Part shown: one piece after another, positions 1 to 64,000 of the stretch | How the letters are laid out: the number at the start of each line of letters is the position of its first letter | How positions within the stretch are numbered: position 1 is the first letter of the stretch | NCBI GenBank assembly: GCA_947381965.1 | Contig: CANCXX010000023.1 | Location: 1 to 64,000 of the forward strand | Direction of reading: 5' to 3' | Length of the DNA: 64,000 nt | DNA from: an uncultured bacterium | Lineage (GTDB): Bacteria; Bacillota; Clostridia; Lachnospirales; Lachnospiraceae | The notes under the pieces: generated by a model | Databases searched by the model: none | What the model was told of the DNA's origin: nothing | What the model saw: the letters and a program-made list of their open reading frames with translations, nothing else | Program-made: the position numbers and the translations under genes

Positions 1-338
1 ATTGCAATAGCCAGTGCTATGCAAACATAACATATCGTCTCATATACAAATCCCCTTTCTAAAATTTTTTTCATAATATCATTTTTGAGGGAATAAATCA
101 AATTTTTGTTCTAATTGTTTTTAACACATTTGTTACATGTATTGCGTATATAACATTTCGGATATATTAAAACAGGCAATTCATTTTAATAATAAAGTAT
201 CTGTTCTTTTTTTGTAATTTTCTTGAAAGCATTTCAATCAGTTCACAATTACCGTATGTTTTGTGCTATAATGTTTTTATAACTGTTTCCCTTATAAATT
301 ATCAAGTTACAATCAGTTTTTTGTAAAGGAGTTTATTG
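1..338. other. AT-rich intergenic left edge
   Basis: No gene can be supported here. The sequence is very AT-rich and holds a plausible promoter and ribosome site (AAAGGAG at about 325-331) for the truncated acetyltransferase that follows. On the minus strand a possible start near position 25 runs off the window edge after a few codons and cannot be judged. Confidence 0.4.
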
Positions 339-521
339 ATGGTTGTTGTTCGTAATGCGGTGATGGAAGATGCGGAACGTATCTTGGAGATATATGATTA
401 TTATGTAAAAAACACAGCAATAACTTTTGAATACGATACTTCGTCCCTTAACGAATTTAAGGAACGAATGGAAAAGACAATGCAGCGGTATCCTTATCTG
501 GTCATATTGACAAAAGTCTGA
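339..521 (+). pseudogene. Truncated phosphinothricin-type GNAT acetyltransferase
   Basis: About 60 residues beginning VVVRNAVMEDAERILEIYDY match the N-terminal part of the phosphinothricin/methionine-sulfone N-acetyltransferase branch of the GNAT family, including the conserved segment ending in RYPYLVI. Family members are usually about 160-180 residues, so the acetyl-CoA-binding core is missing. Translation stops at a TGA (519-521). Beyond it the same frame stays open for about 55 more codons, but these do not resemble GNAT sequence, so a deletion or recombination joined the 5' end to unrelated DNA. I chose the ATG at 339 over an upstream TTG because AAAGGAG lies about 8 nt before it. Almost certainly non-functional. 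Confidence 0.7.
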
Positions 522-634
522 CGGATCATTCAGAAATATCCGTGGAGCGTGTATGTGGACCTTGATGCTTACTGCGATACGGCAGGACAGATAGAAATCC
601 AATTCATCCGGTGGCAAAGTACCTCCAAGGCTAT

Positions 635-1222
635 TTATAAATCCGGTTCTATAAAATGCACGGCGGAGGTATCCCAATATTTTTTATAAACCCGGTTTTT
701 ATTATCATCAAGATTAAGCTGATATGTCCGAAATGTAACTAAAAAGTTCTTTGGCTGCCATTGTTCTTCGTAAGAATATTGGTATTTCATTCCCACATTT
801 CGCATTACACCGCCGCTTCTGGGATTATTTCTGTCATGCGTTGCCGTAATATAAGGTAAGCCATCCTTTTTCACTTGCCCAATCACCGCTTTGCCCGCTT
901 CCGTGACAATCCCTTTATGCCAGAATTCCCTGCGAAGTCCATATCCAAAATCATGATGCTCCTCCATATCAACTTGTATGTAGCCAATCGGATAATTATC
1001 TTTTTTCAGACAGATTGCATAGGCATATGCCTGCGGCCGGGCATATTTTGAAGCGTATCTTTCTTCATAGAACTTCTTTGTTTCTTCCATGTTTTTTACC
1101 GGATACCAGGGCAAAAATGTATTGACCTCCTCATCTTGAAGTATGAGGAATAGCGCTTCCATGTCCCGGTCCGAAAATTTTCTTAAAATTAAACGCTCTG
1201 TTTCTAATGTAGGCGTGTTCAT
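635..1222 (-). CDS. RimJ/RimL-type GNAT N-acetyltransferase
   Basis: A 195-residue protein beginning MNTPTLETERLILRKFSDRD, the typical opening of the RimJ/RimL acetyltransferases that move an acetyl group from acetyl-CoA to an amine (protein N-terminus or small molecule). The central strand motif and helix (GYGLRREFWHKGIVTEAGKA) fit the acetyl-CoA pyrophosphate-binding region, although the usual Q/RxxGxG/A signature is degenerate. Length is normal for the family. It lies 31 bp after another GNAT gene on the same strand, so the two may be co-transcribed. Its 3' end overlaps the broken acetyltransferase remnant on the other strand. The substrate cannot be predicted. Confidence 0.85.
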   Translation of the reverse strand: MNTPTLETERLILRKFSDRDMEALFLILQDEEVNTFLPWYPVKNMEETKKFYEERYASKYARPQAYAYAICLKKDNYPIGYIQVDMEEHHDFGYGLRREFWHKGIVTEAGKAVIGQVKKDGLPYITATHDRNNPRSGGVMRNVGMKYQYSYEEQWQPKNFLVTFRTYQLNLDDNKNRVYKKYWDTSAVHFIEPDL

Positions 1223-1253
1223 TCGTTACTCCCCATTATTTGTCAATGCGTTC

Positions 1254-1706
1254 TCAAGGTTTCTGTGAAAGGCTCATGTATAAAAGAGGATAGGGGTTTC
1301 CCTGTTCATCCTGGTCCGTTCTTTTATAAACTTGGAAGCCCATATGCTCATAAAATCCTTTTGCTTTGGGATTTTGCTCGTTCACAGCCAATTTTTTTAC
1401 TGAGTAATGTTTTATTCCGTATTGAATAAGCTGTTTTCCTAATCCTTTGCCTCTTTCTTCTGGTGTTATGAACAACATTTCCAGACTTTCATTTTCAATC
1501 CCCATAAATCCGGCCGGGCTTCCTTGTGCATTTTTGGCGATTATTAAATGAGAAACTGCTTTCAACGCCTGAGGAACATACTGTTTAATATTGTTAATCT
1601 CGTCATTTGATAAGAATAAATGTGTTGCTTTAACTGAGTTTTCCCACACCTTTAATAAAGTTTGTATCAATTCTGAACTTCGCTCTGTTATTTCAATTAC
1701 TTTCAT
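1254..1706 (-). CDS. GNAT N-acetyltransferase
   Basis: A 150-residue single-domain GNAT protein. The segment EMLFITPEERGKGLGKQLI carries the acetyl-CoA-binding R/QxxGxG signature (RGKGLG), followed by VNEQNPKAKGFYEHMGFQVY, the usual motif B with the conserved Asn and the FYEHMGF ending. The start is an ATG with a GGGGAAG ribosome site just upstream. It is probably the first gene of a two-gene unit with the RimJ/RimL-type acetyltransferase. It resembles YjaB-like cytosolic acetyltransferases; the acceptor is unknown. Confidence 0.87.
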   Translation of the reverse strand: MKVIEITERSSELIQTLLKVWENSVKATHLFLSNDEINNIKQYVPQALKAVSHLIIAKNAQGSPAGFMGIENESLEMLFITPEERGKGLGKQLIQYGIKHYSVKKLAVNEQNPKAKGFYEHMGFQVYKRTDQDEQGNPYPLLYMSLSQKP

Positions 1707-1734
1707 ATTATCTTCCCCCCATGTAATTCAGACT

Positions 1735-1812
1735 TGTGGAGAGGGTGAGGGTTGAACTCACCATCGCCGGAGACTATGTTCCAAATCACTCTACCATTTA
1801 CCCCGTATCCCA
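1735..1812 (-). tRNA. Degenerate tRNA-like sequence (probable tRNA pseudogene)
   Basis: Read on the minus strand, a perfect T-arm is present (5 bp stem GTGAG/CTCAC closing the loop TTCAACC, plus positions 1745-1761), preceded by a D-arm-like AATGGTAGAG and a 7-nt anticodon-like loop with a central GGA. The acceptor stem pairs poorly (about 3 of 7 pairs) and the anticodon stem has a mismatch and two wobbles. The arrangement and spacing are tRNA-like, but the stems suggest decay. It lies between acetyltransferase genes and a two-component operon. Covariance-model scoring would settle it. Confidence 0.35.
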
Positions 1813-1883
1813 AGTAGTTTCCCCCAATTATATCACGGACATTGGTGGAGTGCGGTTAAACGATTTTTGGAATATGTAACTGA

Positions 1884-3176
1884 CTATGGAATTGGAACTA
1901 AGATCTTCAATGTAAATTGGCCGTTTTCACATTTGGTTGTCAACTGTCCCCCGTACTTTTCAGCTGCCTTTTTCATATTGGAGATACCAAAACCGTGGAA
2001 AAAATCATCCTGCTCTGTAGTACGGCTCTTTATGCTTTTCTTCATTTCCAGACAATTATTTTCGATCAATAAAGAAAAGAAATTTTGTATCCTTCCCGCT
2101 TTCACAAGAATTGCCCGCTGCTCTTCGGGCAGTTTTTCGCTGGCTTCAATGGCGTTATCAAGTCCGTTCCCGAAAATAGTGCTGATGTCCAAAGGCTCAA
2201 TAAAATCCACACCGTTTAAGTTTACAGATACAGAAAGGTCTATTTTCTTTTCATGGGCTTTTTCTGCCTTATCCTTTAAGATAATATCCAGAAAATCATT
2301 GCCTGTATGGGTGTAGTTTTCATACATGACCACTTGTGATTTAAGGTTTTCAACCATCGTTGCCGTTTCGGGCGAGTGAATCTGCTGCTGTAAAACAAGC
2401 AGATGATTTTTCATATCGTGATAAACAGAACGTACCCTTTCCTCGTCCTTAAGTTTTTCCCGATAGTAATCAAACTGCCGGTTAAGCTGTGCAATCTGTA
2501 TTTTGTCTTTCTGTTCCTGCTCACGGAGATAGGAAACATTTTTGGTATAAAGAAACTGCACAATAAAATACATACAAAGTACAGTTGTCACCAAATCCAA
2601 AATAAGGGTGTCTTCCAACTGTAAATTCAAATAATTGTATGCACTGGTAAATGAAACGCAAAACGTCAGCAGGAAACCAATCGTCAGAACAAAAGCGTCC
2701 TTTCGCTGTAAACGATAATGGAAATTGTGAAGCAGATAATATACAACTGCAAGGCATATGCAGCGAACCAAAATGGTTAAAACATATAGTTGCCATTTTA
2801 AGATAAGAACATTACCGATGGTATTGGTAATATCACCATTGCAAATAAAGCTCATCAATGATACAACAAGCGCTTCGGGAAACATGCTCATTACCACAAA
2901 AGACACTTCCATAATAATAAGGCTCTCATGGAACGTAAACCGGTAGGCAAATTTAAGAATGGCAACAATTATGGACATTCCTATAAACATTTTAAGTGCG
3001 CCTAAATCTGTGAAAAATGTCAGCCAAATCACAACTGCCGCATAAGCAGCAGGCCAGATGATTCTGTTTATATTTCTTTGAATTTGGGGAGTCTGACAAA
3101 AACAATCTATGATAACAAGCAGGGAAAAGGACTCTGTTATTGTAGATATAATATCCCAAAAGTTATAGAACCACAT
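1884..3176 (-). CDS. AgrC-like GHKL sensor histidine kinase
   Basis: About 430 residues. The first ~205 hold roughly six hydrophobic membrane segments. A coiled-coil linker follows, then a short dimerisation region with the phospho-accepting histidine in VYHDMKNHLLVLQQQ, and a GHKL ATPase domain with N box FGNGLDNAIEA and G box HGFGISNM. This is the layout of peptide-sensing AgrC/CitS-type kinases that signal to LytTR regulators. The ATG at 3176 overlaps the TGA of the upstream regulator gene, implying translational coupling; a GTG at 3179 is an alternative start. No AgrB or AgrD precursor is visible nearby, so the ligand is unknown. Confidence 0.88.
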   Translation of the reverse strand: MWFYNFWDIISTITESFSLLVIIDCFCQTPQIQRNINRIIWPAAYAAVVIWLTFFTDLGALKMFIGMSIIVAILKFAYRFTFHESLIIMEVSFVVMSMFPEALVVSLMSFICNGDITNTIGNVLILKWQLYVLTILVRCICLAVVYYLLHNFHYRLQRKDAFVLTIGFLLTFCVSFTSAYNYLNLQLEDTLILDLVTTVLCMYFIVQFLYTKNVSYLREQEQKDKIQIAQLNRQFDYYREKLKDEERVRSVYHDMKNHLLVLQQQIHSPETATMVENLKSQVVMYENYTHTGNDFLDIILKDKAEKAHEKKIDLSVSVNLNGVDFIEPLDISTIFGNGLDNAIEASEKLPEEQRAILVKAGRIQNFFSLLIENNCLEMKKSIKSRTTEQDDFFHGFGISNMKKAAEKYGGQLTTKCENGQFTLKILVPIP

Positions 3177-3889
3177 CACAGCATATCCCCCCAGTAATCA
3201 GTGAGCTTTGTCATGAAGTCCTTACGTTTCGGCTGACTGACAGGAATGCGTTCGCCTGTAGTCATAACAAGCGTTAATCCCTCTACCCCTTTTACATAGG
3301 ACATATTAACCACAAAGCTCTGGTGGGGGCAGGCAAACTGCGGCTGTTCTAAAAGCAGCGCGGACATCTCTTTCATATTCTTATAAATGACTTGCTTCTG
3401 TCCTTCAAAGTGCAGCATAACATTTCGTTTTTCGGTTTCTGCATAGCAGAGGTTTTTATAGAGTATCTTATATTTTCCACTGTCGTTCTGAAAACTCAAA
3501 TAGGGCTCCTCTTTTCCCTGATAGCGGGCAAAGTAACGGTCAAGTTCCATTTTCAGAATGCCGTATCTGACAGGCTTTAAGAGATAATTGACCGCACGAT
3601 ATTCGTAACCTTTCCAAACATACTGTTTCCATGAGGTCAGAAAAACAAGCCCCACAGCGCTGTCCATTTTGCGAATTTCTTCCGCAGTTTTTAAGCCGTT
3701 TAGTTTCTCCATTTTTATATCCATAAAAATCAAATCGTAATCGGGCCTGTAGCCGGCAAGCAGTTCAATTCCATCGTGGTAGACAAAAAAACTAAACTCT
3801 TTGCCAGTTTCATCGGCATACTTTTTCAGACAGTATTTTAATTCATTAATAAGCGTATCTTCATCATCGCAAATTGCTATGTTAAACAC
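3176..3889 (-). CDS. LytTR-family response regulator (AgrA/LytR type)
   Basis: A 237-residue regulator with an N-terminal receiver domain (acidic pocket in FNIAICDDE, phospho-acceptor Asp in DLIFMDIKM, conserved Lys in YLLKPV) and a C-terminal LytTR DNA-binding domain (FACPHQSFVVNMSYVKGVEG). It is the partner of the overlapping GHKL kinase. I place the start at the GTG at 3889 because AAGGAG lies 9 nt upstream. A longer reading starting at 3964 would translate into a repeat element (residues MSEYSASL), and the same peptide appears in front of thrS for the same reason, so it is an artefact. The family 1 repeat ends 30 nt before this start. Confidence 0.9.
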   Translation of the reverse strand: MFNIAICDDEDTLINELKYCLKKYADETGKEFSFFVYHDGIELLAGYRPDYDLIFMDIKMEKLNGLKTAEEIRKMDSAVGLVFLTSWKQYVWKGYEYRAVNYLLKPVRYGILKMELDRYFARYQGKEEPYLSFQNDSGKYKILYKNLCYAETEKRNVMLHFEGQKQVIYKNMKEMSALLLEQPQFACPHQSFVVNMSYVKGVEGLTLVMTTGERIPVSQPKRKDFMTKLTDYWGDML

Positions 3890-3919
3890 ATCTGTAATCT
3901 CCTTGCCTTTATACAATAC

Positions 3920-4138
3920 AATAGGTAATTGCGAAACTCGTAAACTTGCTGAATATTCTGACAATCTATTCTGCGAAAAGCCTTATGCACCATGGAATCA
4001 AGACCATAGAAGGCAGGAGGGACGCTCCCCGACTGTCTTGTGTCCTGCTGGGCTTGATGGAATGTACGGTGCAACAGGATTAGAGTGGAATATATTGTCA
4101 GAATATTTCCACAACTTAAAGTTTCGCAATTACCTATT
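3920..4138 (-). repeat. Family 1 palindromic leader repeat, copy 1
   Basis: About 218 bp bounded by inverted termini (AATAGGTAATTGCGAAACT at one end, its exact reverse complement at the other). The inner arms also pair, including two copies of a GAATATTCTGACAAT-like segment, so a transcript could form a ~100-bp imperfect hairpin. Near-identical full copies occur at 11563-11780 and 50883-51100. It is read in the same orientation as the downstream gene (minus strand here) and ends 30 nt before that gene's start. It has no coding capacity I trust. Confidence 0.9.
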
Positions 4139-4216
4139 ACAATACAAACTTATAAGGACATTTCATTTGATGTACTTATTATAAAAAATTCCAGGCAAAA
4201 AATCAATATGGCGAAC

Positions 4217-4250
4217 AAAAGGGGAACAACTTCCCGGCGAAGCGTTCCCC
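4217..4250 (-). terminator. Rho-independent terminator of the DUF5722 gene
   Basis: On the minus strand GGGGAAC and GTTCCCC arms extend through a short internal bulge around a GC-rich loop, and the hairpin is followed by TTTTG. It lies about 30 nt past the stop codon of the secreted protein gene. Confidence 0.8.
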
Positions 4251-4282
4251 TTATAATGCTCAATTTTATAGTAGTTTTCTTA

Positions 4283-5833
4283 TTAACGCACCGTAATGCG
4301 GCTTGATAAATCAACGCCTGCCATGGCAGAAGCCTGGGCAAGGTAATTAGGGTCGCCGGCATGCTTGTAGAACTCATACGCCATTTTATGTCTGCCGTCA
4401 GGGGCAATAACGCCTACTGCCAGTCCCTGTGCAATTTCGGTCGCATGGTCAAGTTCACGGGAAAGAATCAGGCCGTCGACATATTTGTTGCTGGCTGCCT
4501 GCAAAAAGGCATAAGTAACTGCAATTGCCTGTTGTTCTTCACCAGCGCTGGATGTAAAGCCAACTTCGGAAAGTTTCACTGTGCGGACTGCGCCTTTTGG
4601 AGATAAAAACTCCGGCTGGGAAAGAAAATCTGTAATAACATCAATGTTCTGCATGGTTACATATCTGGAATCCTGAGAGTGGGTAGCATATTTGGTAGGA
4701 GTCCAGTTGTTGGGATCATACAGCGGTACATTGTAAGGATGACTGGAAAGCCGCCAGTCAATATTTCCCTGTGCCTTTACATAATTGTTGAACGCCACAA
4801 GGAAGGGGCGGGAACCAAAGTAGGAGGGCCCGGAAGCAACAGCCCACTGCTGATCGGTAGCCACATAAATCTGTGCGTTGCCGTTTTCTGATTTAATACC
4901 ATTATACATAATACGGAAGGCATTGGCATATTCCGCCGCATACTGGTTGATATCAGTGGTCTGCATGAAATTCCAGGGGTTACGTGCGTTTACCTCATTG
5001 CCGATAATCCAGTTATCCACGGTGCCATAACCGGTATCAGAGTAACGCTGCCCTAAAAAGGAAGCCACTGCCGCCAGTTTTTCCACGCCTGCCTGATCAG
5101 CGGCGTTTAAGGCATAATAATTGGCGGAGGCGCCTCTGGATAAAGGATGAATCAGTGTCTGGTCCGCACCAAGGTCGTTTAAGATAATGAAAGTTACCTG
5201 AATGCCTTGTGCGTTCATTTGCCTTGCTATGGTATCGTATTCTCCAATATAGCTGGAATTAAAGCTATATGTTTTTCCATTGTACTGGTAATTGATGCCG
5301 CCGCCGTTGGTAATCCGGCCAAGGAGCAGATTATAGGTAATCTGTTTGACGCCAAGGTCTTTTAAGTTTCCGGCGTTAAGCAGCTGTGCGGCAGGGAGCA
5401 TTCCTTTGATGCTTCCGTCCCGTCTTGGAGCTGTGTGGCCTGCTGATGCTTCCGGGTTTGTGATGTATACGGAATTGGAAACCGGGGTAGGCACTCCATT
5501 TTTGATTGCCACAATGGTGAACTTTTTAAACAAGTTACTGCCTGCACTGTTTTTGTTCAGCGGAAATGTAAATATGGCTGACCCGTTGGGGGCCTGCGCA
5601 ACCTCAACGCCCTGTGCGCCGGTCTGGTAGGCTTCCTGGGCATATAGGTGCAGAACTCCGTCTTCGGACACTACAGATGAAGTGCCGGATACCACAACCT
5701 GGTTCCCCTGAATCAGGGCCGACTGCAGAGATGCAGTTTCTGCTGCATAGACTTTGGAGTTACCGGAAAAAAACAGTATGATAACTGCAAAGGCTGTCAG
5801 TGCAGCGGTAAAAATGGATTTGTTTCGAAACAT
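4283..5833 (-). CDS. Secreted DUF5722-type glycosidase-like protein
   Basis: 516 residues with a clear Sec signal peptide (basic MFRNKS, hydrophobic run, cut after VYAAE). A short beta-rich N-terminal domain (about residues 35-125) is followed by a long domain with the sequence features of DUF5722, a family with a TIM-barrel, glycoside-hydrolase-like fold. Blocks such as WIIGNEVNARNPWNFM and KLSEVGFTSSAGEEQQ place conserved Asn-Glu and Glu residues where clan A hydrolases carry catalytic acids. It is probably exported and acts on glycan, but no substrate can be assigned. It is a single-gene unit with its own terminator and a GGAGGG ribosome site. Confidence 0.75.
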   Translation of the reverse strand: MFRNKSIFTAALTAFAVIILFFSGNSKVYAAETASLQSALIQGNQVVVSGTSSVVSEDGVLHLYAQEAYQTGAQGVEVAQAPNGSAIFTFPLNKNSAGSNLFKKFTIVAIKNGVPTPVSNSVYITNPEASAGHTAPRRDGSIKGMLPAAQLLNAGNLKDLGVKQITYNLLLGRITNGGGINYQYNGKTYSFNSSYIGEYDTIARQMNAQGIQVTFIILNDLGADQTLIHPLSRGASANYYALNAADQAGVEKLAAVASFLGQRYSDTGYGTVDNWIIGNEVNARNPWNFMQTTDINQYAAEYANAFRIMYNGIKSENGNAQIYVATDQQWAVASGPSYFGSRPFLVAFNNYVKAQGNIDWRLSSHPYNVPLYDPNNWTPTKYATHSQDSRYVTMQNIDVITDFLSQPEFLSPKGAVRTVKLSEVGFTSSAGEEQQAIAVTYAFLQAASNKYVDGLILSRELDHATEIAQGLAVGVIAPDGRHKMAYEFYKHAGDPNYLAQASAMAGVDLSSRITVR

Positions 5834-6156
5834 TTCTGTTCCCTCCTCAATGTTATTTTAAATCCCTGAGCCTGTCTGGAACAGACTCAAAGTTATTATA
5901 ATAAACTTTTAAGCTTGTTTCAATAGAATGAAGAATGTTCCAGTTATTTTCTTTGTGTCTGTGCTGCAATTCACGGACCGGGGCCGTACATACGTAACCA
6001 TTCGGAGCAGTATTATCCCCTGCCCCTGAGTCATATTCTCATGGAGGGCGCAGTCTGTACGCATTGCCATCTGATGGAATGGACAAAAAGCTGTGGAATA
6101 CATAAAATGTATATGTTAAAATAAAAATAAATTATCAAACTGGAAGGAGCAGGCAA
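5834..6156. other. Divergent intergenic region
   Basis: It separates the minus-strand secreted-protein gene from the plus-strand aldo/keto reductase gene. AT-rich stretches near 5890 and 6105-6135 could hold the two promoters, but no clear -35/-10 pair stands out. No gene or repeat is seen. Confidence 0.4.
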
Positions 6157-7290
6157 ATGGAAAAAAGAAAAATGGATAACATAGGGGTTGAAACTTCCCT
6201 GTTGGGTTTTGGATGTATGCGTTTTCCAACAGTAAATGGGGAAATTGATGAACCTCTGGCGGAAAAAATGATAGATAAGGCGATTGCTGAAGGAGTAAAT
6301 TACATTGACACGGCATATCCTTATCATGGCGGAAAAAGTGAGTCGTTCCTTGGGAAGGTTTTAAAGAAATATGACAGAAACTCCTTTTATCTTGCAACAA
6401 AGCTGCCTTTGTGGATGGTAAATTCCTTAGAGGATGTGGATAGAATATTTGAAGAACAGCTTCAAAAGCTGCAGACGGATTACATTGATTTTTATCTGCT
6501 TCATGCGGTGGGCAGGGAACGCTGGGATGCCATGCAAAAAATCGGATGTGTGGAACGTCTTGAAAAGCTGAAGGAGGAAGGCAGAATAAAATATCTGGGA
6601 TTCTCTTTTCATGACAGCTATGAAGTGTTTGAGGAAATATTAAACAGCAGGTCCTGGGACTTTTGCCAGATTCAGCTTAACTATATGGATACGCAGGAAC
6701 AGGCAGGCTTAAAAGGATACGCTCTGGCGGCCGGAAAGAATATTCCGGTGGTGGTAATGGAGCCTGTAAAAGGCGGATCGCTGGCAGCTTTTTCTGATGA
6801 AATTTTGGAGAAATTCCGTGAAATTGAATCTTTTACATCTCCGGCAGGTGTGGCTCTGCGCTGGGTAGGAAGCCTTCCTGGTGTGAAAGTTGTTTTAAGC
6901 GGAATGTCTTCCATGGAACAGGTGGAGGGTAATTTAAAAACTTTTTCTCCTTTTTGTCCAATGACTCAGAATGAAAAAGATGTGGTGGCAAAGGTGACGG
7001 ACATCATACGAAGCCGTGTGCAAAATGGCTGTACCGGATGCCGTTACTGTATGCCCTGTCCGGCAGGCGTGGACATTCCAGGCTGTTTCCGGGCCTGGAA
7101 TACATACCATATGTACCAGAATTACCATGTGGTAAGCTGGAGCTGGGAACAGGAGCTTGGGGAGAAAAAGCAGGCAAAGAACTGTATCAAATGCGGTAAA
7201 TGCGAGGCAGTTTGTCCCCAGAAGCTTGCAATCCGGAAGGACCTTGAACAGGTACAGGCGGATTTGGATAAAAAAGAAATGATTCTGTAA
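6157..7290 (+). CDS. Aldo/keto reductase with C-terminal 4Fe-4S ferredoxin domain
   Basis: 377 residues. Residues ~1-280 form an aldo/keto reductase barrel with the catalytic set visible as Asp and Tyr in YIDTAYPYHGG, Lys in LATKLPLW and His in FYLLHAVG. The C-terminal ~90 residues carry two cysteine clusters (CTGCRYCMPCPAGVDIP and CIKCGKCEAVCPQKL), typical of [4Fe-4S] ferredoxin domains fused to this clostridial subgroup. The protein is likely a cytosolic oxidoreductase able to exchange electrons with ferredoxin as well as nicotinamide. The start has GGAAGGAG 8-12 nt upstream. It ends directly against the convergent MATE gene. The physiological substrate is unknown. Confidence 0.9.
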   Translation: MEKRKMDNIGVETSLLGFGCMRFPTVNGEIDEPLAEKMIDKAIAEGVNYIDTAYPYHGGKSESFLGKVLKKYDRNSFYLATKLPLWMVNSLEDVDRIFEEQLQKLQTDYIDFYLLHAVGRERWDAMQKIGCVERLEKLKEEGRIKYLGFSFHDSYEVFEEILNSRSWDFCQIQLNYMDTQEQAGLKGYALAAGKNIPVVVMEPVKGGSLAAFSDEILEKFREIESFTSPAGVALRWVGSLPGVKVVLSGMSSMEQVEGNLKTFSPFCPMTQNEKDVVAKVTDIIRSRVQNGCTGCRYCMPCPAGVDIPGCFRAWNTYHMYQNYHVVSWSWEQELGEKKQAKNCIKCGKCEAVCPQKLAIRKDLEQVQADLDKKEMIL

Positions 7291-8670
7291 TTACTGTTTA
7301 CTGTCAAATCCATGCACCCAGTCGCTGAACAGATAATAAATGAGATATATAACAGAGCTGATTCCCCATGTAATCGGATAAGCCATGTAAATATGTCTTA
7401 TTTCACCTGTAAGGCGCATAACCAGCACAATATATATAATCCGCACAACGCACCAGATGGACAGCATGATAATCATGGGCACAAAGGCTTTTCCCGCTCC
7501 CCGGCAGACGGCCGCGACGGAGTGGGAAAAGGCAAGTAGGCAGTAAAATAAAGCCACAGTATGGGCCTGCTGCACACCGAACGCAATTACACCAGGGGTT
7601 TTATCAAACAATCCAATCAGCTGGGGGGCAAACAGGTAGTAGCAAACGCCGATTGCCTCCGCAAGAAGTACAGCCGTCAGAATGGAAAAGGCAGCCCCTT
7701 TTTTCGCCCGGTCATATTTTTTGGCTCCAAGGTTCTGACTGATAAAAGTGGTACATGCCATATTAAAGCTTGTGATGGGCAGAAAGGCGAATCCTTCAAT
7801 TTTGGCATGGGTGCCGTAGGCTGCCATGGCCATGGCGCCAAATGAATTAATCTGCGTCTGCACAATAACATTGGCTAAAGCAATTACGGAATTCTGCACG
7901 CCGGAGGGAAGTCCAAAACGGATGATTTCCCCGAATACATCCCGGTAAAAGCGGATTTTGGAAATTTCCACAGTAAAAAGGTTTCCTTTCTTTAACAAAT
8001 GTATCATACATAAAACCACACTTCCCGCCTGGGAGATAACCGTCGCTACGGCTGCGGACCCTACCCCCATGCCAAACACTGCCAGAAATAACAAATCCAG
8101 CGCTACATTCAGCACAGATGAGAAAATCAGATAATATAAGGGACGTCTGCTGTCTCCCAGCGCATTCATAATGCTGCGGCAGATGTTATACATAACCATA
8201 GCCAATGCGCCCAGAAAATAATACCGGAAATAAACCACAGCTTCCGGCATCACCGCAGGGTCTGTCTGCATCCAGGCCAAAAACACAGGGGTCAGGGCAA
8301 CGCCTATTACGGTCAGAAGAATTCCGCTGGCAATTCCAAAGGCCATTAGGGAATGAACCGCTTTGGATACCTGTTCTTTATCGCCTGCCCCGAAATATTT
8401 GGAAATTACAACGCCGCCGCCCATAGCAGTTCCCATAAAAAAACTAATCATCAAAAAGATAAGGGTTCCCGATGAAGTTACCGCCGCAAGAGCGTTTGTT
8501 CCAAGATATTTTCCGACAATCAGCGCGTCCGCTGTGTTATAAAGCTGCTGGAAAACCTGGCTTAAAAAAACCGGAATGGCAAATTCCAGCATCATTTTGT
8601 AGGGATTTCCTACCGTCATGTCTTTTGTATGTGATGGAGATAGGGTTTTCTTTTGTTTAATCTGTTCCAT
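7291..8670 (-). CDS. MATE-family efflux transporter
   Basis: 459 residues with about 12 membrane segments in two homologous halves, each opening with the MATE signature (first half: EFAIPVFLSQVFQQLYNTADALIVGKYLG...LAAV). Members export cationic drugs, toxins or metabolites in exchange for Na+ or H+. The N-terminal segment VGNPYKMMLEFAIP is typical of the NorM/DinF-like clostridial branch. Its stop abuts the stop of the convergent aldo/keto reductase gene with no intergenic DNA, so each transcript must run into the other. Confidence 0.93.
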   Translation of the reverse strand: MEQIKQKKTLSPSHTKDMTVGNPYKMMLEFAIPVFLSQVFQQLYNTADALIVGKYLGTNALAAVTSSGTLIFLMISFFMGTAMGGGVVISKYFGAGDKEQVSKAVHSLMAFGIASGILLTVIGVALTPVFLAWMQTDPAVMPEAVVYFRYYFLGALAMVMYNICRSIMNALGDSRRPLYYLIFSSVLNVALDLLFLAVFGMGVGSAAVATVISQAGSVVLCMIHLLKKGNLFTVEISKIRFYRDVFGEIIRFGLPSGVQNSVIALANVIVQTQINSFGAMAMAAYGTHAKIEGFAFLPITSFNMACTTFISQNLGAKKYDRAKKGAAFSILTAVLLAEAIGVCYYLFAPQLIGLFDKTPGVIAFGVQQAHTVALFYCLLAFSHSVAAVCRGAGKAFVPMIIMLSIWCVVRIIYIVLVMRLTGEIRHIYMAYPITWGISSVIYLIYYLFSDWVHGFDSKQ

Positions 8671-8789
8671 GATTTGGCCTTCCTTTTTCCCCTATTGTAC
8701 TTTAAATCCGGAGGAAATGCAAAACCCTTTTTTACATACCTTGTATCATATGCCCCTGTATGGTAAAATCAGAAAAAAGTCAAAGGTGC

Positions 8790-8815
8790 CGGAAATAATT
8801 TTTCAAATATGCTTT
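8790..8815. repeat. Family 2 repeat terminal fragment
   Basis: The stretch GGAAATAATTTTTCAAATATGC matches the terminal part of family 2 (compare 14535-14562). Only one end remains and it directly abuts the family 5 palindrome, so elements are nested or stacked at this insertion point. Confidence 0.5.
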
Positions 8816-8977
8816 AGTGCTCTATCCGGCCAGTAATCGCACTGCCAGTGCCGAATATTTTGTCAGTCTGCAAGGCGGAGGAAGGAGGCGATGCGGTGGC
8901 ATCGTTGACTGACGACAACGCAGAGAATGGCAAAATAGGCGGTGCTGAAAGTGTGATTACTGACCGGGTGGAGCACT
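8816..8977. repeat. Family 5 palindromic element upstream of the HipA-like gene
   Basis: A ~162 bp imperfect palindrome with ~28-bp inverted ends: AGTGCTCTATCCGGCCAGTA at the left and, at the right, the near-complement running through TACTGACCGGGTGGAGCACT. The inner arms also pair in places (GTCAGTC with GACTGAC, and GAATATTTTGTC-like with its opposite). It has no coding capacity. It ends 27 nt before the next start codon, a spacing close to that of family 1. No second full copy is seen in the window, but a GGAGCACT fragment lies at about 43521. Confidence 0.7.
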
Positions 8978-9004
8978 AGTTGGCATGAAGATGGGGAAAG
9001 TAAC

Positions 9005-10141
9005 ATGGAAGATATAAAAAAATTTGTTATAATGATGAAAGACATTGAAGTCATGAAGGTGGATTTTGGCGCCTTGCAGTATGAGGTTATAAATGAAAAA
9101 TTCATTCCCTATCCCATAAAAGGAAAATTGTGTGCAATGCCTAGTCTGTGCGGGACGGCAACGGTTAGTGAAATGACACAGTGGATGGTTTGCGCCAGGA
9201 AAAATGAGGAAGCCGTTGTCGGATGGCTGGCAAACCGGGTGCTGCTTTTAAGCCGGGCAAATGCAAAGTGGATTTATAATCTCTGTCATTTTGAGCAGAC
9301 AGGTACAGATGAGCAGAGGGTCAAAATTGCTTTAGCCTGCAGAGCCGTGTCGGTGCTGGACTCGTATTGGCTTAAGTTTGAAGAGGATGGGGAAATATTC
9401 TGGCATCAGGTGGATGTGAAACAAAACCCTTTAAACGAGATTGTGGCGCAAGTGGCTTTGCATGGAAAATCCCTTACCCTGCAAGGCTCCCTTGTTACCC
9501 CAGAGCTTACTACCAACGGTGCATACGCAAAAGCCTGGAGGAGACATGAGGATTCAAAGCTGTGGCTTTATAAGTTAGGAGCAGACGGAAATACCGAGTC
9601 ACGGATAGAAGTGATGTGCTCCAATCTGCTGGATAAGATGAACGTGACGCATGTTCATTATGAAGCGGGAGAGGATGAGGGAAAATATGTTTGTATGTGC
9701 CCCTGTATGACCACAGAGCGCAAGGGGATTTTAACAGGAATGGAATTTATTTCTTACTGCAATGTAAACGGTATGGACCCTGACCAGAGAATGTTTGAGA
9801 TTGATGGAGAGAGCATTTATAAGATGTGGATAGTGGACTTCCTAATCAGCAACAGGGACAGACATGGGCAGAACTGGGGATTTTTTTATGATATGGAGAC
9901 AATGGAGATTTTGGAATGCCATCCCTTGTTTGACCATAATAATGCTTTTGATATAGAGTTTATGAGAAATATGGATGCGCCTTATCAATTTGGAGACATG
10001 ACGTTAAAGCAGGCGGCGCAGAAGGCCATGGATAAAGTAGACTTTCATTTTACAGAGCCTATAACCAGAGAAGATTTTATTACAGAGAGGCAATACAAAA
10101 GTTTTCAGGCAAAGGTTAAGTGCCTGGGATTAAAAATATAG
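9005..10141 (+). CDS. HipA-like kinase-fold protein
   Basis: 378 residues. The C-terminal half carries the HipA catalytic signature: DFLISNRDRHGQNWGFF (the D-x3-N-x-DRH-x2-N-x-G loop) followed about 25 residues later by HPLFDHNNAF, matching the metal-binding P-x-FD segment of HipA-type Ser/Thr kinases. The N-terminal half shows no recognisable HipA N-terminal domain, and no HipB-like antitoxin gene lies beside it, so it is a solitary HipA-fold protein. Similar lone proteins occur in Lachnospiraceae accessory DNA. The start is uncertain: the ATG at 9005 follows GGGGAAAG, and in-frame ATGs lie at about 9032-9053. Kinase activity is an inference. Confidence 0.6.
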   Translation: MEDIKKFVIMMKDIEVMKVDFGALQYEVINEKFIPYPIKGKLCAMPSLCGTATVSEMTQWMVCARKNEEAVVGWLANRVLLLSRANAKWIYNLCHFEQTGTDEQRVKIALACRAVSVLDSYWLKFEEDGEIFWHQVDVKQNPLNEIVAQVALHGKSLTLQGSLVTPELTTNGAYAKAWRRHEDSKLWLYKLGADGNTESRIEVMCSNLLDKMNVTHVHYEAGEDEGKYVCMCPCMTTERKGILTGMEFISYCNVNGMDPDQRMFEIDGESIYKMWIVDFLISNRDRHGQNWGFFYDMETMEILECHPLFDHNNAFDIEFMRNMDAPYQFGDMTLKQAAQKAMDKVDFHFTEPITREDFITERQYKSFQAKVKCLGLKI

Positions 10142-10369
10142 AGCTCCCTTTCCAATGCCAAGTGACTGCCCGTTTTGATAAACAGAAAGTATAAGGACTT
10201 GATGGGGCAAATATGTAGAAAAATAGATTAGGGCTTGCGTCCGTCAAAAGTTGTTGACATTTATTCATGTACGAGCTGTGTGCCATATGTGGATAAATAG
10301 GGTGAGTATATGTAAGTAACTTGCAACATAAATAAATACGCTATACAATGAAAAAAGGAAGGTGGTTGG
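10142..10369. other. Intergenic region with a possible promoter
   Basis: Contains a TTGACA at about 10254 but no convincing -10 at the right distance; it probably carries the promoter of the broken Uma2 gene. AAGGAAGGTGG (about 10356-10366) is its ribosome site. Nothing else is seen. Confidence 0.35.
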
Positions 10370-10924
10370 ATGAATGTGGCAGCAGTAAAGCAATTAGGTT
10401 ATCATACAATTGAAGATATATATAATTTACCGGAAGGACAACGGGCAGAATTAATTGACGGTGAATTATATATGATGGCAACGCCTAACAGAATCCAACA
10501 AAGACTTGTTATGCTGTAGTCAAATCGCATTTTTAATTACATTCAAGACCAAAAAGGGGATTGCGAAGTGTATCCTTCACCATTCCCAGTATTTTTGAAT
10601 GCGAATAATGATATTTACCTTGAGCCTGATATTTCTGTAATCTGTGATAAAAATAAACTTACAGATGAAGGATGCAAGGGCGCGCCGGATTGGATTATTG
10701 AAATTGTATCTCCTTCCAGCCGCCCGATGGATTATAGCAAAAAGTTATTTTAATACAGGTCGGCAGAAGTCAGGGAATATTGGATTGTTGACCCAATGAA
10801 ACAACAGATTATAGTTTATAATTTTGAGTGTGATACTTTTGGAGAATATTCTTTTTCAGATAAAGTAAAGGTTGGAATATATGAAGACGTTGAAATTGAT
10901 TTTGCGGAAATAAGTGTAATGTAA
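10370..10924 (+). pseudogene. Uma2-family (DUF820) nuclease gene with two in-frame stops
   Basis: Read straight through, 184 codons encode a full-length Uma2/DUF820 protein of the PD-(D/E)XK superfamily: GQRAELIDGELYMM near the N-terminus, then LEPDISVICDKN, then APDWIIEIVSPSS, and EYWIVDP near the end. The frame is intact from the ATG to a TAA at 10922-10924, but a TAG (10517-10519) and a TAA (10751-10753) interrupt it. Both could be single substitutions from Gln and Lys or Glu codons. A strong GGAAGGTGG ribosome site remains. This looks like recent inactivation; the 62-residue middle piece alone would lack part of the active site. Two sequencing errors are possible but less likely. Confidence 0.8.
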
Positions 10925-11243
10925 TCTATGTGAAAAATATTCTTTTACAAATAGAGAAATATTTAATGATTGCTTATTATAAATTATTAGACTTGACGCC
11001 TGCCGGTGTATTTGGCTAATATTTTGCAGACCACAGCTGCAAATTGATTTTCGTGGCTGCCAAATTCCTGCTTGAGTTTCCGCAAAGTGTAATTAAAAAA
11101 TGGAAATGTCTACCCAAAGTATCAATCTGTCGTATAGAATGGCAGTCCTATATTTTGGTCATTTTTTGAAAGTTGTTCACTATGATACTCATAAAATCAG
11201 GGTCTTGTGGATAAAACTGCGGAAACTCAAGGAATTTCCGGCA
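10925..11243. other. Intergenic region with a possible minus-strand gene remnant
   Basis: No intact gene. On the minus strand about 35 codons ending near 10991 read smoothly (LRKLKQEFGSHENQFAAVV, then a stop) and look like the tail of a lost gene I do not recognise. The rest is AT-rich and featureless up to the thrS promoter. Confidence 0.3.
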
Positions 11244-11272
11244 TTGACAAAATAAAGAAGTTGTGTTAAATT
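11244..11272 (+). promoter_or_regulatory. Sigma-A promoter of the thrS T-box leader
   Basis: TTGACA at 11244-11249 and TAAATT at 11267-11272 with a 17-nt spacer, ending a few bases before the T-box leader. This gives a start of transcription near 11279. Confidence 0.6.
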
Positions 11273-11278
11273 ACCATC

Positions 11279-11533
11279 AATAACATAAGAAAAGCGATGA
11301 CGGAAAAAAGTAGTTTAGTTGGAAGCATTCAGAGAGAATAGCGCTTGGTGGAAGCTGTTTATGTGGAAATTAGACGAAAACCATTCCAGAGCTGTAATGC
11401 TGAAATGAGTAAGTGTTACCGTATGCCTGCGTTAAAGGATAGGATTTGATAGAATCTGAAGTGAAAAGTTAAGGTGGAACCGTGCGAAGTGCACCCTTAA
11501 GACTATATGATTATGGTCTTATGGGTGCTTTTC
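11279..11533 (+). promoter_or_regulatory. T-box riboswitch leader of thrS
   Basis: The conserved T-box sequence AAGGTGGAACCGTGCG is at 11471-11486, preceded by stem I features (an AGAGAGAATAGCGC bulge and GGTGGAAGCTG apical segment at about 11332-11356). It is followed by a terminator hairpin whose GCACCC and GGGTGC arms (11491-11528) lead into TTTTC. In this class uncharged tRNA binds the leader and the T-box pairs with the tRNA acceptor end to prevent termination. Several ACC (Thr) triplets are possible specifiers, but I cannot fix the specifier loop by eye. The downstream gene is thrS, so tRNA-Thr is the expected ligand. Confidence 0.9.
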
Positions 11534-11562
11534 TTATGTTGTTGCCAAATAGTTAAAATTTG

Positions 11563-11780
11563 AATAGGTAATTGCGAAAATCGAAGTTGTGGAAATATTC
11601 TGACAATATATTCCGCTCAAATCCTGTTGCACCGGGCATTCCATCAAGCCCAGCAGGACAGAAGACAGTCGGGGAGCGTCCCTCCTGTCTTCTATGGTCT
11701 TGATTTCATGGTGCATAAGGTTTTTCGCAGAATATATTGTCAGAATATTCAGCAAGTTTACAAGTTTTGCAATTACCTAT
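11563..11780 (+). repeat. Family 1 palindromic leader repeat, copy 2 (between T-box and thrS)
   Basis: A full-length 218-bp copy with the AATAGGTAATTGCGAAA terminus at the left and GCAATTACCTAT at the right. It lies 30 nt after the T-box terminator and 31 nt before the thrS start, in the same orientation relative to the gene as the other copies. Any antiterminated thrS transcript must contain it. Confidence 0.92.
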
Positions 11781-11811
11781 AAAGCCTGAAAAGAGAAAGG
11801 AGCAACAAATT

Positions 11812-13581
11812 ATGAAGGTTCTACGAAAAAATGGAGAGGTTGTAGAAATAAGCTTTGAAGAGCAGGAGGGCAAAAAGGCATTTTGGCATACAAGCGCGCA
11901 TGTGCTTGCACAGGCTGTAAAACGCTTATATCCGGAAACGAAGTGTGCCATTGGTCCGGCAATCGAAAATGGATTTTATTATGATTTTCAATTTAATTTT
12001 CCATTTTCAGAAGAGCATTTAAAGACAGTCGAAGAAGAAATGCGAAAGATTGTAAAGGAATCTCTCTCCTTGCAAGTCTGTGAGAAGTCAAGAGAAGAAG
12101 CTGTCAGATTTATGGAGAATGCAGGTGAGAAGTATAAAATTGAGCTGATTCAGGAACTGGATGATGCAGAGCAAATTAGTTTTTATAAGCAGGGTGAATA
12201 TGAAGAGTTTTGTGCAGGACCACATATTTCCAATGTGTGCCAGATTAAAGCAATCAAGCTGTTGTCAGTGGCTGGAGCTTATTGGAGAGGCAGCGAAAAA
12301 AATCAAATGCTTACGAGAATCTATGGGATATCTTTTCCCAAAGCGGTACAATTGGATGAATATTTGCATATGGTTGAAGAAGCAAAGGCCAGAGATCACA
12401 GAAAATTGGGAAAAGAACTTGGAATATTTACGATTTTTGATGAGGGACCGGGATTACCAGTATTTTTGCCAAAGGGAATGATATTGAAGAATCTGCTGAT
12501 TGATTACTGGAGGAAAATCCATCGCAGAGAAGGATATGTTGAAATTTCTACGCCCATTATGTTGGAAAGAAGTCTTTGGGAGACATCCGGCCATTGGGAT
12601 TTTTATAGAGATGCCATGTACTCTCTTAAGGTCGAAGATGATGATTATGCAATCAAACCAATGAGTTGTCCAGGTGGAATGTTAGTGTATAAGCTGGAAC
12701 CAAGGTCATATAAGGAGCTTCCTATTCGAATGGGAGAATTAGGGCTTGTACATCGTAATGAAAAGTCTGGAACATTACATGGCCTCATGAGAGTACGTTC
12801 ATTTACGCAGGATGACGCGCACATTTTTATGAGAGAAGACCAGGTAATGGATGAGATACAAGGCGTTATGCGTCTTATTGATGAAGCTTACCAGAAGTTT
12901 GGTTTTTCATATGAAATTGAACTGTCAACGAGACCGGAGCATTCCATAGGAAGTGATGAGGACTGGCAACTTGCTACAAATGCTTTAGAAAAAGCAGTGC
13001 AGGGAATGGGAAAGTCTTATGTGATAAATGAAGGAGATGGCGCATTCTATGGACCGAAGCTTGATTTTCATCTGAAAGATTCCATAGGCAGGACCTGGCA
13101 ATGCGGAACGATTCAGCTTGATTTCCAGCTTCCACAACGATTTGATATTGAATATATTGGGGCAGACGGTAAGCAACATCGCCCGATTATGCTGCATAGA
13201 GTTATATTTGGCTCAATAGAGCGTTTTATTGGTATTTTACTGGAACATTATGGGGGGAAATTTCCAGCGTGGATTGCACCTGTACAGGTAAAAGTCCTTC
13301 CGGTTTCAGATAAATATAATGATTATGCCAGGAAAATTGAGAGGGTTTTGGAAGAAAATAATATCCGGGCAGAAGTGGATGTTAGAAGTGAGAAGCTTGG
13401 ATATAAGATTCGGGAAGCACGCATGGATAAGGTGCCATACATGATTATCATAGGCGAAAACGAGAAAAAAAATATGTCTGTATCCGTAAGACAAAGAGAC
13501 GCAGAGACTGATAAACAGGACATGGGAGAAATGAGCCTGGAACAAGTAATCAGTTTGGTAAAGAAAAGTGAGATAGAATGA
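11812..13581 (+). CDS. thrS: Threonyl-tRNA synthetase lacking the TGS domain
   Basis: 589 residues. The editing domain starts almost at the N-terminus, with HxxxH as WHTSAHVLAQ at residues 26-30 and the CAGPH metal motif later. The class II catalytic core follows with PMSCPGGM (zinc Cys), motif 2 around VHRNEKSGTLHGLMRVRSFTQ and motif 3 GSIERFIGILLEH, then the anticodon-binding domain. Full-length ThrRS is about 640 residues; here the ~60-residue N-terminal TGS domain is reduced to about 20 residues. The ATG at 11812 has AAAGGAG 9 nt upstream; a longer frame from 11737 would start inside the repeat. Expression is controlled by the upstream T-box. The stop overlaps the next gene. Confidence 0.95.
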   Translation: MKVLRKNGEVVEISFEEQEGKKAFWHTSAHVLAQAVKRLYPETKCAIGPAIENGFYYDFQFNFPFSEEHLKTVEEEMRKIVKESLSLQVCEKSREEAVRFMENAGEKYKIELIQELDDAEQISFYKQGEYEEFCAGPHISNVCQIKAIKLLSVAGAYWRGSEKNQMLTRIYGISFPKAVQLDEYLHMVEEAKARDHRKLGKELGIFTIFDEGPGLPVFLPKGMILKNLLIDYWRKIHRREGYVEISTPIMLERSLWETSGHWDFYRDAMYSLKVEDDDYAIKPMSCPGGMLVYKLEPRSYKELPIRMGELGLVHRNEKSGTLHGLMRVRSFTQDDAHIFMREDQVMDEIQGVMRLIDEAYQKFGFSYEIELSTRPEHSIGSDEDWQLATNALEKAVQGMGKSYVINEGDGAFYGPKLDFHLKDSIGRTWQCGTIQLDFQLPQRFDIEYIGADGKQHRPIMLHRVIFGSIERFIGILLEHYGGKFPAWIAPVQVKVLPVSDKYNDYARKIERVLEENNIRAEVDVRSEKLGYKIREARMDKVPYMIIIGENEKKNMSVSVRQRDAETDKQDMGEMSLEQVISLVKKSEIE

Positions 13582-14039
13582 AAGCAGCAAGAGTTATTAG
13601 AGAATATCAGCAAAGGGACTGTGATAAACTGGCCGATTTATTTTACAGCACGGTCCATACAGTCAATGCAAAGGATTACACAAAAGAGCAGCTATCTGCA
13701 TGGGCGACGGGGAGTATAGATTTGCAAAAATGGAACCGTTCATTGTTGGAGCATTACAGCTTGGTTGCAATTGAGGATGATGTGATAGTAGGATTTGGCG
13801 ATATAGATAAAACAGGCTATCTTGACAGGCTGTATGTGCACAAAGATTATCAAAGAAAAGGCATAGCAACAGCTATCTGCAATGAATTAGAGCAGACAAT
13901 TCAGGGGAAAATTACGACGCATGCTTCCATAACGGCAAAACCTTTCTTTGAAAAGAGGGGATATAAAGCTTTAAAGGAACAGAGTGTGGAGCGACAGGGA
14001 ATTGTCCTCATAAATTATGTTATGGAGAAATATAAATAG
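13578..14039 (+). CDS. GNAT N-acetyltransferase, translationally coupled to thrS
   Basis: 153 residues. LDRLYVHKDYQRKGIATAI carries the acetyl-CoA-binding QRKGIA signature, and ITAKPFFEKRGYKALKEQSV is the usual C-terminal motif; this is the YafP/PA4866-like GNAT layout. Its ATG overlaps the thrS stop (ATGA), so it is translated from the thrS message and would share T-box control. The link to threonine starvation is not obvious; the acceptor is unknown. Confidence 0.88.
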   Translation: MKAARVIREYQQRDCDKLADLFYSTVHTVNAKDYTKEQLSAWATGSIDLQKWNRSLLEHYSLVAIEDDVIVGFGDIDKTGYLDRLYVHKDYQRKGIATAICNELEQTIQGKITTHASITAKPFFEKRGYKALKEQSVERQGIVLINYVMEKYK

Positions 14040-14056
14040 CGCCGCCCATACCAGTG

Positions 14057-14091
14057 CCCAAAACGGCAAAACATAAATTGCCGTTTTGGGG
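14057..14091. terminator. Hairpin terminator after the thrS-GNAT operon
   Basis: A perfect inverted repeat with arms CCCAAAACGGCAA and TTGCCGTTTTGGG around a short AT loop, 17 nt after the stop codon. It lacks a long downstream T-tract, so termination may be partial. Confidence 0.6.
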
Positions 14092-14390
14092 TATTTGCTC
14101 AAACAGTCCAATAACAGTGCCTTGCTGCAAAACAGGATTTTCAGCTGAAATCTTGTCTTCTGCCTGTATTTTCCAGCGGGAATATATTATTGTTTTCCAA
14201 TCCGATACAGCGTATTTGAAATTCGCAATTATTTGTCATTTGATTCCCCCTTTCAATTCCATTTATAATTATATCTAATGCAGCGTCAATGGCTTGGGCT
14301 GCATGGAGTTTACTTTCCAATTTAAGGACTTTTTAATAATTTCTTTTTTATAATAGCTTTTGTACCGCTGTTTATATCAAAGCAGAAGCT

Positions 14391-14592
14391 TAGATAATTG
14401 CGAACTCCAAAGCTGCGAAGCTGTTGACTCCCATGGTGCATAAGGCTTTTCGCAAAATATATTGTCAGAATATTCAGGGATTTACGAGTTTCGTAATTAC
14501 CTAGAGTGTGTTTGTAAAATGCTTCCCAGCAGATGTTGGAAATAATTTTTCAAACACGCTCTAAGCAAGTTTACGAGTTTTGCAATTACCTA
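14391..14592 (+). repeat. Composite of family 1 and family 2 repeats upstream of the FtsX-type permease
   Basis: Three nested pieces. Positions 14391-14503 are a family 1 copy with the central ~105 bp deleted. Positions 14503-14562 are a short family 2 palindrome whose ends, AGAGTGTGTTTG and CAAACACGCTCT, pair. Positions 14563-14592 repeat the last 30 bp of family 1 (AGCAAGTTTACGAGTTTTGC and onward). The simplest reading is insertion of family 2 next to or within a family 1 terminus, with duplication of that terminus. The composite ends 29 nt before the permease start. Confidence 0.75.
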
Positions 14593-14621
14593 GCAAGTTT
14601 ATGTGTAGAAAGGAGAAAATC

Positions 14622-16994
14622 ATGCTGCTTCATATTATAAAAAGGGATTTAAAAAGAAAGAGGACAATGAATCTGATTTTATTTTTATTTATTGTTCTTG
14701 CAGCCACGTTTCTGGCAGGCAGTGTAAGCAATTTGGTTACAGTTATGGGGGCGGTGGACCATTTTCTGGATACGGCCAACACGCCGGATATCATCATCAT
14801 TGCCCTTGAGGAAAGGCTGGAAAAATTTTTGGACGAAAGCAATTTTGTGTCCGAATATGAAGTTTTGGACATGCGCGCGGTTTCCGGGGATGAGATTGAG
14901 ATTGTGCGCTGCCAAAAGGAGCCTGGAAAAAAGAAATATGAGAAAGGAAATACACTTGCAATTGGAACCGTACCGGAGAACTTTTCAAAGGTCTTCGACG
15001 GGGAAGGAAATACGCTTGATTTAAAAAGAGGGGAGGTGGCGGTTGCCAAGTTACAGGCCCAAAGCAATGACCTGCAGGTAGGGGATGTAATTAAAATCAC
15101 GCTGAGCGGCCGTTCCTTGGAGCTTACGATAAAGTCCATAGCCAAAGATGCAGTGTTTGGTTCCCAGATGATAGGCTTTAAGCGTCTGTTTCTGAATCAG
15201 GAAGATTACGAATACCTTATGGGAGAAGAACCTTATGTTCATATTCTTGTATATAATGTGAACTGCCTAAGGGAAGGGCAGGAAGCTTTTTTAAAGGAGT
15301 ACAGGAGAAGCAACTTTAAAGTGCTTAGTGTGGTAGAAAAGTCAACAATTAAAATGACGTACATTTTTGACATGCTGATAGCGGGAATATTGATAGTGGT
15401 GAGTGTATGTCTGATTTTAATTTCTTTTTTGATTTTACGTTTTACCATTGTCTTTACAATGCAGGAAGACTATAGGGAAATTGGCGTTATGAAAGCAATT
15501 GGCATAAAAGATGTGGGAATCAGGAGTATTTATATGGCAAAGTATCTGCTGATTGCCTTAGCAGGAGTAGCGGTTGGATTAGCGGGCAGCTTTCCCTTTG
15601 GAAAAATACTGCTTTCATACACCATGACTAATTTTGTGTCAGGGGATTTAAGAAATGGGGGAGTCATTCATTTTTTGTGTGCCGGATTGATTGTGGCAGT
15701 TGTTCTGTTGTTTTGCTTTGCAAGCACGGGTATAGTGAAAAAGTTTACCGTTATGGAGGCCATACGCAGCGGTAAAAATGGAGAACGTTACCATGCAAAA
15801 TGTCTGTTCAAACTAAGCAAAAGAAAAAGAATGCCGCCTGCTGTTTATCTTGCATTTAACGATGTACTGGGAAATGTGAAAAGATATCTGGTTCTGGCAT
15901 CAGTTTTTTGTATCGGAACCCTTTTAATCCTTCTTCCGTTAAAGGCTGCCCATACCTTAAAGGACGAAGGTGTGATTAGGACTTTCGGAATGCAGCCTTC
16001 TTCTGTGTTTATTGAAACTGGTGAAGAGGAAAAATATCTGGCGGAAAAAGATAATAAGCTGCTGCTTTCGGAGCTTGACCAGATTAAAAGGGAGCTTGGC
16101 AGACATGGACTGGAGTCGGATGTGTGGATAGAGGTAGATTACATGGTGCCTTGTTATGGAAGCAGCCCGGAAGAGAGTGTTGCTTATTTTACCATGCAGC
16201 AGACAGGGAGAGAAAAAGAGGACTATGATGTTCTATCAGGCAGGGTTCCAGAGCTTCCCAATGAAGTGATGGTAACAGAAAAAACCGCAAGAGAGCTTTC
16301 TGTGGGAATAGGGGATCAGGTGTTTTTTACTTATCCGGAAGGACCGGAAGCATTTATAGTGACGGGTATATTCCAGAGTATGCTGAATATGGGAAATGGG
16401 TTTCGGGTAAGCGCAAAAGCAAAAATACCATGGCAGTATGTAAGCGGCTCTTTTGGTATACAGGCGGAGATTTTTGATGATCTGAATCCGGAGGAAACAA
16501 AGAAAAAAATACAGGACATTTTTCCGGAGGTAAAGGTGATAAGCGGTAGGGAATATACGGACAGAATGATTGGGATGCTGGACCAGCTGGACAGTTTTTC
16601 TCTGCTGGTGGTATGTACAGTTCTGTTTGTAAATATGATGATTACGGTTCTCACAATGAAAACCTTGTTTGCGGGAGAAAGGGGAGAGGCCGCTATGTTA
16701 AAGAGTATTGGTTTTACAGACCGGACGTTAAGAGGGTGGCAGAGCATGAGGATTCTGCTTGTATTGGGGGTGTCAATTGTACTTGGAACGGTACTGTCCC
16801 ATTTTCTTGCGCCTGTTACTTTAGGCCCGATTTTTGCATTAATGGGAGCGGAGCGCCTGCCGCTTATTACGGAACCTTTGGAAACTTATGTGGTTTATCC
16901 GCTGATACTCCTTACAGTAACGGGACTGGCGGCTTATCTGTGTGCGTTTGGAGTAAACAAAGTGGACTTAAGAGAAATCAATACATTAGAATAG
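14622..16994 (+). CDS. ABC transporter permease with two FtsX domains
   Basis: 790 residues. One membrane segment lies near residues 12-35, followed by a ~210-residue extracytoplasmic domain and three membrane segments (FtsX domain 1, about 245-385). The pattern repeats with a segment near 430-450, another ~210-residue external domain and three C-terminal segments (about 665-785). The sequence EDYREIGVMKAIGI is the cytoplasmic coupling region typical of MacB/LolC/FtsX permeases. It pairs with the ATPase gene downstream and an adjacent two-component system, a layout common for export of peptides or antimicrobials. The ATG at 14622 has AAGGAG upstream; a reading from 14580 would enter the repeat. 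Confidence 0.9.
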   Translation: MLLHIIKRDLKRKRTMNLILFLFIVLAATFLAGSVSNLVTVMGAVDHFLDTANTPDIIIIALEERLEKFLDESNFVSEYEVLDMRAVSGDEIEIVRCQKEPGKKKYEKGNTLAIGTVPENFSKVFDGEGNTLDLKRGEVAVAKLQAQSNDLQVGDVIKITLSGRSLELTIKSIAKDAVFGSQMIGFKRLFLNQEDYEYLMGEEPYVHILVYNVNCLREGQEAFLKEYRRSNFKVLSVVEKSTIKMTYIFDMLIAGILIVVSVCLILISFLILRFTIVFTMQEDYREIGVMKAIGIKDVGIRSIYMAKYLLIALAGVAVGLAGSFPFGKILLSYTMTNFVSGDLRNGGVIHFLCAGLIVAVVLLFCFASTGIVKKFTVMEAIRSGKNGERYHAKCLFKLSKRKRMPPAVYLAFNDVLGNVKRYLVLASVFCIGTLLILLPLKAAHTLKDEGVIRTFGMQPSSVFIETGEEEKYLAEKDNKLLLSELDQIKRELGRHGLESDVWIEVDYMVPCYGSSPEESVAYFTMQQTGREKEDYDVLSGRVPELPNEVMVTEKTARELSVGIGDQVFFTYPEGPEAFIVTGIFQSMLNMGNGFRVSAKAKIPWQYVSGSFGIQAEIFDDLNPEETKKKIQDIFPEVKVISGREYTDRMIGMLDQLDSFSLLVVCTVLFVNMMITVLTMKTLFAGERGEAAMLKSIGFTDRTLRGWQSMRILLVLGVSIVLGTVLSHFLAPVTLGPIFALMGAERLPLITEPLETYVVYPLILLTVTGLAAYLCAFGVNKVDLREINTLE

Positions 16995-16996
16995 AA

Positions 16997-17339
16997 ACAG
17001 GGAAGGACTTATGCGGAACTGGAAAACAGCATAAGTCAAGACCAGTGCCCAGAGGAAATCCGGGACGTGAAGCGGAGAGGATTTGCTCTGAAGGAGCAGG
17101 CACAGGGAAGGACTTATGCGGAACTGGAAAACAGCATAAGTCAAGACCAGTGCCCAGAGGAAATCCGGGACGTGAAGCGGAGAGGATTTGCTCTGAAGGA
17201 GCAGGCACAGGGAAGGACTTATGCGGAACTGGAAAACAGCATAAGTCAAGACCAGTGCCCAGAGGAAATCCGGGACGTGAAGCGGAGAGGATTTGCTCTG
17301 AAGGAGCAGGCACAGGGAAGGACTTATGCGGAACTGGAA
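16997..17339 (+). repeat. Family 3 modular repeat, three tandem units plus a partial
   Basis: An exactly 105-bp unit repeated at 16997, 17102 and 17207, with a last partial unit from 17312 that runs into the next gene's ribosome site. Each unit begins with module A (GGACTTATGC then GGAACTGGAA), then GCATAAGTC, which is complementary to the start of A. A second hairpin follows (CAGAGGAAATCC pairing with GGATTTGCTCTG, closed by GTGCC/GGCAC). Because 105 is a multiple of three, the array stays open in several frames and produces false long proteins. Related single-unit elements lie at 34192, 39446 and 62846. Confidence 0.93.
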
Positions 17340-17353
17340 TAAGAGGTGACAAA

Positions 17354-18121
17354 ATGAATCAGTTGGAAGTAAAGGATTTGTGTAAAACATATGTTGTAAA
17401 TAAAAGACCCAACAATGTGCTTCGTAATGTAAATCTGACTGTGGAGGAAGGAGAGATGGTGGCTGTGATGGGGCCTTCCGGTTCAGGAAAATCTACGCTT
17501 CTTTATATGGTCAGCGGTATGGATGGCATAACAGCCGGTAAGGTGGTGTTTTCCGGCCGGGAGATAGGAAGTTTAAGCACAGGGGAAATGAGCGAAATAC
17601 GGCTGAAGGAAATGGGGTTTATTTTCCAGCAGATGTATATGTTAAAAAATCTGACAATTTATGATAATATTATTTTACCGGCATATCAGATAAAGTCAGG
17701 GAGAGGAAAGGAAGGGCGGCGGGAAGTGAACGGGCGTGCCATGGAACTGATGCGCAAGCTGGGAATTGCAGAAATTGGGGAAAATGATATCACAGAGGTT
17801 TCTGGTGGACAGCTGCAGCGTGCCTGTATCTGCCGGAGCCTTATCAACAAGCCCAAAATGATCTTTGCGGATGAACCCACAGGAGCTTTAAACCAGCAGA
17901 GTGCAAAAGAGGTTATGAGGGAGCTTAACAGAGTAAACAGAGAGGGAACAACGATTATGCTGGTTACTCATGACGGAAAGGTAGCGGCAAAATGCGACAG
18001 AGTTCTTTACATTGAGGATGGAAATATCAAAGGGGAGATACGGCTTGGAAAGCTGGAAGGGGAGGAAGTAAAAGAACGGGAGAGAAGGCTGACAGGATGG
18101 CTTTGGGAGATGGGATTTTGA
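17354..18121 (+). CDS. ABC transporter ATP-binding protein (MacB/LolD type)
   Basis: 255 residues with Walker A GPSGSGKST, Q-loop FIFQQMYML, signature VSGGQLQRA, Walker B MIFADEP and H-loop VTHD. The family partners FtsX-type permeases, so it should power the permease encoded just upstream. The start at 17354 follows AAGAGGTG; the family 3 tandem array separates it from the permease stop. The signature reads VSGGQLQRACICRSL, slightly unusual in having Cys where Ala/Val is common. A response regulator and histidine kinase follow. Confidence 0.93.
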   Translation: MNQLEVKDLCKTYVVNKRPNNVLRNVNLTVEEGEMVAVMGPSGSGKSTLLYMVSGMDGITAGKVVFSGREIGSLSTGEMSEIRLKEMGFIFQQMYMLKNLTIYDNIILPAYQIKSGRGKEGRREVNGRAMELMRKLGIAEIGENDITEVSGGQLQRACICRSLINKPKMIFADEPTGALNQQSAKEVMRELNRVNREGTTIMLVTHDGKVAAKCDRVLYIEDGNIKGEIRLGKLEGEEVKERERRLTGWLWEMGF

Positions 18122-18148
18122 GTTTGGTTTTATGGAAGGAATAAAAAC

Positions 18149-18832
18149 ATGGCAACGGATATTCTTTTGGTGGAGGACAATAAAGAATTGGCGGAACTGA
18201 CAGGAGCTTTTCTTGAAAAAGACGGTTATCATGTGACTGTCCGGCAAAGCGGGGAGGAAGCGCTTGGATTTCTTAAGGAGCATATAGTGAAGATGGTTCT
18301 TTTAGATATTATGCTGCCGGGAATGGATGGCTTTGGTTTTTGTGCGGATGTGAGGAAGGAAAGCAATGTTCCCATTATTATGGTAAGCGCAAAGGGGGAC
18401 AAGGAAGATAAGATGAACGGCTTTGCGCAGGGGGCGGATGATTATCTGGAAAAACCGGTGGATATTGATATTCTGCGGGCGAAGGTTGGGGCGCTTATGA
18501 GAAGAAACTATGAGCTAAAGCAGGAAAACCGGATGCTTTATTCAGGGGCAGTTTCCATAGACAGACAGGCAAAGCAGGTGTTTTTCCGGGGAAAGGAGAC
18601 TGCGCTTACAGGGAAGGAATATGAGCTTTTGCTCCTTTTTGTAGAAAATACAGGGAAAACCTTAAGTAAAGAGTATTTGTTTGGAAAAATCTGGGGCGCG
18701 GACAGTTTTAGCGAAAACCAGACCCTTACCGTACATGTGAAAATGCTGCGGGATAAGGTGGAGGAAGAGCCGGGAAAGCCAAGGAGAATAAAAACGGTGT
18801 GGGGGGTAGGGTATCGCTATGAAGAAAATTGA
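18149..18832 (+). CDS. OmpR/PhoB-family response regulator
   Basis: 227 residues: an N-terminal receiver domain (LLVEDNKEL acidic pair, Asp in VLLDIMLPG, Lys in YLEKPVD) and a C-terminal winged helix (LTGKEYELLLLFVENTGKTL, then TVHVKMLRDKVEEE). It is encoded 28 bp after the ABC ATPase gene and overlaps the kinase gene by 14 bp. It most likely regulates the transporter operon in response to a compound that the transporter handles. Confidence 0.93.
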   Translation: MATDILLVEDNKELAELTGAFLEKDGYHVTVRQSGEEALGFLKEHIVKMVLLDIMLPGMDGFGFCADVRKESNVPIIMVSAKGDKEDKMNGFAQGADDYLEKPVDIDILRAKVGALMRRNYELKQENRMLYSGAVSIDRQAKQVFFRGKETALTGKEYELLLLFVENTGKTLSKEYLFGKIWGADSFSENQTLTVHVKMLRDKVEEEPGKPRRIKTVWGVGYRYEEN

Positions 18833-20141
18833 GGTTCTGATTGCAGGGCTCTTCTGTTTTTATTTATCAGCAGTTCTGGGGATAAAGGTACTGTGGGGGC
18901 ATCAGCAGGAGGCGCGCAGCAGGGAATATCTGGTGGAGGCCAATAGGATTATGAGAGGCATGGAAGAGCAGGGAGGCTTTTTCATGCCTGATTTGTATAA
19001 AATGGAGCAGATAGACGGCGTCTCTTTTCTGGAAATCAAAGCCGGAAAGGAGACGGAGGATGGCAGGAAGACTTCAGGTCAGACAAAAATCTGGGAGACG
19101 GAGGAGATAGAAGAATTTTTTAGAAAAAAGAATGGCCATGAAATGTATATTGAGCCGCTGATCATTGGGGCGCAGGCGCTGGGATTTGTGCGTTTTGATT
19201 ATAAAACTTTTCTAAGCCCAGTGAAAGAATTGTACTGGATAATAGAAGGAATGATTATGCTGTCAGGAACGGTAACGCTGGGAATTTTGTTCTATATGAA
19301 AAACAAGGTGATAAAACCCTTTTTGTCCCTTAGGGATATGCCCGGTGAACTGGCAAGAGGCAGACTGGACGCGGAGCTTTTGGAAAACAAAGATCGTTAT
19401 TTTGGCAGTTTTGTGTGGGGAATTGCCATGCTCCGGGATAACCTGAAGGCGGCAAAGAAAAAGGCGCTTTCTCTGGAAAAGGAAAAAAAGATGCTTCTTT
19501 TAACTATTTCCCATGATATCAAAACCCCTCTGAATTCCATAAAGCTTTATGCAAGAGCCATAAGGGAAGGTCTTTATGACACAGAGGAAAAAAGGAAAAA
19601 AGCAACCTGCCAGATAGAGAAGCTTTCAGAGGAAATTGAGGATTTTGTGAGAAAAATCGTTCATGCGTCCAGTCAGGAAATCGTGCACATAGAAGTGGAA
19701 AATACGGAGTTTTATCTAAAAGATCTGGCAGAGCAGGTGCAGGAATACTATACGCCCAAATGCAGGCTTTCCATGACAGAATTATTGTGGGGCGCTTATG
19801 AAAATAAGCTGTTAAAGGGAGACGGGGACAGGGCTTTTGAGGTAATGGAAAATGTAATGGAAAATGCTTTTAAATATGGTGACGGACAAAAAATTGAGAT
19901 CACTTTTTATGAAGAGGAGGGCTGTCAGATTGTGAAGGTAAAAAGCTTTGGAAATCCTGTAAGGACAGAGGAAATTCCGCATTTGTTTGACAGCTTTTAC
20001 AGAGGGAGCAATGTGGGAGATAAGGAAGGAAACGGACTGGGACTTTATATCTGCCGGGAAATGATGCGGAAAATGGAAGGAGACATTTTTGTAAAGAGGG
20101 AAGGGGAAAATATGAGCGTTCATCTTGTATTCCGAATATAA
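18819..20141 (+). CDS. Sensor histidine kinase
   Basis: 440 residues. Two membrane segments (about 5-25 and 140-162) bracket a ~115-residue external domain. A short linker follows, then a HisKA dimerisation helix with LTISHDIKTPLNSIKLYARA, and an HATPase domain with N box VMENVMENAFKYG and GNGLGLYICREMM. Unlike BceS-type detoxification kinases, which have almost no external loop, this one has a sizeable sensor domain. It is the partner of the overlapping OmpR-type regulator gene. Confidence 0.92.
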   Translation: MKKIEVLIAGLFCFYLSAVLGIKVLWGHQQEARSREYLVEANRIMRGMEEQGGFFMPDLYKMEQIDGVSFLEIKAGKETEDGRKTSGQTKIWETEEIEEFFRKKNGHEMYIEPLIIGAQALGFVRFDYKTFLSPVKELYWIIEGMIMLSGTVTLGILFYMKNKVIKPFLSLRDMPGELARGRLDAELLENKDRYFGSFVWGIAMLRDNLKAAKKKALSLEKEKKMLLLTISHDIKTPLNSIKLYARAIREGLYDTEEKRKKATCQIEKLSEEIEDFVRKIVHASSQEIVHIEVENTEFYLKDLAEQVQEYYTPKCRLSMTELLWGAYENKLLKGDGDRAFEVMENVMENAFKYGDGQKIEITFYEEEGCQIVKVKSFGNPVRTEEIPHLFDSFYRGSNVGDKEGNGLGLYICREMMRKMEGDIFVKREGENMSVHLVFRI

Positions 20142-20206
20142 GGAGCCGTAAAGAAAAATTGTGCACAATCTTATCAGGTTATTTCTTTTGGCTACTTTCG
20201 GCTCCT
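20141..20206 (+). other. Large hairpin at the end of the two-component operon
   Basis: AGGAGCCG and CGGCTCCT, with extra AAAG/CTTT pairs, enclose ~40 nt containing a second small palindrome (ATTGTGCACAAT). The structure begins at the kinase stop codon. There is no T-tract, so it may be a processing or stability element, or a weak terminator. Confidence 0.45.
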
Positions 20207-20220
20207 AAGGCAGGAAAAGG

Positions 20221-20249
20221 TTGACAAAAAGAGCAGATGGATAAAGAAT
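20221..20249 (+). promoter_or_regulatory. Candidate sigma-A promoter for the DUF1266 lipoprotein gene
   Basis: TTGACA at 20221-20226 and AAGAAT at 20244-20249 with a 17-nt spacer, about 35 nt before the gene start. Confidence 0.5.
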
Positions 20250-20284
20250 AGAGTTAATTTAATTATTTTTTACAGGAGGGAAAT

Positions 20285-21493
20285 ATGAAAACGTCAAAAA
20301 GATTATTGACAGCAGCGGTTTTGTCTGTGGCAATGTTTTTTACAGGATGCGGCAAAGCAGAAGAGGTGGTTTTAGCAGACTTTACATCGGAGGACGGTAC
20401 CATAGGCATCCAGATGAATGAAAATTGGAAAACGGAGGATATGGGAACTGAAAACTGGCTTGCCGCCTTTAATGAGGAAGAGACAGAGGGAATTGTTGTC
20501 TTGCAGCTTCCAAAGGCTTTGTATGCCGGAGACATTGACGATATGGATGATGTAAAGGAGCTGGTGGAGGACTCCTTTGAATTTGAAATGTCAGGAACAA
20601 AACAGGTGGAAGGCCTTACGGTTCCGGGATTAAGCGGTCTTACTACATACAGCGGTACAATGACTGTGGAGGATGTGAAAGGGCAGGCAATTGTTGTATA
20701 TGGTGACACAGACTATGCTTTTTACAGCATTTTGTATGCAGCGCCCAAAATCAATAAAGGGAAAACGGAGTATTTTAAAAATGTATGCGCTACCTTTCAG
20801 GAGACAGAGCCTGTGGCCGACGAGATTGCGGCGGTGCCGGTTACTGACACCATCCGCTGGTTTAACGGCACTTATGCGGTGCTGACCAGGGCAAATGGCT
20901 GGGATTATAACCTGGTTGGAGGAATCAGCCCAAATTCGCTGGGCCAGTCAGTTATGCAGTCGATGCTGGATGAATGGTGGGGCGTAACTGACAATGAAAG
21001 CGCAGACGAGACATTGGAGTGGCTGCTTGTCGAGGGACACCGTGTAGATTTTGTGGAGGATATGCTCTATCTGGGAGAAAACGGCATCGGAGACGTTCCG
21101 GCGGAGGAAAGAATGGACTTTGTACTTGAAAACTTTGAAGTCAGTGAGCAGGAAGCGCAAAATTATGCAGACTGGTACAATGCTTTTGAGGAAAAGGGAG
21201 AGAGTGTGATTGCTGCATGGGATTACAGCCGGGCAATGTCCCTTTTGGGATATTATTATCTGGCAGGCTTTTATACACAGACAGAAGCGCTTGATGCTTC
21301 TTATGACCTTGCAACTGTTATCCAGCAGGAATTTGACTCCTGGGAGAGCTTTATGGAAAGCTATCTGATTGGATATGAATACTGGGCAGAGGAGGGAAGT
21401 GAGGAAAGGAGAGCGCTTTACGAAGAGATAAAGGCGGCTTCTGACAGTCCCTATAATCTGGACTGGAATCTGACATTTGAAAAAAGCTGGTAA
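20285..21493 (+). CDS. Lipoprotein with C-terminal DUF1266 domain
   Basis: 402 residues. The signal peptide ends in the lipobox FTGC (Cys about residue 21), so the mature protein is lipid-anchored outside the membrane. Residues ~30-165 are a beta-rich region of unknown family. The C-terminal ~200 residues match DUF1266: AWDYSRAMSLLGYYYLAGF and WESFMESYLIGYEYW are its two conserved blocks. The protein is very acidic. Its start has CAGGAGG 7 nt upstream and its own promoter. Function unknown; it could be a surface partner of an exported substrate. Confidence 0.75.
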   Translation: MKTSKRLLTAAVLSVAMFFTGCGKAEEVVLADFTSEDGTIGIQMNENWKTEDMGTENWLAAFNEEETEGIVVLQLPKALYAGDIDDMDDVKELVEDSFEFEMSGTKQVEGLTVPGLSGLTTYSGTMTVEDVKGQAIVVYGDTDYAFYSILYAAPKINKGKTEYFKNVCATFQETEPVADEIAAVPVTDTIRWFNGTYAVLTRANGWDYNLVGGISPNSLGQSVMQSMLDEWWGVTDNESADETLEWLLVEGHRVDFVEDMLYLGENGIGDVPAEERMDFVLENFEVSEQEAQNYADWYNAFEEKGESVIAAWDYSRAMSLLGYYYLAGFYTQTEALDASYDLATVIQQEFDSWESFMESYLIGYEYWAEEGSEERRALYEEIKAASDSPYNLDWNLTFEKSW

Positions 21494-21536
21494 AATAAAC
21501 ACTGTAAATGCCAGAAAGGATAAGAGAAAATAAGAT

Positions 21537-22304
21537 ATGATACAGAATACTTTGGATATAGAATCGGCGCCATTACTTTTACCGGAATCATTTTATGGAA
21601 AACATAATAAAATTTGTGATATTTGCATTATTACTTTTTCCCATGAGGTTATCCGCTGGGCGCTGGAGCATCTAAAGTGCCGGAAGACAGCGGAAATACG
21701 AAGCATTAATGGGAACAGGCCCATATATTTTGCAGAAGTGGATGGAAAGAAAATAGCCTTCTATATGACATTTATATCGCCGGGGGCAGCTGCTACATGT
21801 CTTGAAGAAGCCAGATGTCTGACCGGGGCGGATCATTATATTGTATTTGGTTCATGCGGATCGCTTAATCCTGGTGTGACGGATGGGAAAGTGATAGTTC
21901 CTGTCCAGGCGTATCGGGACGAAGGGCTTTCCTATCATTACCTGGCGCCGTCTGAATATATAGAATTAGAGAATGCAGGATTAGTTGCAGACTTTATGGA
22001 AAAGAGCAAGGTTCCATATGTGACAGGGAAAATCTGGACTACGGAAGCGCTTTACCGGGAGACAAAAAATAAGGTGGAGCGACTCAAAAAAGATGGATGT
22101 ATTGCTGTGGAGATGGAAGTCGCCGCTTTGGAGGCAGTGTGCAGATTTTATGGTCTGCATCTTTACGGCTTTCTCCTTCCGGGGGACTTCTTCAGCGGGG
22201 AAGAGTGGAGCGTGGGAATTTTGGGAAAAGAAGAGGAACTGGATGTGCAGGTTCGCTGTTTTAATCTTGCAATTGCCCTTGGGGTGAATGGGATAAAAAT
22301 TTAA
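21537..22304 (+). CDS. Uridine phosphorylase-like nucleoside phosphorylase
   Basis: 255 residues of the PNP/UDP phosphorylase superfamily, which cleave nucleosides with phosphate to a base and ribose-1-phosphate. Visible motifs are FISPGAAATCLEEA (phosphate site), YIVFGSCGSLNP (the GSCGGL-type block) and IAVEMEVAALEAV, where the Glu-Met-Glu contacts ribose. Length matches uridine phosphorylases, but the base-specificity residues cannot be read by eye. The ribosome site is weak (AGAAAGGA about 14 nt upstream). It is followed 39 bp later by the M19 dipeptidase gene. Confidence 0.85.
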   Translation: MIQNTLDIESAPLLLPESFYGKHNKICDICIITFSHEVIRWALEHLKCRKTAEIRSINGNRPIYFAEVDGKKIAFYMTFISPGAAATCLEEARCLTGADHYIVFGSCGSLNPGVTDGKVIVPVQAYRDEGLSYHYLAPSEYIELENAGLVADFMEKSKVPYVTGKIWTTEALYRETKNKVERLKKDGCIAVEMEVAALEAVCRFYGLHLYGFLLPGDFFSGEEWSVGILGKEEELDVQVRCFNLAIALGVNGIKI

Positions 22305-22343
22305 TATGTCCCAAACGAAACAGAGCGGGGGCTGAAAGTAAAT

Positions 22344-23324
22344 ATGAGAACGTATATTGATATGCATTGTGACGTTCTGACACGGGTGTGGATGCACCGA
22401 AACAGGGACTTATATCAGACAGGCAGCATGGTGGACTTACAAAGACTAAAGGCCGGAGGGTGCCGGATGCAGTTTTTTGCGGTTTACATGCTGCCGCTTC
22501 CCCTTAAGCAGTGTCTGGGAGCAGTTTTTCCTGAGGATGAGGATTATATTAGCAAAAATTTGGATATTTTTTACCGTACATGTAAAAGCTATCCGGATTT
22601 ACTGCGGCCCGTATACCATCCCAGGGACATGGAAGGGGAGAATTGGGAGGGCGTCTTAGGCATTTTGACGCTGGAAGATGGAAGGGCGGTAGAAGGCAGG
22701 ATAGAAAATCTGGAGAAGTTATACCAGAAAGGCATAAGGCTGATTACCCTGACATGGAATGATGCCAATTGTTTTGGGACACCAAATTCCCGGCATGTGA
22801 AAGTGATGGAGGCCGGGCTTACGAATTTTGGGTGTCAGGCAGTTGAGCGGATGAACGAACTTGGAATGTTGGTGGATGTCTCCCATCTTTCGGATGGAGG
22901 TTTTTGGGATGTGGCTGCTTTAAGCCGGATGAGCAAAAAGCCTTTTGTGGCGTCTCATTCCAATTGCAGGGCGCTGAATCCTCATCCAAGGAGCTTGACA
23001 GATGGGATGATACGTGCCCTTGGTCAGTGCGGCGGTGTGATGGGGGTAAATTTCAGGCCGGAATTTCTAACCGGAGACATCAGGTGCAAAAGAAGCAAAG
23101 CGGAAGATATTGTCCGTCATCTTCGTCATATGATAAATGTGGGAGGAACAGACTGCGCCGCAATCGGCACGGATTTTGACGGCATCAGCGGCCGGCTGGA
23201 CATTGACGGCCCGGAGCAGATGCCCCTTTTATTTACGGAACTGGAGAGGGCAGGATTTACAGAAACGGAAATTGATAAAATTGCCTTCCGGAATGTGGAG
23301 CGGGTGCTCAAAAACGTGTTATAG
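22344..23324 (+). CDS. Membrane dipeptidase (peptidase M19 family)
   Basis: 326 residues. Zinc-binding and catalytic blocks are intact: DMHCDVL near the N-terminus, LTLEDGRAVEG with the bridging Glu, VDVSHLSDGGFWDV, VASHSNCRALNPHPRSL and AIGTDFDGI. Bacterial M19 enzymes hydrolyse dipeptides, including those with D-residues, and are often cytosolic; no signal peptide is present here. It is probably co-transcribed with the upstream phosphorylase gene. Confidence 0.92.
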   Translation: MRTYIDMHCDVLTRVWMHRNRDLYQTGSMVDLQRLKAGGCRMQFFAVYMLPLPLKQCLGAVFPEDEDYISKNLDIFYRTCKSYPDLLRPVYHPRDMEGENWEGVLGILTLEDGRAVEGRIENLEKLYQKGIRLITLTWNDANCFGTPNSRHVKVMEAGLTNFGCQAVERMNELGMLVDVSHLSDGGFWDVAALSRMSKKPFVASHSNCRALNPHPRSLTDGMIRALGQCGGVMGVNFRPEFLTGDIRCKRSKAEDIVRHLRHMINVGGTDCAAIGTDFDGISGRLDIDGPEQMPLLFTELERAGFTETEIDKIAFRNVERVLKNVL

Positions 23325-23349
23325 AGGATTAGAGACAGATAGGTATAAA

Positions 23350-23425
23350 GTTTGGAAGTAAACTTCCAAACTACTTATTGGTGGCAGTACCGCAAGCGCG
23401 GCTTGCGGTATGCAGGGGTATAAGT
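23350..23425 (+). repeat. Family 4 two-hairpin leader, copy before the MBL gene
   Basis: Hairpin 1 is a perfect palindrome GTTTGGAAGT/ACTTCCAAAC. After CTACTTATTGGTGGCAG comes hairpin 2, TACCGCAAG...CTTGCGGTA, then TGCAGGGGTATAAGT and the start codon, so AGGGG is the ribosome site. A GGTATAA also precedes hairpin 1, so the two ends share a direct repeat. Related leaders precede the genes at 54493 and 55926, and a degenerate one lies at 42318. Confidence 0.8.
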
Positions 23426-24247
23426 ATGAAAATTATTAATTTAATAGAAAATACGCAGGGCAGCGGGGCTTGCCTTACAGAGCATGGGCTTAGTTTTTAT
23501 ATTGAGACAAAAAAGCACAGACTACTGGCGGATACAGGGGCATCGGATGCCTTTCTGGAAAATGCCATGCGCCTTGGGGTGGATTTAAGACAGGTGGATA
23601 CGCTGGTTTTAAGTCATGGGCACTACGACCATGCCGGAGGAATTATGGAATTTGCAAAGATAAATCCCCATGCAGCGATACTGATGCAGCGGGAGGCAGC
23701 AGGGGCGTATTACCACAAGAATGAGGCAATAGAAAAATATATAGGCATTGACCCGCAGATTATGAATCTTCCTCAGGTGGAACTGATTGAGGGGGATAAA
23801 AGAATTGATGAAGAGCTTTTCCTTTTTGGCGGTGTTTCGGGAAGGCGGCTGTGGCCTTCCGGCAACCGGGAGCTGAAGGTAAAAAAAGATGACGGGTTTT
23901 ATCAGGACGAATTTCTTCATGAACAGTATCTGGTGATAGAGCGTCAGGGTGGGGAAATTCTTATTTCAGGCTGCGCTCACAATGGAATTTTAAATATTCT
24001 GGAAAGGTTTCGGCAGATTTACCACAGGGACCCGGAAGCTGTGATAAGCGGGTTTCATATGCGGAAAAAATCCGGGTACGGGGAAGAGGATTTGGAAATC
24101 ATCAGAAAAATTGGCGGAGAATTAAAAAAGATGCGGACAAAGTTTTATACTGGACACTGTACGGGGGAAATCCCTTTTCAGATACTAAAAGAGTGCATGG
24201 GAGAGCAGCTTACCTATGTGCACAGCGGGGATGAAATTTTTTTATGA
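23426..24247 (+). CDS. MBL-fold metallo-hydrolase
   Basis: 273 residues. LVLSHGHYDHAGG is the HxHxDH zinc motif of metallo-beta-lactamase-fold enzymes; SGCAHNGILNI and TGHCTG carry later zinc ligands. This pattern is typical of the branch annotated as ribofuranosylaminobenzene 5'-phosphate synthase-like, whose true clostridial substrates are unclear. The ATG at 23426 is chosen because it follows AGGGG in the leader repeat; an upstream in-frame start at 23378 lies inside the repeat. Confidence 0.88.
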   Translation: MKIINLIENTQGSGACLTEHGLSFYIETKKHRLLADTGASDAFLENAMRLGVDLRQVDTLVLSHGHYDHAGGIMEFAKINPHAAILMQREAAGAYYHKNEAIEKYIGIDPQIMNLPQVELIEGDKRIDEELFLFGGVSGRRLWPSGNRELKVKKDDGFYQDEFLHEQYLVIERQGGEILISGCAHNGILNILERFRQIYHRDPEAVISGFHMRKKSGYGEEDLEIIRKIGGELKKMRTKFYTGHCTGEIPFQILKECMGEQLTYVHSGDEIFL

Positions 24248-24365
24248 CATAGAATGGGCTTTCCATGACCACACCACTGTACTGCCTGGAAAAGCGGACC
24301 GATAAAAATATTGTAATATTTTTGTTTGATTTAAAAACTTTGGCAGGGCGGAGAGGGGGAATTCT

Positions 24366-25223
24366 ATGTACCCGGTAAAAAATACAGATTATTCATCTTC
24401 ATATAAATATGGGGAATCATATACATCCTGTACATCCGTGCGCAAGGAGGAAAGGGATGCCCAGGGGAAAGCGGCAGAGGGCGCGCCGCAGGCAGCTTCC
24501 GGGAGCGGGAATACGGAAGCGGCCGGCAGCCTGCAGGAAAACAAAAAGGAAAATAAGAAAGAAAAGACAGAAAAAGAGACAGATTTCTTTACCCAATTGC
24601 AGAAGAAACAGGAAGAAGAGGACGTAAGCGGAATACAAAAACTGATAGAAAGAATGAAAAGCGAATCCCAGGCAATTAAGGACGCTTTTGACAAGAAAAA
24701 GCAGAAAAACCTTTATGACGCCACAGCCGATCTGATGGCCATAGCCAATGCGGAGGAAGAGGCTTCTCTTAGAACCATTCACACAAGGCTATTGTTCAAG
24801 GCCCGGATGCTTCGCAGCAGCGGGGCGTCTTCCGGGGAAATTAAAGTGGCCCTTACCAAGATAAAAAAGGTAATTGGAAAAGTAAAGGCAAAGATTAAAA
24901 ATCTCCAGAAGGAAGAAGAGATAGACAAGAAAAGAGAGCGGGCAGAGAAAGCAAAGCAGCGCAAAATGGAAGAAGAACTTAGAAGGGAACTAGAGATGCG
25001 CAGAAACGTGCGCAAAAAGAGGGAAAAGAAAGATGTGGAGGAAAGCCGGATGGGAATGGGCGCCAATTATGGGGGGCCGGCAGGAAATGATACGGCCTCC
25101 ATGCAGTCAGCAGGCGGCAGCGTTATTTCCAGCATTTCACCGGAGGGAGCGGCCCTGGCGGATGAAACGCTTCTGTCTGCGGATGCCATGATGGGAGCAG
25201 GGGAGGCTCCTGTAATAAATTAA
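24366..25223 (+). CDS. Charged coiled-coil protein of unknown function
   Basis: 285 residues without a signal peptide or membrane segment. The N-terminal ~80 residues are low-complexity (Ser, Gly, Lys, Glu). Residues ~85-235 are strongly helical and Lys/Glu-rich, with heptad-like spacing (KKVIGKVKAKIKNLQKEEE), and the tail is Gly/Ala/Ser-rich. I do not recognise a domain. It has GAGAGGGGG upstream and a strong terminator directly after it, so it is a single-gene unit. Its make-up resembles cytosolic scaffold or cell-envelope-associated proteins of Lachnospiraceae, but that is only an impression. Confidence 0.75.
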   Translation: MYPVKNTDYSSSYKYGESYTSCTSVRKEERDAQGKAAEGAPQAASGSGNTEAAGSLQENKKENKKEKTEKETDFFTQLQKKQEEEDVSGIQKLIERMKSESQAIKDAFDKKKQKNLYDATADLMAIANAEEEASLRTIHTRLLFKARMLRSSGASSGEIKVALTKIKKVIGKVKAKIKNLQKEEEIDKKRERAEKAKQRKMEEELRRELEMRRNVRKKREKKDVEESRMGMGANYGGPAGNDTASMQSAGGSVISSISPEGAALADETLLSADAMMGAGEAPVIN

Positions 25224-25251
25224 AAATACCGGCCATAAGGCCGGTATTTTT
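25222..25251. terminator. Bidirectional rho-independent terminator
   Basis: AAAAATACCGGCC and GGCCGGTATTTTT around a 4-nt ATAA loop. A-tract and T-tract on opposite sides serve both the coiled-coil gene and the convergent ABC exporter gene. Confidence 0.95.
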
Positions 25252-25257
25252 GCGTTC

Positions 25258-27039
25258 TCAGACAAGCACATCCTTGAACTGCATATGGTATAACTCGGTG
25301 TATCTGCCATTTCTGGCAAGGAGGTCCCCGTGTGTACCCGTTTCCACAATCCGCCCCTTATCCATTACAATGATTTTGTCCACGTTGATAATGGTTGAAA
25401 GTCTGTGGGCAATAATAATAGAGGTGCGGTTTTGCATCAGATTATCCAGCGCGCTTTGTACCAGATTTTCCGATTCGGAATCCAGTGCGCTGGTGGCTTC
25501 ATCCAGTATCAGAAGCCTGGGGTTGCGCAGAAAAACTCTGGCAATGGAAAGACGCTGTTTCTGCCCGCCGGAGAGTCCGATGCCTCTCTCCCCAAGCAGA
25601 GTATTCCAGCCCTCCGGGGCATTCATAATAAAATCATAGGCGTTTGCCGCCTTTGCCGCCGCTGTCATTTCTTCTAAAGTGGCGTCCGGTTTTCCATACT
25701 TTAAATTTTCAGCAATGGTACCTGAAAAGAGAATGGTATCCTGAAAAACCATACCCATCTGGTTATACAGGGAGGCAAGGGTATAATCCCTGATGTCCTG
25801 TCCTGCCACCCGGATGGCGCCGGAGTTAACATCATAAAAACGGGCAAGGAGATTGACAACGGTGGTTTTGCCGCAGCCGCTGGAGCCAACCAGCGCCACC
25901 TGCTCCCCCTCTTTGACGGAAAAACAAATATCCGATAAATTTTGTATGTCACTGTCGTTATCGTACTGAAAACTTACATGGTCAAAGTGGATGGTAACAG
26001 GCGCCTCCGGCGAGAAATCAACGGCGTCATCCCTTTCAACAATATCAGGAGGCGTGTCTAATATTTCATAGACACGTTCTATTCCGGCAATGGTTCTTGC
26101 ATAGGTCACATTCAGCTCTGCAAAACGGCGCAAAGGGGTAATCAGGTAGCCGAGATAAGAGTAAAAAACAATCATATCCCCAATGGTCATATCCCCCTTT
26201 ACAATAAATACAGCCGAAAGGCAGATAATAATGGAACTGATTATTTCTGAAAAGGAACCGGTAATGGCGACGCCAAGGGAAGAAAAACGGTTCCGCTTCC
26301 GGGTGAAACGGTAAATAGAATTTGAAATACCGTCAAATTGTTTTTTCTCCTGCTCCTCCATGTGAAACAGCTTTACCACAGCAAAGCCGGACATCCGCTC
26401 CTGCATATAGCCGGAAATATCGGAAATCTCCCGTTGGGCACATTTGCTGCTTTTACGGATATGTTCCCGGATTTTTTTGGTGACAACCACAGAGGTTGGC
26501 AGGGTAATAAACGCAATAATGGTAAGGGGAATATTAATGCGCACCATCAGGGCCAGGTAAACCACCAGTATAATAGAGTCAATCCACACATTGGTGGCAA
26601 CGCTCCATATAAATCCATGGATTTGTTCCACATCACTGTTTATTCTGGTAACAAGGGAGCCGGATTTATTTTTCTGGTGAAACCGTGCGGACATAATCTG
26701 CAAATGATCGTACAGCTGACAGCGCATGGTGTGCATAATACGGTTAGACACTTCCTGGGAGCCGGCTTCCCGCAAAAATGCAGCGGGTATGTAGATAAAA
26801 AGGAACAAAAACAGCAAAATAAAAAGCCATTTATATATTTCCTGTATTTTCTGACTGGCGGTAAGGGGGCTTGGGGCGGGCAGAAGCTCATCTGTAAAAT
26901 ATTTCATCACCTGAGGCAGAATCAGAGGCAGGGTAAGTTTAAGCACGCCGGCAATGGTGGAAACCAGTATTAAATACCAATGAGGTTTGATATACATGAT
27001 TGTGCGCAGCGCAGCGCTTTGCTTTTTCTGACTGGCCAT
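25258..27039 (-). CDS. ABC exporter, fused membrane and ATPase domains
   Basis: 593 residues. The N-terminal ~320 residues hold six membrane segments of an ABC exporter (type 1) domain. The C-terminal ATPase has Walker A GSSGCGKTT, Q-loop GMVFQDTIL, signature LSGGQKQRL, Walker B LLILDEATSALD and H-loop IIAHR. It should work as a homodimer, as do MsbA- and BmrA-like exporters, because no second half-transporter gene is adjacent. The divergent AraC-type gene 250 bp away is a candidate regulator. The substrate is unknown. Confidence 0.94.
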   Translation of the reverse strand: MASQKKQSAALRTIMYIKPHWYLILVSTIAGVLKLTLPLILPQVMKYFTDELLPAPSPLTASQKIQEIYKWLFILLFLFLFIYIPAAFLREAGSQEVSNRIMHTMRCQLYDHLQIMSARFHQKNKSGSLVTRINSDVEQIHGFIWSVATNVWIDSIILVVYLALMVRINIPLTIIAFITLPTSVVVTKKIREHIRKSSKCAQREISDISGYMQERMSGFAVVKLFHMEEQEKKQFDGISNSIYRFTRKRNRFSSLGVAITGSFSEIISSIIICLSAVFIVKGDMTIGDMIVFYSYLGYLITPLRRFAELNVTYARTIAGIERVYEILDTPPDIVERDDAVDFSPEAPVTIHFDHVSFQYDNDSDIQNLSDICFSVKEGEQVALVGSSGCGKTTVVNLLARFYDVNSGAIRVAGQDIRDYTLASLYNQMGMVFQDTILFSGTIAENLKYGKPDATLEEMTAAAKAANAYDFIMNAPEGWNTLLGERGIGLSGGQKQRLSIARVFLRNPRLLILDEATSALDSESENLVQSALDNLMQNRTSIIIAHRLSTIINVDKIIVMDKGRIVETGTHGDLLARNGRYTELYHMQFKDVLV

Positions 27040-27289
27040 AAATATACGCCCTTTCTTACTAAAATACAGCCTTTTAAAAGTTATTTGTCAAGGAGGCTTA
27101 AAGCTTCGGCATGGAACTTTTCAAGCAGATTCTCCAGGGCATGTTTCAAACGCGCTCCGGGAACATGAATACAGTATATGACATAAAAACTTTGAAATCA
27201 TCCATATTTATTATAAAAAACCTTGCTAAAACTAAGTTTTCATGACATTATGTATTATATAAGAATGATAACAGGATGGAAAGAAACCT

Positions 27290-28129
27290 ATGGCGACACC
27301 ATTAAAGGAAGGAACAAATATTAGTGTGGAATGGAAGCATTTTGGCGTCAGCTACGCCATGCCTTCTATGGAAATGGCAACGGATCATTACAGCGCAGGA
27401 TTTATTGTCAGCGGGGACAGGAAAACCATTACGCCTGTAGGCACTTACAGCTACAGCGCAGGCGACGTGGGACTTACGAAGCCTTACCTTTATCACAGGA
27501 CAGTGGCGGATTCGGCAAAACCCTATGAAAGAATTCTGATTAAATACACGCCGGAATTTATTAAACCTTTTATAGAAAATATGGGGCAGCAGGTGTTTGA
27601 TGAAATATATGAAAAGAATGTCTGTCATTTTACCGGTAAGGCCCGGCAAAAAGTAATGGAGATTTTTGTCCGGATGGAAGAGGTCTATACAAAGGACAGA
27701 CCCTATAAAGAATTTATTTTACAGGGAATGCTGTTTTATCTTCTGACAGTAATCTGGGAGGAGCGTCTGCCGGATACGGAGCGGATGGAACGCCGCACGC
27801 CGCTGACGGTACCTGTTATGGAGGCGGTTACCTATATAGAAAATTTTTACTATAAAAACCCCTCTCTGGGGGAGGCGGCGCGGGCGGCAAATTTCTCGGC
27901 GGCATATTTTTCCAGATTGTTCAGGGAACAGCTTGGCATGTCTTACACAGAATATTTAAACAATGTAAAGTTAAGGCACGTAAAGGTGCTGCTTGCCCAG
28001 ACCGATAAGTCTATTATGGAGATTGCCCAGGAAACCGGATACTGCCATGGAAATTACTTAAGCGGGCAGTTTAAAAAGGCTGTGGGAATGACGCCTGGGG
28101 CTTACCGGAAAAATGCAGGGCGTCATTGA
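27290..28129 (+). CDS. AraC-family transcriptional regulator
   Basis: 279 residues. The N-terminal part looks like an AraC-type cupin sensing domain (about 20-110). Two helix-turn-helix motifs form the C-terminal DNA-binding domain: SLGEAARAANFSAAYFSRLF and SIMEIAQETGYCHGNYLSGQ, ending in GMTPGAYRK. Many such regulators sense sugars. It is divergent from the ABC exporter gene. The region between 27186 and 27289 holds AT-rich promoter-like DNA (TATTATATAAG near 27253). Confidence 0.92.
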   Translation: MATPLKEGTNISVEWKHFGVSYAMPSMEMATDHYSAGFIVSGDRKTITPVGTYSYSAGDVGLTKPYLYHRTVADSAKPYERILIKYTPEFIKPFIENMGQQVFDEIYEKNVCHFTGKARQKVMEIFVRMEEVYTKDRPYKEFILQGMLFYLLTVIWEERLPDTERMERRTPLTVPVMEAVTYIENFYYKNPSLGEAARAANFSAAYFSRLFREQLGMSYTEYLNNVKLRHVKVLLAQTDKSIMEIAQETGYCHGNYLSGQFKKAVGMTPGAYRKNAGRH

Positions 28130-28230
28130 TTACAAAAAATTATCTTTTTATTACAAGAGAAATGATTCTTTTTAAAAATCAGCCGATATAAAAATATGAA
28201 AAGAGCAAGAAAGGACATGGTTACTTAAAG

Positions 28231-28929
28231 ATGCTTCAAATTGCGGTCTGCGATGATGAAAAAAGCATGGGAGAATATCTCAAAGCGCTGATAAAAAAAA
28301 GACTTGGCGATGAAAAGGACTATAAAGTCAGAGTGTTTTCATCAGGTGCGGAACTGCTGGAAGGGAGCAGAGAGTTTGATATCTTTTTTCTGGATATCAA
28401 TCTGAAGGATATGAGCGGCATTGATATGGCTAAGAGTATCCGGCAAAAATCCGAAGCCGTGATTATTTTTGTAACTGCGTTAAAAGAGTATGTGTTTGAT
28501 GCGTTTGACGTACATGCGTTTCAATATCTGCTAAAACCAATTGATGAAGAAAAGTTTTTTCAGGTACTGGACACTGCTATTGCACAGTGTCACCCTGCAA
28601 AAGGGAATGAACCGCTGGTAATCCGGGTAAAAGGCGTATACCGGAATGTTCCGAGAGAAAGCATTTTATATGCGGAAAATGAGGCGCGTAAAGTGGTGCT
28701 TCATTTAAATGGGGAGCAGATTTCATATTATGCAAAGATGGGAGAATTGGAGGGTGTGCTGGGAGATCAGTTTTTCCGCTGCCACAGAGGATATCTGGTG
28801 AATTTAGGGGCGGTGAGAGGATATGATACAGGCAGCATACAGTTGAAAAATGGGGAAACCATTTTGATGGCCAAGCAAAAGTACAGCGCTTTTGTCACCG
28901 CTTACATGGAATTTCTCCGCAGAAAATAA
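28231..28929 (+). CDS. LytTR-family response regulator
   Basis: 232 residues: a receiver domain (IAVCDDEKS, phospho-acceptor in FFLDINLKD, Lys in YLLKPID) and a C-terminal LytTR domain (ILYAENEARKVVLH, then FFRCHRGYLVNLGAV). Its stop overlaps the kinase start by one base (TAATG). The pair resembles the AgrA/AgrC-type system at 1884-3889, but the two are clearly different paralogues. Confidence 0.93.
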   Translation: MLQIAVCDDEKSMGEYLKALIKKRLGDEKDYKVRVFSSGAELLEGSREFDIFFLDINLKDMSGIDMAKSIRQKSEAVIIFVTALKEYVFDAFDVHAFQYLLKPIDEEKFFQVLDTAIAQCHPAKGNEPLVIRVKGVYRNVPRESILYAENEARKVVLHLNGEQISYYAKMGELEGVLGDQFFRCHRGYLVNLGAVRGYDTGSIQLKNGETILMAKQKYSAFVTAYMEFLRRK

Positions 28930-30440
28930 TGGAAGTTTTTAATGTAGTTTTTGACCTTATAATGCACTTTTTAAGAAGGCGTGTAATTATATATTTATTT
29001 CAGGGCCTGATAGAGGTAAAGGACAGATTTTCAGGGAAAAAGAAAATAGTGGAAGCGGGCTTTATCGTATTGTCCATGACTTTTTATATTGCAACAAACT
29101 ATGTACCGTCAGTCAAAATAATCCTGTATGGCAATGTAGAGGGAATGACAGAGAGCCGGGCAAGTATTTTGCCGCTTTTTATCAGCCTGACTCTGATGCT
29201 GCTTTACTGCCTGTACTTTTATGGCGGAAAAAGGAGCCGTATCTGCTATCTGATTACAACGGCTTATGCGCTCAATGAGCTGGTGTCGTTTACCTGCCAT
29301 TCTCTTTTTGTGGCGGAAAGCGACAATGTCATGAACCTTTTGACATACTATCTGGAAAAAGAAAATAAATTTGCCATCCGGCATTTTCGACTGATATTTG
29401 GCCTCCATCAGGCACTTTGGAACATTGCTTTTCAGATAATAACCTGCTTTTTGTTTTATCAGGCAGTCAGGGCGCTTAGAAAAAATCTGCTTTATGTGGG
29501 AAAGTCTCCAGGCAATGTGCGGGAAATGTTTCTGGCGGTTCCTACGGTGACGGGGCTTTGTTATCCTATACTATTGCGTTCCATTATGTACGCGTACCGG
29601 GGCAGCAGGGCAAATTTTCTGATGGACGAGTACCCGGAAACCAGACTGCTGATTCCCATAATCTCCGGCCTGTGTTTATCATCTATCCTTTTAAGCGCTT
29701 ATATTCTGAAAAAGCTGGTGGAAAGCAATGAAAAGGAAATGCTGGTGGAAGTTTACCAGAATCGGATTTGCGATATGGAGGACCACATGAAGGACGTGGA
29801 GCGGTTGTATGAAGGCATCCGGGGAATGCGTCATGATATGAAGAACCATGTGGCGGATCTGGAGCTTTTGCTGAACCAGAATCAGGGGCTTACAGATGGA
29901 GACAGGGGAGGGACAGGAGAGGAAATCAGACGCTATTTAGACGGGTTGTGCGATGCAATGGAAGAACTGGATATGAAGTGCAGCACGGGAAACCCTGTTA
30001 CAGATGTGGTAGTCAGCCGTAAAATGCGGAAGGCTGAAAAAGAAAAGATTGATTTTGAATGTAATTTTCTGTTTCCTGAAAATCTTGGGATAAGCGCATT
30101 TGATGTAAGCATTTTGTTAAATAACGGACTGGATAATGCGCTGGAGGCTGCCGGAAAAGAAGAAAATCCTTATATCCGGCTGGATTCATACAGGAAAGAA
30201 AATATGTTTTTTATAGAAATAAGGAATGCCTTTACAGGCAGCCCTTTGCCGGATGAAACCGGAAGATTTTTAAAGACCAGCAAAGCTGACACATCCATAC
30301 ATGGATTGGGAATAAAGAATATGGCCAATTGTGCCGAAAAATATTATGGAACGCTGAGGTGGGAGAGGCAGAATGGGGAATTCCTGCTGGTAATCATGCT
30401 TCAGGGGAATGGAGGGAAAGATGAATACAAAAGGGATTAG
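28929..30440 (+). CDS. GHKL sensor histidine kinase
   Basis: 503 residues with about six hydrophobic segments in the first 260. A coiled coil leads to IRGMRHDMKNHVADLELLL (phospho-accepting His) and a GHKL ATPase domain with N box LLNNGLDNALEAA and G box IHGLGIKNMANCAEKY. It is translated from a start overlapping the regulator stop, and its own 3' end overlaps the next gene by 20 bp, so three genes form one unit. No precursor peptide gene is obvious. Confidence 0.92.
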   Translation: MEVFNVVFDLIMHFLRRRVIIYLFQGLIEVKDRFSGKKKIVEAGFIVLSMTFYIATNYVPSVKIILYGNVEGMTESRASILPLFISLTLMLLYCLYFYGGKRSRICYLITTAYALNELVSFTCHSLFVAESDNVMNLLTYYLEKENKFAIRHFRLIFGLHQALWNIAFQIITCFLFYQAVRALRKNLLYVGKSPGNVREMFLAVPTVTGLCYPILLRSIMYAYRGSRANFLMDEYPETRLLIPIISGLCLSSILLSAYILKKLVESNEKEMLVEVYQNRICDMEDHMKDVERLYEGIRGMRHDMKNHVADLELLLNQNQGLTDGDRGGTGEEIRRYLDGLCDAMEELDMKCSTGNPVTDVVVSRKMRKAEKEKIDFECNFLFPENLGISAFDVSILLNNGLDNALEAAGKEENPYIRLDSYRKENMFFIEIRNAFTGSPLPDETGRFLKTSKADTSIHGLGIKNMANCAEKYYGTLRWERQNGEFLLVIMLQGNGGKDEYKRD

Positions 30441-31170
30441 TTCACTGATTATGCAGAACAGACTTCTTAGCCGGGCCCGATCCCGTGCCAAGACCCATGG
30501 CGGAAATGCCGCGTCAGTTCTTAACAGTAATTCGGACAGCGGAAAGAAAGCATTATTAAATGCAATTAAAAAAGAAGCTGACAGTCAGAGATATCTGGGT
30601 AAAAATGAAGGGGCAGCAAAGTCAAAGGAACACTATACCGCCATGAAAGCGGCGGCGGAAAGCATCCAGAAAAATGCAAAAAAACTGTTAAGTATGCCTT
30701 CCAAAAAGTGGGAGGAAATGACAGAGGAAGAAGTTGCCAAGTATAAAGAGGATGTTGCAAGTGAAATGTCCAGCTTTATCGGCAATTACAATACACTGGT
30801 AAATAATTTATCAGAGGAGGCAGACAGCAAGGTAAACGAAATTTATTTAAAACAGCTGAAAGGTTATTTTACCAATGTGAAAGCAGACCTGGAAGCTTTG
30901 GGAATCACTCAGGACGGAAAAGGAAAGCTGTCTTTGGATGAGGAAAAGCTGAAAGCGGCGGATGCGGATAAAATTAAAAAGCTTCTGGGCACAGAGGGAA
31001 CCTTTGTGGATGATGTGGGAAAAAGAGCTGAGAATGTTGCCGCCAACGCGGACACCAATTTGGCAGTTTTAAATAAAAGCCTGTATGCAGGCAATTACAG
31101 CTATAATCAGAAGGGAAATGATATTTTTGATATACTTGCCAGCGGCGGTAAGTATAACGCAAAGGGCTAA
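30421..31170 (+). CDS. Helical protein of unknown function in the LytTR/GHKL operon
   Basis: 249 residues, start overlapping the end of the kinase gene with GGAGGGAAAG upstream. No signal peptide or membrane segment. The protein is mostly alpha-helical and Lys/Ala-rich. The C-terminal stretch (VAANADTNLAVLNKSLYAGN) loosely recalls the end helices of flagellar cap or hook-associated proteins. I cannot assign a family. The coupling suggests it is made together with the two-component system. Confidence 0.7.
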   Translation: MNTKGISSLIMQNRLLSRARSRAKTHGGNAASVLNSNSDSGKKALLNAIKKEADSQRYLGKNEGAAKSKEHYTAMKAAAESIQKNAKKLLSMPSKKWEEMTEEEVAKYKEDVASEMSSFIGNYNTLVNNLSEEADSKVNEIYLKQLKGYFTNVKADLEALGITQDGKGKLSLDEEKLKAADADKIKKLLGTEGTFVDDVGKRAENVAANADTNLAVLNKSLYAGNYSYNQKGNDIFDILASGGKYNAKG

Positions 31171-31215
31171 AAAAGTCAGGAAGCCCACAAAGCCTGTAAA
31201 CCCGATACTTGAAGG

Positions 31216-31243
31216 CCCCCCGCAGCAGCTGCGGGGGTTTTTT
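31216..31243 (+). terminator. Strong rho-independent terminator
   Basis: CCCCCGCAG and CTGCGGGGG arms around a 3-nt loop, followed by TTTTTT. It ends the three-gene LytTR/GHKL operon. Confidence 0.95.
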
Positions 31244-31523
31244 GACCGTCTTTTTTCCGTTGTAATGTTTTTGGCAGCTGTTATTTTTTATGGGGCTGCG
31301 TTATGAATTTATTATGGCGCATTTTAATCTCTGAAAACAAAGCCGAACAGAGGACTGGCCTTTTTGATATATACGAAAGCACCAGCAAACAGGAATTTGA
31401 AAAGGGGGATGGAGCTGTAAAGTGTAAAGTCCTGTGTATCTGATACCCGGTTGTACGCTGGCAGCGTCCGTACATTTCCCCCATTTCCCGCTGTGTGTGA
31501 TGGCCGGAAAAATAAAGAAAAAT
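31244..31523. other. Intergenic region, nothing recognised
   Basis: Between the terminator and the 3' end of the hydrolase gene no gene, repeat or RNA is seen. Short open frames on both strands lack ribosome sites and recognisable sequence. Confidence 0.4.
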
Positions 31524-32321
31524 TCATAAACAATTCTTGGTGCTTCCCCAAAATTCTTCCATTACTTCATTAAACTTTTGGGGCGTATCCATATTTACGC
31601 AATGCCCGGCATTTTCAAAAATCGCAACTTTTAATTGGGGTTCTCTGCTTTTCCAATCTTCTACAGCTTTCAACTCCATTGGTATATCAAATTTTCCACA
31701 CCCTATCAATAAAGGATACTTTCTTGATTTTGTTTGGAATACATTTACCATACTATCCAATGATGCCAAATACAAAAAAGATTTCTTTGGAAATTGAATA
31801 TTCATATCATAAAAGTCATTTTGAGCCTGTGGGGAAAAGGCAGATATTTTCTTATTTGCTTTTGCAAACCATTTAATAGAAACTAAAGCCTTTAACATCA
31901 TTCGTATTTGTGAGGTGCTATTTTCTTTCTGCATTTTTTTATCAAAATTGTTAATATCATATCCGCCGAAACAGGCAAGGGAATTTACTGCTTCAGGATA
32001 CCGATTTGCAAAATCCTGTGCTAAAACAGCGCCCAATGAAATACCGACAATATGTATTTTTTTAATTTTTTCAGCGTTCATAATATCGTATATCCATGCC
32101 GACATTTTCTCTAAACAGTCCCCCTTTTTTGTATCTGTTGATTTCCCATGACCGATAATGTCAACCGCTAATAGGTTATATTTGTTTTCAAAATATTTAA
32201 TCTGTGGTTGAAACATTTTGTGATTTACAAATGCAGCATGAAGAAATAATACCCATTCACTGCAACCTTTTCCGCTGGTGTAATATACGATTGGCGAAAA
32301 ATTCAATTTGAACTGCTGCAT
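31524..32321 (-). CDS. Alpha/beta hydrolase
   Basis: 265 residues with a classic alpha/beta-hydrolase layout: GKGCSEWVLFLHAAF (oxyanion region), nucleophile elbow VGISLGAVLAQDFA (GxSxG), the Asp region near LIGCGKFDIPMELK and the catalytic His in NAGHCVNMDTPQKF. It is probably a cytosolic esterase or lipase-like enzyme. The start overlaps the stop of the PadR-type regulator gene (TAATG), so it is very likely the gene that regulator controls. Confidence 0.88.
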   Translation of the reverse strand: MQQFKLNFSPIVYYTSGKGCSEWVLFLHAAFVNHKMFQPQIKYFENKYNLLAVDIIGHGKSTDTKKGDCLEKMSAWIYDIMNAEKIKKIHIVGISLGAVLAQDFANRYPEAVNSLACFGGYDINNFDKKMQKENSTSQIRMMLKALVSIKWFAKANKKISAFSPQAQNDFYDMNIQFPKKSFLYLASLDSMVNVFQTKSRKYPLLIGCGKFDIPMELKAVEDWKSREPQLKVAIFENAGHCVNMDTPQKFNEVMEEFWGSTKNCL

Positions 32322-32857
32322 TATTTTTTATCCTCCATTTCATTGATTAGTTTTTTATACCATTCAATATTAAATTTCATAAAATCTCTTCCATAACGAG
32401 CCGCCGAAAGCTGATAAAAAATTATATCCTTGTTTTCTTCCGTAATATTTACATTTTGTGCTTCTTCACAAATGGCATTCAGCACGTGATACTTCTCAGT
32501 CAAATGGGACAGATATTTTTCAATGTTATTTCTGCGGTTTGTCTTATTTGAAAAACCCATAAAATATACCTTTACTAATTCCGGATTTTTGATATTTTGC
32601 ACTTCAAACGGACTGTTTACCCATTCAAAGAAATAACCTTTCCCATTATCCGTTATAAAATAAATTTTTTTGTATTTTCCATTTTCCACGCTTTCTTCGT
32701 AACTGATATACCCATGATTCAGCAGTTTTTTAATGGCTGCTTGTATGCTTCCCATACTGCTGCTATACATCAAATCCATTCCTTTTCTGATTCGTTCTCT
32801 TAACTGATAAATTGTCCTGCTTTCCAAAAGCAAAAGACCGAGAATTATATTATCCAT
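32321..32857 (-). CDS. PadR-family transcriptional regulator
   Basis: About 178 residues. The N-terminal winged helix is typical of PadR proteins: ILGLLLLESRTIYQLRERI, then SSMGSIQAAIKKLLNHGYI and a wing with NGKYKKIYFITDNGK. A C-terminal helical dimerisation region follows. Two starts are possible: the ATG at 32869, and the ATG at 32857, which I prefer because AAGGA lies just before it. A perfect palindrome directly upstream is a likely autoregulatory operator. Confidence 0.9.
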   Translation of the reverse strand: MDNIILGLLLLESRTIYQLRERIRKGMDLMYSSSMGSIQAAIKKLLNHGYISYEESVENGKYKKIYFITDNGKGYFFEWVNSPFEVQNIKNPELVKVYFMGFSNKTNRRNNIEKYLSHLTEKYHVLNAICEEAQNVNITEENKDIIFYQLSAARYGRDFMKFNIEWYKKLINEMEDKK

Positions 32858-32869
32858 ATTTTCCTTCAT

Positions 32870-32888
32870 ATATTACTATTAGTAATAT
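32870..32888. promoter_or_regulatory. Candidate PadR operator
   Basis: A perfect 19-bp palindrome ATATTACTATTAGTAATAT with 9-bp arms and a 1-bp centre, followed by a further ATTACTATTAT half-site. It lies immediately upstream of the PadR gene, where it would block transcription of the two-gene operon. Confidence 0.65.
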
Positions 32889-33290
32889 TACTATTATAAA
32901 TTTATTTAATTTAAAAGTCAACAAGAATATCAATAGACTTTGTTTGGTTCTTTGATAGAAAGGATAAGCATGTAGTGTATTTCATAGTCAAAGACACAAT
33001 GCTTGTCTTTTGGTCTTTGGTTCGGAATAGTGCGGTGTTGAGCCAATACATGGAGTGAGCAGGTGGTCTGTCTCATAAAATCATTGTTGTAAATTAAATA
33101 GAAGAGAATGTGCGTCTTAAAGTCTGAAAAGTGCATCCTGACAGGTATGGCATTGCATGGAAAGGGAAATCTGTTACAATGATTATTGTGGACAGCTTTT
33201 ATAAGACAGGTTATGTGTTTGCTGATAGCAGAAACAGGCAGAAAAATGTCATAAAGGAAAGCAGCATGGAAGAGGAAGGACAGGGAATGA
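32889..33290. other. Divergent intergenic region, possible upstream remnant
   Basis: It separates the PadR operon from the LytTR-DUF3021 operon. A plus-strand reading near 33131-33245 is open but has no ribosome site and no recognised family, so I do not call it. The last part carries GGAAGGACAGGG, a ribosome site for the LytTR gene. Confidence 0.35.
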
Positions 33291-33746
33291 ATGAAGCTGA
33301 CAATGAACAGAATCATCAAAGGGGAGGACGAGGTGATTATCCGATATCAGGATATGACAGAGCAGATAGAGGCAATCGCCAGGATGGTGCAGGGAACAGA
33401 GAGCAGGATAAGTGCTTTTGCGGAAGATAAAAGAGTGCTTCTGCTGCCAGAAAATATTTTATATGTAGAAAGCGTGGACGGCGTCACCTATGCTTATCTG
33501 GAAGAAAAAGTCCTGCGGGTGCAGATGAGTCTGACAGAAGCAGAGATGCGTTACGGAAACCGGGGATTTTTCCGTTGTTCCAAGTCCATGGTTTTAAATA
33601 TATATAAAATCAGTTATCTGAAAAGTGAACCAGGAAACCGTATCCGGGCGGCTATGGAAAACGGAGAACAGGTTATGATTTCAAGGAGATATGCCAAAGA
33701 ACTGCGCCGTGTTTTGAAGGGAGGTGGTGAAGAAGATGAAGAGTAA
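33291..33746 (+). CDS. LytTR DNA-binding regulator without a receiver domain
   Basis: 151 residues. The C-terminal ~100 form a LytTR domain: LLPENILYVESVDGVTYAYL, then RGFFRCSKSMVLNIYKI and MISRRYAKELRRVL. There is no phospho-acceptor domain. This layout is typical of LytTR proteins encoded with a DUF3021 membrane partner, which commonly control adjacent transporter genes. The start follows a GGACAGGG ribosome site. The next gene begins within its last codons. Confidence 0.9.
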   Translation: MKLTMNRIIKGEDEVIIRYQDMTEQIEAIARMVQGTESRISAFAEDKRVLLLPENILYVESVDGVTYAYLEEKVLRVQMSLTEAEMRYGNRGFFRCSKSMVLNIYKISYLKSEPGNRIRAAMENGEQVMISRRYAKELRRVLKGGGEEDEE

Positions 33747-34203
33747 GTGGAAAGAGAGAATCAAGCGGTACTTAAGTCTGGAAATTGCCATAGAATATAA
33801 ATCATGCCTGTACTTTTCCTGCATTATGTTTTTTTATTTTGTTTACCTGATGGGGCAGAAGATTTTTTACGCCAATGTGGTTAATATGTTTGAAATGATA
33901 CTGACTGCTTATGGGATAGTTTATATACAGGTATATCTGCTGGGGAATTTTGATGAAGGAGAACAGCTTGGAAGAAGGAATGCACTGTACATGATTTCCT
34001 GTACCTTTCTTTATACTGGCGCCTCTTTCCTGCTTAACTGGTTTGAAAGGAAAATTGCTGTAACAGCGTTGTTTTTTGCATATATGTTTTTGGTTTATTT
34101 TTTTGTGTTTTTATGCAATAAAATAAAAAGAATCGTGGATACGGAAAACCTAAATAAAATGTTAAACGAGTACAAAAAAATACAGCCCAAAGAGAGGGCG
34201 TGA
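33736..34203 (+). CDS. DUF3021 membrane protein
   Basis: 155 residues with four membrane segments (about 22-45, 55-75, 88-108 and 115-138) and a basic cytoplasmic C-terminal helix, the DUF3021 pattern. In Firmicutes these proteins are encoded with LytTR regulators and are thought to act as membrane inhibitors or sensors for them. The ATG at 33736 is preferred over an upstream GTG because GGAGGTGG is optimally spaced. Its stop codon lies inside the first module of the family 3 repeat. Confidence 0.88.
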   Translation: MKSKWKERIKRYLSLEIAIEYKSCLYFSCIMFFYFVYLMGQKIFYANVVNMFEMILTAYGIVYIQVYLLGNFDEGEQLGRRNALYMISCTFLYTGASFLLNWFERKIAVTALFFAYMFLVYFFVFLCNKIKRIVDTENLNKMLNEYKKIQPKERA

Positions 34204-34320
34204 GCGGAACTGGAAACAGCGAAAGCCCGAACGGGGCCCAGAGGAAAGACGGGATGGGAGGCAGCCCGGATTTGCTCTGCCGGAGAAGGCGCCGGAGAGG
34301 GCGTGAGCGGAACTGGAATA
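34192..34320 (+). repeat. Family 3 modular repeat, single unit before the ABC ATPase gene
   Basis: Module A (GAGGGCGTGAGC then GGAACTGGAA) occurs at 34194-34215 and again at 34297-34318, 103 bp apart. Between them lie GCGAAAGCCC, partly complementary to A, and a second hairpin with CAGAGGAAAGACGGG and CCCGGATTTGCTCTG arms. The first A overlaps the end of the DUF3021 gene, including its stop codon. The last A runs into TAGAGG, the ribosome site of the next gene. Confidence 0.88.
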
Positions 34321-34331
34321 GAGGTAAAAAT

Positions 34332-35183
34332 ATGGAAAATGCAATTGAAATTAAGGGGCTTACCAAATTTTATGGAAAGCACAGAGGAGTAACAGACATT
34401 AATCTGGAAGTGAAAAAGGGAGATATTTTTGGTTTCCTTGGGCCAAACGGGGCTGGAAAGTCTACTACCATACGAAGTATGCTGGGGCTTCTCCGCTATC
34501 AGAAGGGGGAAGTACGGCTGCTGGGGATGGACGCGGTAAAACAGAGGAAGGAGGTGCTTAGACAGATTGGTTACATGCCTTCGGAAGCCATGTTTTATCC
34601 GGGAATGAAAGTAAAGGATGTGATTGCGTTTGCAGCAAAGGCAAGGGATGTGGACTGCGGTAGGGAGGCAGAGAGAATCAGCAGCCTGCTGGAAGTGGAC
34701 GGCGGAAAAAAGATAGAGGAATTGTCTTTGGGAAACCGCAAAAAGGTAAGTATTGTATGCGCCATGCAGCATAAACCGGGGCTTCTTATACTGGATGAAC
34801 CCACCTCCGGCCTTGACCCGCTGATGCAGGAAGCTTTCTTCAAACTGCTATTGGAGTACAATAGTCAGGGAACCACTTGTTTTTTGTCTTCCCATGTGCT
34901 TTCGGAGGTAAAGAGCTACTGTCGGAATGCGGCAATCATCAAGGAAGGCGCTCTTATCAGGGTGGACACAGTAGAAAATCTGTCAAAGTCCAATGTCCGG
35001 CGAATTAAAATTCGGGAGAGAGGGCAGAGAGAAGAGTTTGTCTATACGGGAAGTATGAAAAAATTAATTGGAAAGCTGGCAGACAGGGATCTGGAGGATG
35101 TGCTGATAGAGGAACCGCCGCTGGAAGAAATGTTTATGCACTATTATGAGCAGCCGGAAGGAACAGACAGGAAAAATCGTTAA
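34332..35183 (+). CDS. ABC transporter ATP-binding protein (CcmA/ABC-2 type)
   Basis: 283 residues with Walker A GPNGAGKST, a Q-loop region RQIGYMPSEA, signature LSLGNRKKV, Walker B LLILDEPTSGLD and H-loop LSSHV. The modified signature and C-terminal extension are typical of ABC-2 export systems. It pairs with the permease gene 20 bp downstream. The start at 34332 follows GAGG in the repeat. It is likely controlled by the LytTR-DUF3021 pair encoded just upstream. Confidence 0.94.
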   Translation: MENAIEIKGLTKFYGKHRGVTDINLEVKKGDIFGFLGPNGAGKSTTIRSMLGLLRYQKGEVRLLGMDAVKQRKEVLRQIGYMPSEAMFYPGMKVKDVIAFAAKARDVDCGREAERISSLLEVDGGKKIEELSLGNRKKVSIVCAMQHKPGLLILDEPTSGLDPLMQEAFFKLLLEYNSQGTTCFLSSHVLSEVKSYCRNAAIIKEGALIRVDTVENLSKSNVRRIKIRERGQREEFVYTGSMKKLIGKLADRDLEDVLIEEPPLEEMFMHYYEQPEGTDRKNR

Positions 35184-35203
35184 AGCCAATGAGGAGGAGC
35201 AAG

Positions 35204-36004
35204 ATGACACTTTTAAAACATGAACTGAAAATGAATCTGAAAACTTTGATCATATGGACTTCCTGTGTGGGACTGGTCTGCCTGGGGTGTATTCTGCTTT
35301 TTGGCAGTATAGAGGAATCAATGGAAGAGATGGCAGGAATGTTTTCACAGATGGGGGCATTTTCTGAAGCTCTTGGCATGGACAAAGTAAGTATCAGTAC
35401 ATTGAAGGGATATTATGCCACAGAAATTGCATTAATGTATGCCATTGGCGGAGGGATGTTTGCCGCTATGACCGGAGCCTGTATGGTGGCCAAAGAGGAA
35501 GAAGGTCATACGGCAGAATTTTTAAATACCCTTCCTTTTGGCAGAAATTATATTGTCTGCTCGAAATATGGAGCCATGGCAGTGCTCACAATACTTTATA
35601 ATATACTTTGTATTTTCTGGGTGCTTTTGGGGTTATTGGGCGCTGGGGAGAATGTGTTTTCAAAGGATTTTTTTCTGAAAGAGTTTGTATACTTTCACAG
35701 CGCACAGCTGCTGATGCACCTGGAAGTGGGCAGTGTGTGTTTTCTGATGTCGGCTTTTGGCAGAAAAAAACAGGTGGGAGCAGCGCTGGGCTTGGCCATG
35801 TTTTTATATGGAATGGATCTGATGTGCAGGGTAGTGCCTGATATTGAAAATTTAAAATATGTGACGCCTTATTATTTTTCCAATGGAGCGGATATTTTTG
35901 CACAGGGAAGCGTAAATAAAGGGATGATGGGAATTGGAATACTGGTAATAGCAGTATCGGCGGTTTTGGCAGTTTTTATTTACCGGAACAGGGATTTGTG
36001 GTGA
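35204..36004 (+). CDS. ABC-2 type permease
   Basis: 266 residues with six membrane segments spread over the length (the first at about 16-36, the last at about 240-260), the usual ABC-2 permease layout. ACMVAKEEEGHTAEFLNTLPFGR is the cytoplasmic coupling segment conserved in this family. The ATG at 35204 has GAGGAGG 7 nt before it; an upstream in-frame start at 35189 has no ribosome site. It forms a transporter with the upstream ATPase, substrate unknown. Confidence 0.9.
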   Translation: MTLLKHELKMNLKTLIIWTSCVGLVCLGCILLFGSIEESMEEMAGMFSQMGAFSEALGMDKVSISTLKGYYATEIALMYAIGGGMFAAMTGACMVAKEEEGHTAEFLNTLPFGRNYIVCSKYGAMAVLTILYNILCIFWVLLGLLGAGENVFSKDFFLKEFVYFHSAQLLMHLEVGSVCFLMSAFGRKKQVGAALGLAMFLYGMDLMCRVVPDIENLKYVTPYYFSNGADIFAQGSVNKGMMGIGILVIAVSAVLAVFIYRNRDLW

Positions 36005-36102
36005 ATATTTTTTGTAAAAAAAACCATACTTGTCCTTAAAAATAATTTTGACATTTTTAAACACATTCCATGGGTTTGGGGAAGGTGGGAAAGAGGTATG
36101 GT

Positions 36103-37200
36103 ATGGGGAATAGAAAACTGCCCATAAAAAACAGCGGCGGATATTATGAAATCAGACTGGAAAGCATCGGCGGACTTGGAGCCAATCTGTGCGGCAAGAT
36201 GCTGGGAGAGATGGGGGTCAAATATCTGGATTTCAACAGTGTAAGCTTTTCAAGCTATGGTTCGGAAAAAACAGGGACGCCTGTAAAGGGGTATGTGAGG
36301 TACTGTGATAAGGATAAAGAAATCCGGGTGCATTCTCCAGTGATAAATCCAAATCTCCTTGTGATTTTTCACCAGGCGCTTATGAAAGAGGAAAGCGTCT
36401 GGCGGGGCTGCGATGAAAACACGGAGGTGATTGTGGGGCTGGACGGCGGACAGGAGACGGTAAATCTTCCTGTAAAGGTAAAGAGCTGTTATGTGGTAAA
36501 AGCCCAGCAGATAGCGATGGAAACTCGTTCCAGAATTAACATGGTGATGCTTGGGGCCATGGCAAAGGTGATGGGATTTGCAGAGCTTTGTCATGTAAAC
36601 GGAATTTGTGAAGACACACTGGGAAAAAAATACCCAGATGCGCTTAAAGGAAATCTGGAAGGCATCAGACGGGGGTATGAGGAAGTAAAAAAACAGGAGA
36701 ACATTAATCTGGCCGGTGAGACAAAAGAAAGCATTGAGACGGGAGAGAGAAGCCATGCTTCCCAGTGGGGGTATGTAACGGCGCCTGCAGGTGGTATCAA
36801 TCCAAGGGCAGGGAGTACCGTGGTGGCCGATCTGACACCCTCCCGGCAGGGATATATCCCTCTTTTTATAAAAGAAAGGTGTATTAACTGCGGCATGTGT
36901 GACTCAGCCTGTCCGGATATGGTGTTCCAGTTTGTTAAAGGGGAATATAAGGGCAATGAAATGATGGTCAATAAAGGGCTGGATTATTATCACTGTAAGG
37001 GCTGCCTGCGGTGTGTGGAGGTATGCCCGGTCAATGCCCTGGTAAGGGGGTTAGAAGCGGAGCATAAGGAGAAGGAATATTTTCTTCCCAATAAGGACAT
37101 GATACGTATGCCGGATTACTATGTGAAGGCAGGCGCTGATGGGTATATTACTTCGGAATCCTATCTGACGGAAAAAAGAATGGAAGGCGGGGAAGTTTAA
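36103..37200 (+). CDS. 2-oxoacid:ferredoxin oxidoreductase, fused gamma-delta subunits
   Basis: 365 residues. Residues ~10-185 are the gamma domain (LESIGGLGANLCGKMLGEMG, then SYGSEKTGTPVKGYVRY), which binds the CoA and cofactor partner. Residues ~255-345 are a delta-type ferredoxin domain with CINCGMCDSACPDMVF and CKGCLRCVEVCPVNAL, enough for two [4Fe-4S] clusters. It is one half of an enzyme that oxidatively decarboxylates a 2-oxoacid to an acyl-CoA and reduces ferredoxin. The start at 36103 follows AAGAGG; in-frame readings from 36070 lack a ribosome site. Its TAA overlaps the next start. Confidence 0.9.
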   Translation: MGNRKLPIKNSGGYYEIRLESIGGLGANLCGKMLGEMGVKYLDFNSVSFSSYGSEKTGTPVKGYVRYCDKDKEIRVHSPVINPNLLVIFHQALMKEESVWRGCDENTEVIVGLDGGQETVNLPVKVKSCYVVKAQQIAMETRSRINMVMLGAMAKVMGFAELCHVNGICEDTLGKKYPDALKGNLEGIRRGYEEVKKQENINLAGETKESIETGERSHASQWGYVTAPAGGINPRAGSTVVADLTPSRQGYIPLFIKERCINCGMCDSACPDMVFQFVKGEYKGNEMMVNKGLDYYHCKGCLRCVEVCPVNALVRGLEAEHKEKEYFLPNKDMIRMPDYYVKAGADGYITSESYLTEKRMEGGEV

Positions 37201-39422
37201 TGGAAAAGCAGGTAATGGAATATGCAGGCGGAAATGAAATGGCGGCAATCGCCATTAAGCAGATTGGCTATGACCTGATGGGATATTATCCAATTACGCC
37301 CTCCACCCAGATTGCAGAAGGGCTGGATACTATGAAGGCCAATGGGGAAACGGATCTTATCATGATTGCGGCAGAAGGCGAGCACAGCGCGGCAGGGATT
37401 TGTTATGGAGCGGCAGTGGGCGGAGGCAGGGTAATCAATGCCACCAGTGCAAACGGTTTATTGTATGCGATAGAACAATTCCCGGTACAATCAGGAACCA
37501 GATACCCAATGGTTATGAATGTGGCATGCCGGACAATCTCCGGTCCGCTTTCTATCAAAGGCGATCACAGCGATATTATGTTTATGCTAAATGCCGGGTG
37601 GCCGATTTTATTTGCCCATCAGGTACAGGAAGTATACGACTTTAATATTATTGCCCTAAAACTTGCTGAGGCAGTGCGTCTTCCGGTAATTGTGGCATAC
37701 GACGGCTTTTTTACCAGCCACCAGAAACGGAAATGTCTGCGGTTCGAAGATAAGATGACTGTGCGGGATTTTCTGGGGCCGAAAAAGGAGGAATATCCTT
37801 TTCTGGACTTAAAAAACCCCATTACGGTAGGATCTTATATGAATGAACCTGATTTGATTAATAACAGATACCAGCTGCATCTCGCCATGAAGGAAGCAGG
37901 CAGGCGTCTTAAGGAGCTTTTTGCAGAATATGAAGCTTTGTCAGGGAGAGGCTATGAGAAAGTGGAAGGATACCGTTATGAAGATGCGGAAACAATTCTG
38001 CTTGTGCTTGGTTCTTCCTATGATACGGCCCTTGATGCGGTTGACCAGATGAGAAAAGAAGGAAAAAAAGTAGGAGCAGTTACGCTTCATGTACTTCGTC
38101 CTTTTCCGGCAAAAGAGGTATATACATTCTGTAAAAATGCCGCTCATATTCTGGTAGCTGACAGACAGGACAGCTATGGGGCGGGAGGCGGAAATCTGTC
38201 AATAGAAGTGCGTTCCGCTTTGCAGAAATATGGAAGCCGCACACCGGTAAAAAGTCTGATTTATGGCTTGGGAGGCAAGGATTTTTTTGTGGAAGATGCC
38301 ATAAAAATGCTGGAATGGGCAGGAAATGCCAAAACACCTGACTTTGCTTACTATGGCGTAACTAAAGGAGATTGGGAAGAGACGGATGCGCCATTCTTCG
38401 CGCCTTTGACAGCAGAAAAAACAAAGCTGGGGGCCACCCAGGTAAAAGAAGAGGAGGGGAAAGTACAGGTTCTTGGAGGCAGTTTAAATGCCACTGCCGC
38501 TATTCCCAAACGGCTGGCGCCGGGACATGGGGCCTGTCCGGGCTGTGGGATACCAGTGAATATCAATCTGCTTTTGCGTGCTATAGAGGACCCGGTGGTA
38601 CTGCTTTTCCAGACCGGATGCGGAATGATTGTGACAACCGCTTATCCCAGAACCAGTTTTAAGGTACCTTATCTTCACAACCTTTTCCAAAATGGCGCCG
38701 CCACCTTAAGCGGCCTTGCGGAAATCTGTTACAGGAAGCAGAAAAAGGGTGAGATTCCTCCCGGCGATATCATTTTTATTATGGTAAGCGGGGACGGCGG
38801 CATGGACATTGGCATGGGCTCGGCCCTTGGAACGGCGCTTCGGGGCCACCGTCTGATTTTGTTTGAATATGATAACGGCGGCTATATGAATACCGGATAC
38901 CAATTGTCCTATTCCACCCCCAAAGGTGCAAGAAGTTCAACCTCCCATGTGGGAAGACAGCAGTACGGAAAGACCTTTTTCCACAAGGATATGCCCCAGA
39001 TTATGGCGGCAACAGGGATTCCGTATGTGGCAACCATGGCGGAATCAAACCCTACGGATTTTATAAAAAAGGCGGCAAAGGCAGCCTACTATGCCAAAAC
39101 AACAGGAACCGCTTATGTAAAAGCGCTGTCCGCCTGTCCTTTAAACTGGAATGATAAGCCTGCCACAGAACGGAAGGTAATAGAGACAGCTGTGAACTGC
39201 TGCTATTTTCCTCTTTATGAGGTGGAGAAAGGAAAAACCACTTTAAACTACGACCCGGAAAAAATGGGAAGAAAAGTGCCGGTGCTTGACTGGCTTTCCA
39301 TGATGGGAAGAACAAAGCATCTGCAAAAAGAAACTTATGCGGAAGTGGTGGAGGATATGCAAAAGGAAGTGGACAGAAGATTTGCGAGACTAAAAGCAAG
39401 AGCGGAAAACCCAATATTATAG
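37200..39422 (+). CDS. 2-oxoacid:ferredoxin oxidoreductase, fused alpha-beta subunits
   Basis: 740 residues. Residues ~1-395 are the alpha domain (GGNEMAAIAIKQIGYDLMGYYPITPSTQ opens it). Residues ~430-740 are the beta domain with ACPGCGIPVN (cluster ligands), GCGM and the thiamine-diphosphate motif SGDGGMDIG followed by YDNGGYMNTGYQ. With the upstream gene it makes a two-polypeptide complete enzyme. The proportions resemble branched-chain (2-oxoisovalerate) oxidoreductases, which would link valine, leucine or isoleucine breakdown to ferredoxin, but pyruvate or another 2-oxoacid cannot be excluded. It starts within the TAATGG overlap. Confidence 0.92.
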   Translation: MEKQVMEYAGGNEMAAIAIKQIGYDLMGYYPITPSTQIAEGLDTMKANGETDLIMIAAEGEHSAAGICYGAAVGGGRVINATSANGLLYAIEQFPVQSGTRYPMVMNVACRTISGPLSIKGDHSDIMFMLNAGWPILFAHQVQEVYDFNIIALKLAEAVRLPVIVAYDGFFTSHQKRKCLRFEDKMTVRDFLGPKKEEYPFLDLKNPITVGSYMNEPDLINNRYQLHLAMKEAGRRLKELFAEYEALSGRGYEKVEGYRYEDAETILLVLGSSYDTALDAVDQMRKEGKKVGAVTLHVLRPFPAKEVYTFCKNAAHILVADRQDSYGAGGGNLSIEVRSALQKYGSRTPVKSLIYGLGGKDFFVEDAIKMLEWAGNAKTPDFAYYGVTKGDWEETDAPFFAPLTAEKTKLGATQVKEEEGKVQVLGGSLNATAAIPKRLAPGHGACPGCGIPVNINLLLRAIEDPVVLLFQTGCGMIVTTAYPRTSFKVPYLHNLFQNGAATLSGLAEICYRKQKKGEIPPGDIIFIMVSGDGGMDIGMGSALGTALRGHRLILFEYDNGGYMNTGYQLSYSTPKGARSSTSHVGRQQYGKTFFHKDMPQIMAATGIPYVATMAESNPTDFIKKAAKAAYYAKTTGTAYVKALSACPLNWNDKPATERKVIETAVNCCYFPLYEVEKGKTTLNYDPEKMGRKVPVLDWLSMMGRTKHLQKETYAEVVEDMQKEVDRRFARLKARAENPIL

Positions 39423-39445
39423 CTTTAGAAGGCTGCCGGTACTTG

Positions 39446-39572
39446 AAGGGACGGAAGCGGAACTAAAATAGAAACAGCAATGGACCGATCAGTGCCCAGA
39501 GAAAAACTGAAAACGAAAAGGGCAGTTTTTCTCTGAGGAAGCAGGCACGGGGAAGATTGGGGAACTGGAATA
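39446..39572 (+). repeat. Family 3 modular repeat, single unit before desulfoferrodoxin
   Basis: The A-like modules are diverged here (ACGGAAGCGGAACT at the left, GAAGATTGGGGAACTGGAA at the right). The second hairpin is nearly perfect: CAGAGAAAAACTG and CAGTTTTTCTCTG arms inside a GTGCC/GGCAC closing stem. The element ends in TAGGAGG, the ribosome site of the next gene. Confidence 0.85.
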
Positions 39573-39582
39573 GGAGGTAAAA

Positions 39583-39966
39583 ATGGAAACAATTTTTTTG
39601 AAAAACAGTGAACAAATTTTATATTTGGTTTCAGGCAAAAAGGATAACTTAAAAGGGTGCCTGAAGGAAGGTTTTAGTATGATGACCAGTAACACTTCTG
39701 AAGGTGCAGGAGAAAAGCATATTCCTGTGGTGGAAAAAAGTGGAAATAAAGTTACGGTAAAGGTAGGCAGCATTTTTCATCCAATGACACAGGAACACAG
39801 CATTACGTGGATCTTTTTGGAGACGAAAAGGGGCGGGCAGTTTGCAAGACTGGACGCAGACGGACAGCCTGTGGCAGAATTTGTGTTATCAGATGGTGAG
39901 GAAGCTGTGGCCGCTTACGCATATTGTAATCTGCACGGATTCTGGAAAACCAGTATTTCATCTTAA
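39583..39966 (+). CDS. Desulfoferrodoxin / superoxide reductase (SOR domain)
   Basis: 127 residues. The mononuclear iron site is intact: His in EKHIPV, FHPM and QEHSITW, and Cys with His in YCNLHGFW. The small rubredoxin-like N-terminal cluster of classical desulfoferrodoxin is absent (no CxxC near the N-terminus), so it is a one-iron superoxide reductase of the neelaredoxin/class III type. It reduces superoxide to hydrogen peroxide without making oxygen, useful to an anaerobe. A PerR-like repressor gene lies convergent downstream. Confidence 0.88.
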   Translation: METIFLKNSEQILYLVSGKKDNLKGCLKEGFSMMTSNTSEGAGEKHIPVVEKSGNKVTVKVGSIFHPMTQEHSITWIFLETKRGGQFARLDADGQPVAEFVLSDGEEAVAAYAYCNLHGFWKTSISS

Positions 39967-40055
39967 ACAGGGAATATACAGATAAAAACAATGATTTTAA
40001 GTGTATAATTTAACTTTATATGAGAAAGATCAATCTCTTTCTGATTAAACAGATC

Positions 40056-40086
40056 ATGCAGCATTTTCACAGTGAAAATGCTGCAT
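40056..40086. terminator. Bidirectional hairpin terminator between sor and perR-like genes
   Basis: A perfect 15-bp inverted repeat: ATGCAGCATTTTCAC and its complement around one base. It lies ~90 nt past both convergent genes. The T-tract is short, but the stem is stable. Confidence 0.65.
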
Positions 40087-40174
40087 TGATTATTTTCATG
40101 TGTAAACTGCTGCCAATTCGGTCTTGAAGGTTTCTCCTTCGTATAATTTCGGTTACTATGCAACCGTATAAGCG

Positions 40175-40558
40175 TCATTTTTTCTGGCAATCCGGGCAGA
40201 TACCTTTAAACAAAATATCGTAATCCAAGAAACAAAAACCCTGCGTATCCTTTACTTTGTCTATTAAATCAGAAACAACTTCCATATCCACATCAAAGGC
40301 CCGGTCACATTTACAGCAATGTATGTGATAGTGGGGAGTACAAATGTGATCAAAACGGTCAGGACCTTCAGGAACTTCTATTTTTCTGATTTTTCCTTCT
40401 TCAGCAAGGCAATTCAGGTTGCGATAGACGGTTCCTTTGCTGATATGTGGATGCGAGGCCTGAACCAGTTTATATACTTCATCGGCTGTCGGATGATTAT
40501 GAAGGCTGATCACGGCATTTAATATCAGTTCTTTCTGAATTGTTGTTCTTCGAATCAT
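40175..40558 (-). CDS. Fur-family repressor, PerR-like
   Basis: 127 residues: an N-terminal winged helix (HPTADEVYKLVQASHPHISKGTVYRNLNCL), the metal-binding DHICTPHYHIHC hinge, and two structural zinc CxxC pairs (CCKCDRAF and CPDCQKK). The size and layout match PerR more than Fur, and the superoxide reductase gene beside it supports a peroxide-response role. Binding-site assignment (Fe or Mn versus Zn) cannot be proven from sequence alone. Its upstream region shares a 21-bp sequence with the upstream region of the neighbouring chemoreceptor gene. Confidence 0.82.
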   Translation of the reverse strand: MIRRTTIQKELILNAVISLHNHPTADEVYKLVQASHPHISKGTVYRNLNCLAEEGKIRKIEVPEGPDRFDHICTPHYHIHCCKCDRAFDVDMEVVSDLIDKVKDTQGFCFLDYDILFKGICPDCQKK

Positions 40559-40560
40559 GG

Positions 40561-40581
40561 GAAACTCCTTATTAATAATTA
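40561..40581. promoter_or_regulatory. Candidate PerR operator upstream of the perR-like gene
   Basis: Contains the palindrome TTATTAATAA, directly upstream of the repressor start and overlapping its AAGGAG ribosome site. The same 21 bp occur at 42106-42126 before the chemoreceptor gene. The match to the Bacillus Per box is only partial. Confidence 0.5.
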
Positions 40582-40619
40582 CTCTTATTAAAGATTTCGT
40601 ATCAACTATATGTTAGCTG

Positions 40620-42068
40620 TCAATTATAACATTCAGGTTCAAAAATCCGAATTCGCTCGTCGGTCAGGGAATCAATAATCTGAATTAGTTTTTGAAAATC
40701 ACAAATCAAATCCTTTGAGCAATTTTCCGCTTTATCATAAATCTGTTGCAATTCGTCCAGGCGCCCGGAGCGGATAGCGGCAATCATTTGTGTGCCATAG
40801 GAATGAAACGTTTTATGTTTCTCGTCAAGACCATTCCATATATCTACGACCTCTACGTTTACGGGCTTAAAGGCATAATAGAAGTGGCCAAGACCGCACT
40901 TTGTATAATCCGTCTGTAATGGCTTTAGTTTGCCGGTTTGCGCAATATTTTTTAAAGTGTTCAGCCAGTTCTGATGTGCATCGACAGCGCTTTTTAAACA
41001 ATTTAATATAACTTGATTGTCTAACATATAAAAAGCATCATGTGCCATATCTCCCATAATTTTTGTGGATTCGTCCAAATGTTTTTCAATTGTCTTGGAT
41101 GGCTCTACAAGCTCAGCAATAGAATGGCTGGAAACTGCCAGAGAAGCAGTAGTTTGCTTCAGACTTCTGCACTGCTCGTTTACATACTGCATCTGATTGT
41201 CCAGTTCATTCATAGAACTGCTGATTTCTTGGCTGACGGCAGCCAGAGAAGAAACGGAATCAGTAATGTGTTCCATGCCGATGCGGTTGTTTCCTGTAAT
41301 TTTCCATACATTTTGAATATTGCCATTGATATGCTCCAATTCAGTAACGGTTATATCAACACTACCGGAGCTTTTTCTGGAAGCCTCCTGAATTTTTGCT
41401 ATGAAAGTTCCCATAGTTCCTGTCAAAGATTTTGTCTCATCTGCAAGCTGGCGGATTTCCTCTGCAACAACCGCGAATCCTTTTCCGGCTTCTCCGGCAC
41501 GAGCGGCTTCTATGGAAGCATTTAGCGCCAGCAGGTTGGTTTGTGAGGAAATAGAGTTGATTGCCGTAATGATTTCGTTCATATGCTGAATCAAATCAAG
41601 CAGATTATAAATTTCAGACTTCATTGCGTTTGCAGTGGAAATAGCAGAAGCGGACAGCCCTGAAACTGAAGTAAGCTCTTTTTCACAATTATTTATATCT
41701 TCCATTATTTTTGCGGATTCGCTGGAAACCCCAATAATCGTGGAGGTCAGGTTTTCATGTGCTTTTGATACATCGGAGGCAATATTTACTGTAGATTGTG
41801 CAGACTCGTTGATATGATTTACCGAATCCGAAATCGAAGTATTGATTTGTTCTACAATAGCCACATTCGTTTCTAATGTCAGATCCATAGCGCTCATGTG
41901 AATTACAGCATCCATTGTCTTTGTTACAGCCTGCTCAAATGCCTCTCTTCCGGTCAGCAGACGCCGATGAATGTTATTTAGTTCTCCATTTGCCGGTATG
42001 TATTGCATATCAATTAGTTTGGAAATAGATTCGACAGCAGAGTTGAAAGATTTTTTTCTTATTTTCAC
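40620..42068 (-). CDS. Soluble methyl-accepting chemoreceptor with C-terminal CZB domain
   Basis: 482 residues without membrane segments, so cytosolic. Residues ~150-215 carry the receptor hairpin tip ([21 protein letters not shown]). The C-terminal ~120 residues form a CZB domain: [19 protein letters not shown] and HKTFHSYG give the His, Cys, His and His zinc ligands. CZB receptors sense zinc availability or oxidants such as hypochlorite. The start is a GTG with GGAGGAAA before it. The operator-like sequence shared with the perR-like gene suggests co-regulation under oxidative stress. Confidence 0.88.
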
Positions 42069-42105
42069 AATATTTCCTCCTGAATTGTCACTTTGCCAAT
42101 GATGA

Positions 42106-42126
42106 GAAACTCCTTATTAATAATTA
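42106..42126. promoter_or_regulatory. Second copy of the PerR-like operator, before the chemoreceptor gene
   Basis: Identical over 21 bp to 40561-40581, including TTATTAATAA and the AAGGAG-like core, but the chemoreceptor uses a different ribosome site (AGGAGG) further on. This implies duplication of a regulatory segment rather than chance. Confidence 0.5.
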
Positions 42127-42317
42127 ATACTAAAAGAGATTATATATTATTATATGGCGGATGTCAATTTGAACGTGGGAAATGGATTTTGCCGGGTATT
42201 CCGTAAAAAATGATTCAGCTGAAAAGGGAGACGGAAACGGAGGAGAAATACAGCTTGCCCTGCAATGACAGAGGGTGATATAATATTTTCAATTTCCTGG
42301 GGATACTGTGAAAAGCA

Positions 42318-42373
42318 AACCTTTCAAAGACACAAACGTATTATTAGTGCGGTATCGCAGGGGTATAAAAATA
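42318..42373 (+). repeat. Degenerate family 4 leader
   Basis: Keeps the core ATTATTAGTGCGGTATCGCA and GGGGTATAAAAATAG, but lacks hairpin 2 and has lost the start codon position (ATG replaced by ATA). The HIT gene downstream uses its own ribosome site, 25 nt further on. The stretch 42127-42317 has nothing else recognisable. Confidence 0.6.
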
Positions 42374-42397
42374 GAAATTCAGAGGTGAAAGAAAACG

Positions 42398-42850
42398 ATG
42401 TGTAAATGCCTGGTCTGTGAAAGAATCAGCCTGATAAAGAATAATAAGAATCCTTACTTTGTAAGGGAACTTAAAACAGGGTATGTAGTGATAGGGGATC
42501 ATCAGCGTATTAAAGGATATACTTTGTTCTTATGTAAGGAATGCCAGTCGGAACTGCATTTTTTGACACCCTCTTTCAGAGATGAATTTCTTCATGAAAT
42601 GTCTGTTGTTGCTGAAGCGGTCTATAATGCTTTTGGACCGGAAAAACTTAATTATGAATTGCTGGGTGTAGGGGCGGGGGTACATATGCACTGGCACATT
42701 TTCCCAAGGAGGACAAATGACACTCCAACCAGCGGCCCTGTGTGGCAGCTGGGAAAAGAGCTTACGGATGATAAATATCTTCCCGGTGTGATAGAGCTGT
42801 CAGACTTGAAGGAAAAACTGAATATAGAATTAAAGAAATTGTTGGAGTAA
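42398..42850 (+). CDS. HIT-family protein
   Basis: 150 residues. HMHWHIFPRR is the histidine-triad catalytic motif; two CxxC pairs (CKCLVCERI and LCKECQS) suggest a structural zinc site. HIT proteins hydrolyse or transfer nucleotides, e.g. diadenosine polyphosphates or AMP-linked amides. It is preceded by a GAGGTG ribosome site. Its cellular substrate is not known. Confidence 0.88.
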   Translation: MCKCLVCERISLIKNNKNPYFVRELKTGYVVIGDHQRIKGYTLFLCKECQSELHFLTPSFRDEFLHEMSVVAEAVYNAFGPEKLNYELLGVGAGVHMHWHIFPRRTNDTPTSGPVWQLGKELTDDKYLPGVIELSDLKEKLNIELKKLLE

Positions 42851-42906
42851 GCTTTGTATGGCAGGCAGGGGAGTTCCCCTGCTTAAACTTGCCATAAGTA
42901 CAAATG

Positions 42907-43218
42907 TCAGACTCCCTGACCAATGCCGGAAGCTATTTTTATTCCGGCTGACAGCATTCTTTCCATTTCTGTCCGGGCGTCTGTTTTTTGAGAACTGTTT
43001 TTGGGATTTTCGGGTTTGGAATGGTCATCTTTTGCATTGGGCTCATCCCCGTTTGCCTCAGCCTTTTTATGTTCTTTCATAAAAGTTTCCATACATTGGT
43101 CATTTACCATGACGTGCATTTGATAAATCCCTTTTTTAATTCTTTCTTCTTCTTTTTTTCTTTTTTCAACTTTGCCAAGCTGTTGCTGTTTAAACTCATT
43201 TAAATCACCTATCAGCAT
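42907..43218 (-). CDS. Small charged protein of unknown function
   Basis: 103 residues, very Lys/Glu-rich with no membrane segment (MLIGDLNEFKQQQLGKVEKR at the N-terminus, Ser/Lys/Pro-rich middle). The start has GGAGGTTAAAAATG, a strong ribosome site, which is the best evidence that it is real. No family recognised. Confidence 0.6.
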   Translation of the reverse strand: MLIGDLNEFKQQQLGKVEKRKKEEERIKKGIYQMHVMVNDQCMETFMKEHKKAEANGDEPNAKDDHSKPENPKNSSQKTDARTEMERMLSAGIKIASGIGQGV

Positions 43219-43579
43219 TTTTAACCTCCTGATTAAATAGGGATCTGTCCTGTCAGTGCGATTGCTGTCAGAGACTTTTCCGGTTGTAAAGGACGTGTGT
43301 TTATCTGAGTTAATTATCGGATAAAATCAAGAATGATAAAGGTTTATTGTATGAAACGCTGTCTTATTGATATGAAATTTGTGTGGGAAAGTTTGCCTGT
43401 GCTGATAATTGTAAAATAGGTCCACAGTAGTCATTGAAAATGGATTTCTTTGTATATGTGGATTCCCAATAGATTTTATACTTTATCCATGGTAATATAA
43501 GATTGAAAAATATACCGGATGGAGCACTGGAGCGTGTTTGCAGAGGTTGAAGCAGAACAAAAAGAATTAGGAGAAAAAC
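43219..43579. other. Intergenic region with repeat fragments
   Basis: Mostly featureless AT-rich DNA. Around 43518-43540 sit GGATGGAGCACT and GGAGCGTGTTTG, resembling the ends of repeat families 5 and 2. A TAATATAAG near 43494 could be a -10 for the GH43 gene. AGGAGAAAA ends the region as the ribosome site. Confidence 0.4.
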
Positions 43580-45370
43580 ATGGCAGGATATTTATTCGCT
43601 CATTTTACTGGTGAGGAAAAAGACGGGGAACAGATTTATTTTTCCATAAGTAAGGATGGGCTGCATTGGAAGGATTTAAATAATGGGAAACCGGCGCTTT
43701 ATTCACGGACAGGCACCTGCGGGGTCAGAGATCCCTTCCTTTTGAGAAATCCGGAAACGGGAATTATTTATCTGATTGCGACAGACTTGCGCATTGAGGC
43801 AGGCAATGGATGGGAAAAAGCGCAGGAGGAAGGAAGCCAGGACTTAATTGTATGGGAGACAAGGGATATGGTCTGCTGGAGCAGGGAGCGGGCCTGCCGG
43901 GTGGGATTGCCGGAAGCCGGATGTGTGTGGGCGCCGGAAGCGGTGTATGACCCGGAAAAGAAAGCGTTTCTTGTATTTTTTGCTTCAAAAGTAAAAAATA
44001 AAGGGGATGAAAATGGAAAACACCGGATATATGCTGTATACACCAGAGACTTTACGGATTTTTCAGAAACTTTTCTTTTTATGGAGAAGGACAGTCATGT
44101 GATAGATACGACAATACTGGAAAGTAAAGGACAGTTTTACCGTATTTCCAAAGACGAAACGGAAAAGAGACTGATTTTAGAACAGGCGGATTCTTTATTG
44201 GGAAGATACAGGCAGATAAAGTCTCCGGTATTTGAAAAATTAATTGGAGTGGAAGGACCGGAAGGGTATTTGCTTCCTGATGGAAAGACTTTTTGCCTGA
44301 TAGCGGACCAGTTTGCGGAAGGAAAGGGATATCTGCCCATGGTGACAGAGGATTTATCCTCTGGTGATTTCAGAATACTTGATCCTGCAGAGTATGATAT
44401 GGGAGAGAATAAGAAACGTCATGGGGGAATTTTAAGGATTACTGACAAGGAATACGAGAGACTTTTGTTTTGGTATGACAGAAAAAATCCGGCAATCAAG
44501 GGACTGTATGCGGACCCTGATTTATATTATGAGGGAGGAAGGTTTTTTCTTTATCCCACAACAGACGGATATCCTTACTGGTCAGGGAATGAGTTTTATA
44601 TGTTTGTCTCTGCGGACGGGAAGAACTTTGAAGGGAAAACACTGATTTTAGATGTGGCTTCCGGGCAGGTCCCCTGGGCAGTGGGCAGCGCATGGGCGCC
44701 ATGTCTGGCAAAAAAAGGAGCGCATTATTATTTTTACTTTTGCGCAAAGGATAAAAGCGGAAGATCCTGTATCGGGGCAGCTGTTTCCGATTCTCCCAAG
44801 GGGCCGTTTAAAGCAATGGACACTCCCATGGTGACTATGGATATGATGAAGAAAAACGGAATACATATGTCTCAGACCATTGATCCGTCCGTGTATCAGG
44901 AGGATGGTAATTATTATCTGCTGTTTGGCAATGGGGAGGCGGCAATTGGAAAATTGTCGGAGGACATGCTCCACATCGAAGAAAATACACTGGTAAATAT
45001 TGAAGGCTTAAAAGATTTCCGGGAGTCGGTTGTGGTATTTAAAAGAGAAGGCAGATATCATTTTACATGGTCCTGTGATGATACGGGCAGTGAAGATTAT
45101 CATGTAAATTACGGAGTGGCGGATTCTCTGTATGGGCCGGTAGCTTTTGTAGGGAGGATTTTAGAAAAGGATGCCCATCAGGGAATTTTGGGAACGGGAC
45201 ACCATAGCATCCTAAAAATGCCGGAGCAGGACAGGTTTATAATTGCATATCACCGGTTTGCAACTCCCCTGCAGGAATACCCGGAGGGAAAAGGATGGCA
45301 CCGGGAAATATGCCTCTCGCCCCTTGGCTTTGATGATAAGGGATTCTTAATGCCCGTGGCGGTAAGATAA
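43580..45370 (+). CDS. Two-module GH43-like glycoside hydrolase
   Basis: 596 residues with no signal peptide, so probably cytosolic. Residues ~1-300 and ~305-596 each have the features of a five-bladed beta-propeller of clan GH-F: catalytic Asp in CGVRDPFLLRNPETG and YADPDLYYEGG, and later Glu candidates near GPEGYLL and FRESVVVFK. GH43 enzymes remove arabinose or xylose from plant polysaccharides. Two propellers in one chain is unusual. The position of the second acid is uncertain in the first module, so one module could be non-catalytic. Confidence 0.78.
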   Translation: MAGYLFAHFTGEEKDGEQIYFSISKDGLHWKDLNNGKPALYSRTGTCGVRDPFLLRNPETGIIYLIATDLRIEAGNGWEKAQEEGSQDLIVWETRDMVCWSRERACRVGLPEAGCVWAPEAVYDPEKKAFLVFFASKVKNKGDENGKHRIYAVYTRDFTDFSETFLFMEKDSHVIDTTILESKGQFYRISKDETEKRLILEQADSLLGRYRQIKSPVFEKLIGVEGPEGYLLPDGKTFCLIADQFAEGKGYLPMVTEDLSSGDFRILDPAEYDMGENKKRHGGILRITDKEYERLLFWYDRKNPAIKGLYADPDLYYEGGRFFLYPTTDGYPYWSGNEFYMFVSADGKNFEGKTLILDVASGQVPWAVGSAWAPCLAKKGAHYYFYFCAKDKSGRSCIGAAVSDSPKGPFKAMDTPMVTMDMMKKNGIHMSQTIDPSVYQEDGNYYLLFGNGEAAIGKLSEDMLHIEENTLVNIEGLKDFRESVVVFKREGRYHFTWSCDDTGSEDYHVNYGVADSLYGPVAFVGRILEKDAHQGILGTGHHSILKMPEQDRFIIAYHRFATPLQEYPEGKGWHREICLSPLGFDDKGFLMPVAVR

Positions 45371-45497
45371 AAAGGAGAATTCCTAATTTAATATTAAAGC
45401 TGGTGTCAAAAAAGGTAATTCAGTTGCCATTAAAGGATAAATATTGTATGATGGATTTACGTAACTTTAAATTTTGATACCCAATGGAGGAATAGTT

Positions 45498-46562
45498 ATG
45501 GGAAGGGATAGGATTGCAAAATTATGTATGGCAGTCTGTCTTTTGCTGGGAATAGCCTTATTTCCGGCATCACAGCTTAAGGTACAGGCGGCAGAGGTAG
45601 TGGCCACAGTGGAAGGAACTGTTTTGTCAGGAACAACGTCGGAATTGCTTCTTTTGTCCACCAATGAAGGACGGATGGAAATTAAACTGGACAGCGGCAC
45701 AGATACCAGTGCCTGTAAGGTACTGCTTCCGGGAAAAAAGATAAGTGTTTCGGTAGCCTATGGTTCTGATGAATACCTTCATGCAGTTACGATTTCCACC
45801 GGATCGAAAACACCGTCGGCCTCCCTTGATTCATCCACAACAGCTACAGTGGTTGGAACCATAAGTGAGAAGACAAAGGGGGATGTTCTGTTTGTTAAAA
45901 CACCTCAGGGAGAGATGGAAATTAAGCTGGATGCCACAACGGATATGAGCGGATGTACCGTGCTTGTGGCGGACAAGACCTATAGTATTGTCTGTGTGCG
46001 CGGGTCGGATGCTTACATGCACGCGGTCAGTATTTCAGACGGGGTAACCGCGGGAGCCTCTGCATATCTGTCGTCGCTGACACCGGCGCCGGCAGCGGCG
46101 GTAACGGCGGCCACTACTTCAATTACAGGAACTGTAAATGACAGGACAAAGGAAAATCTTCTGTATCTTTCTACAGACGGAGGCATGATGGAGATTGTAA
46201 TAGATGCCAACACCGATGCAAGAGGCGGCATGTTTCTTATGCCGGGCAGGAAAATTACAGTTGCTTTTTATCATGGATCAGACGCTTATCTGCATGCAGC
46301 AAGTATTGTAAGCTCTAAGGAGTATGCGCCTGCAGTGACGCTTGATATGGATTCCAAAGCAACAGTAAGCGGCACAGTGGGAAGTAAGTCAACAGAAAAT
46401 CTTCTGTATCTGAATACACCCCAGGGAGAGATGGAGATTAAACTTGATACCTTAAACAGTGTCAGCAACTGTAAAGTGTTTGTCAGCGGCAAAAAGCTGA
46501 ATGTGACCTGTGCCCATGGGTCAGATGCATATATGCACGTTATTGATATTACAGGAACATGA
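45498..46562 (+). CDS. Secreted protein with four tandem ~75-residue repeats
   Basis: 354 residues. A signal peptide (MGRDRIAKL, hydrophobic core, cut after KVQAAE) precedes four repeats starting at about residues 35, 115, 210 and 285. Each reads roughly T-V-x-G-T-V...LLYLSTxxGxMEIKLD...GSDAYxHAVxI. The repeats are beta-rich and look like small OB-fold or DUF5666-like units, separated by Ala/Ser/Thr linkers. No sortase motif or membrane anchor is visible, so it is probably released or non-covalently wall-bound. The start at 45498 follows GGAGG; function unknown. Confidence 0.8.
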   Translation: MGRDRIAKLCMAVCLLLGIALFPASQLKVQAAEVVATVEGTVLSGTTSELLLLSTNEGRMEIKLDSGTDTSACKVLLPGKKISVSVAYGSDEYLHAVTISTGSKTPSASLDSSTTATVVGTISEKTKGDVLFVKTPQGEMEIKLDATTDMSGCTVLVADKTYSIVCVRGSDAYMHAVSISDGVTAGASAYLSSLTPAPAAAVTAATTSITGTVNDRTKENLLYLSTDGGMMEIVIDANTDARGGMFLMPGRKITVAFYHGSDAYLHAASIVSSKEYAPAVTLDMDSKATVSGTVGSKSTENLLYLNTPQGEMEIKLDTLNSVSNCKVFVSGKKLNVTCAHGSDAYMHVIDITGT

Positions 46563-46566
46563 ATAT

Positions 46567-46599
46567 AAAAGCCTGCAGCGTATCGGCTGCAGGCTTTTT
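46567..46599 (+). terminator. Rho-independent terminator of the repeat-protein gene
   Basis: AAAAGCCTGCAG and CTGCAGGCTTTTT around an 8-nt loop, starting a few bases after the stop codon. Confidence 0.93.
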
Positions 46600-46742
46600 G
46601 CTGCTGTGAGCGGCGCCAGACCATGAACAGCAGCTTGATTTCCGTGGGAAGAGGGACATCTTCATTGCAGTTTTGGCCTAAAGCGTGTTATAATTTTTAA
46701 TGGGAAGGTTATTAACGTATAGTATGAGCAGGGGGTAACTAC

Positions 46743-48821
46743 ATGAAGAGAAAAAGTATTTTTAAACAGCTGCTTATTCCGATGATGACTGTCATCTGTG
46801 TGCTGACAGCGGTATTGGTGGTGGTGATACTGATGATTTTTACATCCTCATATGAGAAGGATGTTTATTCAAAAAATCAGGATATTTCCAATCTGCTGTC
46901 AGGTGAAATGGCGGCTTTTATGGACGGGGCGTACAGTCTCAACGAGACTTTGTCGGTAAATCCGGGTATTTTGACAATGGAAACGGATGTCCAGACCCCT
47001 ATTCTGGCAGAGTGTGTAAAAAACAATTCATATCTGGAACAGATTTATATACAAGGAACAGATGGTATGCAGACCGGACGATCGGCAGGAGAACTTGCGG
47101 ACCGGTCTACAAGATGGTGGTTTCTTCAGACATTGTCAGACGAAAAGCCTTTTATATCCAAGTCTTATTATTCCGTTGCAACCGGAATGCCATGTGCATC
47201 TATCTTTTTTCCAATGTATCGGAACGGAAAGCTGGTTGGAGTCTATGCTGCAGACTTGAAGCTTGATTTTCTCCAGGAATTAATTGGTGAATATTCTCAT
47301 GAAGAGGATGGGAGAATTTCTTTTGTTATTGACGGAGAAGGGGCGGTGGTGGCGCATCCGGACCAGCAGCAGATTGAGGAACAGTACAACTATCGGGACT
47401 TGGTGAGAAACGTATCGGTAAAAGGAACAAACGGAGAAGTCCAAAAGGATGGGGATGGAAATATCATTACCCAGCAATATCCGCTTGAGGCTTCGGAGGA
47501 TTTTAAACAGGTTATTAAAGAGGTAATGGCAGGGGACAGTGGCAGCACAAGAATTATTTATGACGGGGAGCCTTATTACGTCAGCTATGCTTCAATTCCA
47601 TTAGAGGGAGAGTCCGATTCCTGGTCATTAATTACTTTACATAAAAGAAGCGCTGCTATGTCAACTGTCAGCAATATGCTTAAGGTTGCGGCAGTAATTG
47701 CAGTTGTTGGTATTTTAACTGCGATTTTGGTAGTCGTTTATCTTGCCCGCAAACTGACAAGGCCCCTTGTTTCAATTACAGGGCTGATACAGGAGGCGGC
47801 AGACGGCGACTTTTCCATCCAGGCGCAGGTAAAGAGCAGGAATGAGGTTGGACTTCTGGCAAAAAGCTTTAATATTATGGCAGGGAAAATTTCCGGTATA
47901 CTTGCCCGGATAATTACATCCATAAAAGAGCTGGTTATCTGTTCCGGCAAGCTGCGGGATATTGAGTCAAATATCGGGACCATCAGCAAAGCGTTGAAGG
48001 AAATATCAGAGGGCACAGTGGCCCAAACCGGGGATGTAAACAAGGTAGTGGATCAGATGGCCCAGATGGAGGATAAGTTCAGGGAACTGAAGGACAAAAG
48101 CGGAAACCTTTTAAGCGAAGCGGAGCATACCATTATATCCAGTGAAGAAGGCGGAAAAAGTGTACAGGAGCTTGAGAGACAGAACCTTCATGTGGAGCAG
48201 AATGTAAAGCTTTCTTATGAGAAGATAAAAACCTTAGAGACACACTCGGCTAACATTGCGGATATTGTAAGTACGATCAACAATATTTCGTCAGAAACAG
48301 AACTGCTATCTTTAAATGCAAGTATTGAAGCAGCCAGGGCCGGAGAGTTTGGGAGAGGATTTGCTGTTGTTGCGGAATCTATAGGCAGGCTGGCAGCCGA
48401 TTCCACATCCGCCACAGAAAATATTGAGAAGATAATTGTAGAATTATGTAAAGATATTGAAGAGGCAGTTTCCAATATTGAAGAGGTAAAAGGGTCAATG
48501 GCAGTGCAGATGGAAGCGGTTCAAAAGGTAAAAGAAATTATTGACATTTTCAGAAAACTGGCAGGACAGACCAGCAGCTCCGTGAATGATATAGATGGTC
48601 TGATTGCGGAAATGTATGAGATAGATCATTCCATTGTGTATGCGGCGCAGCGGATTCTTGATGTTTCGCAAAAGACAGAAGAGTTATCTGTGGAAGTGAC
48701 AGGCTCTCTGGAAGAGGAACTGAAAGACATCCAAAGCGGAGTCAGCAGTCTTACGGAAATTTCAGGCTATATGGAGCAGGAAATGAGGAAATTTAAAGTT
48801 AACAGTCAGATAAATGCCTGA
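46743..48821 (+). CDS. Methyl-accepting chemotaxis protein with dCache-like sensor
   Basis: 692 residues. A membrane segment near 15-37 and another near 310-335 bracket a ~270-residue external domain with dCache_1 features (STRWWFLQTLSDEKPFISKSYY). HAMP follows (about 335-388), then a long cytoplasmic coiled coil with the receptor tip [21 protein letters not shown] at about residues 515-540. Such receptors bind small ligands (amino acids, organic acids) and signal to CheA/CheW. No other chemotaxis genes are in the window. Start has AGGGGG before it. Confidence 0.94.
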   Translation: MKRKSIFKQLLIPMMTVICVLTAVLVVVILMIFTSSYEKDVYSKNQDISNLLSGEMAAFMDGAYSLNETLSVNPGILTMETDVQTPILAECVKNNSYLEQIYIQGTDGMQTGRSAGELADRSTRWWFLQTLSDEKPFISKSYYSVATGMPCASIFFPMYRNGKLVGVYAADLKLDFLQELIGEYSHEEDGRISFVIDGEGAVVAHPDQQQIEEQYNYRDLVRNVSVKGTNGEVQKDGDGNIITQQYPLEASEDFKQVIKEVMAGDSGSTRIIYDGEPYYVSYASIPLEGESDSWSLITLHKRSAAMSTVSNMLKVAAVIAVVGILTAILVVVYLARKLTRPLVSITGLIQEAADGDFSIQAQVKSRNEVGLLAKSFNIMAGKISGILARIITSIKELVICSGKLRDIESNIGTISKALKEISEGTVAQTGDVNKVVDQMAQMEDKFRELKDKSGNLLSEAEHTIISSEEGGKSVQELERQNLHVEQNVKLSYEKIKTLETHSANIADIVSTINNISSETELLSLNASIEAARAGEFGRGFAVVAESIGRLAADSTSATENIEKIIVELCKDIEEAVSNIEEVKGSMAVQMEAVQKVKEIIDIFRKLAGQTSSSVNDIDGLIAEMYEIDHSIVYAAQRILDVSQKTEELSVEVTGSLEEELKDIQSGVSSLTEISGYMEQEMRKFKVNSQINA

Positions 48822-48842
48822 AAGAATTAAAGCGGGGAAAGT

Positions 48843-50204
48843 ATGACATCACGAATTAAAAACATGACAGAAGGCAGTCCGGGAAAGCTGATTTTTACCT
48901 TTGCGCTGCCCTTGATGATGGGAAATGTATTTCAACAGTTATATACTGTGGTGGATACCATGGTGGTTGGAAAGTATCTGGGAGTGGGCGCTTTGGCGGC
49001 GCTGGGGGCAGCAGACTGGATGAACTGGATGATGCTGGGGATTGTACAGGGATTTACCCAAGGCTTTGGGATTCTTATGGCCCAGGAATTTGGGGCGGGG
49101 AAATATGACCGGCTGCGCAGAGTCGTTGGCAATTCTGCCAGTCTTTCTGCTGTTTTTTCTCTGTTTCTTGTAGTGACAGGACAGTTAATGGCACGACCAG
49201 TACTCGTATTATTACAGACACCGGACGCCATACTGCCAGATGCCCTTCTCTATTTACGGATAATGTTTTTGGGGATTCCAATTGTGATGGCTTATAATCT
49301 GCAGGCCTGTATTTTGCGTTCATTAGGAGACGGAAGGACGCCCCTGCAGGCAATGGTTGTTGCTTCGCTTACCAATATTGCGCTGGATCTGCTTTTTGTA
49401 ATGGGATTTAAATGGGGAATTGCGGGGGCGGCTGCGGCTACCTTGATTGCGCAGCTGGTGTCTGGTCTGTTTTGCTTGTATCACATTGGAAAAATAGAAA
49501 TTCTGCATTTGGAAGCAACAGATTTCCAGGTGCAGATGCAGCTATTTTTGCGCCTTTTAGGGCTTGGGTTTCCCATGGCTTTCCAAAACTGTATTATTGC
49601 GGTGGGCGGCATGATTGTGCAGTTTGTGGTCAATGGATTTGGGGTTATCTTTATTGCAGGTTTTACAGCCACAAACAAATTGTATGGCCTTTTGGAGATT
49701 GCGGCCACTTCTTATGGTTATGCCATGATTACTTATGTAGGGCAGAATCTGGGCGCCGGAAAGTGCCGGCGCATTCGGAAAGGGATGCGGGCAGCGGTGG
49801 TGATTGCGGTAGTTACCTCTGTAATGATTGGTGCAATCATGCTTCTTTCCGGAAAAATTATATTAAGAGGATTTATTTCAGGTACGCCGGACCAAGAGAG
49901 ACAGACTTTGCAGATTGCGTTTTTTTATCTGGCTGTTATGAGCTTATTTTTGCCGGTTCTTTACATTCTTCATGTGGTGCGTTCCGCAATTCAGGGAATG
50001 GGCAATACGCTTCTTCCAATGGTATCAGGGATTGTGGAATTTATTATGCGGACAGGAACGGCTTTGCTGCTGCCTCTTGCGATGGGGGAAACAGGTATTT
50101 TCTTTGCGGAAATTGCGGCATGGGCGGGTGCAGATGTGGTGCTGGTAATCAGCTATTTTGCAGTAGCAGGAAAGTATTTGAGAAAAGAGGAGCCTGCCGG
50201 TTAG
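48843..50204 (+). CDS. MATE-family efflux transporter
   Basis: 453 residues with about 12 membrane segments. The opening TEGSPGKLIFTFALPLMMGNVFQQLYTVVDTMVVGKYLGV is the family's N-terminal signature. It is distinct from the MATE gene at 7291-8670 (about the same length, clearly different sequence). It starts 21 bp after the chemoreceptor gene, so both may be on one message. The substrate is unknown. Confidence 0.93.
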   Translation: MTSRIKNMTEGSPGKLIFTFALPLMMGNVFQQLYTVVDTMVVGKYLGVGALAALGAADWMNWMMLGIVQGFTQGFGILMAQEFGAGKYDRLRRVVGNSASLSAVFSLFLVVTGQLMARPVLVLLQTPDAILPDALLYLRIMFLGIPIVMAYNLQACILRSLGDGRTPLQAMVVASLTNIALDLLFVMGFKWGIAGAAAATLIAQLVSGLFCLYHIGKIEILHLEATDFQVQMQLFLRLLGLGFPMAFQNCIIAVGGMIVQFVVNGFGVIFIAGFTATNKLYGLLEIAATSYGYAMITYVGQNLGAGKCRRIRKGMRAAVVIAVVTSVMIGAIMLLSGKIILRGFISGTPDQERQTLQIAFFYLAVMSLFLPVLYILHVVRSAIQGMGNTLLPMVSGIVEFIMRTGTALLLPLAMGETGIFFAEIAAWAGADVVLVISYFAVAGKYLRKEEPAG

Positions 50205-50226
50205 CCGGCAGAATCCTTTGGAGCAG

Positions 50227-50445
50227 TTAAAATAATTTTTTGATGGCATCTATGGCGCCGGCTGCTTTATCTGCTGTAAGCTTTGCCTTTACACCCTGAA
50301 CTACCTGATTGATAACATCTTCAGGCAAATCCACACCGAGTACACTTTCCAAAGCCTTTACAGGGTCTTCCTGAAATTGTTCCTGAAGATCCTTGTCCTT
50401 GGTAATTTTGTCAAATACTTTTACAACTTGCTCTTTTACATCCAT
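50227..50445 (-). CDS. Small protein resembling a Nif11/NHLP-type leader
   Basis: 72 residues, ATG at 50445 with AAAGGAGA 6-12 nt upstream; a longer reading from 50502 has no ribosome site. The helical sequence includes the pattern F-x4-D-P-V-K-A-L-E-x3-G-V-D-L-P-E, which resembles the conserved core of Nif11- and nitrile-hydratase-like leader peptides used by some modified-peptide (RiPP) precursors. It lacks a Cys-rich core and ends AGAIDAIKKLF. No modifying enzyme is nearby, so it could simply be a small cytosolic helical protein with a similar fold. Confidence 0.65.
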   Translation of the reverse strand: MDVKEQVVKVFDKITKDKDLQEQFQEDPVKALESVLGVDLPEDVINQVVQGVKAKLTADKAAGAIDAIKKLF

Positions 50446-50696
50446 TTTGTTCTCTCCTTTTGGTTTAATAAAGCTGTTTTGGATTTTGTGCAGGACAGGC
50501 ACATGTCATGCAGAAAATACAATATGTTCCGGCACTTATTATACGGAAAGCGGAGAAAAAAAGCAAGTCAAGGAAAGGATAAACAAGGAAATCAATTTTA
50601 AAAATTGCTGTGGTGAGGATGGTTGTTGTTTTATAATGGTTATGCTATCATTTATTTAAAGCGGTTCTGTCAGGAAGATCTGTCTGATTTGGCAAA
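50446..50696. other. Intergenic region between the small protein and the repeat-flanked cassette
   Basis: AT-rich; no gene supported. The right end leads directly into the family 2 repeat. Confidence 0.35.
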
Positions 50697-50848
50697 AGCA
50701 TGTTTGAAAAACCATTTCAGCCATCTGCATGTCCTGCTTTGCGCAATATTTGCATCAAATTCAGGATACATAGTCCGCTATGCGTCCTTTATCCGGCGCA
50801 AATCTCTAATGTACATCTAATGGAAAGTATTATTTAAACAGATGCTGG
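50697..50848. repeat. Family 2 repeat, left boundary of the AriA/AriB-like cassette
   Basis: About 152 bp sharing with 53501-53664 a long core: GCGCAATATTTGCATCAAATTCAGG, ACATAG-CCGCTATGCGTCC and CCGGCGCAAAT, in the same order and orientation. Ends (CATGTTTGAAAAACCATTTC, and TTTAAACAGATGCTGG at the right) are diverged inverted repeats. It is one of two direct copies flanking the cassette. Confidence 0.82.
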
Positions 50849-50882
50849 GTTGTGCAGAATTTTTAATGGGAATATATATTAT

Positions 50883-51100
50883 AATAGGTAATTGCGAAAC
50901 TTAAAGTTGTGGAAATATTCTGACAATATATTCCACTCAAATCCTGTTGCACCGTGCATTCCATCAAGCCCAGCAGGACAGAAGACAGTCGGGTAGCGTC
51001 CCTCCTGCCTTCTATGGTCTTGATTCCATGGTGCATAAGGCTTTTCGCAGAATATATTGTCAGAATATTCAGCAAGTTTACGAGTTTCGCAATTACCTAT
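50883..51100 (+). repeat. Family 1 palindromic leader repeat, copy 3 (before ariA-like gene)
   Basis: A full-length 218-bp copy, nearly identical to the thrS copy, ending in GCAATTACCTAT. It lies 29 nt before the start of the ATPase gene, in the conserved orientation. A long open frame enters it and must not be taken as the ATPase N-terminus. Confidence 0.93.
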
Positions 51101-51129
51101 ATATATATTATAATTATATGAGGTGGAAA

Positions 51130-52320
51130 ATGAAAGGAATCAAAGTAAAGAACTTATTTGGACGTTTTAATTATGAAATTTTGTTTTCCGAAGAGGGAAT
51201 GACGATTCTGACCGGGCCAAATGGTTTTGGAAAGTCTACAATTCTGCATATAATCGGAGCATTGGCTAATAGTGATATGGAATATTTTTTTGACCTTGTC
51301 TTTTCTGAAATAGAGGTGATAAGGCAGAACAGGATTGATAACTTTGTGATAAAAAAAGAGGGGGAATTTCTTTTAATCTGCGGTTGTAGATTTAATAAAC
51401 AGGATTTTAATAAATGGAAGAACGGATTCCGGGCAGACTTAATTAGGCAGTCTGGGGATATGCCGTCAGGTGTATCAGTGGAGGAGATTTCAAAAGTAGT
51501 TTACGCATTACAGGAAATCACAGGAGGTGTGTTCTTTATTGAGGAACAACGCTTGGTAAAGAATGAGGCAGCGCGCCGGGTGGGCAGAGACGGAAACAGA
51601 TTGATTGAACGGAAAATTACGCAGACAGTAGAAGAAATCCCGGAAAAAATTCAGACAAAAATCATGAAAGCGACAAGCAAATATTCTAAAATAGCAAATG
51701 AATTGGACAGTACTTTTCCACAGAGATTATTTGCACAAAAGGTTGGCCTGACACAGTATGAATTTAATACAAAATTGTCACTTATGCGGGAAAAAGTCAG
51801 CAAACTGCAAAAGTTTGGTATATCAAATATGGTTAGAATAGATGATATCCAGTTTAAAGAAGAAGATGCAAGGGCGTTAAAGGTTTATTTTGACGATATT
51901 GAAAAGAAGTACCAGCCATATGAAGAATTAATTAGTAGTTTGGAAATGTTTACTGAAATAGTAAATGGGAGATTTCAGTTTAAGAAGATACAAATTTCCA
52001 TAAATAATGGAATTATTATCTGTGATGGAAATAATAATATTCCCTTATTAAAATTGTCTTCCGGTGAAAAGGAGACTTTGGTTTTATTTTATCAACTTAT
52101 TTTTGAAGTTTCCGAGGACAGCCTGATTTTAATTGACGAGCCGGAAATATCTTTACATATTGCCTGGCAAAGAAAATTTGCAGAAGATATACAAATGATT
52201 ATACAACAGAAAAAAATAAAAGTTGTGATTGCAACGCATTCTGTACAAATCGTTAATGGAAATAAAAAAATACAAAGAGATTTGGGAAAACAATATAAAG
52301 ATGGACTCAATAAGGGATAA
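51130..52320 (+). CDS. AAA/ABC-type ATPase, PARIS AriA-like
   Basis: 396 residues with one ABC-type ATPase split by an inserted helical region: Walker A GPNGFGKST (about residues 28-36), signature LSSGEKETLVLFYQL (about 305), Walker B LILIDEPEISLH and H-loop IATHS. This is the AAA15/OLD-like layout. Its partner is a DUF4435 gene overlapping its last 20 bp, the defining pair of PARIS phage defence (AriA plus AriB). In PARIS the ATPase senses phage anti-restriction proteins and holds the effector. The start at 51130 follows GAGGTGG; upstream readings enter the repeat. Confidence 0.85.
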   Translation: MKGIKVKNLFGRFNYEILFSEEGMTILTGPNGFGKSTILHIIGALANSDMEYFFDLVFSEIEVIRQNRIDNFVIKKEGEFLLICGCRFNKQDFNKWKNGFRADLIRQSGDMPSGVSVEEISKVVYALQEITGGVFFIEEQRLVKNEAARRVGRDGNRLIERKITQTVEEIPEKIQTKIMKATSKYSKIANELDSTFPQRLFAQKVGLTQYEFNTKLSLMREKVSKLQKFGISNMVRIDDIQFKEEDARALKVYFDDIEKKYQPYEELISSLEMFTEIVNGRFQFKKIQISINNGIIICDGNNNIPLLKLSSGEKETLVLFYQLIFEVSEDSLILIDEPEISLHIAWQRKFAEDIQMIIQQKKIKVVIATHSVQIVNGNKKIQRDLGKQYKDGLNKG

Positions 52321-53107
52321 TCTTACAAAAGAGGATATAGTTGCATACATTGAAGCAGAACTGAATGCGGATATGGATGGAACGCTTAGTATTGTGCTTG
52401 TGGAAGGCTCCAGAGATATTATGCTGGGGAAAAAACTTTTTGACAAAAATGTTGTTTTTTATGAGTCATTTTCCGGTAAAGAAGGATTAAATGAATTATT
52501 GGAAGAGACATCTATTATGGACAGCAGGGTAATTGCGGTGAGGGATAAAGACTATGTAAGAATGGACTCCCTTTCGGATAGAATGTTTGTATATGATGAA
52601 TCATGTATGGAAATGATGTTATTAAGAAATGAGGATATTCTGCAGGGATTTTGCAGTGTATATTGTCGGGAAGATAATTCTTGTACGGATATCCTATATC
52701 ATGCTATGAGGGTGCTTTCACCCTATAGCATAGCACGGAAAAAGAATGAAGAGCAGGGCCTGGGTATAAAATTTAGTAAAGGCTTTGGGGATTTGGTGGG
52801 CGGAGGAGCCGTGGCTTTAATAGACGAATTGTTCCGCAGACAGGGAATATCAGATGAGCTAAGGGATTTATGCAAAAGAGAAGCGGATTTGCTGGAGGTG
52901 GATGATTTGTACCAGATTACGAATGGTCATGATATATGCAGATACTTGGGATGTATTGCTGGTGAAGGAAAAGGAAGGCTGTTAGGTGAAGAAGGGGTCC
53001 GGAATATTTTAATTTGTTCTTACCGTAAAGAAGATTTTAAAAAGACAGCATTGTATAGAGCTTTGAAGGAATATCAGTTACGGTTTGGCTTACAATATGT
53101 CTGCTGA
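52301..53107 (+). CDS. DUF4435 protein, PARIS AriB-like TOPRIM effector
   Basis: 268 residues. SIVLVEGSRDIMLG has the catalytic Glu of a TOPRIM-like site, and VIAVRDKDYVRM the following acidic Asp-x-Asp pair, as in DUF4435/AriB. In known PARIS systems AriB is a nuclease released by AriA that cleaves host tRNA and blocks the phage. The ATG at 52301 lies within the end of the ATPase gene (20-bp overlap), so the proteins are translationally coupled; the reading from 52229 is longer but lacks a ribosome site. Assignment rests on the gene pair and motifs and needs profile confirmation. Confidence 0.8.
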   Translation: MDSIRDNLTKEDIVAYIEAELNADMDGTLSIVLVEGSRDIMLGKKLFDKNVVFYESFSGKEGLNELLEETSIMDSRVIAVRDKDYVRMDSLSDRMFVYDESCMEMMLLRNEDILQGFCSVYCREDNSCTDILYHAMRVLSPYSIARKKNEEQGLGIKFSKGFGDLVGGGAVALIDELFRRQGISDELRDLCKREADLLEVDDLYQITNGHDICRYLGCIAGEGKGRLLGEEGVRNILICSYRKEDFKKTALYRALKEYQLRFGLQYVC

Positions 53108-53140
53108 CCAGGTTGGAAGTTATATGCGGAAGGTGTGAAT

Positions 53141-53500
53141 ATGCGTTTTAATTCAAATATAATTCTGGAAGTTTTAAAGAGTAATTTTGCAGAAGAAATA
53201 ACATTATATGTTCATAAGTGTATTGGGCAGCTTGATGAATATGATCTGGCAAACATATTTGAGTCAGAGGCAGATTATGCACTGGCTGATTTTATTGAAG
53301 GGATAGAAGTGGAAGACTTCTCCACAGAGGATGAAAATGATGGGAAGAAGGTAGAAGGGACACTGGAAATAATTGTTTCTATCAGTGGATATGATGATAG
53401 AACATTTATTGGGACTGGAAATATTATTCTTGGAATTGGCTTTTCATTTCATGTTGAAAATGAGAAATATACAAATGTAGAATTTGAATATTTATATTAG
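53141..53500 (+). CDS. Small acidic protein after the AriA/AriB-like pair
   Basis: 119 residues, strongly acidic, mixed alpha/beta with a beta-rich C-terminus (GTLEIIVSISGYDD, then FIGTGNIILGIGFSFHVENE). No recognised family. It starts 33 bp after the effector gene at the ATG at 53141, with CGGAAGG before it; a GTG at 53135 is too close to that site. It lies inside the repeat-bounded unit, and its stop codon directly abuts the family 2 repeat. It may be an accessory or immunity component, or unrelated cargo. Confidence 0.6.
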   Translation: MRFNSNIILEVLKSNFAEEITLYVHKCIGQLDEYDLANIFESEADYALADFIEGIEVEDFSTEDENDGKKVEGTLEIIVSISGYDDRTFIGTGNIILGIGFSFHVENEKYTNVEFEYLY

Positions 53501-53664
53501 AGCGTATTTGAAAAATCATTTCCAACATCTGACGCGGAAAACCGCGTCCCCACATTTGCGCGATATTTGCGCCAAATTCAGGTTACATAGCCTCGCTATG
53601 CGTCCTTCCCGGCGCAAATTTCTGATGGATATCTGACGAATAGTTTTTATCAAACAGGCGCTGG
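53501..53664. repeat. Family 2 repeat, right boundary of the AriA/AriB-like cassette
   Basis: About 164 bp, beginning AGCGTATTTGAAAAATCATT right after the stop of the small acidic gene, with diverged inverted ends and an inner GC palindrome (GACGCGGAAAACCGCGTC). The core matches the left copy at 50697-50848 in the same orientation. Confidence 0.85.
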
Positions 53665-53720
53665 AAAACATGAAGAGAGCAGAGGGGAAATGGATTTCAG
53701 GCGATATGCGGAGGTAAAAA

Positions 53721-54410
53721 ATGGAGCGTGAAATTGACTTAAATCAAGTATCAGATGGAAAAAGGTATACAGCAAATGATATGGTAAAGGTTGGATGCGG
53801 AGACTGCGCGGGCTGCTCTTTATGTTGCCACGAAATGGGGAAATCCATAATTCTGGACCCTTATGATATTTTCAATCTGGAAAAAGGAATGGACGTTTCT
53901 TTTGAAAAACTAATGGAAACACAAGTAGAGCTAAATGTGGTGGACGGCATTATCCAGCCCAACTTAAAAATGCAGGGGAAAGCAAAAAGCTGTGGATTTT
54001 TAAACAGACAGGGGAGATGCAGCATTCATGCTTTCCGTCCGGGGTTTTGCAGGATGTTCCCCCTAGGGAGAATTTATGAGGAAAATAGCTTCCAATATTT
54101 TTTGCAGATTCACGAATGTCCTTATCCCAATAAAACAAAAGTAAAAGTGAAAAAATGGCTGGGGACTCCCGACCTTTTGAAATATGAAGCCTATATTAGT
54201 AAATGGCATTACTTTTTAAAGGACATGCAGAAGATTGTAAAAGAGACGCAAAATGATATAATAATAAAGAACCTGAACCTGTATCTGCTGAACCAGTTTT
54301 ACATAAAACCTTATGATACTGTCAGTCAGGGAGGGCAGGAAGCAGATTTTTACGGGCAGTTTTATGAACGTTTTCAGGAGGCGGAAACCGTTACCCGTAC
54401 TTACAAATAG
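53721..54410 (+). CDS. YkgJ-family cysteine-cluster protein
   Basis: 229 residues. GCGDCAGCSLCCHEMG provides most metal-binding cysteines of the YkgJ (zinc- or iron-chelating) family, followed by CGFLN, GRCSIHAFRPGFCRMFP and HECPYP. Family members are about 100-230 residues, with no firm function. The start follows GGAGG. It lies just outside the repeat-bounded cassette and is followed by a Crp/Fnr-type regulator gene. Confidence 0.85.
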   Translation: MEREIDLNQVSDGKRYTANDMVKVGCGDCAGCSLCCHEMGKSIILDPYDIFNLEKGMDVSFEKLMETQVELNVVDGIIQPNLKMQGKAKSCGFLNRQGRCSIHAFRPGFCRMFPLGRIYEENSFQYFLQIHECPYPNKTKVKVKKWLGTPDLLKYEAYISKWHYFLKDMQKIVKETQNDIIIKNLNLYLLNQFYIKPYDTVSQGGQEADFYGQFYERFQEAETVTRTYK

Positions 54411-54430
54411 AAGGTGTGGGAAATAATAAA

Positions 54431-54492
54431 CATCCAAACTCATTATTGGTGCAGTATCACAAACGCCGCTTGTGATATGCAGGGGAGTAATT
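54431..54492 (+). repeat. Family 4 two-hairpin leader before the Crp/Fnr gene
   Basis: ATCCAAACTCATTATTGG, then hairpin 2 TATCACAA...TTGTGATA, then TGCAGGGGAGTAATT and ATG. Relative to the copy at 23350, two stem positions differ and their partners change to match (C-G to T-A and G-C to A-T), so pairing is conserved. Confidence 0.78.
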
Positions 54493-55164
54493 ATGAAGGA
54501 ACTGGAAAAATCAAAATTATTTCAGGCAATTAATGAAAAGGAGACGGAGCGAATTTTAAAGTGTTCCAAATCCAGAATGAAAAAATATCCGGCAGGAACT
54601 TATATTTTCGAGCAGGGAGGGATACCTTCAAGACTCTTTTTGCTGCTTGACGGGCAGGTTCAGATTTGTAAGGATTTTACATCCGGAAAAAGAGATGTGC
54701 TTTATCTGGTAGAGGCTGGAAATGTGTTTGGAGAAATTTTTTTGTTTGGGGACAGAAAGCATTACTGGTATGATGCAGTCGCCACAGAGGATGTGACTGT
54801 ATTGGAAATGCCGTGGGACTTTTTCTATCATTTTTGTTCCAATGCCTGTGACCATCATAAACAACTGACCCAGAATATGCTGGAAATTTTATCTGAAAAT
54901 AATTTTAAAATTACCAGAAAACTTCATATTGTCACTACATCATCCCTGCGGGAGAGAATTGCTATCTGGCTGATAGATTCAATGGACGAAAATGCAAATG
55001 TGTCCCTTCATATGAATCGGGAACAGTTAGCGGATTTTCTGGGCGTTGCAAGGCCTTCCCTGTCCAGAGAGCTGATGAGGATGCAGAAAGACGGTTTGAT
55101 AGAGGTAGAGCGCAAAATGATTAAAGTGAAGAATAAAGAAGCGGTGGAAATGCTGTATGGATAG
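54493..55164 (+). CDS. Crp/Fnr-family transcriptional regulator
   Basis: 223 residues: an N-terminal cyclic-nucleotide-binding fold (YPAGTYIFEQGGIPSRLFLL, GEIFLFG) and a C-terminal helix-turn-helix (MNREQLADFLGVARPSLSREL). There is no N-terminal Cys cluster as in FNR. The recognition helix has Pro-Ser-Leu-Ser-Arg in place of FNR Glu-x-x-Ser-Arg, so its operator probably differs from the FNR site. The start at 54493 is set by AGGGG in the leader. The next gene is a stand-alone glycyl radical domain with a palindrome in its promoter region, a plausible target. Confidence 0.88.
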   Translation: MKELEKSKLFQAINEKETERILKCSKSRMKKYPAGTYIFEQGGIPSRLFLLLDGQVQICKDFTSGKRDVLYLVEAGNVFGEIFLFGDRKHYWYDAVATEDVTVLEMPWDFFYHFCSNACDHHKQLTQNMLEILSENNFKITRKLHIVTTSSLRERIAIWLIDSMDENANVSLHMNREQLADFLGVARPSLSRELMRMQKDGLIEVERKMIKVKNKEAVEMLYG

Positions 55165-55250
55165 ACGGAATCGAAATTTGCGGAATATATTTAATTTTTG
55201 AAATGCGTTCTGATTGTTAGTCGAAGATATAAAATAAAAAATTTTATATA

Positions 55251-55266
55251 TGTAACTAAAGTTACG
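55251..55266. promoter_or_regulatory. Candidate Crp/Fnr-type operator before the glycyl radical gene
   Basis: The near-palindrome TGTAACTAAAGTTACG lies about 44 nt before the likely start of transcription implied by a GATAAT -10 at 55291-55296. A class II activator binds near -41.5, so the Crp/Fnr-type protein encoded just upstream is a reasonable candidate to bind it. Confidence 0.5.
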
Positions 55267-55357
55267 GATTTTTTCTTATAAAAATCATATGATAATATCA
55301 CAGACAACAAATAAATAAACGATAGTGTAAAACATATAAGGGAAAGGAGCAATTGTT

Positions 55358-55597
55358 ATGACAAACACAGCACAGGTTGATAATTTGGTAAATCTTTTAG
55401 ATGGGTATGCAGGAAAGGGAGGACATCACTTGAATGTCAACGTTTTAAACAGAGATATGTTGTTAGATGCCCAGAAAAATCCTGAGAAATATCCCCAGCT
55501 TACCATTCGTGTATCTGGTTATGCAGTTAACTTTATCAAGCTGACACCGGAACAGCAGGCGGATGTTATTTCAAGAACATTCCATGAGGCTATGTAA
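55358..55597 (+). CDS. Stand-alone glycyl radical domain (pyruvate formate-lyase C-terminus-like)
   Basis: 79 residues closely matching the C-terminal domain of pyruvate formate-lyase: [21 protein letters not shown], a [14 protein letters not shown] segment, and [20 protein letters not shown], where the Gly of RVSGYAV is the radical site. The rest of pyruvate formate-lyase is absent. In E. coli, GrcA (YfiD) is a similar spare domain that replaces an oxygen-damaged C-terminus. This version lacks GrcA's N-terminal extension. It has its own GGAAAGGAG ribosome site, operator-like sequence and terminator, so it looks like a purposeful gene, not a fragment. Confidence 0.9.
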
Positions 55598-55638
55598 TCT
55601 GAAAAAGAGCAAAACTTGTTTGCCGCATTATGTATGGA

Positions 55639-55665
55639 AGAGCTTCCTGAGGGAGGCTCTTTTTT
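55639..55665 (+). terminator. Rho-independent terminator of the glycyl radical gene
   Basis: AGAGCTTCC pairs with GGGAGGCTCT around TGA, followed by TTTTT. Confidence 0.9.
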
Positions 55666-55848
55666 GTACAGGTAAAATAAGTATTTACTGAAGAGTATAT
55701 TTGAAAGTATATTCTGCACTTCTATTGTATTATTTCTTTCTCAATCAGCCACTGTATGTTATAATTGCACTATAAAGAATGTTTAGAAGTGATTTTTGAA
55801 ACTGTGGGCTGGTACAGAATGCAGGTCTGTCAGCAAAATGCAGGGTAT

Positions 55849-55925
55849 AAGCTTGGAAGGAGACTTTCAAACTATTTATTGGTGCAATATCGCAGGCAAT
55901 GCCTGCAACATGCAGGGGTATAAAA
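55849..55925 (+). repeat. Family 4 two-hairpin leader before the PD-(D/E)XK-like gene
   Basis: Hairpin 1 GCTTGGAAG/CTTTCAAAC, then TATTTATTGGTGCAATATCG, hairpin 2 GCAGGC/GCCTGC, then CATGCAGGGGTATAAAA and ATG. A TGCAGGGTATAA also occurs just before hairpin 1 at about 55838-55850, so the two hairpins lie between two copies of the ribosome-site module. Confidence 0.8.
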
Positions 55926-56846
55926 ATGGACGATAATAAAATACAATGGCATCCGGGCTTTGTGGCTGCAATGAATCTGGAGTTGTCAGAAAACAGGAAT
56001 GACCTGATTTTTGAAAGGGAATATAATCTGAATACGAAGCCGCTGGAAGTGGACCTGCTTGTAATTAAGAAAAATACAGAAGTTTTGGTAGACAATGAAA
56101 TAGGCAGGCTTTTTAAAGGGCATAATATACTGGAATACAAATCGCCAGGGGATCATCTGAACATAGATACATTTTATAAAGTGCAGTCATATGCTGGTTT
56201 ATACAAGTCATATGGGAAAAAGGTAGACCAGATTAAGGCGGAAGATGTGACAGTGTCTTTGTTAAGGAATGAAAAACCTGAAGGGTTGTTTCGTTATTTT
56301 AAAGAGCATGGGTATGTGGTAATAGTTCCCTACCATGGAATATATTATGTGAAAGGGCCGGTTTTGTTTTCCACGCAGCTTATCGTTACGGGGGAGCTGG
56401 ATAAGAAAGCGCATATATGGCTGGGAGCCTTGTCAGAGGAGTTAAAAAAAGCAGATATGAAGGTTCTGCTTGAAAATATGATGAGACTTTCAAATAAGGC
56501 AGATAGAGAATTTGCGGATGCTGTATTTGAGGTGAGCACACAGGCGAACCGACAGGTGATAGAAGAACTGATAGGAGATGGTAGTATGAGTGAAGCATTG
56601 TTAGAACTGATGGAGCCGATTATAGCGCCTATACTGGTACAGCAGAAGAATAAAGGGCTGATGGAAGGACGTCAGGAGGGATTGCGGGAAGGGTTGCAGG
56701 AAGGGATTAGAAAGTATATTTCTTTATGCCGCAGAGTCCATTTTCCTGAGGCGGAAATTATTAAAGAGTTGCAGAAGGAGTATGGTCTTTCAGAGGAAGA
56801 AGCAATCAAATATGTGCAGGAACAGATTACGTCAGATAAAAAATAG
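55926..56846 (+). CDS. PD-(D/E)XK-like nuclease-fold protein
   Basis: 306 residues with a conserved N-terminal ~140-residue region seen in many Lachnospiraceae proteins: EREYNLNTKPLEVDLLVIKK, then EIGRLFKGHNILEYKSPGDH, where Asp and Glu-Tyr-Lys match the catalytic pattern of PD-(D/E)XK nucleases. The C-terminal part has a Gln/Gly/Glu-rich helical repeat (GRQEGLREGLQEGIRKYI) typical of Rpn/YhgA-like proteins. It may be a recombination-promoting nuclease relative, but activity is unproven. The ATG at 55926 follows AGGGG in the leader. Confidence 0.65.
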   Translation: MDDNKIQWHPGFVAAMNLELSENRNDLIFEREYNLNTKPLEVDLLVIKKNTEVLVDNEIGRLFKGHNILEYKSPGDHLNIDTFYKVQSYAGLYKSYGKKVDQIKAEDVTVSLLRNEKPEGLFRYFKEHGYVVIVPYHGIYYVKGPVLFSTQLIVTGELDKKAHIWLGALSEELKKADMKVLLENMMRLSNKADREFADAVFEVSTQANRQVIEELIGDGSMSEALLELMEPIIAPILVQQKNKGLMEGRQEGLREGLQEGIRKYISLCRRVHFPEAEIIKELQKEYGLSEEEAIKYVQEQITSDKK

Positions 56847-56900
56847 CAGCAGCCGAACCGGGCCAAAGGGACAGCTGCATAAATGGAGCAGGAGGAAATT

Positions 56901-57899
56901 ATGTATCAGGCATTATCAAAACGTTATGAATCTATGAGGTATGTCCGCTGTGGCAGCAGTGGTCTTAAGCTTCCGGCGGTTTCACTGGGGTTGTGGCATA
57001 ATTTTGGAGACACTGCCATTTATGAAAATATGAAACAGCTTTTATTTACAGCCTTTGACAATGGGATTACCCATTTTGACCTGGCAAATAATTATGGGCC
57101 GGAGCCGGGAAGCGCGGAAAGAAATCTGGGACGCATTATGAGAGAAGAACTTGCCTCTTACCGGGATGAGCTGATTATCAGTACCAAAGCTGGTTATGAC
57201 ATGTGGGAGGGGCCTTACGGAAATTGGGGAAGCAGAAAATATTTGATAGCAAGCCTTGATCAAAGCCTTATGCGGATGGGACTTTCTTATGTAGACATCT
57301 TTTATCATCACCGTATGGACCCGGAAACGCCGCTGGAAGAAACCATGGGCGCCCTGGCACAGGTGGTTGCGGATGGAAAGGCATTATATGTTGGACTTTC
57401 CAATTATGATGGGAAAACGTTGGAAAAGGCAGCAGACATATTGAGGGAACTTCATTGTCCCTTTATTATTAACCAGAATCGGTACTCTGTTTTTGACAGA
57501 ACAATTGAACACAATGGGTTAAAAGAAACAGCTTCAAGACTTCAAAAAGGAATTATTGCGTTTAGCCCTTTGGCACAGGGAATGTTGACAGACAGATACC
57601 TGCATGGGATACCGAAAGACAGCAGGATAAAGACTGACGGCAGATTTTTAAAGGAGACCTCCCTTACAAAGGAGCGTTTAATCCAGATACAAAATCTGAA
57701 CCAGCTGGCAGCTGAAAGAGGGCAATCTTTAGCGGAAATGGCGTTAAGCTGGGTTTTGCGTGACGGGATAGTGACCAGTGTGCTTATCGGCGCCTCCAGA
57801 CCGTCCCAGATTATTGACAATATTGGGGCACTTAGAAATACCAAATTTACAGAAGAAGAACTTGAAAAGATTGATGATTTTTCCATTGCATCAGCCTGA
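56901..57899 (+). CDS. Aldo/keto reductase, YghZ-like
   Basis: 332 residues beginning MYQALSKRYESMRYVRCGSS. Catalytic features are Asp and Tyr in FDLANNYGPEPG, Lys in ISTKAGYDM and the His pair in DIFYHHRMDPE; GPYGNWGSRKY is typical of the YghZ subgroup, which reduces L-glyceraldehyde 3-phosphate and similar aldehydes with NADPH. The ATG at 56901 is preferred over 56883 because GGAGG lies 5 nt before it. Confidence 0.93.
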   Translation: MYQALSKRYESMRYVRCGSSGLKLPAVSLGLWHNFGDTAIYENMKQLLFTAFDNGITHFDLANNYGPEPGSAERNLGRIMREELASYRDELIISTKAGYDMWEGPYGNWGSRKYLIASLDQSLMRMGLSYVDIFYHHRMDPETPLEETMGALAQVVADGKALYVGLSNYDGKTLEKAADILRELHCPFIINQNRYSVFDRTIEHNGLKETASRLQKGIIAFSPLAQGMLTDRYLHGIPKDSRIKTDGRFLKETSLTKERLIQIQNLNQLAAERGQSLAEMALSWVLRDGIVTSVLIGASRPSQIIDNIGALRNTKFTEEELEKIDDFSIASA

Positions 57900-57966
57900 C
57901 CCCTGTTTTTTGTCTGCTGTGGGCAAAGGCTGTAAAAAATTGTGGTAAATAGAAGGAACAATGTAT

Positions 57967-58000
57967 AAAAATAAAGCCTTGCAAAAATAAATTGCAAGAC
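57967..58000. terminator. Bidirectional rho-independent terminator
   Basis: AAAAATAAAGCCTTGCAA and TTGCAAGACTTTATTTTTA pair around a short loop, serving the aldo/keto reductase gene and the convergent MFS gene. Confidence 0.9.
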
Positions 58001-58066
58001 TTTATTTTTATAATAAGCCGGTTCACGAAGCGCGGCAGAGGGGTGTTCCCCTAATTTTTATATTTT

Positions 58067-59365
58067 TTATTTTTCAGATTTCTTACCAATCATGGTAAAG
58101 CTGATAACTGCAGCGATTATGTAAAGTACGATAGTTACATATAAAACCATCTGGTAGCCGCTGGGATTAACAACAATTGTTTCCGCCCCGTGGGTCAGTT
58201 CTACTTCTTCTCCAAAATGTTTTACAATAAAGGAGGCCATCTGGTTTCCCGTCAGTCCGGCAAAAGCCCATGCGGAAAGAGTAATTCCGTGGATGGCGCT
58301 GATATTTTTCATGCCATAGTGGTCGGAAAGCAGGGTAGGCACGTTGCTGAAACCGCCGCCGTATCCGGCATTTACCACAAACAGCAAAATTAAAACCAGA
58401 ATCATAAGGAAGGTATTTTGTCCCATGTTGGTAATTCCCTGTGTGAGAATAACCAGTCCTGTAGCAGCGATGGAAAGGATAAAAATAATTTTGTAAATGG
58501 TATTTCTATCTTTAAATGTGTCTGCCCATGCGGAAAATCCGAGACGGCCGCCGGCGTTAAACACTGCAGTGACAGAGGAAAGCACCCCAACCATTCCCAC
58601 AAGTCCGATACATTTAATAATCATTTTTTCCTGGGAAATCAATGCAAGTCCGCAGGTGATGTTGAGATAAAACATAATCCAGATGCCGATAAATGTCATA
58701 GGCTTTTCTTTGATAACATCAATGGCACGGGCGCCTTTTGCGCTGGTGGCAGGTTCATGCCATCCGGCAGGTTTGGCAAGGAGCAGATGTCCTACAAACA
58801 TCATAATAAAATAAACTACAGCAAGAATCAGGAACATTTTGTAAATTCCGCCTTCTCCCAGGGAATTTAAAAGTGCCTGCATGATAGGGCTGGCAATTGC
58901 TTTGGCAGCTCCGAATCCGGCAACGGCAAGTCCTGTGGCAAGGCCCTTGCGGTCTTCAAACCAGAGCATCAGGGTTTTTACAGGAGAAAGATAACCGGTG
59001 CCAAGGCCGATGCCCATTATAAAACCATAGCACACATAAATGCCAATTAAAGACAGCATACTGCCAGGATGTGCGCCGCCGTACCAGATAAAAAATCCTG
59101 TGCCTGCCATGCCGGAAGCAAAACAGATAGCGGCAAGCAGGGAGGATTTATGGATATCCTTTTCAACGATGTTGCCGAGGAATGCAGCGGACATGCCAAG
59201 GAAAAAGATGGCAAAGCTAAATGCCCATTCGGTAGCCCCTTTGGAAAAACCGATGTAATCGGCGATTTCCTGGCTGAAAATGGACCAGCAGTAAACAGTA
59301 CCGATGCTGCAGTGGAGTAATAGTGCGGGTATAGCAGCCCTTACCCATTTGTTTTGGTTTTTCAT
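58067..59365 (-). CDS. OFA-family major facilitator transporter
   Basis: About 432 residues with 12 membrane segments. The opening NKWVRAAIPALLLHCSIGTVYCWSIF and GTGYLSPVKTLMLWFEDRKGLATGLAVAGFG are the signatures of the oxalate:formate antiporter (OFA) family, whose members move organic anions. The actual substrate is unknown. The ATG at 59365 or a GTG at 59371 could be the start. The next gene on this strand is an AraC-type regulator. Confidence 0.9.
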   Translation of the reverse strand: MKNQNKWVRAAIPALLLHCSIGTVYCWSIFSQEIADYIGFSKGATEWAFSFAIFFLGMSAAFLGNIVEKDIHKSSLLAAICFASGMAGTGFFIWYGGAHPGSMLSLIGIYVCYGFIMGIGLGTGYLSPVKTLMLWFEDRKGLATGLAVAGFGAAKAIASPIMQALLNSLGEGGIYKMFLILAVVYFIMMFVGHLLLAKPAGWHEPATSAKGARAIDVIKEKPMTFIGIWIMFYLNITCGLALISQEKMIIKCIGLVGMVGVLSSVTAVFNAGGRLGFSAWADTFKDRNTIYKIIFILSIAATGLVILTQGITNMGQNTFLMILVLILLFVVNAGYGGGFSNVPTLLSDHYGMKNISAIHGITLSAWAFAGLTGNQMASFIVKHFGEEVELTHGAETIVVNPSGYQMVLYVTIVLYIIAAVISFTMIGKKSEK

Positions 59366-59444
59366 TTTCACAACTCACTTTCTCATCATTATGTATTTGG
59401 AAATTATTCTTTATTATACATGAATCCTGCTGTTTTGCAAAGAG

Positions 59445-60269
59445 TTACCGCACATATTTTGGCGCAATCCCAAAATGTTTTTTAAAAGCCCGGCTTAGAT
59501 GAAACTCGTCATAAAAGCCGAAGTTTGCCGCCGTTTCCTTCAGTGTGATATCAGGATTGTTGCGTAGAAACTGACAGGCCATTTCCAGTTTCTGTTCCAT
59601 CTGCCATGAGTAAAAGGTCCTGCCATACACATTTACAAAACGATTGTTCAGTGTGCGTACACTGACATGAAATTTATCAGCTATGTCAGGGACAGAAAAA
59701 AAGGTCTGGGGACTGGCCTGCAAAAATTGTGTTACGTTTTCCACAAAAGAGGCGCATTGTAAAGTGGCAGGCGATTTTTGTTGCTGTTCATAGATTTCAT
59801 ACAATAAAAGGTTAAACAGACAGGCCATTTTTCCTGCTTTGTAAGCACTGTTTCCCCAGCAGACGCTGATAATGTCGGTAAAAAGACCGGAGATTTTCAG
59901 ATTACCGCCGCAATGGGTAAAAGGCGATAAAGGCACACAGCTGCTTTCTGCCTCATTTTCCTGCATACCGGATATACGATCGCCAGACACAGGGATGGTA
60001 TGAAGATACATATTCCTGGAGTTTGGGCTACAGGGTTTAGTGCCATAGTGATGCAGGCCGGCGGGAAGAATAAGAATATCACCCTGCCCCATGGGATAAA
60101 TGTCGCATTTGCCATTACTTTCCAATGCAATTTCCCAGCTGCCCTCAAGAATATAAAGAAAGTCATGGAGCTGCATTGTGCGGTCAGGGTGTAAAAAAGG
60201 AGTGATATAAGTATTGTAGTTTGCTTCCAAAACCGTGCGGGTGGTATTTAACTGAAACATATAATCCAT
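59445..60269 (-). CDS. AraC-family regulator with cupin sensor
   Basis: 274 residues. A cupin domain (about 20-110, LHDFLYILEGSWEIALESNG, then GQGDILILPAGLHHYG) precedes the two-helix-turn-helix DNA-binding domain (VPDIADKFHVSVRTLNNRFV and TLKETAANFGFYDEFHLSRAF, ending FGIAPKYVR). I place the start at 60269 because GGGAGG is 6 nt before it; a longer reading from 60437 runs into the end of the arabinofuranosidase gene. It lies just after that gene on the same strand, so it may regulate arabinose-oligosaccharide use. Confidence 0.9.
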   Translation of the reverse strand: MDYMFQLNTTRTVLEANYNTYITPFLHPDRTMQLHDFLYILEGSWEIALESNGKCDIYPMGQGDILILPAGLHHYGTKPCSPNSRNMYLHTIPVSGDRISGMQENEAESSCVPLSPFTHCGGNLKISGLFTDIISVCWGNSAYKAGKMACLFNLLLYEIYEQQQKSPATLQCASFVENVTQFLQASPQTFFSVPDIADKFHVSVRTLNNRFVNVYGRTFYSWQMEQKLEMACQFLRNNPDITLKETAANFGFYDEFHLSRAFKKHFGIAPKYVR

Positions 60270-60366
60270 GGCAGCCTCCCATATTCCTTCCGGATAGTTC
60301 TTTACAGTATAGAACAAAGAAGGAGGGATTGCAAATGTCCTGCTGGGTGGCTGCCCAAATTTACTT

Positions 60367-62370
60367 TTATATTCTGGTAAAAACCTGCATTTCCCCTTCT
60401 CCGCGGTTGGACCATGCGTAATAGGGAACCCATACAAGAGTGGTGTTTTCGTATTCGGTGTTGGTGTGGAGATGGTACAGGCCGGGACTTTTCACCTTTT
60501 TCTGACGAAAGCCCGCAGCCTTTATTGCCAGCACGGAGTCTGAACCAATCTGCATGGGGATTGTTTCAAACGAGGCGTCTGTGTCTATTTTCAAAAGGTG
60601 CAGTTCTTTTCCATTATCGGCTTCTTCCAGACAATAGACAATAGGACCCCGCATAAGCGCGGCTTTTCCAATATCTTCACGGACCCGTTCGTCAGCTTCC
60701 AGAACCTGTACTTCCATGGGGAAAGTCAGATCGATGGTGTCAGAGCCCCAGATCTTTGTAAGGTACAGGTATCCCTGTTTTAACTCTGAAACAGCGCCTT
60801 GTGTCCCTTCTGCCTTGTATTTGCCGCACCATCCGGGAATGCGCAGGGCAATGGTAAAAGGCTCACTGACATTGCAGTCTATATGAATCTGGACTTTTCC
60901 CTGCCATGGAAATTCAGATGTAATGGTGACTTTTACTTTCCCGGATTTTAAATTTTTTTCAAGGCAGCATCCCATATATAAATGGACGAACAAAGAATTT
61001 TCCGTTTCTGTGAACACATAGGCACCTATGGAGCTGATAAGCCTTGCTAAATTGGGAGGGCAGCAGGCGCAGCCAAACCATTTCTGCCTGACGGGTTTTA
61101 CATGCTGTTTTCTTTCATCCTTGTAGCAGGCTTCAGGAAGCGTTTCCAGAGGATTTACATAGAAAAAGCTGGTTCCTTCAAGACCTATGCCGGACAGAAC
61201 GGTGTTGTACAACTCTCTTTCCATGATGTCTGCATACTTGGAATCAGGGGAAAGCGCCAGCATTCTTCTTGCAAAAAATACCATTCCAACAGAGGCACAG
61301 GTTTCTGCATAAGCAGTGTCGTTGGGAAGGTCATAGGCGAAGGAAAAAGCTTCACCCAAATGAGTGGCGCCGATGCCGCCTGTGATGTACATTTTCCGCA
61401 GGACAATATCATCCCACAAACGTTCACACGCTGTTTTCAGGCTTTCATCGCCTGTAAGTTTTGCGTAATCAGCCATCCCTGAATATAGATAAACAGCCCG
61501 GACCGCATGGCCGGTTGCCTCTGTCTGCTCCCGGACCGGGAGATGCGCCTGGTAATACTGATAGCGCAGACCTTCTTTTCCGGTATCTTTGGCAGACGCT
61601 TCCTGGTCAAAGAAGTAAGGCTGTCTGCCTCTTTCGTTAATAAAATACAGGCCAAGTTTTAAATACTTTTCCTCCCCGGTAACTTCATACAGGCGGGCCA
61701 GCGCCATTTCAGCGATTTCATGGCCCGGATAGCCATGGAGCTTTCCCTCATCAGAACCAATATGGGCGGCAATACAGTCCGCATAACGGCATGCAGCGGT
61801 GAGCAGCCTGTCTTTTCCGGTAGCTTCATAATAGGCAACAGCGCCTTCGGTTAAATGACCGAAGCAATACAGTTCGTGATTATCTTTAAGATTGGTGAAG
61901 CGTTTGCTGATATCATTAATAATATAAAAAGTATCCAGATATCCATCTATCTGTTGGGCACGGCATACAATATCTATGGCTTCATCCGCTGTCTTTTCAA
62001 GTTCCGGATCAGGGCACTGCTGTAGGGAATAAGCCACAGCTTCTACCCATTTGAAAAAATCGCTGTCCTGAAAAAGAAATCCGTAAAAACGCTCATCCGG
62101 ATTTGCAGTATCTTCCGGCCATACGCAAAAGCCATTGGTGGTATACACCGGACGGGTATAATCCGCCTTGTGGGTCATATTGTTTACAATATTTCCCGCC
62201 ACTTTAAAATTGTGCATACAATAACTTGGCTGGGCATCAGGAATCTGGTCATTTAGAGCTTTCCATTGATACGGAATTACTGCGTCCCGTACCAGCGTAA
62301 TTTCCTTTTTCCAGAAATTATCTGTGATTTTTACCTGTTTTAAATTTACTGGTTTTGTAATGTGATTCAT
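60367..62370 (-). CDS. GH127 beta-L-arabinofuranosidase
   Basis: 667 residues with the GH127 pattern: an all-alpha barrel in the first ~420 residues (DGYLDTFYIINDISKRFTNL and GHLTEGAVAYYEATG are family blocks) and beta-rich C-terminal domains. Catalytic zinc-thiolate residues appear as Glu and Cys in AYAETCASVG and the Cys pair in WFGCACCPPNLARL, as in Bifidobacterium HypBA1. No signal peptide, so it probably acts in the cytosol on imported arabino-oligosaccharides. It may share a role with the GH43-like gene at 43580-45370. Confidence 0.93.
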   Translation of the reverse strand: MNHITKPVNLKQVKITDNFWKKEITLVRDAVIPYQWKALNDQIPDAQPSYCMHNFKVAGNIVNNMTHKADYTRPVYTTNGFCVWPEDTANPDERFYGFLFQDSDFFKWVEAVAYSLQQCPDPELEKTADEAIDIVCRAQQIDGYLDTFYIINDISKRFTNLKDNHELYCFGHLTEGAVAYYEATGKDRLLTAACRYADCIAAHIGSDEGKLHGYPGHEIAEMALARLYEVTGEEKYLKLGLYFINERGRQPYFFDQEASAKDTGKEGLRYQYYQAHLPVREQTEATGHAVRAVYLYSGMADYAKLTGDESLKTACERLWDDIVLRKMYITGGIGATHLGEAFSFAYDLPNDTAYAETCASVGMVFFARRMLALSPDSKYADIMERELYNTVLSGIGLEGTSFFYVNPLETLPEACYKDERKQHVKPVRQKWFGCACCPPNLARLISSIGAYVFTETENSLFVHLYMGCCLEKNLKSGKVKVTITSEFPWQGKVQIHIDCNVSEPFTIALRIPGWCGKYKAEGTQGAVSELKQGYLYLTKIWGSDTIDLTFPMEVQVLEADERVREDIGKAALMRGPIVYCLEEADNGKELHLLKIDTDASFETIPMQIGSDSVLAIKAAGFRQKKVKSPGLYHLHTNTEYENTTLVWVPYYAWSNRGEGEMQVFTRI

Positions 62371-62551
62371 AATTTGTTCCTCTCTTCCTGTTTATTTTTA
62401 TATTGCGTCTTTTTTATAAAAAAGGGAATGGATAAATGGGATGATTTCATGTACAATGTGGCAGGTTTTGAATAATTGCGGAAAAAACTGTTAAAATAAA
62501 AAACAAAGAAAAAAATTAGAAATAGAATAGAAAATAACGGAAAATTCGAAT
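62371..62551. other. Intergenic AT-rich region
   Basis: Contains the promoter of the GH127 gene on the minus strand and spacer before the aspS promoter. No gene or repeat seen. Confidence 0.4.
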
Positions 62552-62580
62552 TGACAAATGTAAATATCTATTTTATTATA
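62552..62580 (+). promoter_or_regulatory. Sigma-A promoter of the aspS T-box leader
   Basis: TTGACA at 62552-62557 and TATTAT at 62575-62580 with a 17-nt spacer, very close to consensus, implying transcription from about 62587. Confidence 0.85.
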
Positions 62581-62587
62581 CAATATA

Positions 62588-62819
62588 AAAGCGGTGGAGA
62601 TGATACCGCAGGCGGGGACGAAGAGAAGTAGCGTGGATTATCGCTTCCAGAGAGCCGGGATGGTGGAAAGCCGGCAGAATGAATTCATGTGAAAAACAGC
62701 TTTATCAGCCAAAATGAAAATACATTGAGTGACTGTACAGACAGTAAATCAGGTGGCACCGCGGATTGGTTAAATTCGTCCTGAATTGATTAAAAGAAAA
62801 TCAGTTCAGGACTTTTTTG
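62588..62819 (+). promoter_or_regulatory. T-box riboswitch leader of aspS
   Basis: Stem I features are GAAGAGAAGTAGCG (about 62621-62634) and AGAGAGCCGGGATGGTGGAA (about 62650-62669). The T-box core AGGTGGCACCGCGG lies at 62751-62764. The terminator is GTCCTGAATTGATT with AATCAGTTCAGGAC arms (62778-62813), followed by TTTTTT. Uncharged tRNA would favour read-through. A GAC (Asp) triplet occurs at about 62731 in a plausible region, but I cannot confirm the specifier by eye; tRNA-Asp is expected from the downstream gene. Confidence 0.92.
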
Positions 62820-62845
62820 TATTACGCAACTAAAAAAAGTAACCA

Positions 62846-62980
62846 GTGCAGGAAGGGCGGTTACGGAACTTTAAACAGTAAACGCCCGGACTGTGCCCAG
62901 AAAAAAACTGGATGAGAAGCAGACAGGATTTTTTCTGCTGTGAACAGGTGCAGGAAGGGCGGTTACGGAACTTTAAATAG
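62846..62980 (+). repeat. Family 3 modular repeat, single unit between T-box and aspS
   Basis: Module A (GGAAGGGCGGTTACGGAACT) occurs at 62851 and again at 62953, 102 bp apart. Between them lie GTAAACGCCC, complementary to A with one mismatch, and a second hairpin with CAGAAAAAAACTG and CAGGATTTTTTCTG arms. The second A runs into TAGGAGG, the aspS ribosome site. It starts ~27 nt after the T-box terminator. Confidence 0.9.
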
Positions 62981-62989
62981 GAGGAAAAA

Positions 62990-64000
62990 ATGGAATTATC
63001 AACGTTATACCGTGAATGTACTTTAAACCAGATTTCCGAAAGTGATATTGGAAAGGAAATGAAGGTGGCAGGATGGATTGAAAATATCCGTGACCACGGC
63101 GGCGTATCTTTTATTGATTTGAGGGATATGTATGGCGTCCTGCAGATTGTTATGAGGGATACCTCTTTGCTAAAAGGCCTGAATAAGGAAGATTGCGTCA
63201 GCATCAAAGGGGAGATTGAGAAGAGGGATGAGGAAACTTATAATCCCAAAATTCCCACAGGAACCATTGAACTGGAAGCCCACAGTGTTGAAGTCCTGGG
63301 AAAAGTATACAGGCAGCTTCCCTTTGAGGTGGCAACTTCAAGGGAAATCCGGGAAGACTTGCGTTTAAAGTACCGTTTTCTTGACCTTAGAAACCGCAAG
63401 GTGATGGAAAATATGATTTTTCGTTCAAATGTAATCAGCTTTCTGCGGGAAAAAATGACACAGATGGGATTTATGGAGATACAGACGCCTATTTTATGCG
63501 CCTCTTCTCCGGAAGGGGCAAGGGATTATATTGTGCCTTCCAGACATTATAAAGGGAAGTTTTATGCGCTGCCCCAGGCGCCTCAACAATATAAGCAGCT
63601 TTTGATGGTGTCCGGTGTGGATAAATATTTTCAGATTGCGCCCTGTTTCAGGGATGAGGACGCAAGGGCGGACCGTTCTCCCGGTGAATTTTACCAGCTG
63701 GATTTTGAAATGAGCTTTGCCACGCAGGAGGATGTTTTCCGGGCAGGAGAGGAAGTTCTTACAGGGACTTTTGAAAAGTTTGCGCCGGAAGGATATGAGG
63801 TGACAAATGCGCCTTATCCGGTAATCAGCTATAAGCAGGCCATGTTGGAATTTGGAACAGATAAGCCGGATTTGCGTAACCCCTTACGGATCATTGATTT
63901 GTCTGAATTTTTCAACCGCTGTACTTTTAAGCCTTTCCAGAATAAGACAGTCAGGGCAATTAAAATAGAAGGGCACCAGTCCAAGGGCTTTCATGAAAAG
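62990..64000 (+). CDS. aspS: Aspartyl-tRNA synthetase (5' part, cut by window edge)
   Basis: The frame is open from the ATG at 62990 to the end of the window, 337 codons of a protein normally near 590 residues. The N-terminal anticodon-binding OB-fold (KVAGWIENIRDHGGVSFIDL) is followed by the class II core: LRLKYRFLDLRN, motif 2 FRDEDARADRSPGEFYQLDF, and the flipping-loop region. It charges tRNA-Asp. TAGGAGG lies 7 nt before the start, supplied by the repeat. Expression should respond to aspartyl-tRNA supply through the T-box leader. Confidence 0.95.
   Translation, partial: MELSTLYRECTLNQISESDIGKEMKVAGWIENIRDHGGVSFIDLRDMYGVLQIVMRDTSLLKGLNKEDCVSIKGEIEKRDEETYNPKIPTGTIELEAHSVEVLGKVYRQLPFEVATSREIREDLRLKYRFLDLRNRKVMENMIFRSNVISFLREKMTQMGFMEIQTPILCASSPEGARDYIVPSRHYKGKFYALPQAPQQYKQLLMVSGVDKYFQIAPCFRDEDARADRSPGEFYQLDFEMSFATQEDVFRAGEEVLTGTFEKFAPEGYEVTNAPYPVISYKQAMLEFGTDKPDLRNPLRIIDLSEFFNRCTFKPFQNKTVRAIKIEGHQSKGFHEK

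Follow-up and report, generated by a model that had tools for sequence, protein, structure and literature searches.

At four places in the window, by which we mean the whole stretch of 64,000 nucleotides under analysis, a short repeat runs into the Shine-Dalgarno (SD) sequence of a gene on the same strand (Table 1). Two of these genes encode ABC transporter ATP-binding proteins, one a desulfoferrodoxin-like protein and one, aspS, an aspartate--tRNA ligase; their start codons, at 17354, 34332, 39583 and 62990, each follow a last A box and an SD. The aspS copy lies downstream of a T-box leader which was missed by a default Rfam scan, as its score is under the gathering score. A second T-box leader in the window, at 11288-11501, scores 112.2 bits and is above the gathering score.

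Table 1. Repeat units, neighbouring genes and leader at the four window loci.
Feature	Position	Strand	Remarks
Locus 1, what appears to be left of a preceding unit, namely its 3' stem strand GGACTTATGC and its A box (17015-17024)	16997..17025	+	
Locus 1, unit 1: ACAG, hairpin and A box (17120-17129)	17026..17129	+	99.5 bits with model R2; folding energy -42.5 kcal/mol for unit 3, of the same sequence
Locus 1, unit 2, same sequence as unit 1	17131..17234	+	Exact repeat; model R2 match
Locus 1, unit 3, identical; A box 17330-17339 adjoins the SD region TAAGAGGTG	17236..17339	+	Folds at -42.5 kcal/mol
Locus 1, downstream gene, 255 aa, ABC transporter ATP-binding protein	17354..18121	+	Best NCBIfam match LolD-type, below cut-off
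Locus 2, apparent upstream A remnant	34192..34215	+	
Locus 2, single full unit	34216..34318	+	85.9 bits; z -2.94
Locus 2, downstream gene, 283 aa, ABC transporter ATP-binding protein	34332..35183	+	
Locus 3, apparent upstream A-like remnant; variable part unlike the downstream one	39446..39473	+	
Locus 3, single full unit	39474..39570	+	50.2 bits; z -3.31
Locus 3, downstream gene, 127 aa, desulfoferrodoxin-like	39583..39966	+	NCBIfam matches below cut-off
T-box leader of aspS, 5' of the element	62606..62786	+	69.1 bits, below the Rfam gathering score of 93
Locus 4, apparent upstream A remnant	62846..62874	+	
Locus 4, single full unit, flanked by the T-box terminator and the aspS SD	62875..62976	+	74.6 bits; z -4.69
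aspS (aspartate--tRNA ligase), extends past the window end	62990..64000	+	Element absent before aspS in 29 relatives

Read from 5' to 3', a unit consists of (A)ACAG, a long interrupted hairpin and the A box GGAACTGGAA, which leads into the SD, for a total of about 104 nt. The A box is single-stranded and purine-rich; a bulge of about 9 nt lies on the 3' side of the hairpin. The hairpin itself is composed of a long stem (P1 and P2, 20 modelled pairs with internal mismatches), an upper stem which reads CAGAG...CTCTG in most of this genome's copies, a small terminal hairpin and the 3' strands. Unpaired positions conserved at 85% or more comprise the 5' CA, four single loop or bulge positions and seven of the ten positions of the A box. 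When 36 units were folded singly, this common architecture was recognized by eye in nearly all of them; in the window unit at 39474 the upper stem is present and the long stem only partly formed. Folds of the four window units are better than those of shuffled sequences by 2.9 to 6.3 standard deviations (z from -2.9 to -6.3).

At the first locus, 133-nt copies beginning at 16997, 17102 and 17207 are 100% identical at a spacing of 105, and the array from 16997 to 17339 amounts to three exact 105-bp repeats and a partial copy. An earlier, sequence-only reading of the window had reported this threefold 105-bp unit, an A-B-A layout shared with the loci at 34192, 39446 and 62846, a last A leading directly into the ribosome site at all four, and a variable part of A which agrees within the locus at three of them. 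Each of these observations was reproduced, with the variable part identical at 17026, 34216 and 62875, and not at 39474. The A-B-A layout thus stands, but the unit boundary does not: it is better drawn as ACAG-hairpin-GGAACTGGAA, as 21 of 62 first units have no upstream box.

Copies across the genome

The genome searched comprises 4.3 Mb in 92 contigs. BLAST with one 105-bp repeat returned 49 matches and the covariance model R2 returned 115 at E≤0.1, while the end motif GGAACTGGAATAGGAG, with up to two mismatches, occurs 63 times against nine for its reversed control. Taken with the better-than-shuffled folds, these figures place the repeats first noted in the window beyond chance. On the fetched loci, R2 at E≤0.001 delineates 116 units (108 distinct) merging into 76 loci, a tally in which some loci are doubly counted (the contigs of L009 and L010 are near-duplicates, and an array split at contig ends may also enter twice) and from which weak whole-genome matches above the loci cut-off, such as C51:12849 and C90:3957, are left out. 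One unit is present at 42 loci, two at 28 and three at six, partial copies at contig ends included; the tandem multiplication described for the first locus therefore recurs, with more than one unit at 34 of the 76.

Twenty-two contig ends of this genome lie in, or about 65 bp or less from, a copy of the element, which has a bearing on genome assembly; as contig ends fall at copies, the true number of units in arrays is probably underestimated. Contigs C14 and C44 contain the same matches offset by 67 bases, and the assembly, for which the contamination estimate is 7.31%, seems partly duplicated.

Identity averages 94% among tandem units of one array (34 pairs), compared with 58% among units of different loci, which indicates that an array expands through duplication on the spot and that separate loci diverge from each other within the limits set by pairing. 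Unit lengths vary by single bases, and on this basis we judge a coding role unlikely. Rfam provided no match at gathering score to the window elements, none to the element at E≤1 in L001, L009, L015, L022 and L030, and, for 16990-17360 at E≤5, just eukaryotic families far under gathering. A ZMP/ZTP riboswitch (53.2 bits) occupies L022:2112-2209, with two units of the element farther downstream in the same locus.

Pairing of the hairpin on the sense strand

RNAalifold returned no base pair for 40 units aligned plainly by MAFFT (A2), because stem lengths differ, and the first model (R1) was hence based on sequence only. R1 was replaced by way of a 13-seed alignment of units of similar length, to which a structure written by hand from single-sequence folds was added. 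In these 13 units, aligned by MAFFT with no model, 82.7% of cells are paired and 17 of 34 pairs are changed on both sides; double changes occupy 38 cells, a count which falls to 12.4 in shuffles and does not exceed 10 once the pairing partners are slid. The larger alignments were fitted to the model and are thus biased in its favour, but gave 437 double-change cells against 134 shuffled for 116 units of this genome, and 1230 against 384 for 136 units mostly from other genomes, the latter set having a covariation score of 0.664, where shuffling gives 0.171 and sliding the partners at most 0.123. Two further measures are weak ones: the number of further pair types in the 13-seed set was reached by 49 of 500 shuffles, and the number of pairs with any double change in the 136-unit set (33 of 34) compares with a shuffled mean of 30.5 (24 of 500 shuffles).

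G-U cells number 98 and A-C cells 24, where shuffles give 289 and 208, respectively. Both kinds would be equally depleted if the strand were unselected, so the excess of G-U identifies the sense strand as the selected one. This excess fits an mRNA, and a strand-specific hairpin in single-stranded DNA is also compatible with it. Two pairs of orthologous filled loci were compared. In one such pair (L099 and L094), 33 shared in-unit pairs have undergone two double compensatory changes and one change from G-U to A-U, with none lost; in another (L239 and L240), there is one change from G-U to A-U, and zero pairs have been lost. The sense-strand hairpin is under selection. The sequence-only reading had held that the second hairpin keeps its pairing as its sequence varies, and covariation in all three alignments bears this out.

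Placement before ribosome sites and distribution among relatives

Of the 76 loci, 66 are uncut by a contig end downstream. An ORF starts no more than 70 nt from the last unit at all 66 and no more than 25 nt from it at 60. A stricter rule, which accepts SD-preceded ORFs of at least 100 codons on the same strand with a start 11-22 nt past the last A box, holds for 62 of the 66, compared with 396 of 9120 positions drawn at random from these loci, coding sequence included (4.3%). The last A thus passes into a ribosome site at nearly every checkable locus. On the other side, a co-directional ORF of at least 100 codons stops within 60 nt (11-51 nt) of the first unit at 49 of 66 loci with upstream DNA, compared with 593 of 9120 random positions, which again include coding sequence (6.5%). 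Sites of the element are intergenic or lie behind leader terminators, as at aspS with its upstream T-box. An absence of covariation and the presence of copies inside genes or far from starts, the outcomes which the sequence-only reading had named as telling against it, were both sought, and neither was found.

Loci from other genomes are similarly placed. In a first set, an ORF starts within 70 nt at 36 of 41 loci with downstream DNA; the five exceptions consist of three palindromic matches on the wrong strand and two which precede the SD and ATG of an ORF of fewer than 60 codons, and one of the 36 is also a palindromic wrong-strand match. In a second set the count is 61 of 62, biased by the SD-containing pattern with which that set was drawn. 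The genes downstream are diverse, with 163 proteins from this and other genomes falling into 143 clusters.

The element is patchily distributed. Nine of 37 genomes in the genus, this one included, are carriers, with 1 to 99 matches each. At the level of the family, carriers make up 2 of 120 and 8 of 397 sampled genomes (this genome counted), and a broader model, R3, built lest R2 be too narrow, recovered the same 8 of 397; in a sample of the phylum, this genome alone was found (1 of 398). An exact scan of named genomes for the 18-base end motif located at least 114 stretches. Among the 80 matches listed, the hosts are mostly Lachnospiraceae, uncultured or Clostridia bacteria, including Acetatifactor muris DSM 23669, and two, a Flavobacterium and a proteobacterium, look like chance. 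The window array had no match in plasmid and phage collections. One exact match to the end motif in IMG/VR (L361), which scores 15.5 bits with the model and falls within a long ORF on a viral contig, was read as chance.

For each of aspS, gltD and hom, the upstream region was inspected in 29 relatives. None of the 29 has an A box close to the aspS start (L166 has little upstream sequence). The element likewise precedes gltD in none of 29, and G149, a genome outside that set, has a copy with a different stem sequence; at hom, three of 29 relatives have the element, one intact (G152) and two as remnants (G125 and G147). Across these 87 loci of relatives, model R3 recovered a single intact unit, in L315, along with a weak stub there and another in L317. 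At empty hom sites the native stop is followed by the native SD (e.g., TAAGGAGGAAACAAAATG), and in this genome the element is situated between the two. We saw by eye no target-site duplication at aspS, hom or gltD relative to genomes 77-86% identical, the boundaries being uncertain by a few bases. G151 is 86% identical to this genome at aspS. A downstream gene was called at 13 of its loci, and one of these genes, dapB, is orthologous to one of the 66 of this genome, in a comparison which leaves out this genome's 10 loci cut by contig ends. On such sequence grounds, namely many short copies at sites which are empty in relatives, the element may be classed as a small interspersed repeat, or MITE in the general sense.

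Origin, function and nearest known repeats

The account we consider probable, if far from assured, is that of short, non-coding mobile repeats, restricted to a lineage, which enter the gap before the SD, are transcribed, are held to a hairpin and most likely act as structure in intercistronic mRNA. Copies would insert themselves in the sense direction, by a transposition route which presumably chooses AGGAGG-like targets, with a stop codon or leader terminator on one side and the following gene's SD on the other, and insertion would leave the native SD and its spacing intact. The inserted unit would be transcribed within the operon mRNA, with its hairpin kept by selection on the sense strand. 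There the hairpin would most likely shield the downstream ribosome site from ribosomes finishing the upstream gene, and might offer an RNase-resistant or RNase III-type processing point; the unstructured, purine-rich A box may keep the SD open, and expression would be affected. The number of units would change through tandem duplication and slippage at hairpins.

Purely selfish DNA of the REPIN or IS200-IS605 type might leave much the same traces: the hairpin would then be a single-stranded DNA substrate of a transposase and AGGAGG its target motif, with no role in mRNA. Conserved ends with variable stems, patchy spread and insertion by SD motifs at genes of any kind all agree with such an origin, and a strand-specific DNA hairpin could also yield the G-U bias. 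However, the Y1 transposase (Pfam PF01797) is not associated with carriage. It was detected in 10 of 16 carriers, leaving six carrier assemblies without a match, and in 14 of 24 hand-picked non-carriers (19 of the genus's 28 and five others), all figures from draft assemblies in which a gene may be missed. Moreover, a resident copy shared by two genomes has kept its pairing through double changes, in the one pair studied, and nearly all checkable copies are in sense orientation before a gene. We regard a wholly selfish nature as a possibility of some substance, though an unlikely one. Strong covariation, a fixed place before starts and about 100 copies in one genome could instead point to a vertically inherited class of cis-regulatory RNA, such as a riboswitch or protein-binding leader, which defines a regulon. 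This is scarcely credible given the diversity of downstream genes and their turnover between close relatives, as seen in the comparison with G151, together with the 28 of 37 genus genomes with no match and the lack of any Rfam match. Intrinsic terminators or attenuators are likewise stable intergenic hairpins, yet no T-run lies 3' of the hairpin, a terminator scan returned zero sites in 16900-17500, the one stretch scanned, and in the listed loci the hairpin runs into the A box and SD; to this interpretation we attach next to no weight.

The sequence-only reading had further proposed a two-state RNA switch, in which the start site is controlled by whether the 5' strand of the stem pairs with the upstream A or with the downstream one. 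In accordance with this, the upstream A is repeated perfectly at 17026, 34216 and 62875, and partition-function folds predict a preference for the upstream partner in 14 of 41 boxed first units. As a general rule, the pair of mutually exclusive structures did not survive scrutiny. The upstream GGWAC box is present at 41 of 62 first units and missing at 21. For the 39 scorable units, the mean number of upstream pairs is 6.46 of 10, little above the 5.61 obtained with the boxes of other loci, and 12 of them have eight or more of ten pairs; the downstream mean is 7.38, against 6.30 with other loci's partners. Partition-function folds of 66 first units favour the downstream partner, with which the 5' strand of the stem pairs at 0.56, compared with 0.16 upstream. 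Nor do the models suggest that the element sequesters the SD: across 52 loci its mean unpaired probability is predicted to be similar with the element (0.64) and with the element removed in silico (0.60), and almost nothing in the 116 units complements the SD core (CCTCC occurs in one and CTCCT in none). The upstream A looks like the remnant of a preceding unit, and several of these remnants resemble, by eye, stubs from which the hairpin has been deleted. Switching may be possible at some loci, where the best explanation is that it arises incidentally from tandem copies; that it controls the start site we deem very unlikely.

Should the favoured account of mobile repeats acting in intercistronic mRNA be correct, they would represent a class of mobile repeats specialised for the few bases between a stop codon and a ribosome site, in contrast to the preference of pneumococcal repeats for convergent-gene gaps, as presented in part of PMC3049150. 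The structure of intercistronic mRNA would then have been changed at about 70 loci of one bacterium. This would constitute a natural replicated experiment, in which a hairpin of known shape and number before the SD can be set against operon expression, and prompts one to ask what enzyme is able to select SDs. A bolder conjecture, which we think doubtful, is a new SD-aimed mobility mechanism, perhaps RNA-templated, which would recognise SD-like AGGAGG, insert a hairpin directly 5' of it, make hairpin-SD modules of native genes by the dozens with starts unbroken and maybe be common to at least two unrelated repeat families within this lineage, a second SD-adjacent family being known from it (see below).

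We found no description of the element in the open PMC literature, the library to which our search was confined; the comparisons made here draw on parts of the papers cited. BOX elements of Streptococcus pneumoniae occupy 125 loci, are modular, vary in tandem number and have predicted RNA stem-loops. They are thought to be mobile and parasitic, belong largely to one lineage, show little functional bias in their neighbours and, with RUP and SPRITE, are over-represented between convergent genes (PMC3049150). The element resembles BOX in its roughly 100 interspersed loci per genome, tandem variation, stem-loops, confinement to a lineage and unbiased neighbours. It is set apart by the description of BOX in those parts of PMC3049150, where terminal inverted repeats, target duplications and three distinct modules are given and no tie to the SD, whereas the element has one unit type, in sense and adjacent to the SD, with widely changed stems. 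REPINs are inverted doublets of REP sequences, randomly spread over extragenic space with a RAYT nearby; like the element, REPIN and REP sequences are short, non-autonomous extragenic hairpin repeats, the hairpin being predicted in single-stranded DNA or mRNA (PMC3116915). In contrast to REPINs, the element is found before SDs and has no associated Y1 transposase.

Correia elements of Neisseria are small and mobile, occur in transcripts, where they can be bound by RNase III and either cleaved or protected, and affect their neighbours (PMC2649163). They are inverted-repeat elements which can carry promoters at their ends, and neither SD adjacency nor tandem units form part of their description in the sections of PMC2649163 drawn upon. 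The TAACTGA repeats of the Beggiatoaceae are present at many loci, mostly forward and just 5' of starts, in tandem and with no pattern among the genes; they are patchy, possibly spread horizontally and have been proposed to play a translational role (PMC4679880). The element is similarly close to start codons, forward, tandem, patchy and independent of gene function. However, TAACTGA units are seven bases long, and 132 of 147 start-ward sets lack an RBS (Table 1 of PMC4679880), whereas the native SD is kept here, and the parts of PMC4679880 used describe no hairpin unit of the element's size. BOX, REPIN, Correia and TAACTGA repeats are thus nearest in behaviour, and none is described, in these partial sources, as combining a sense-oriented position next to the SD, a native SD left in place, units in tandem and a stem of widely varying sequence.

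A second and unrelated family of SD-adjacent repeats was observed in L068 (minus strand, at about 7348), L075, L081, L169, L244 and L312. Most copies contain a palindrome like GATTGAAAATT..AATTTTCAATC, then TTTGTGTCTGCGC..., and end near GCGCAGAAATGGAGTAAAATATG; by eye, six of 12 regular-expression matches are directly at an SD and start codon. In L068, the copy is immediately 3' of the first family's A box. At two contig-end loci the A box is followed by AGTCCAGCTAA(T/G)AAATGTCAATAG, which may be the end of an insertion sequence and which also occurs, with no box, in another species (L019:5483, the end of L035 and L083:5465).
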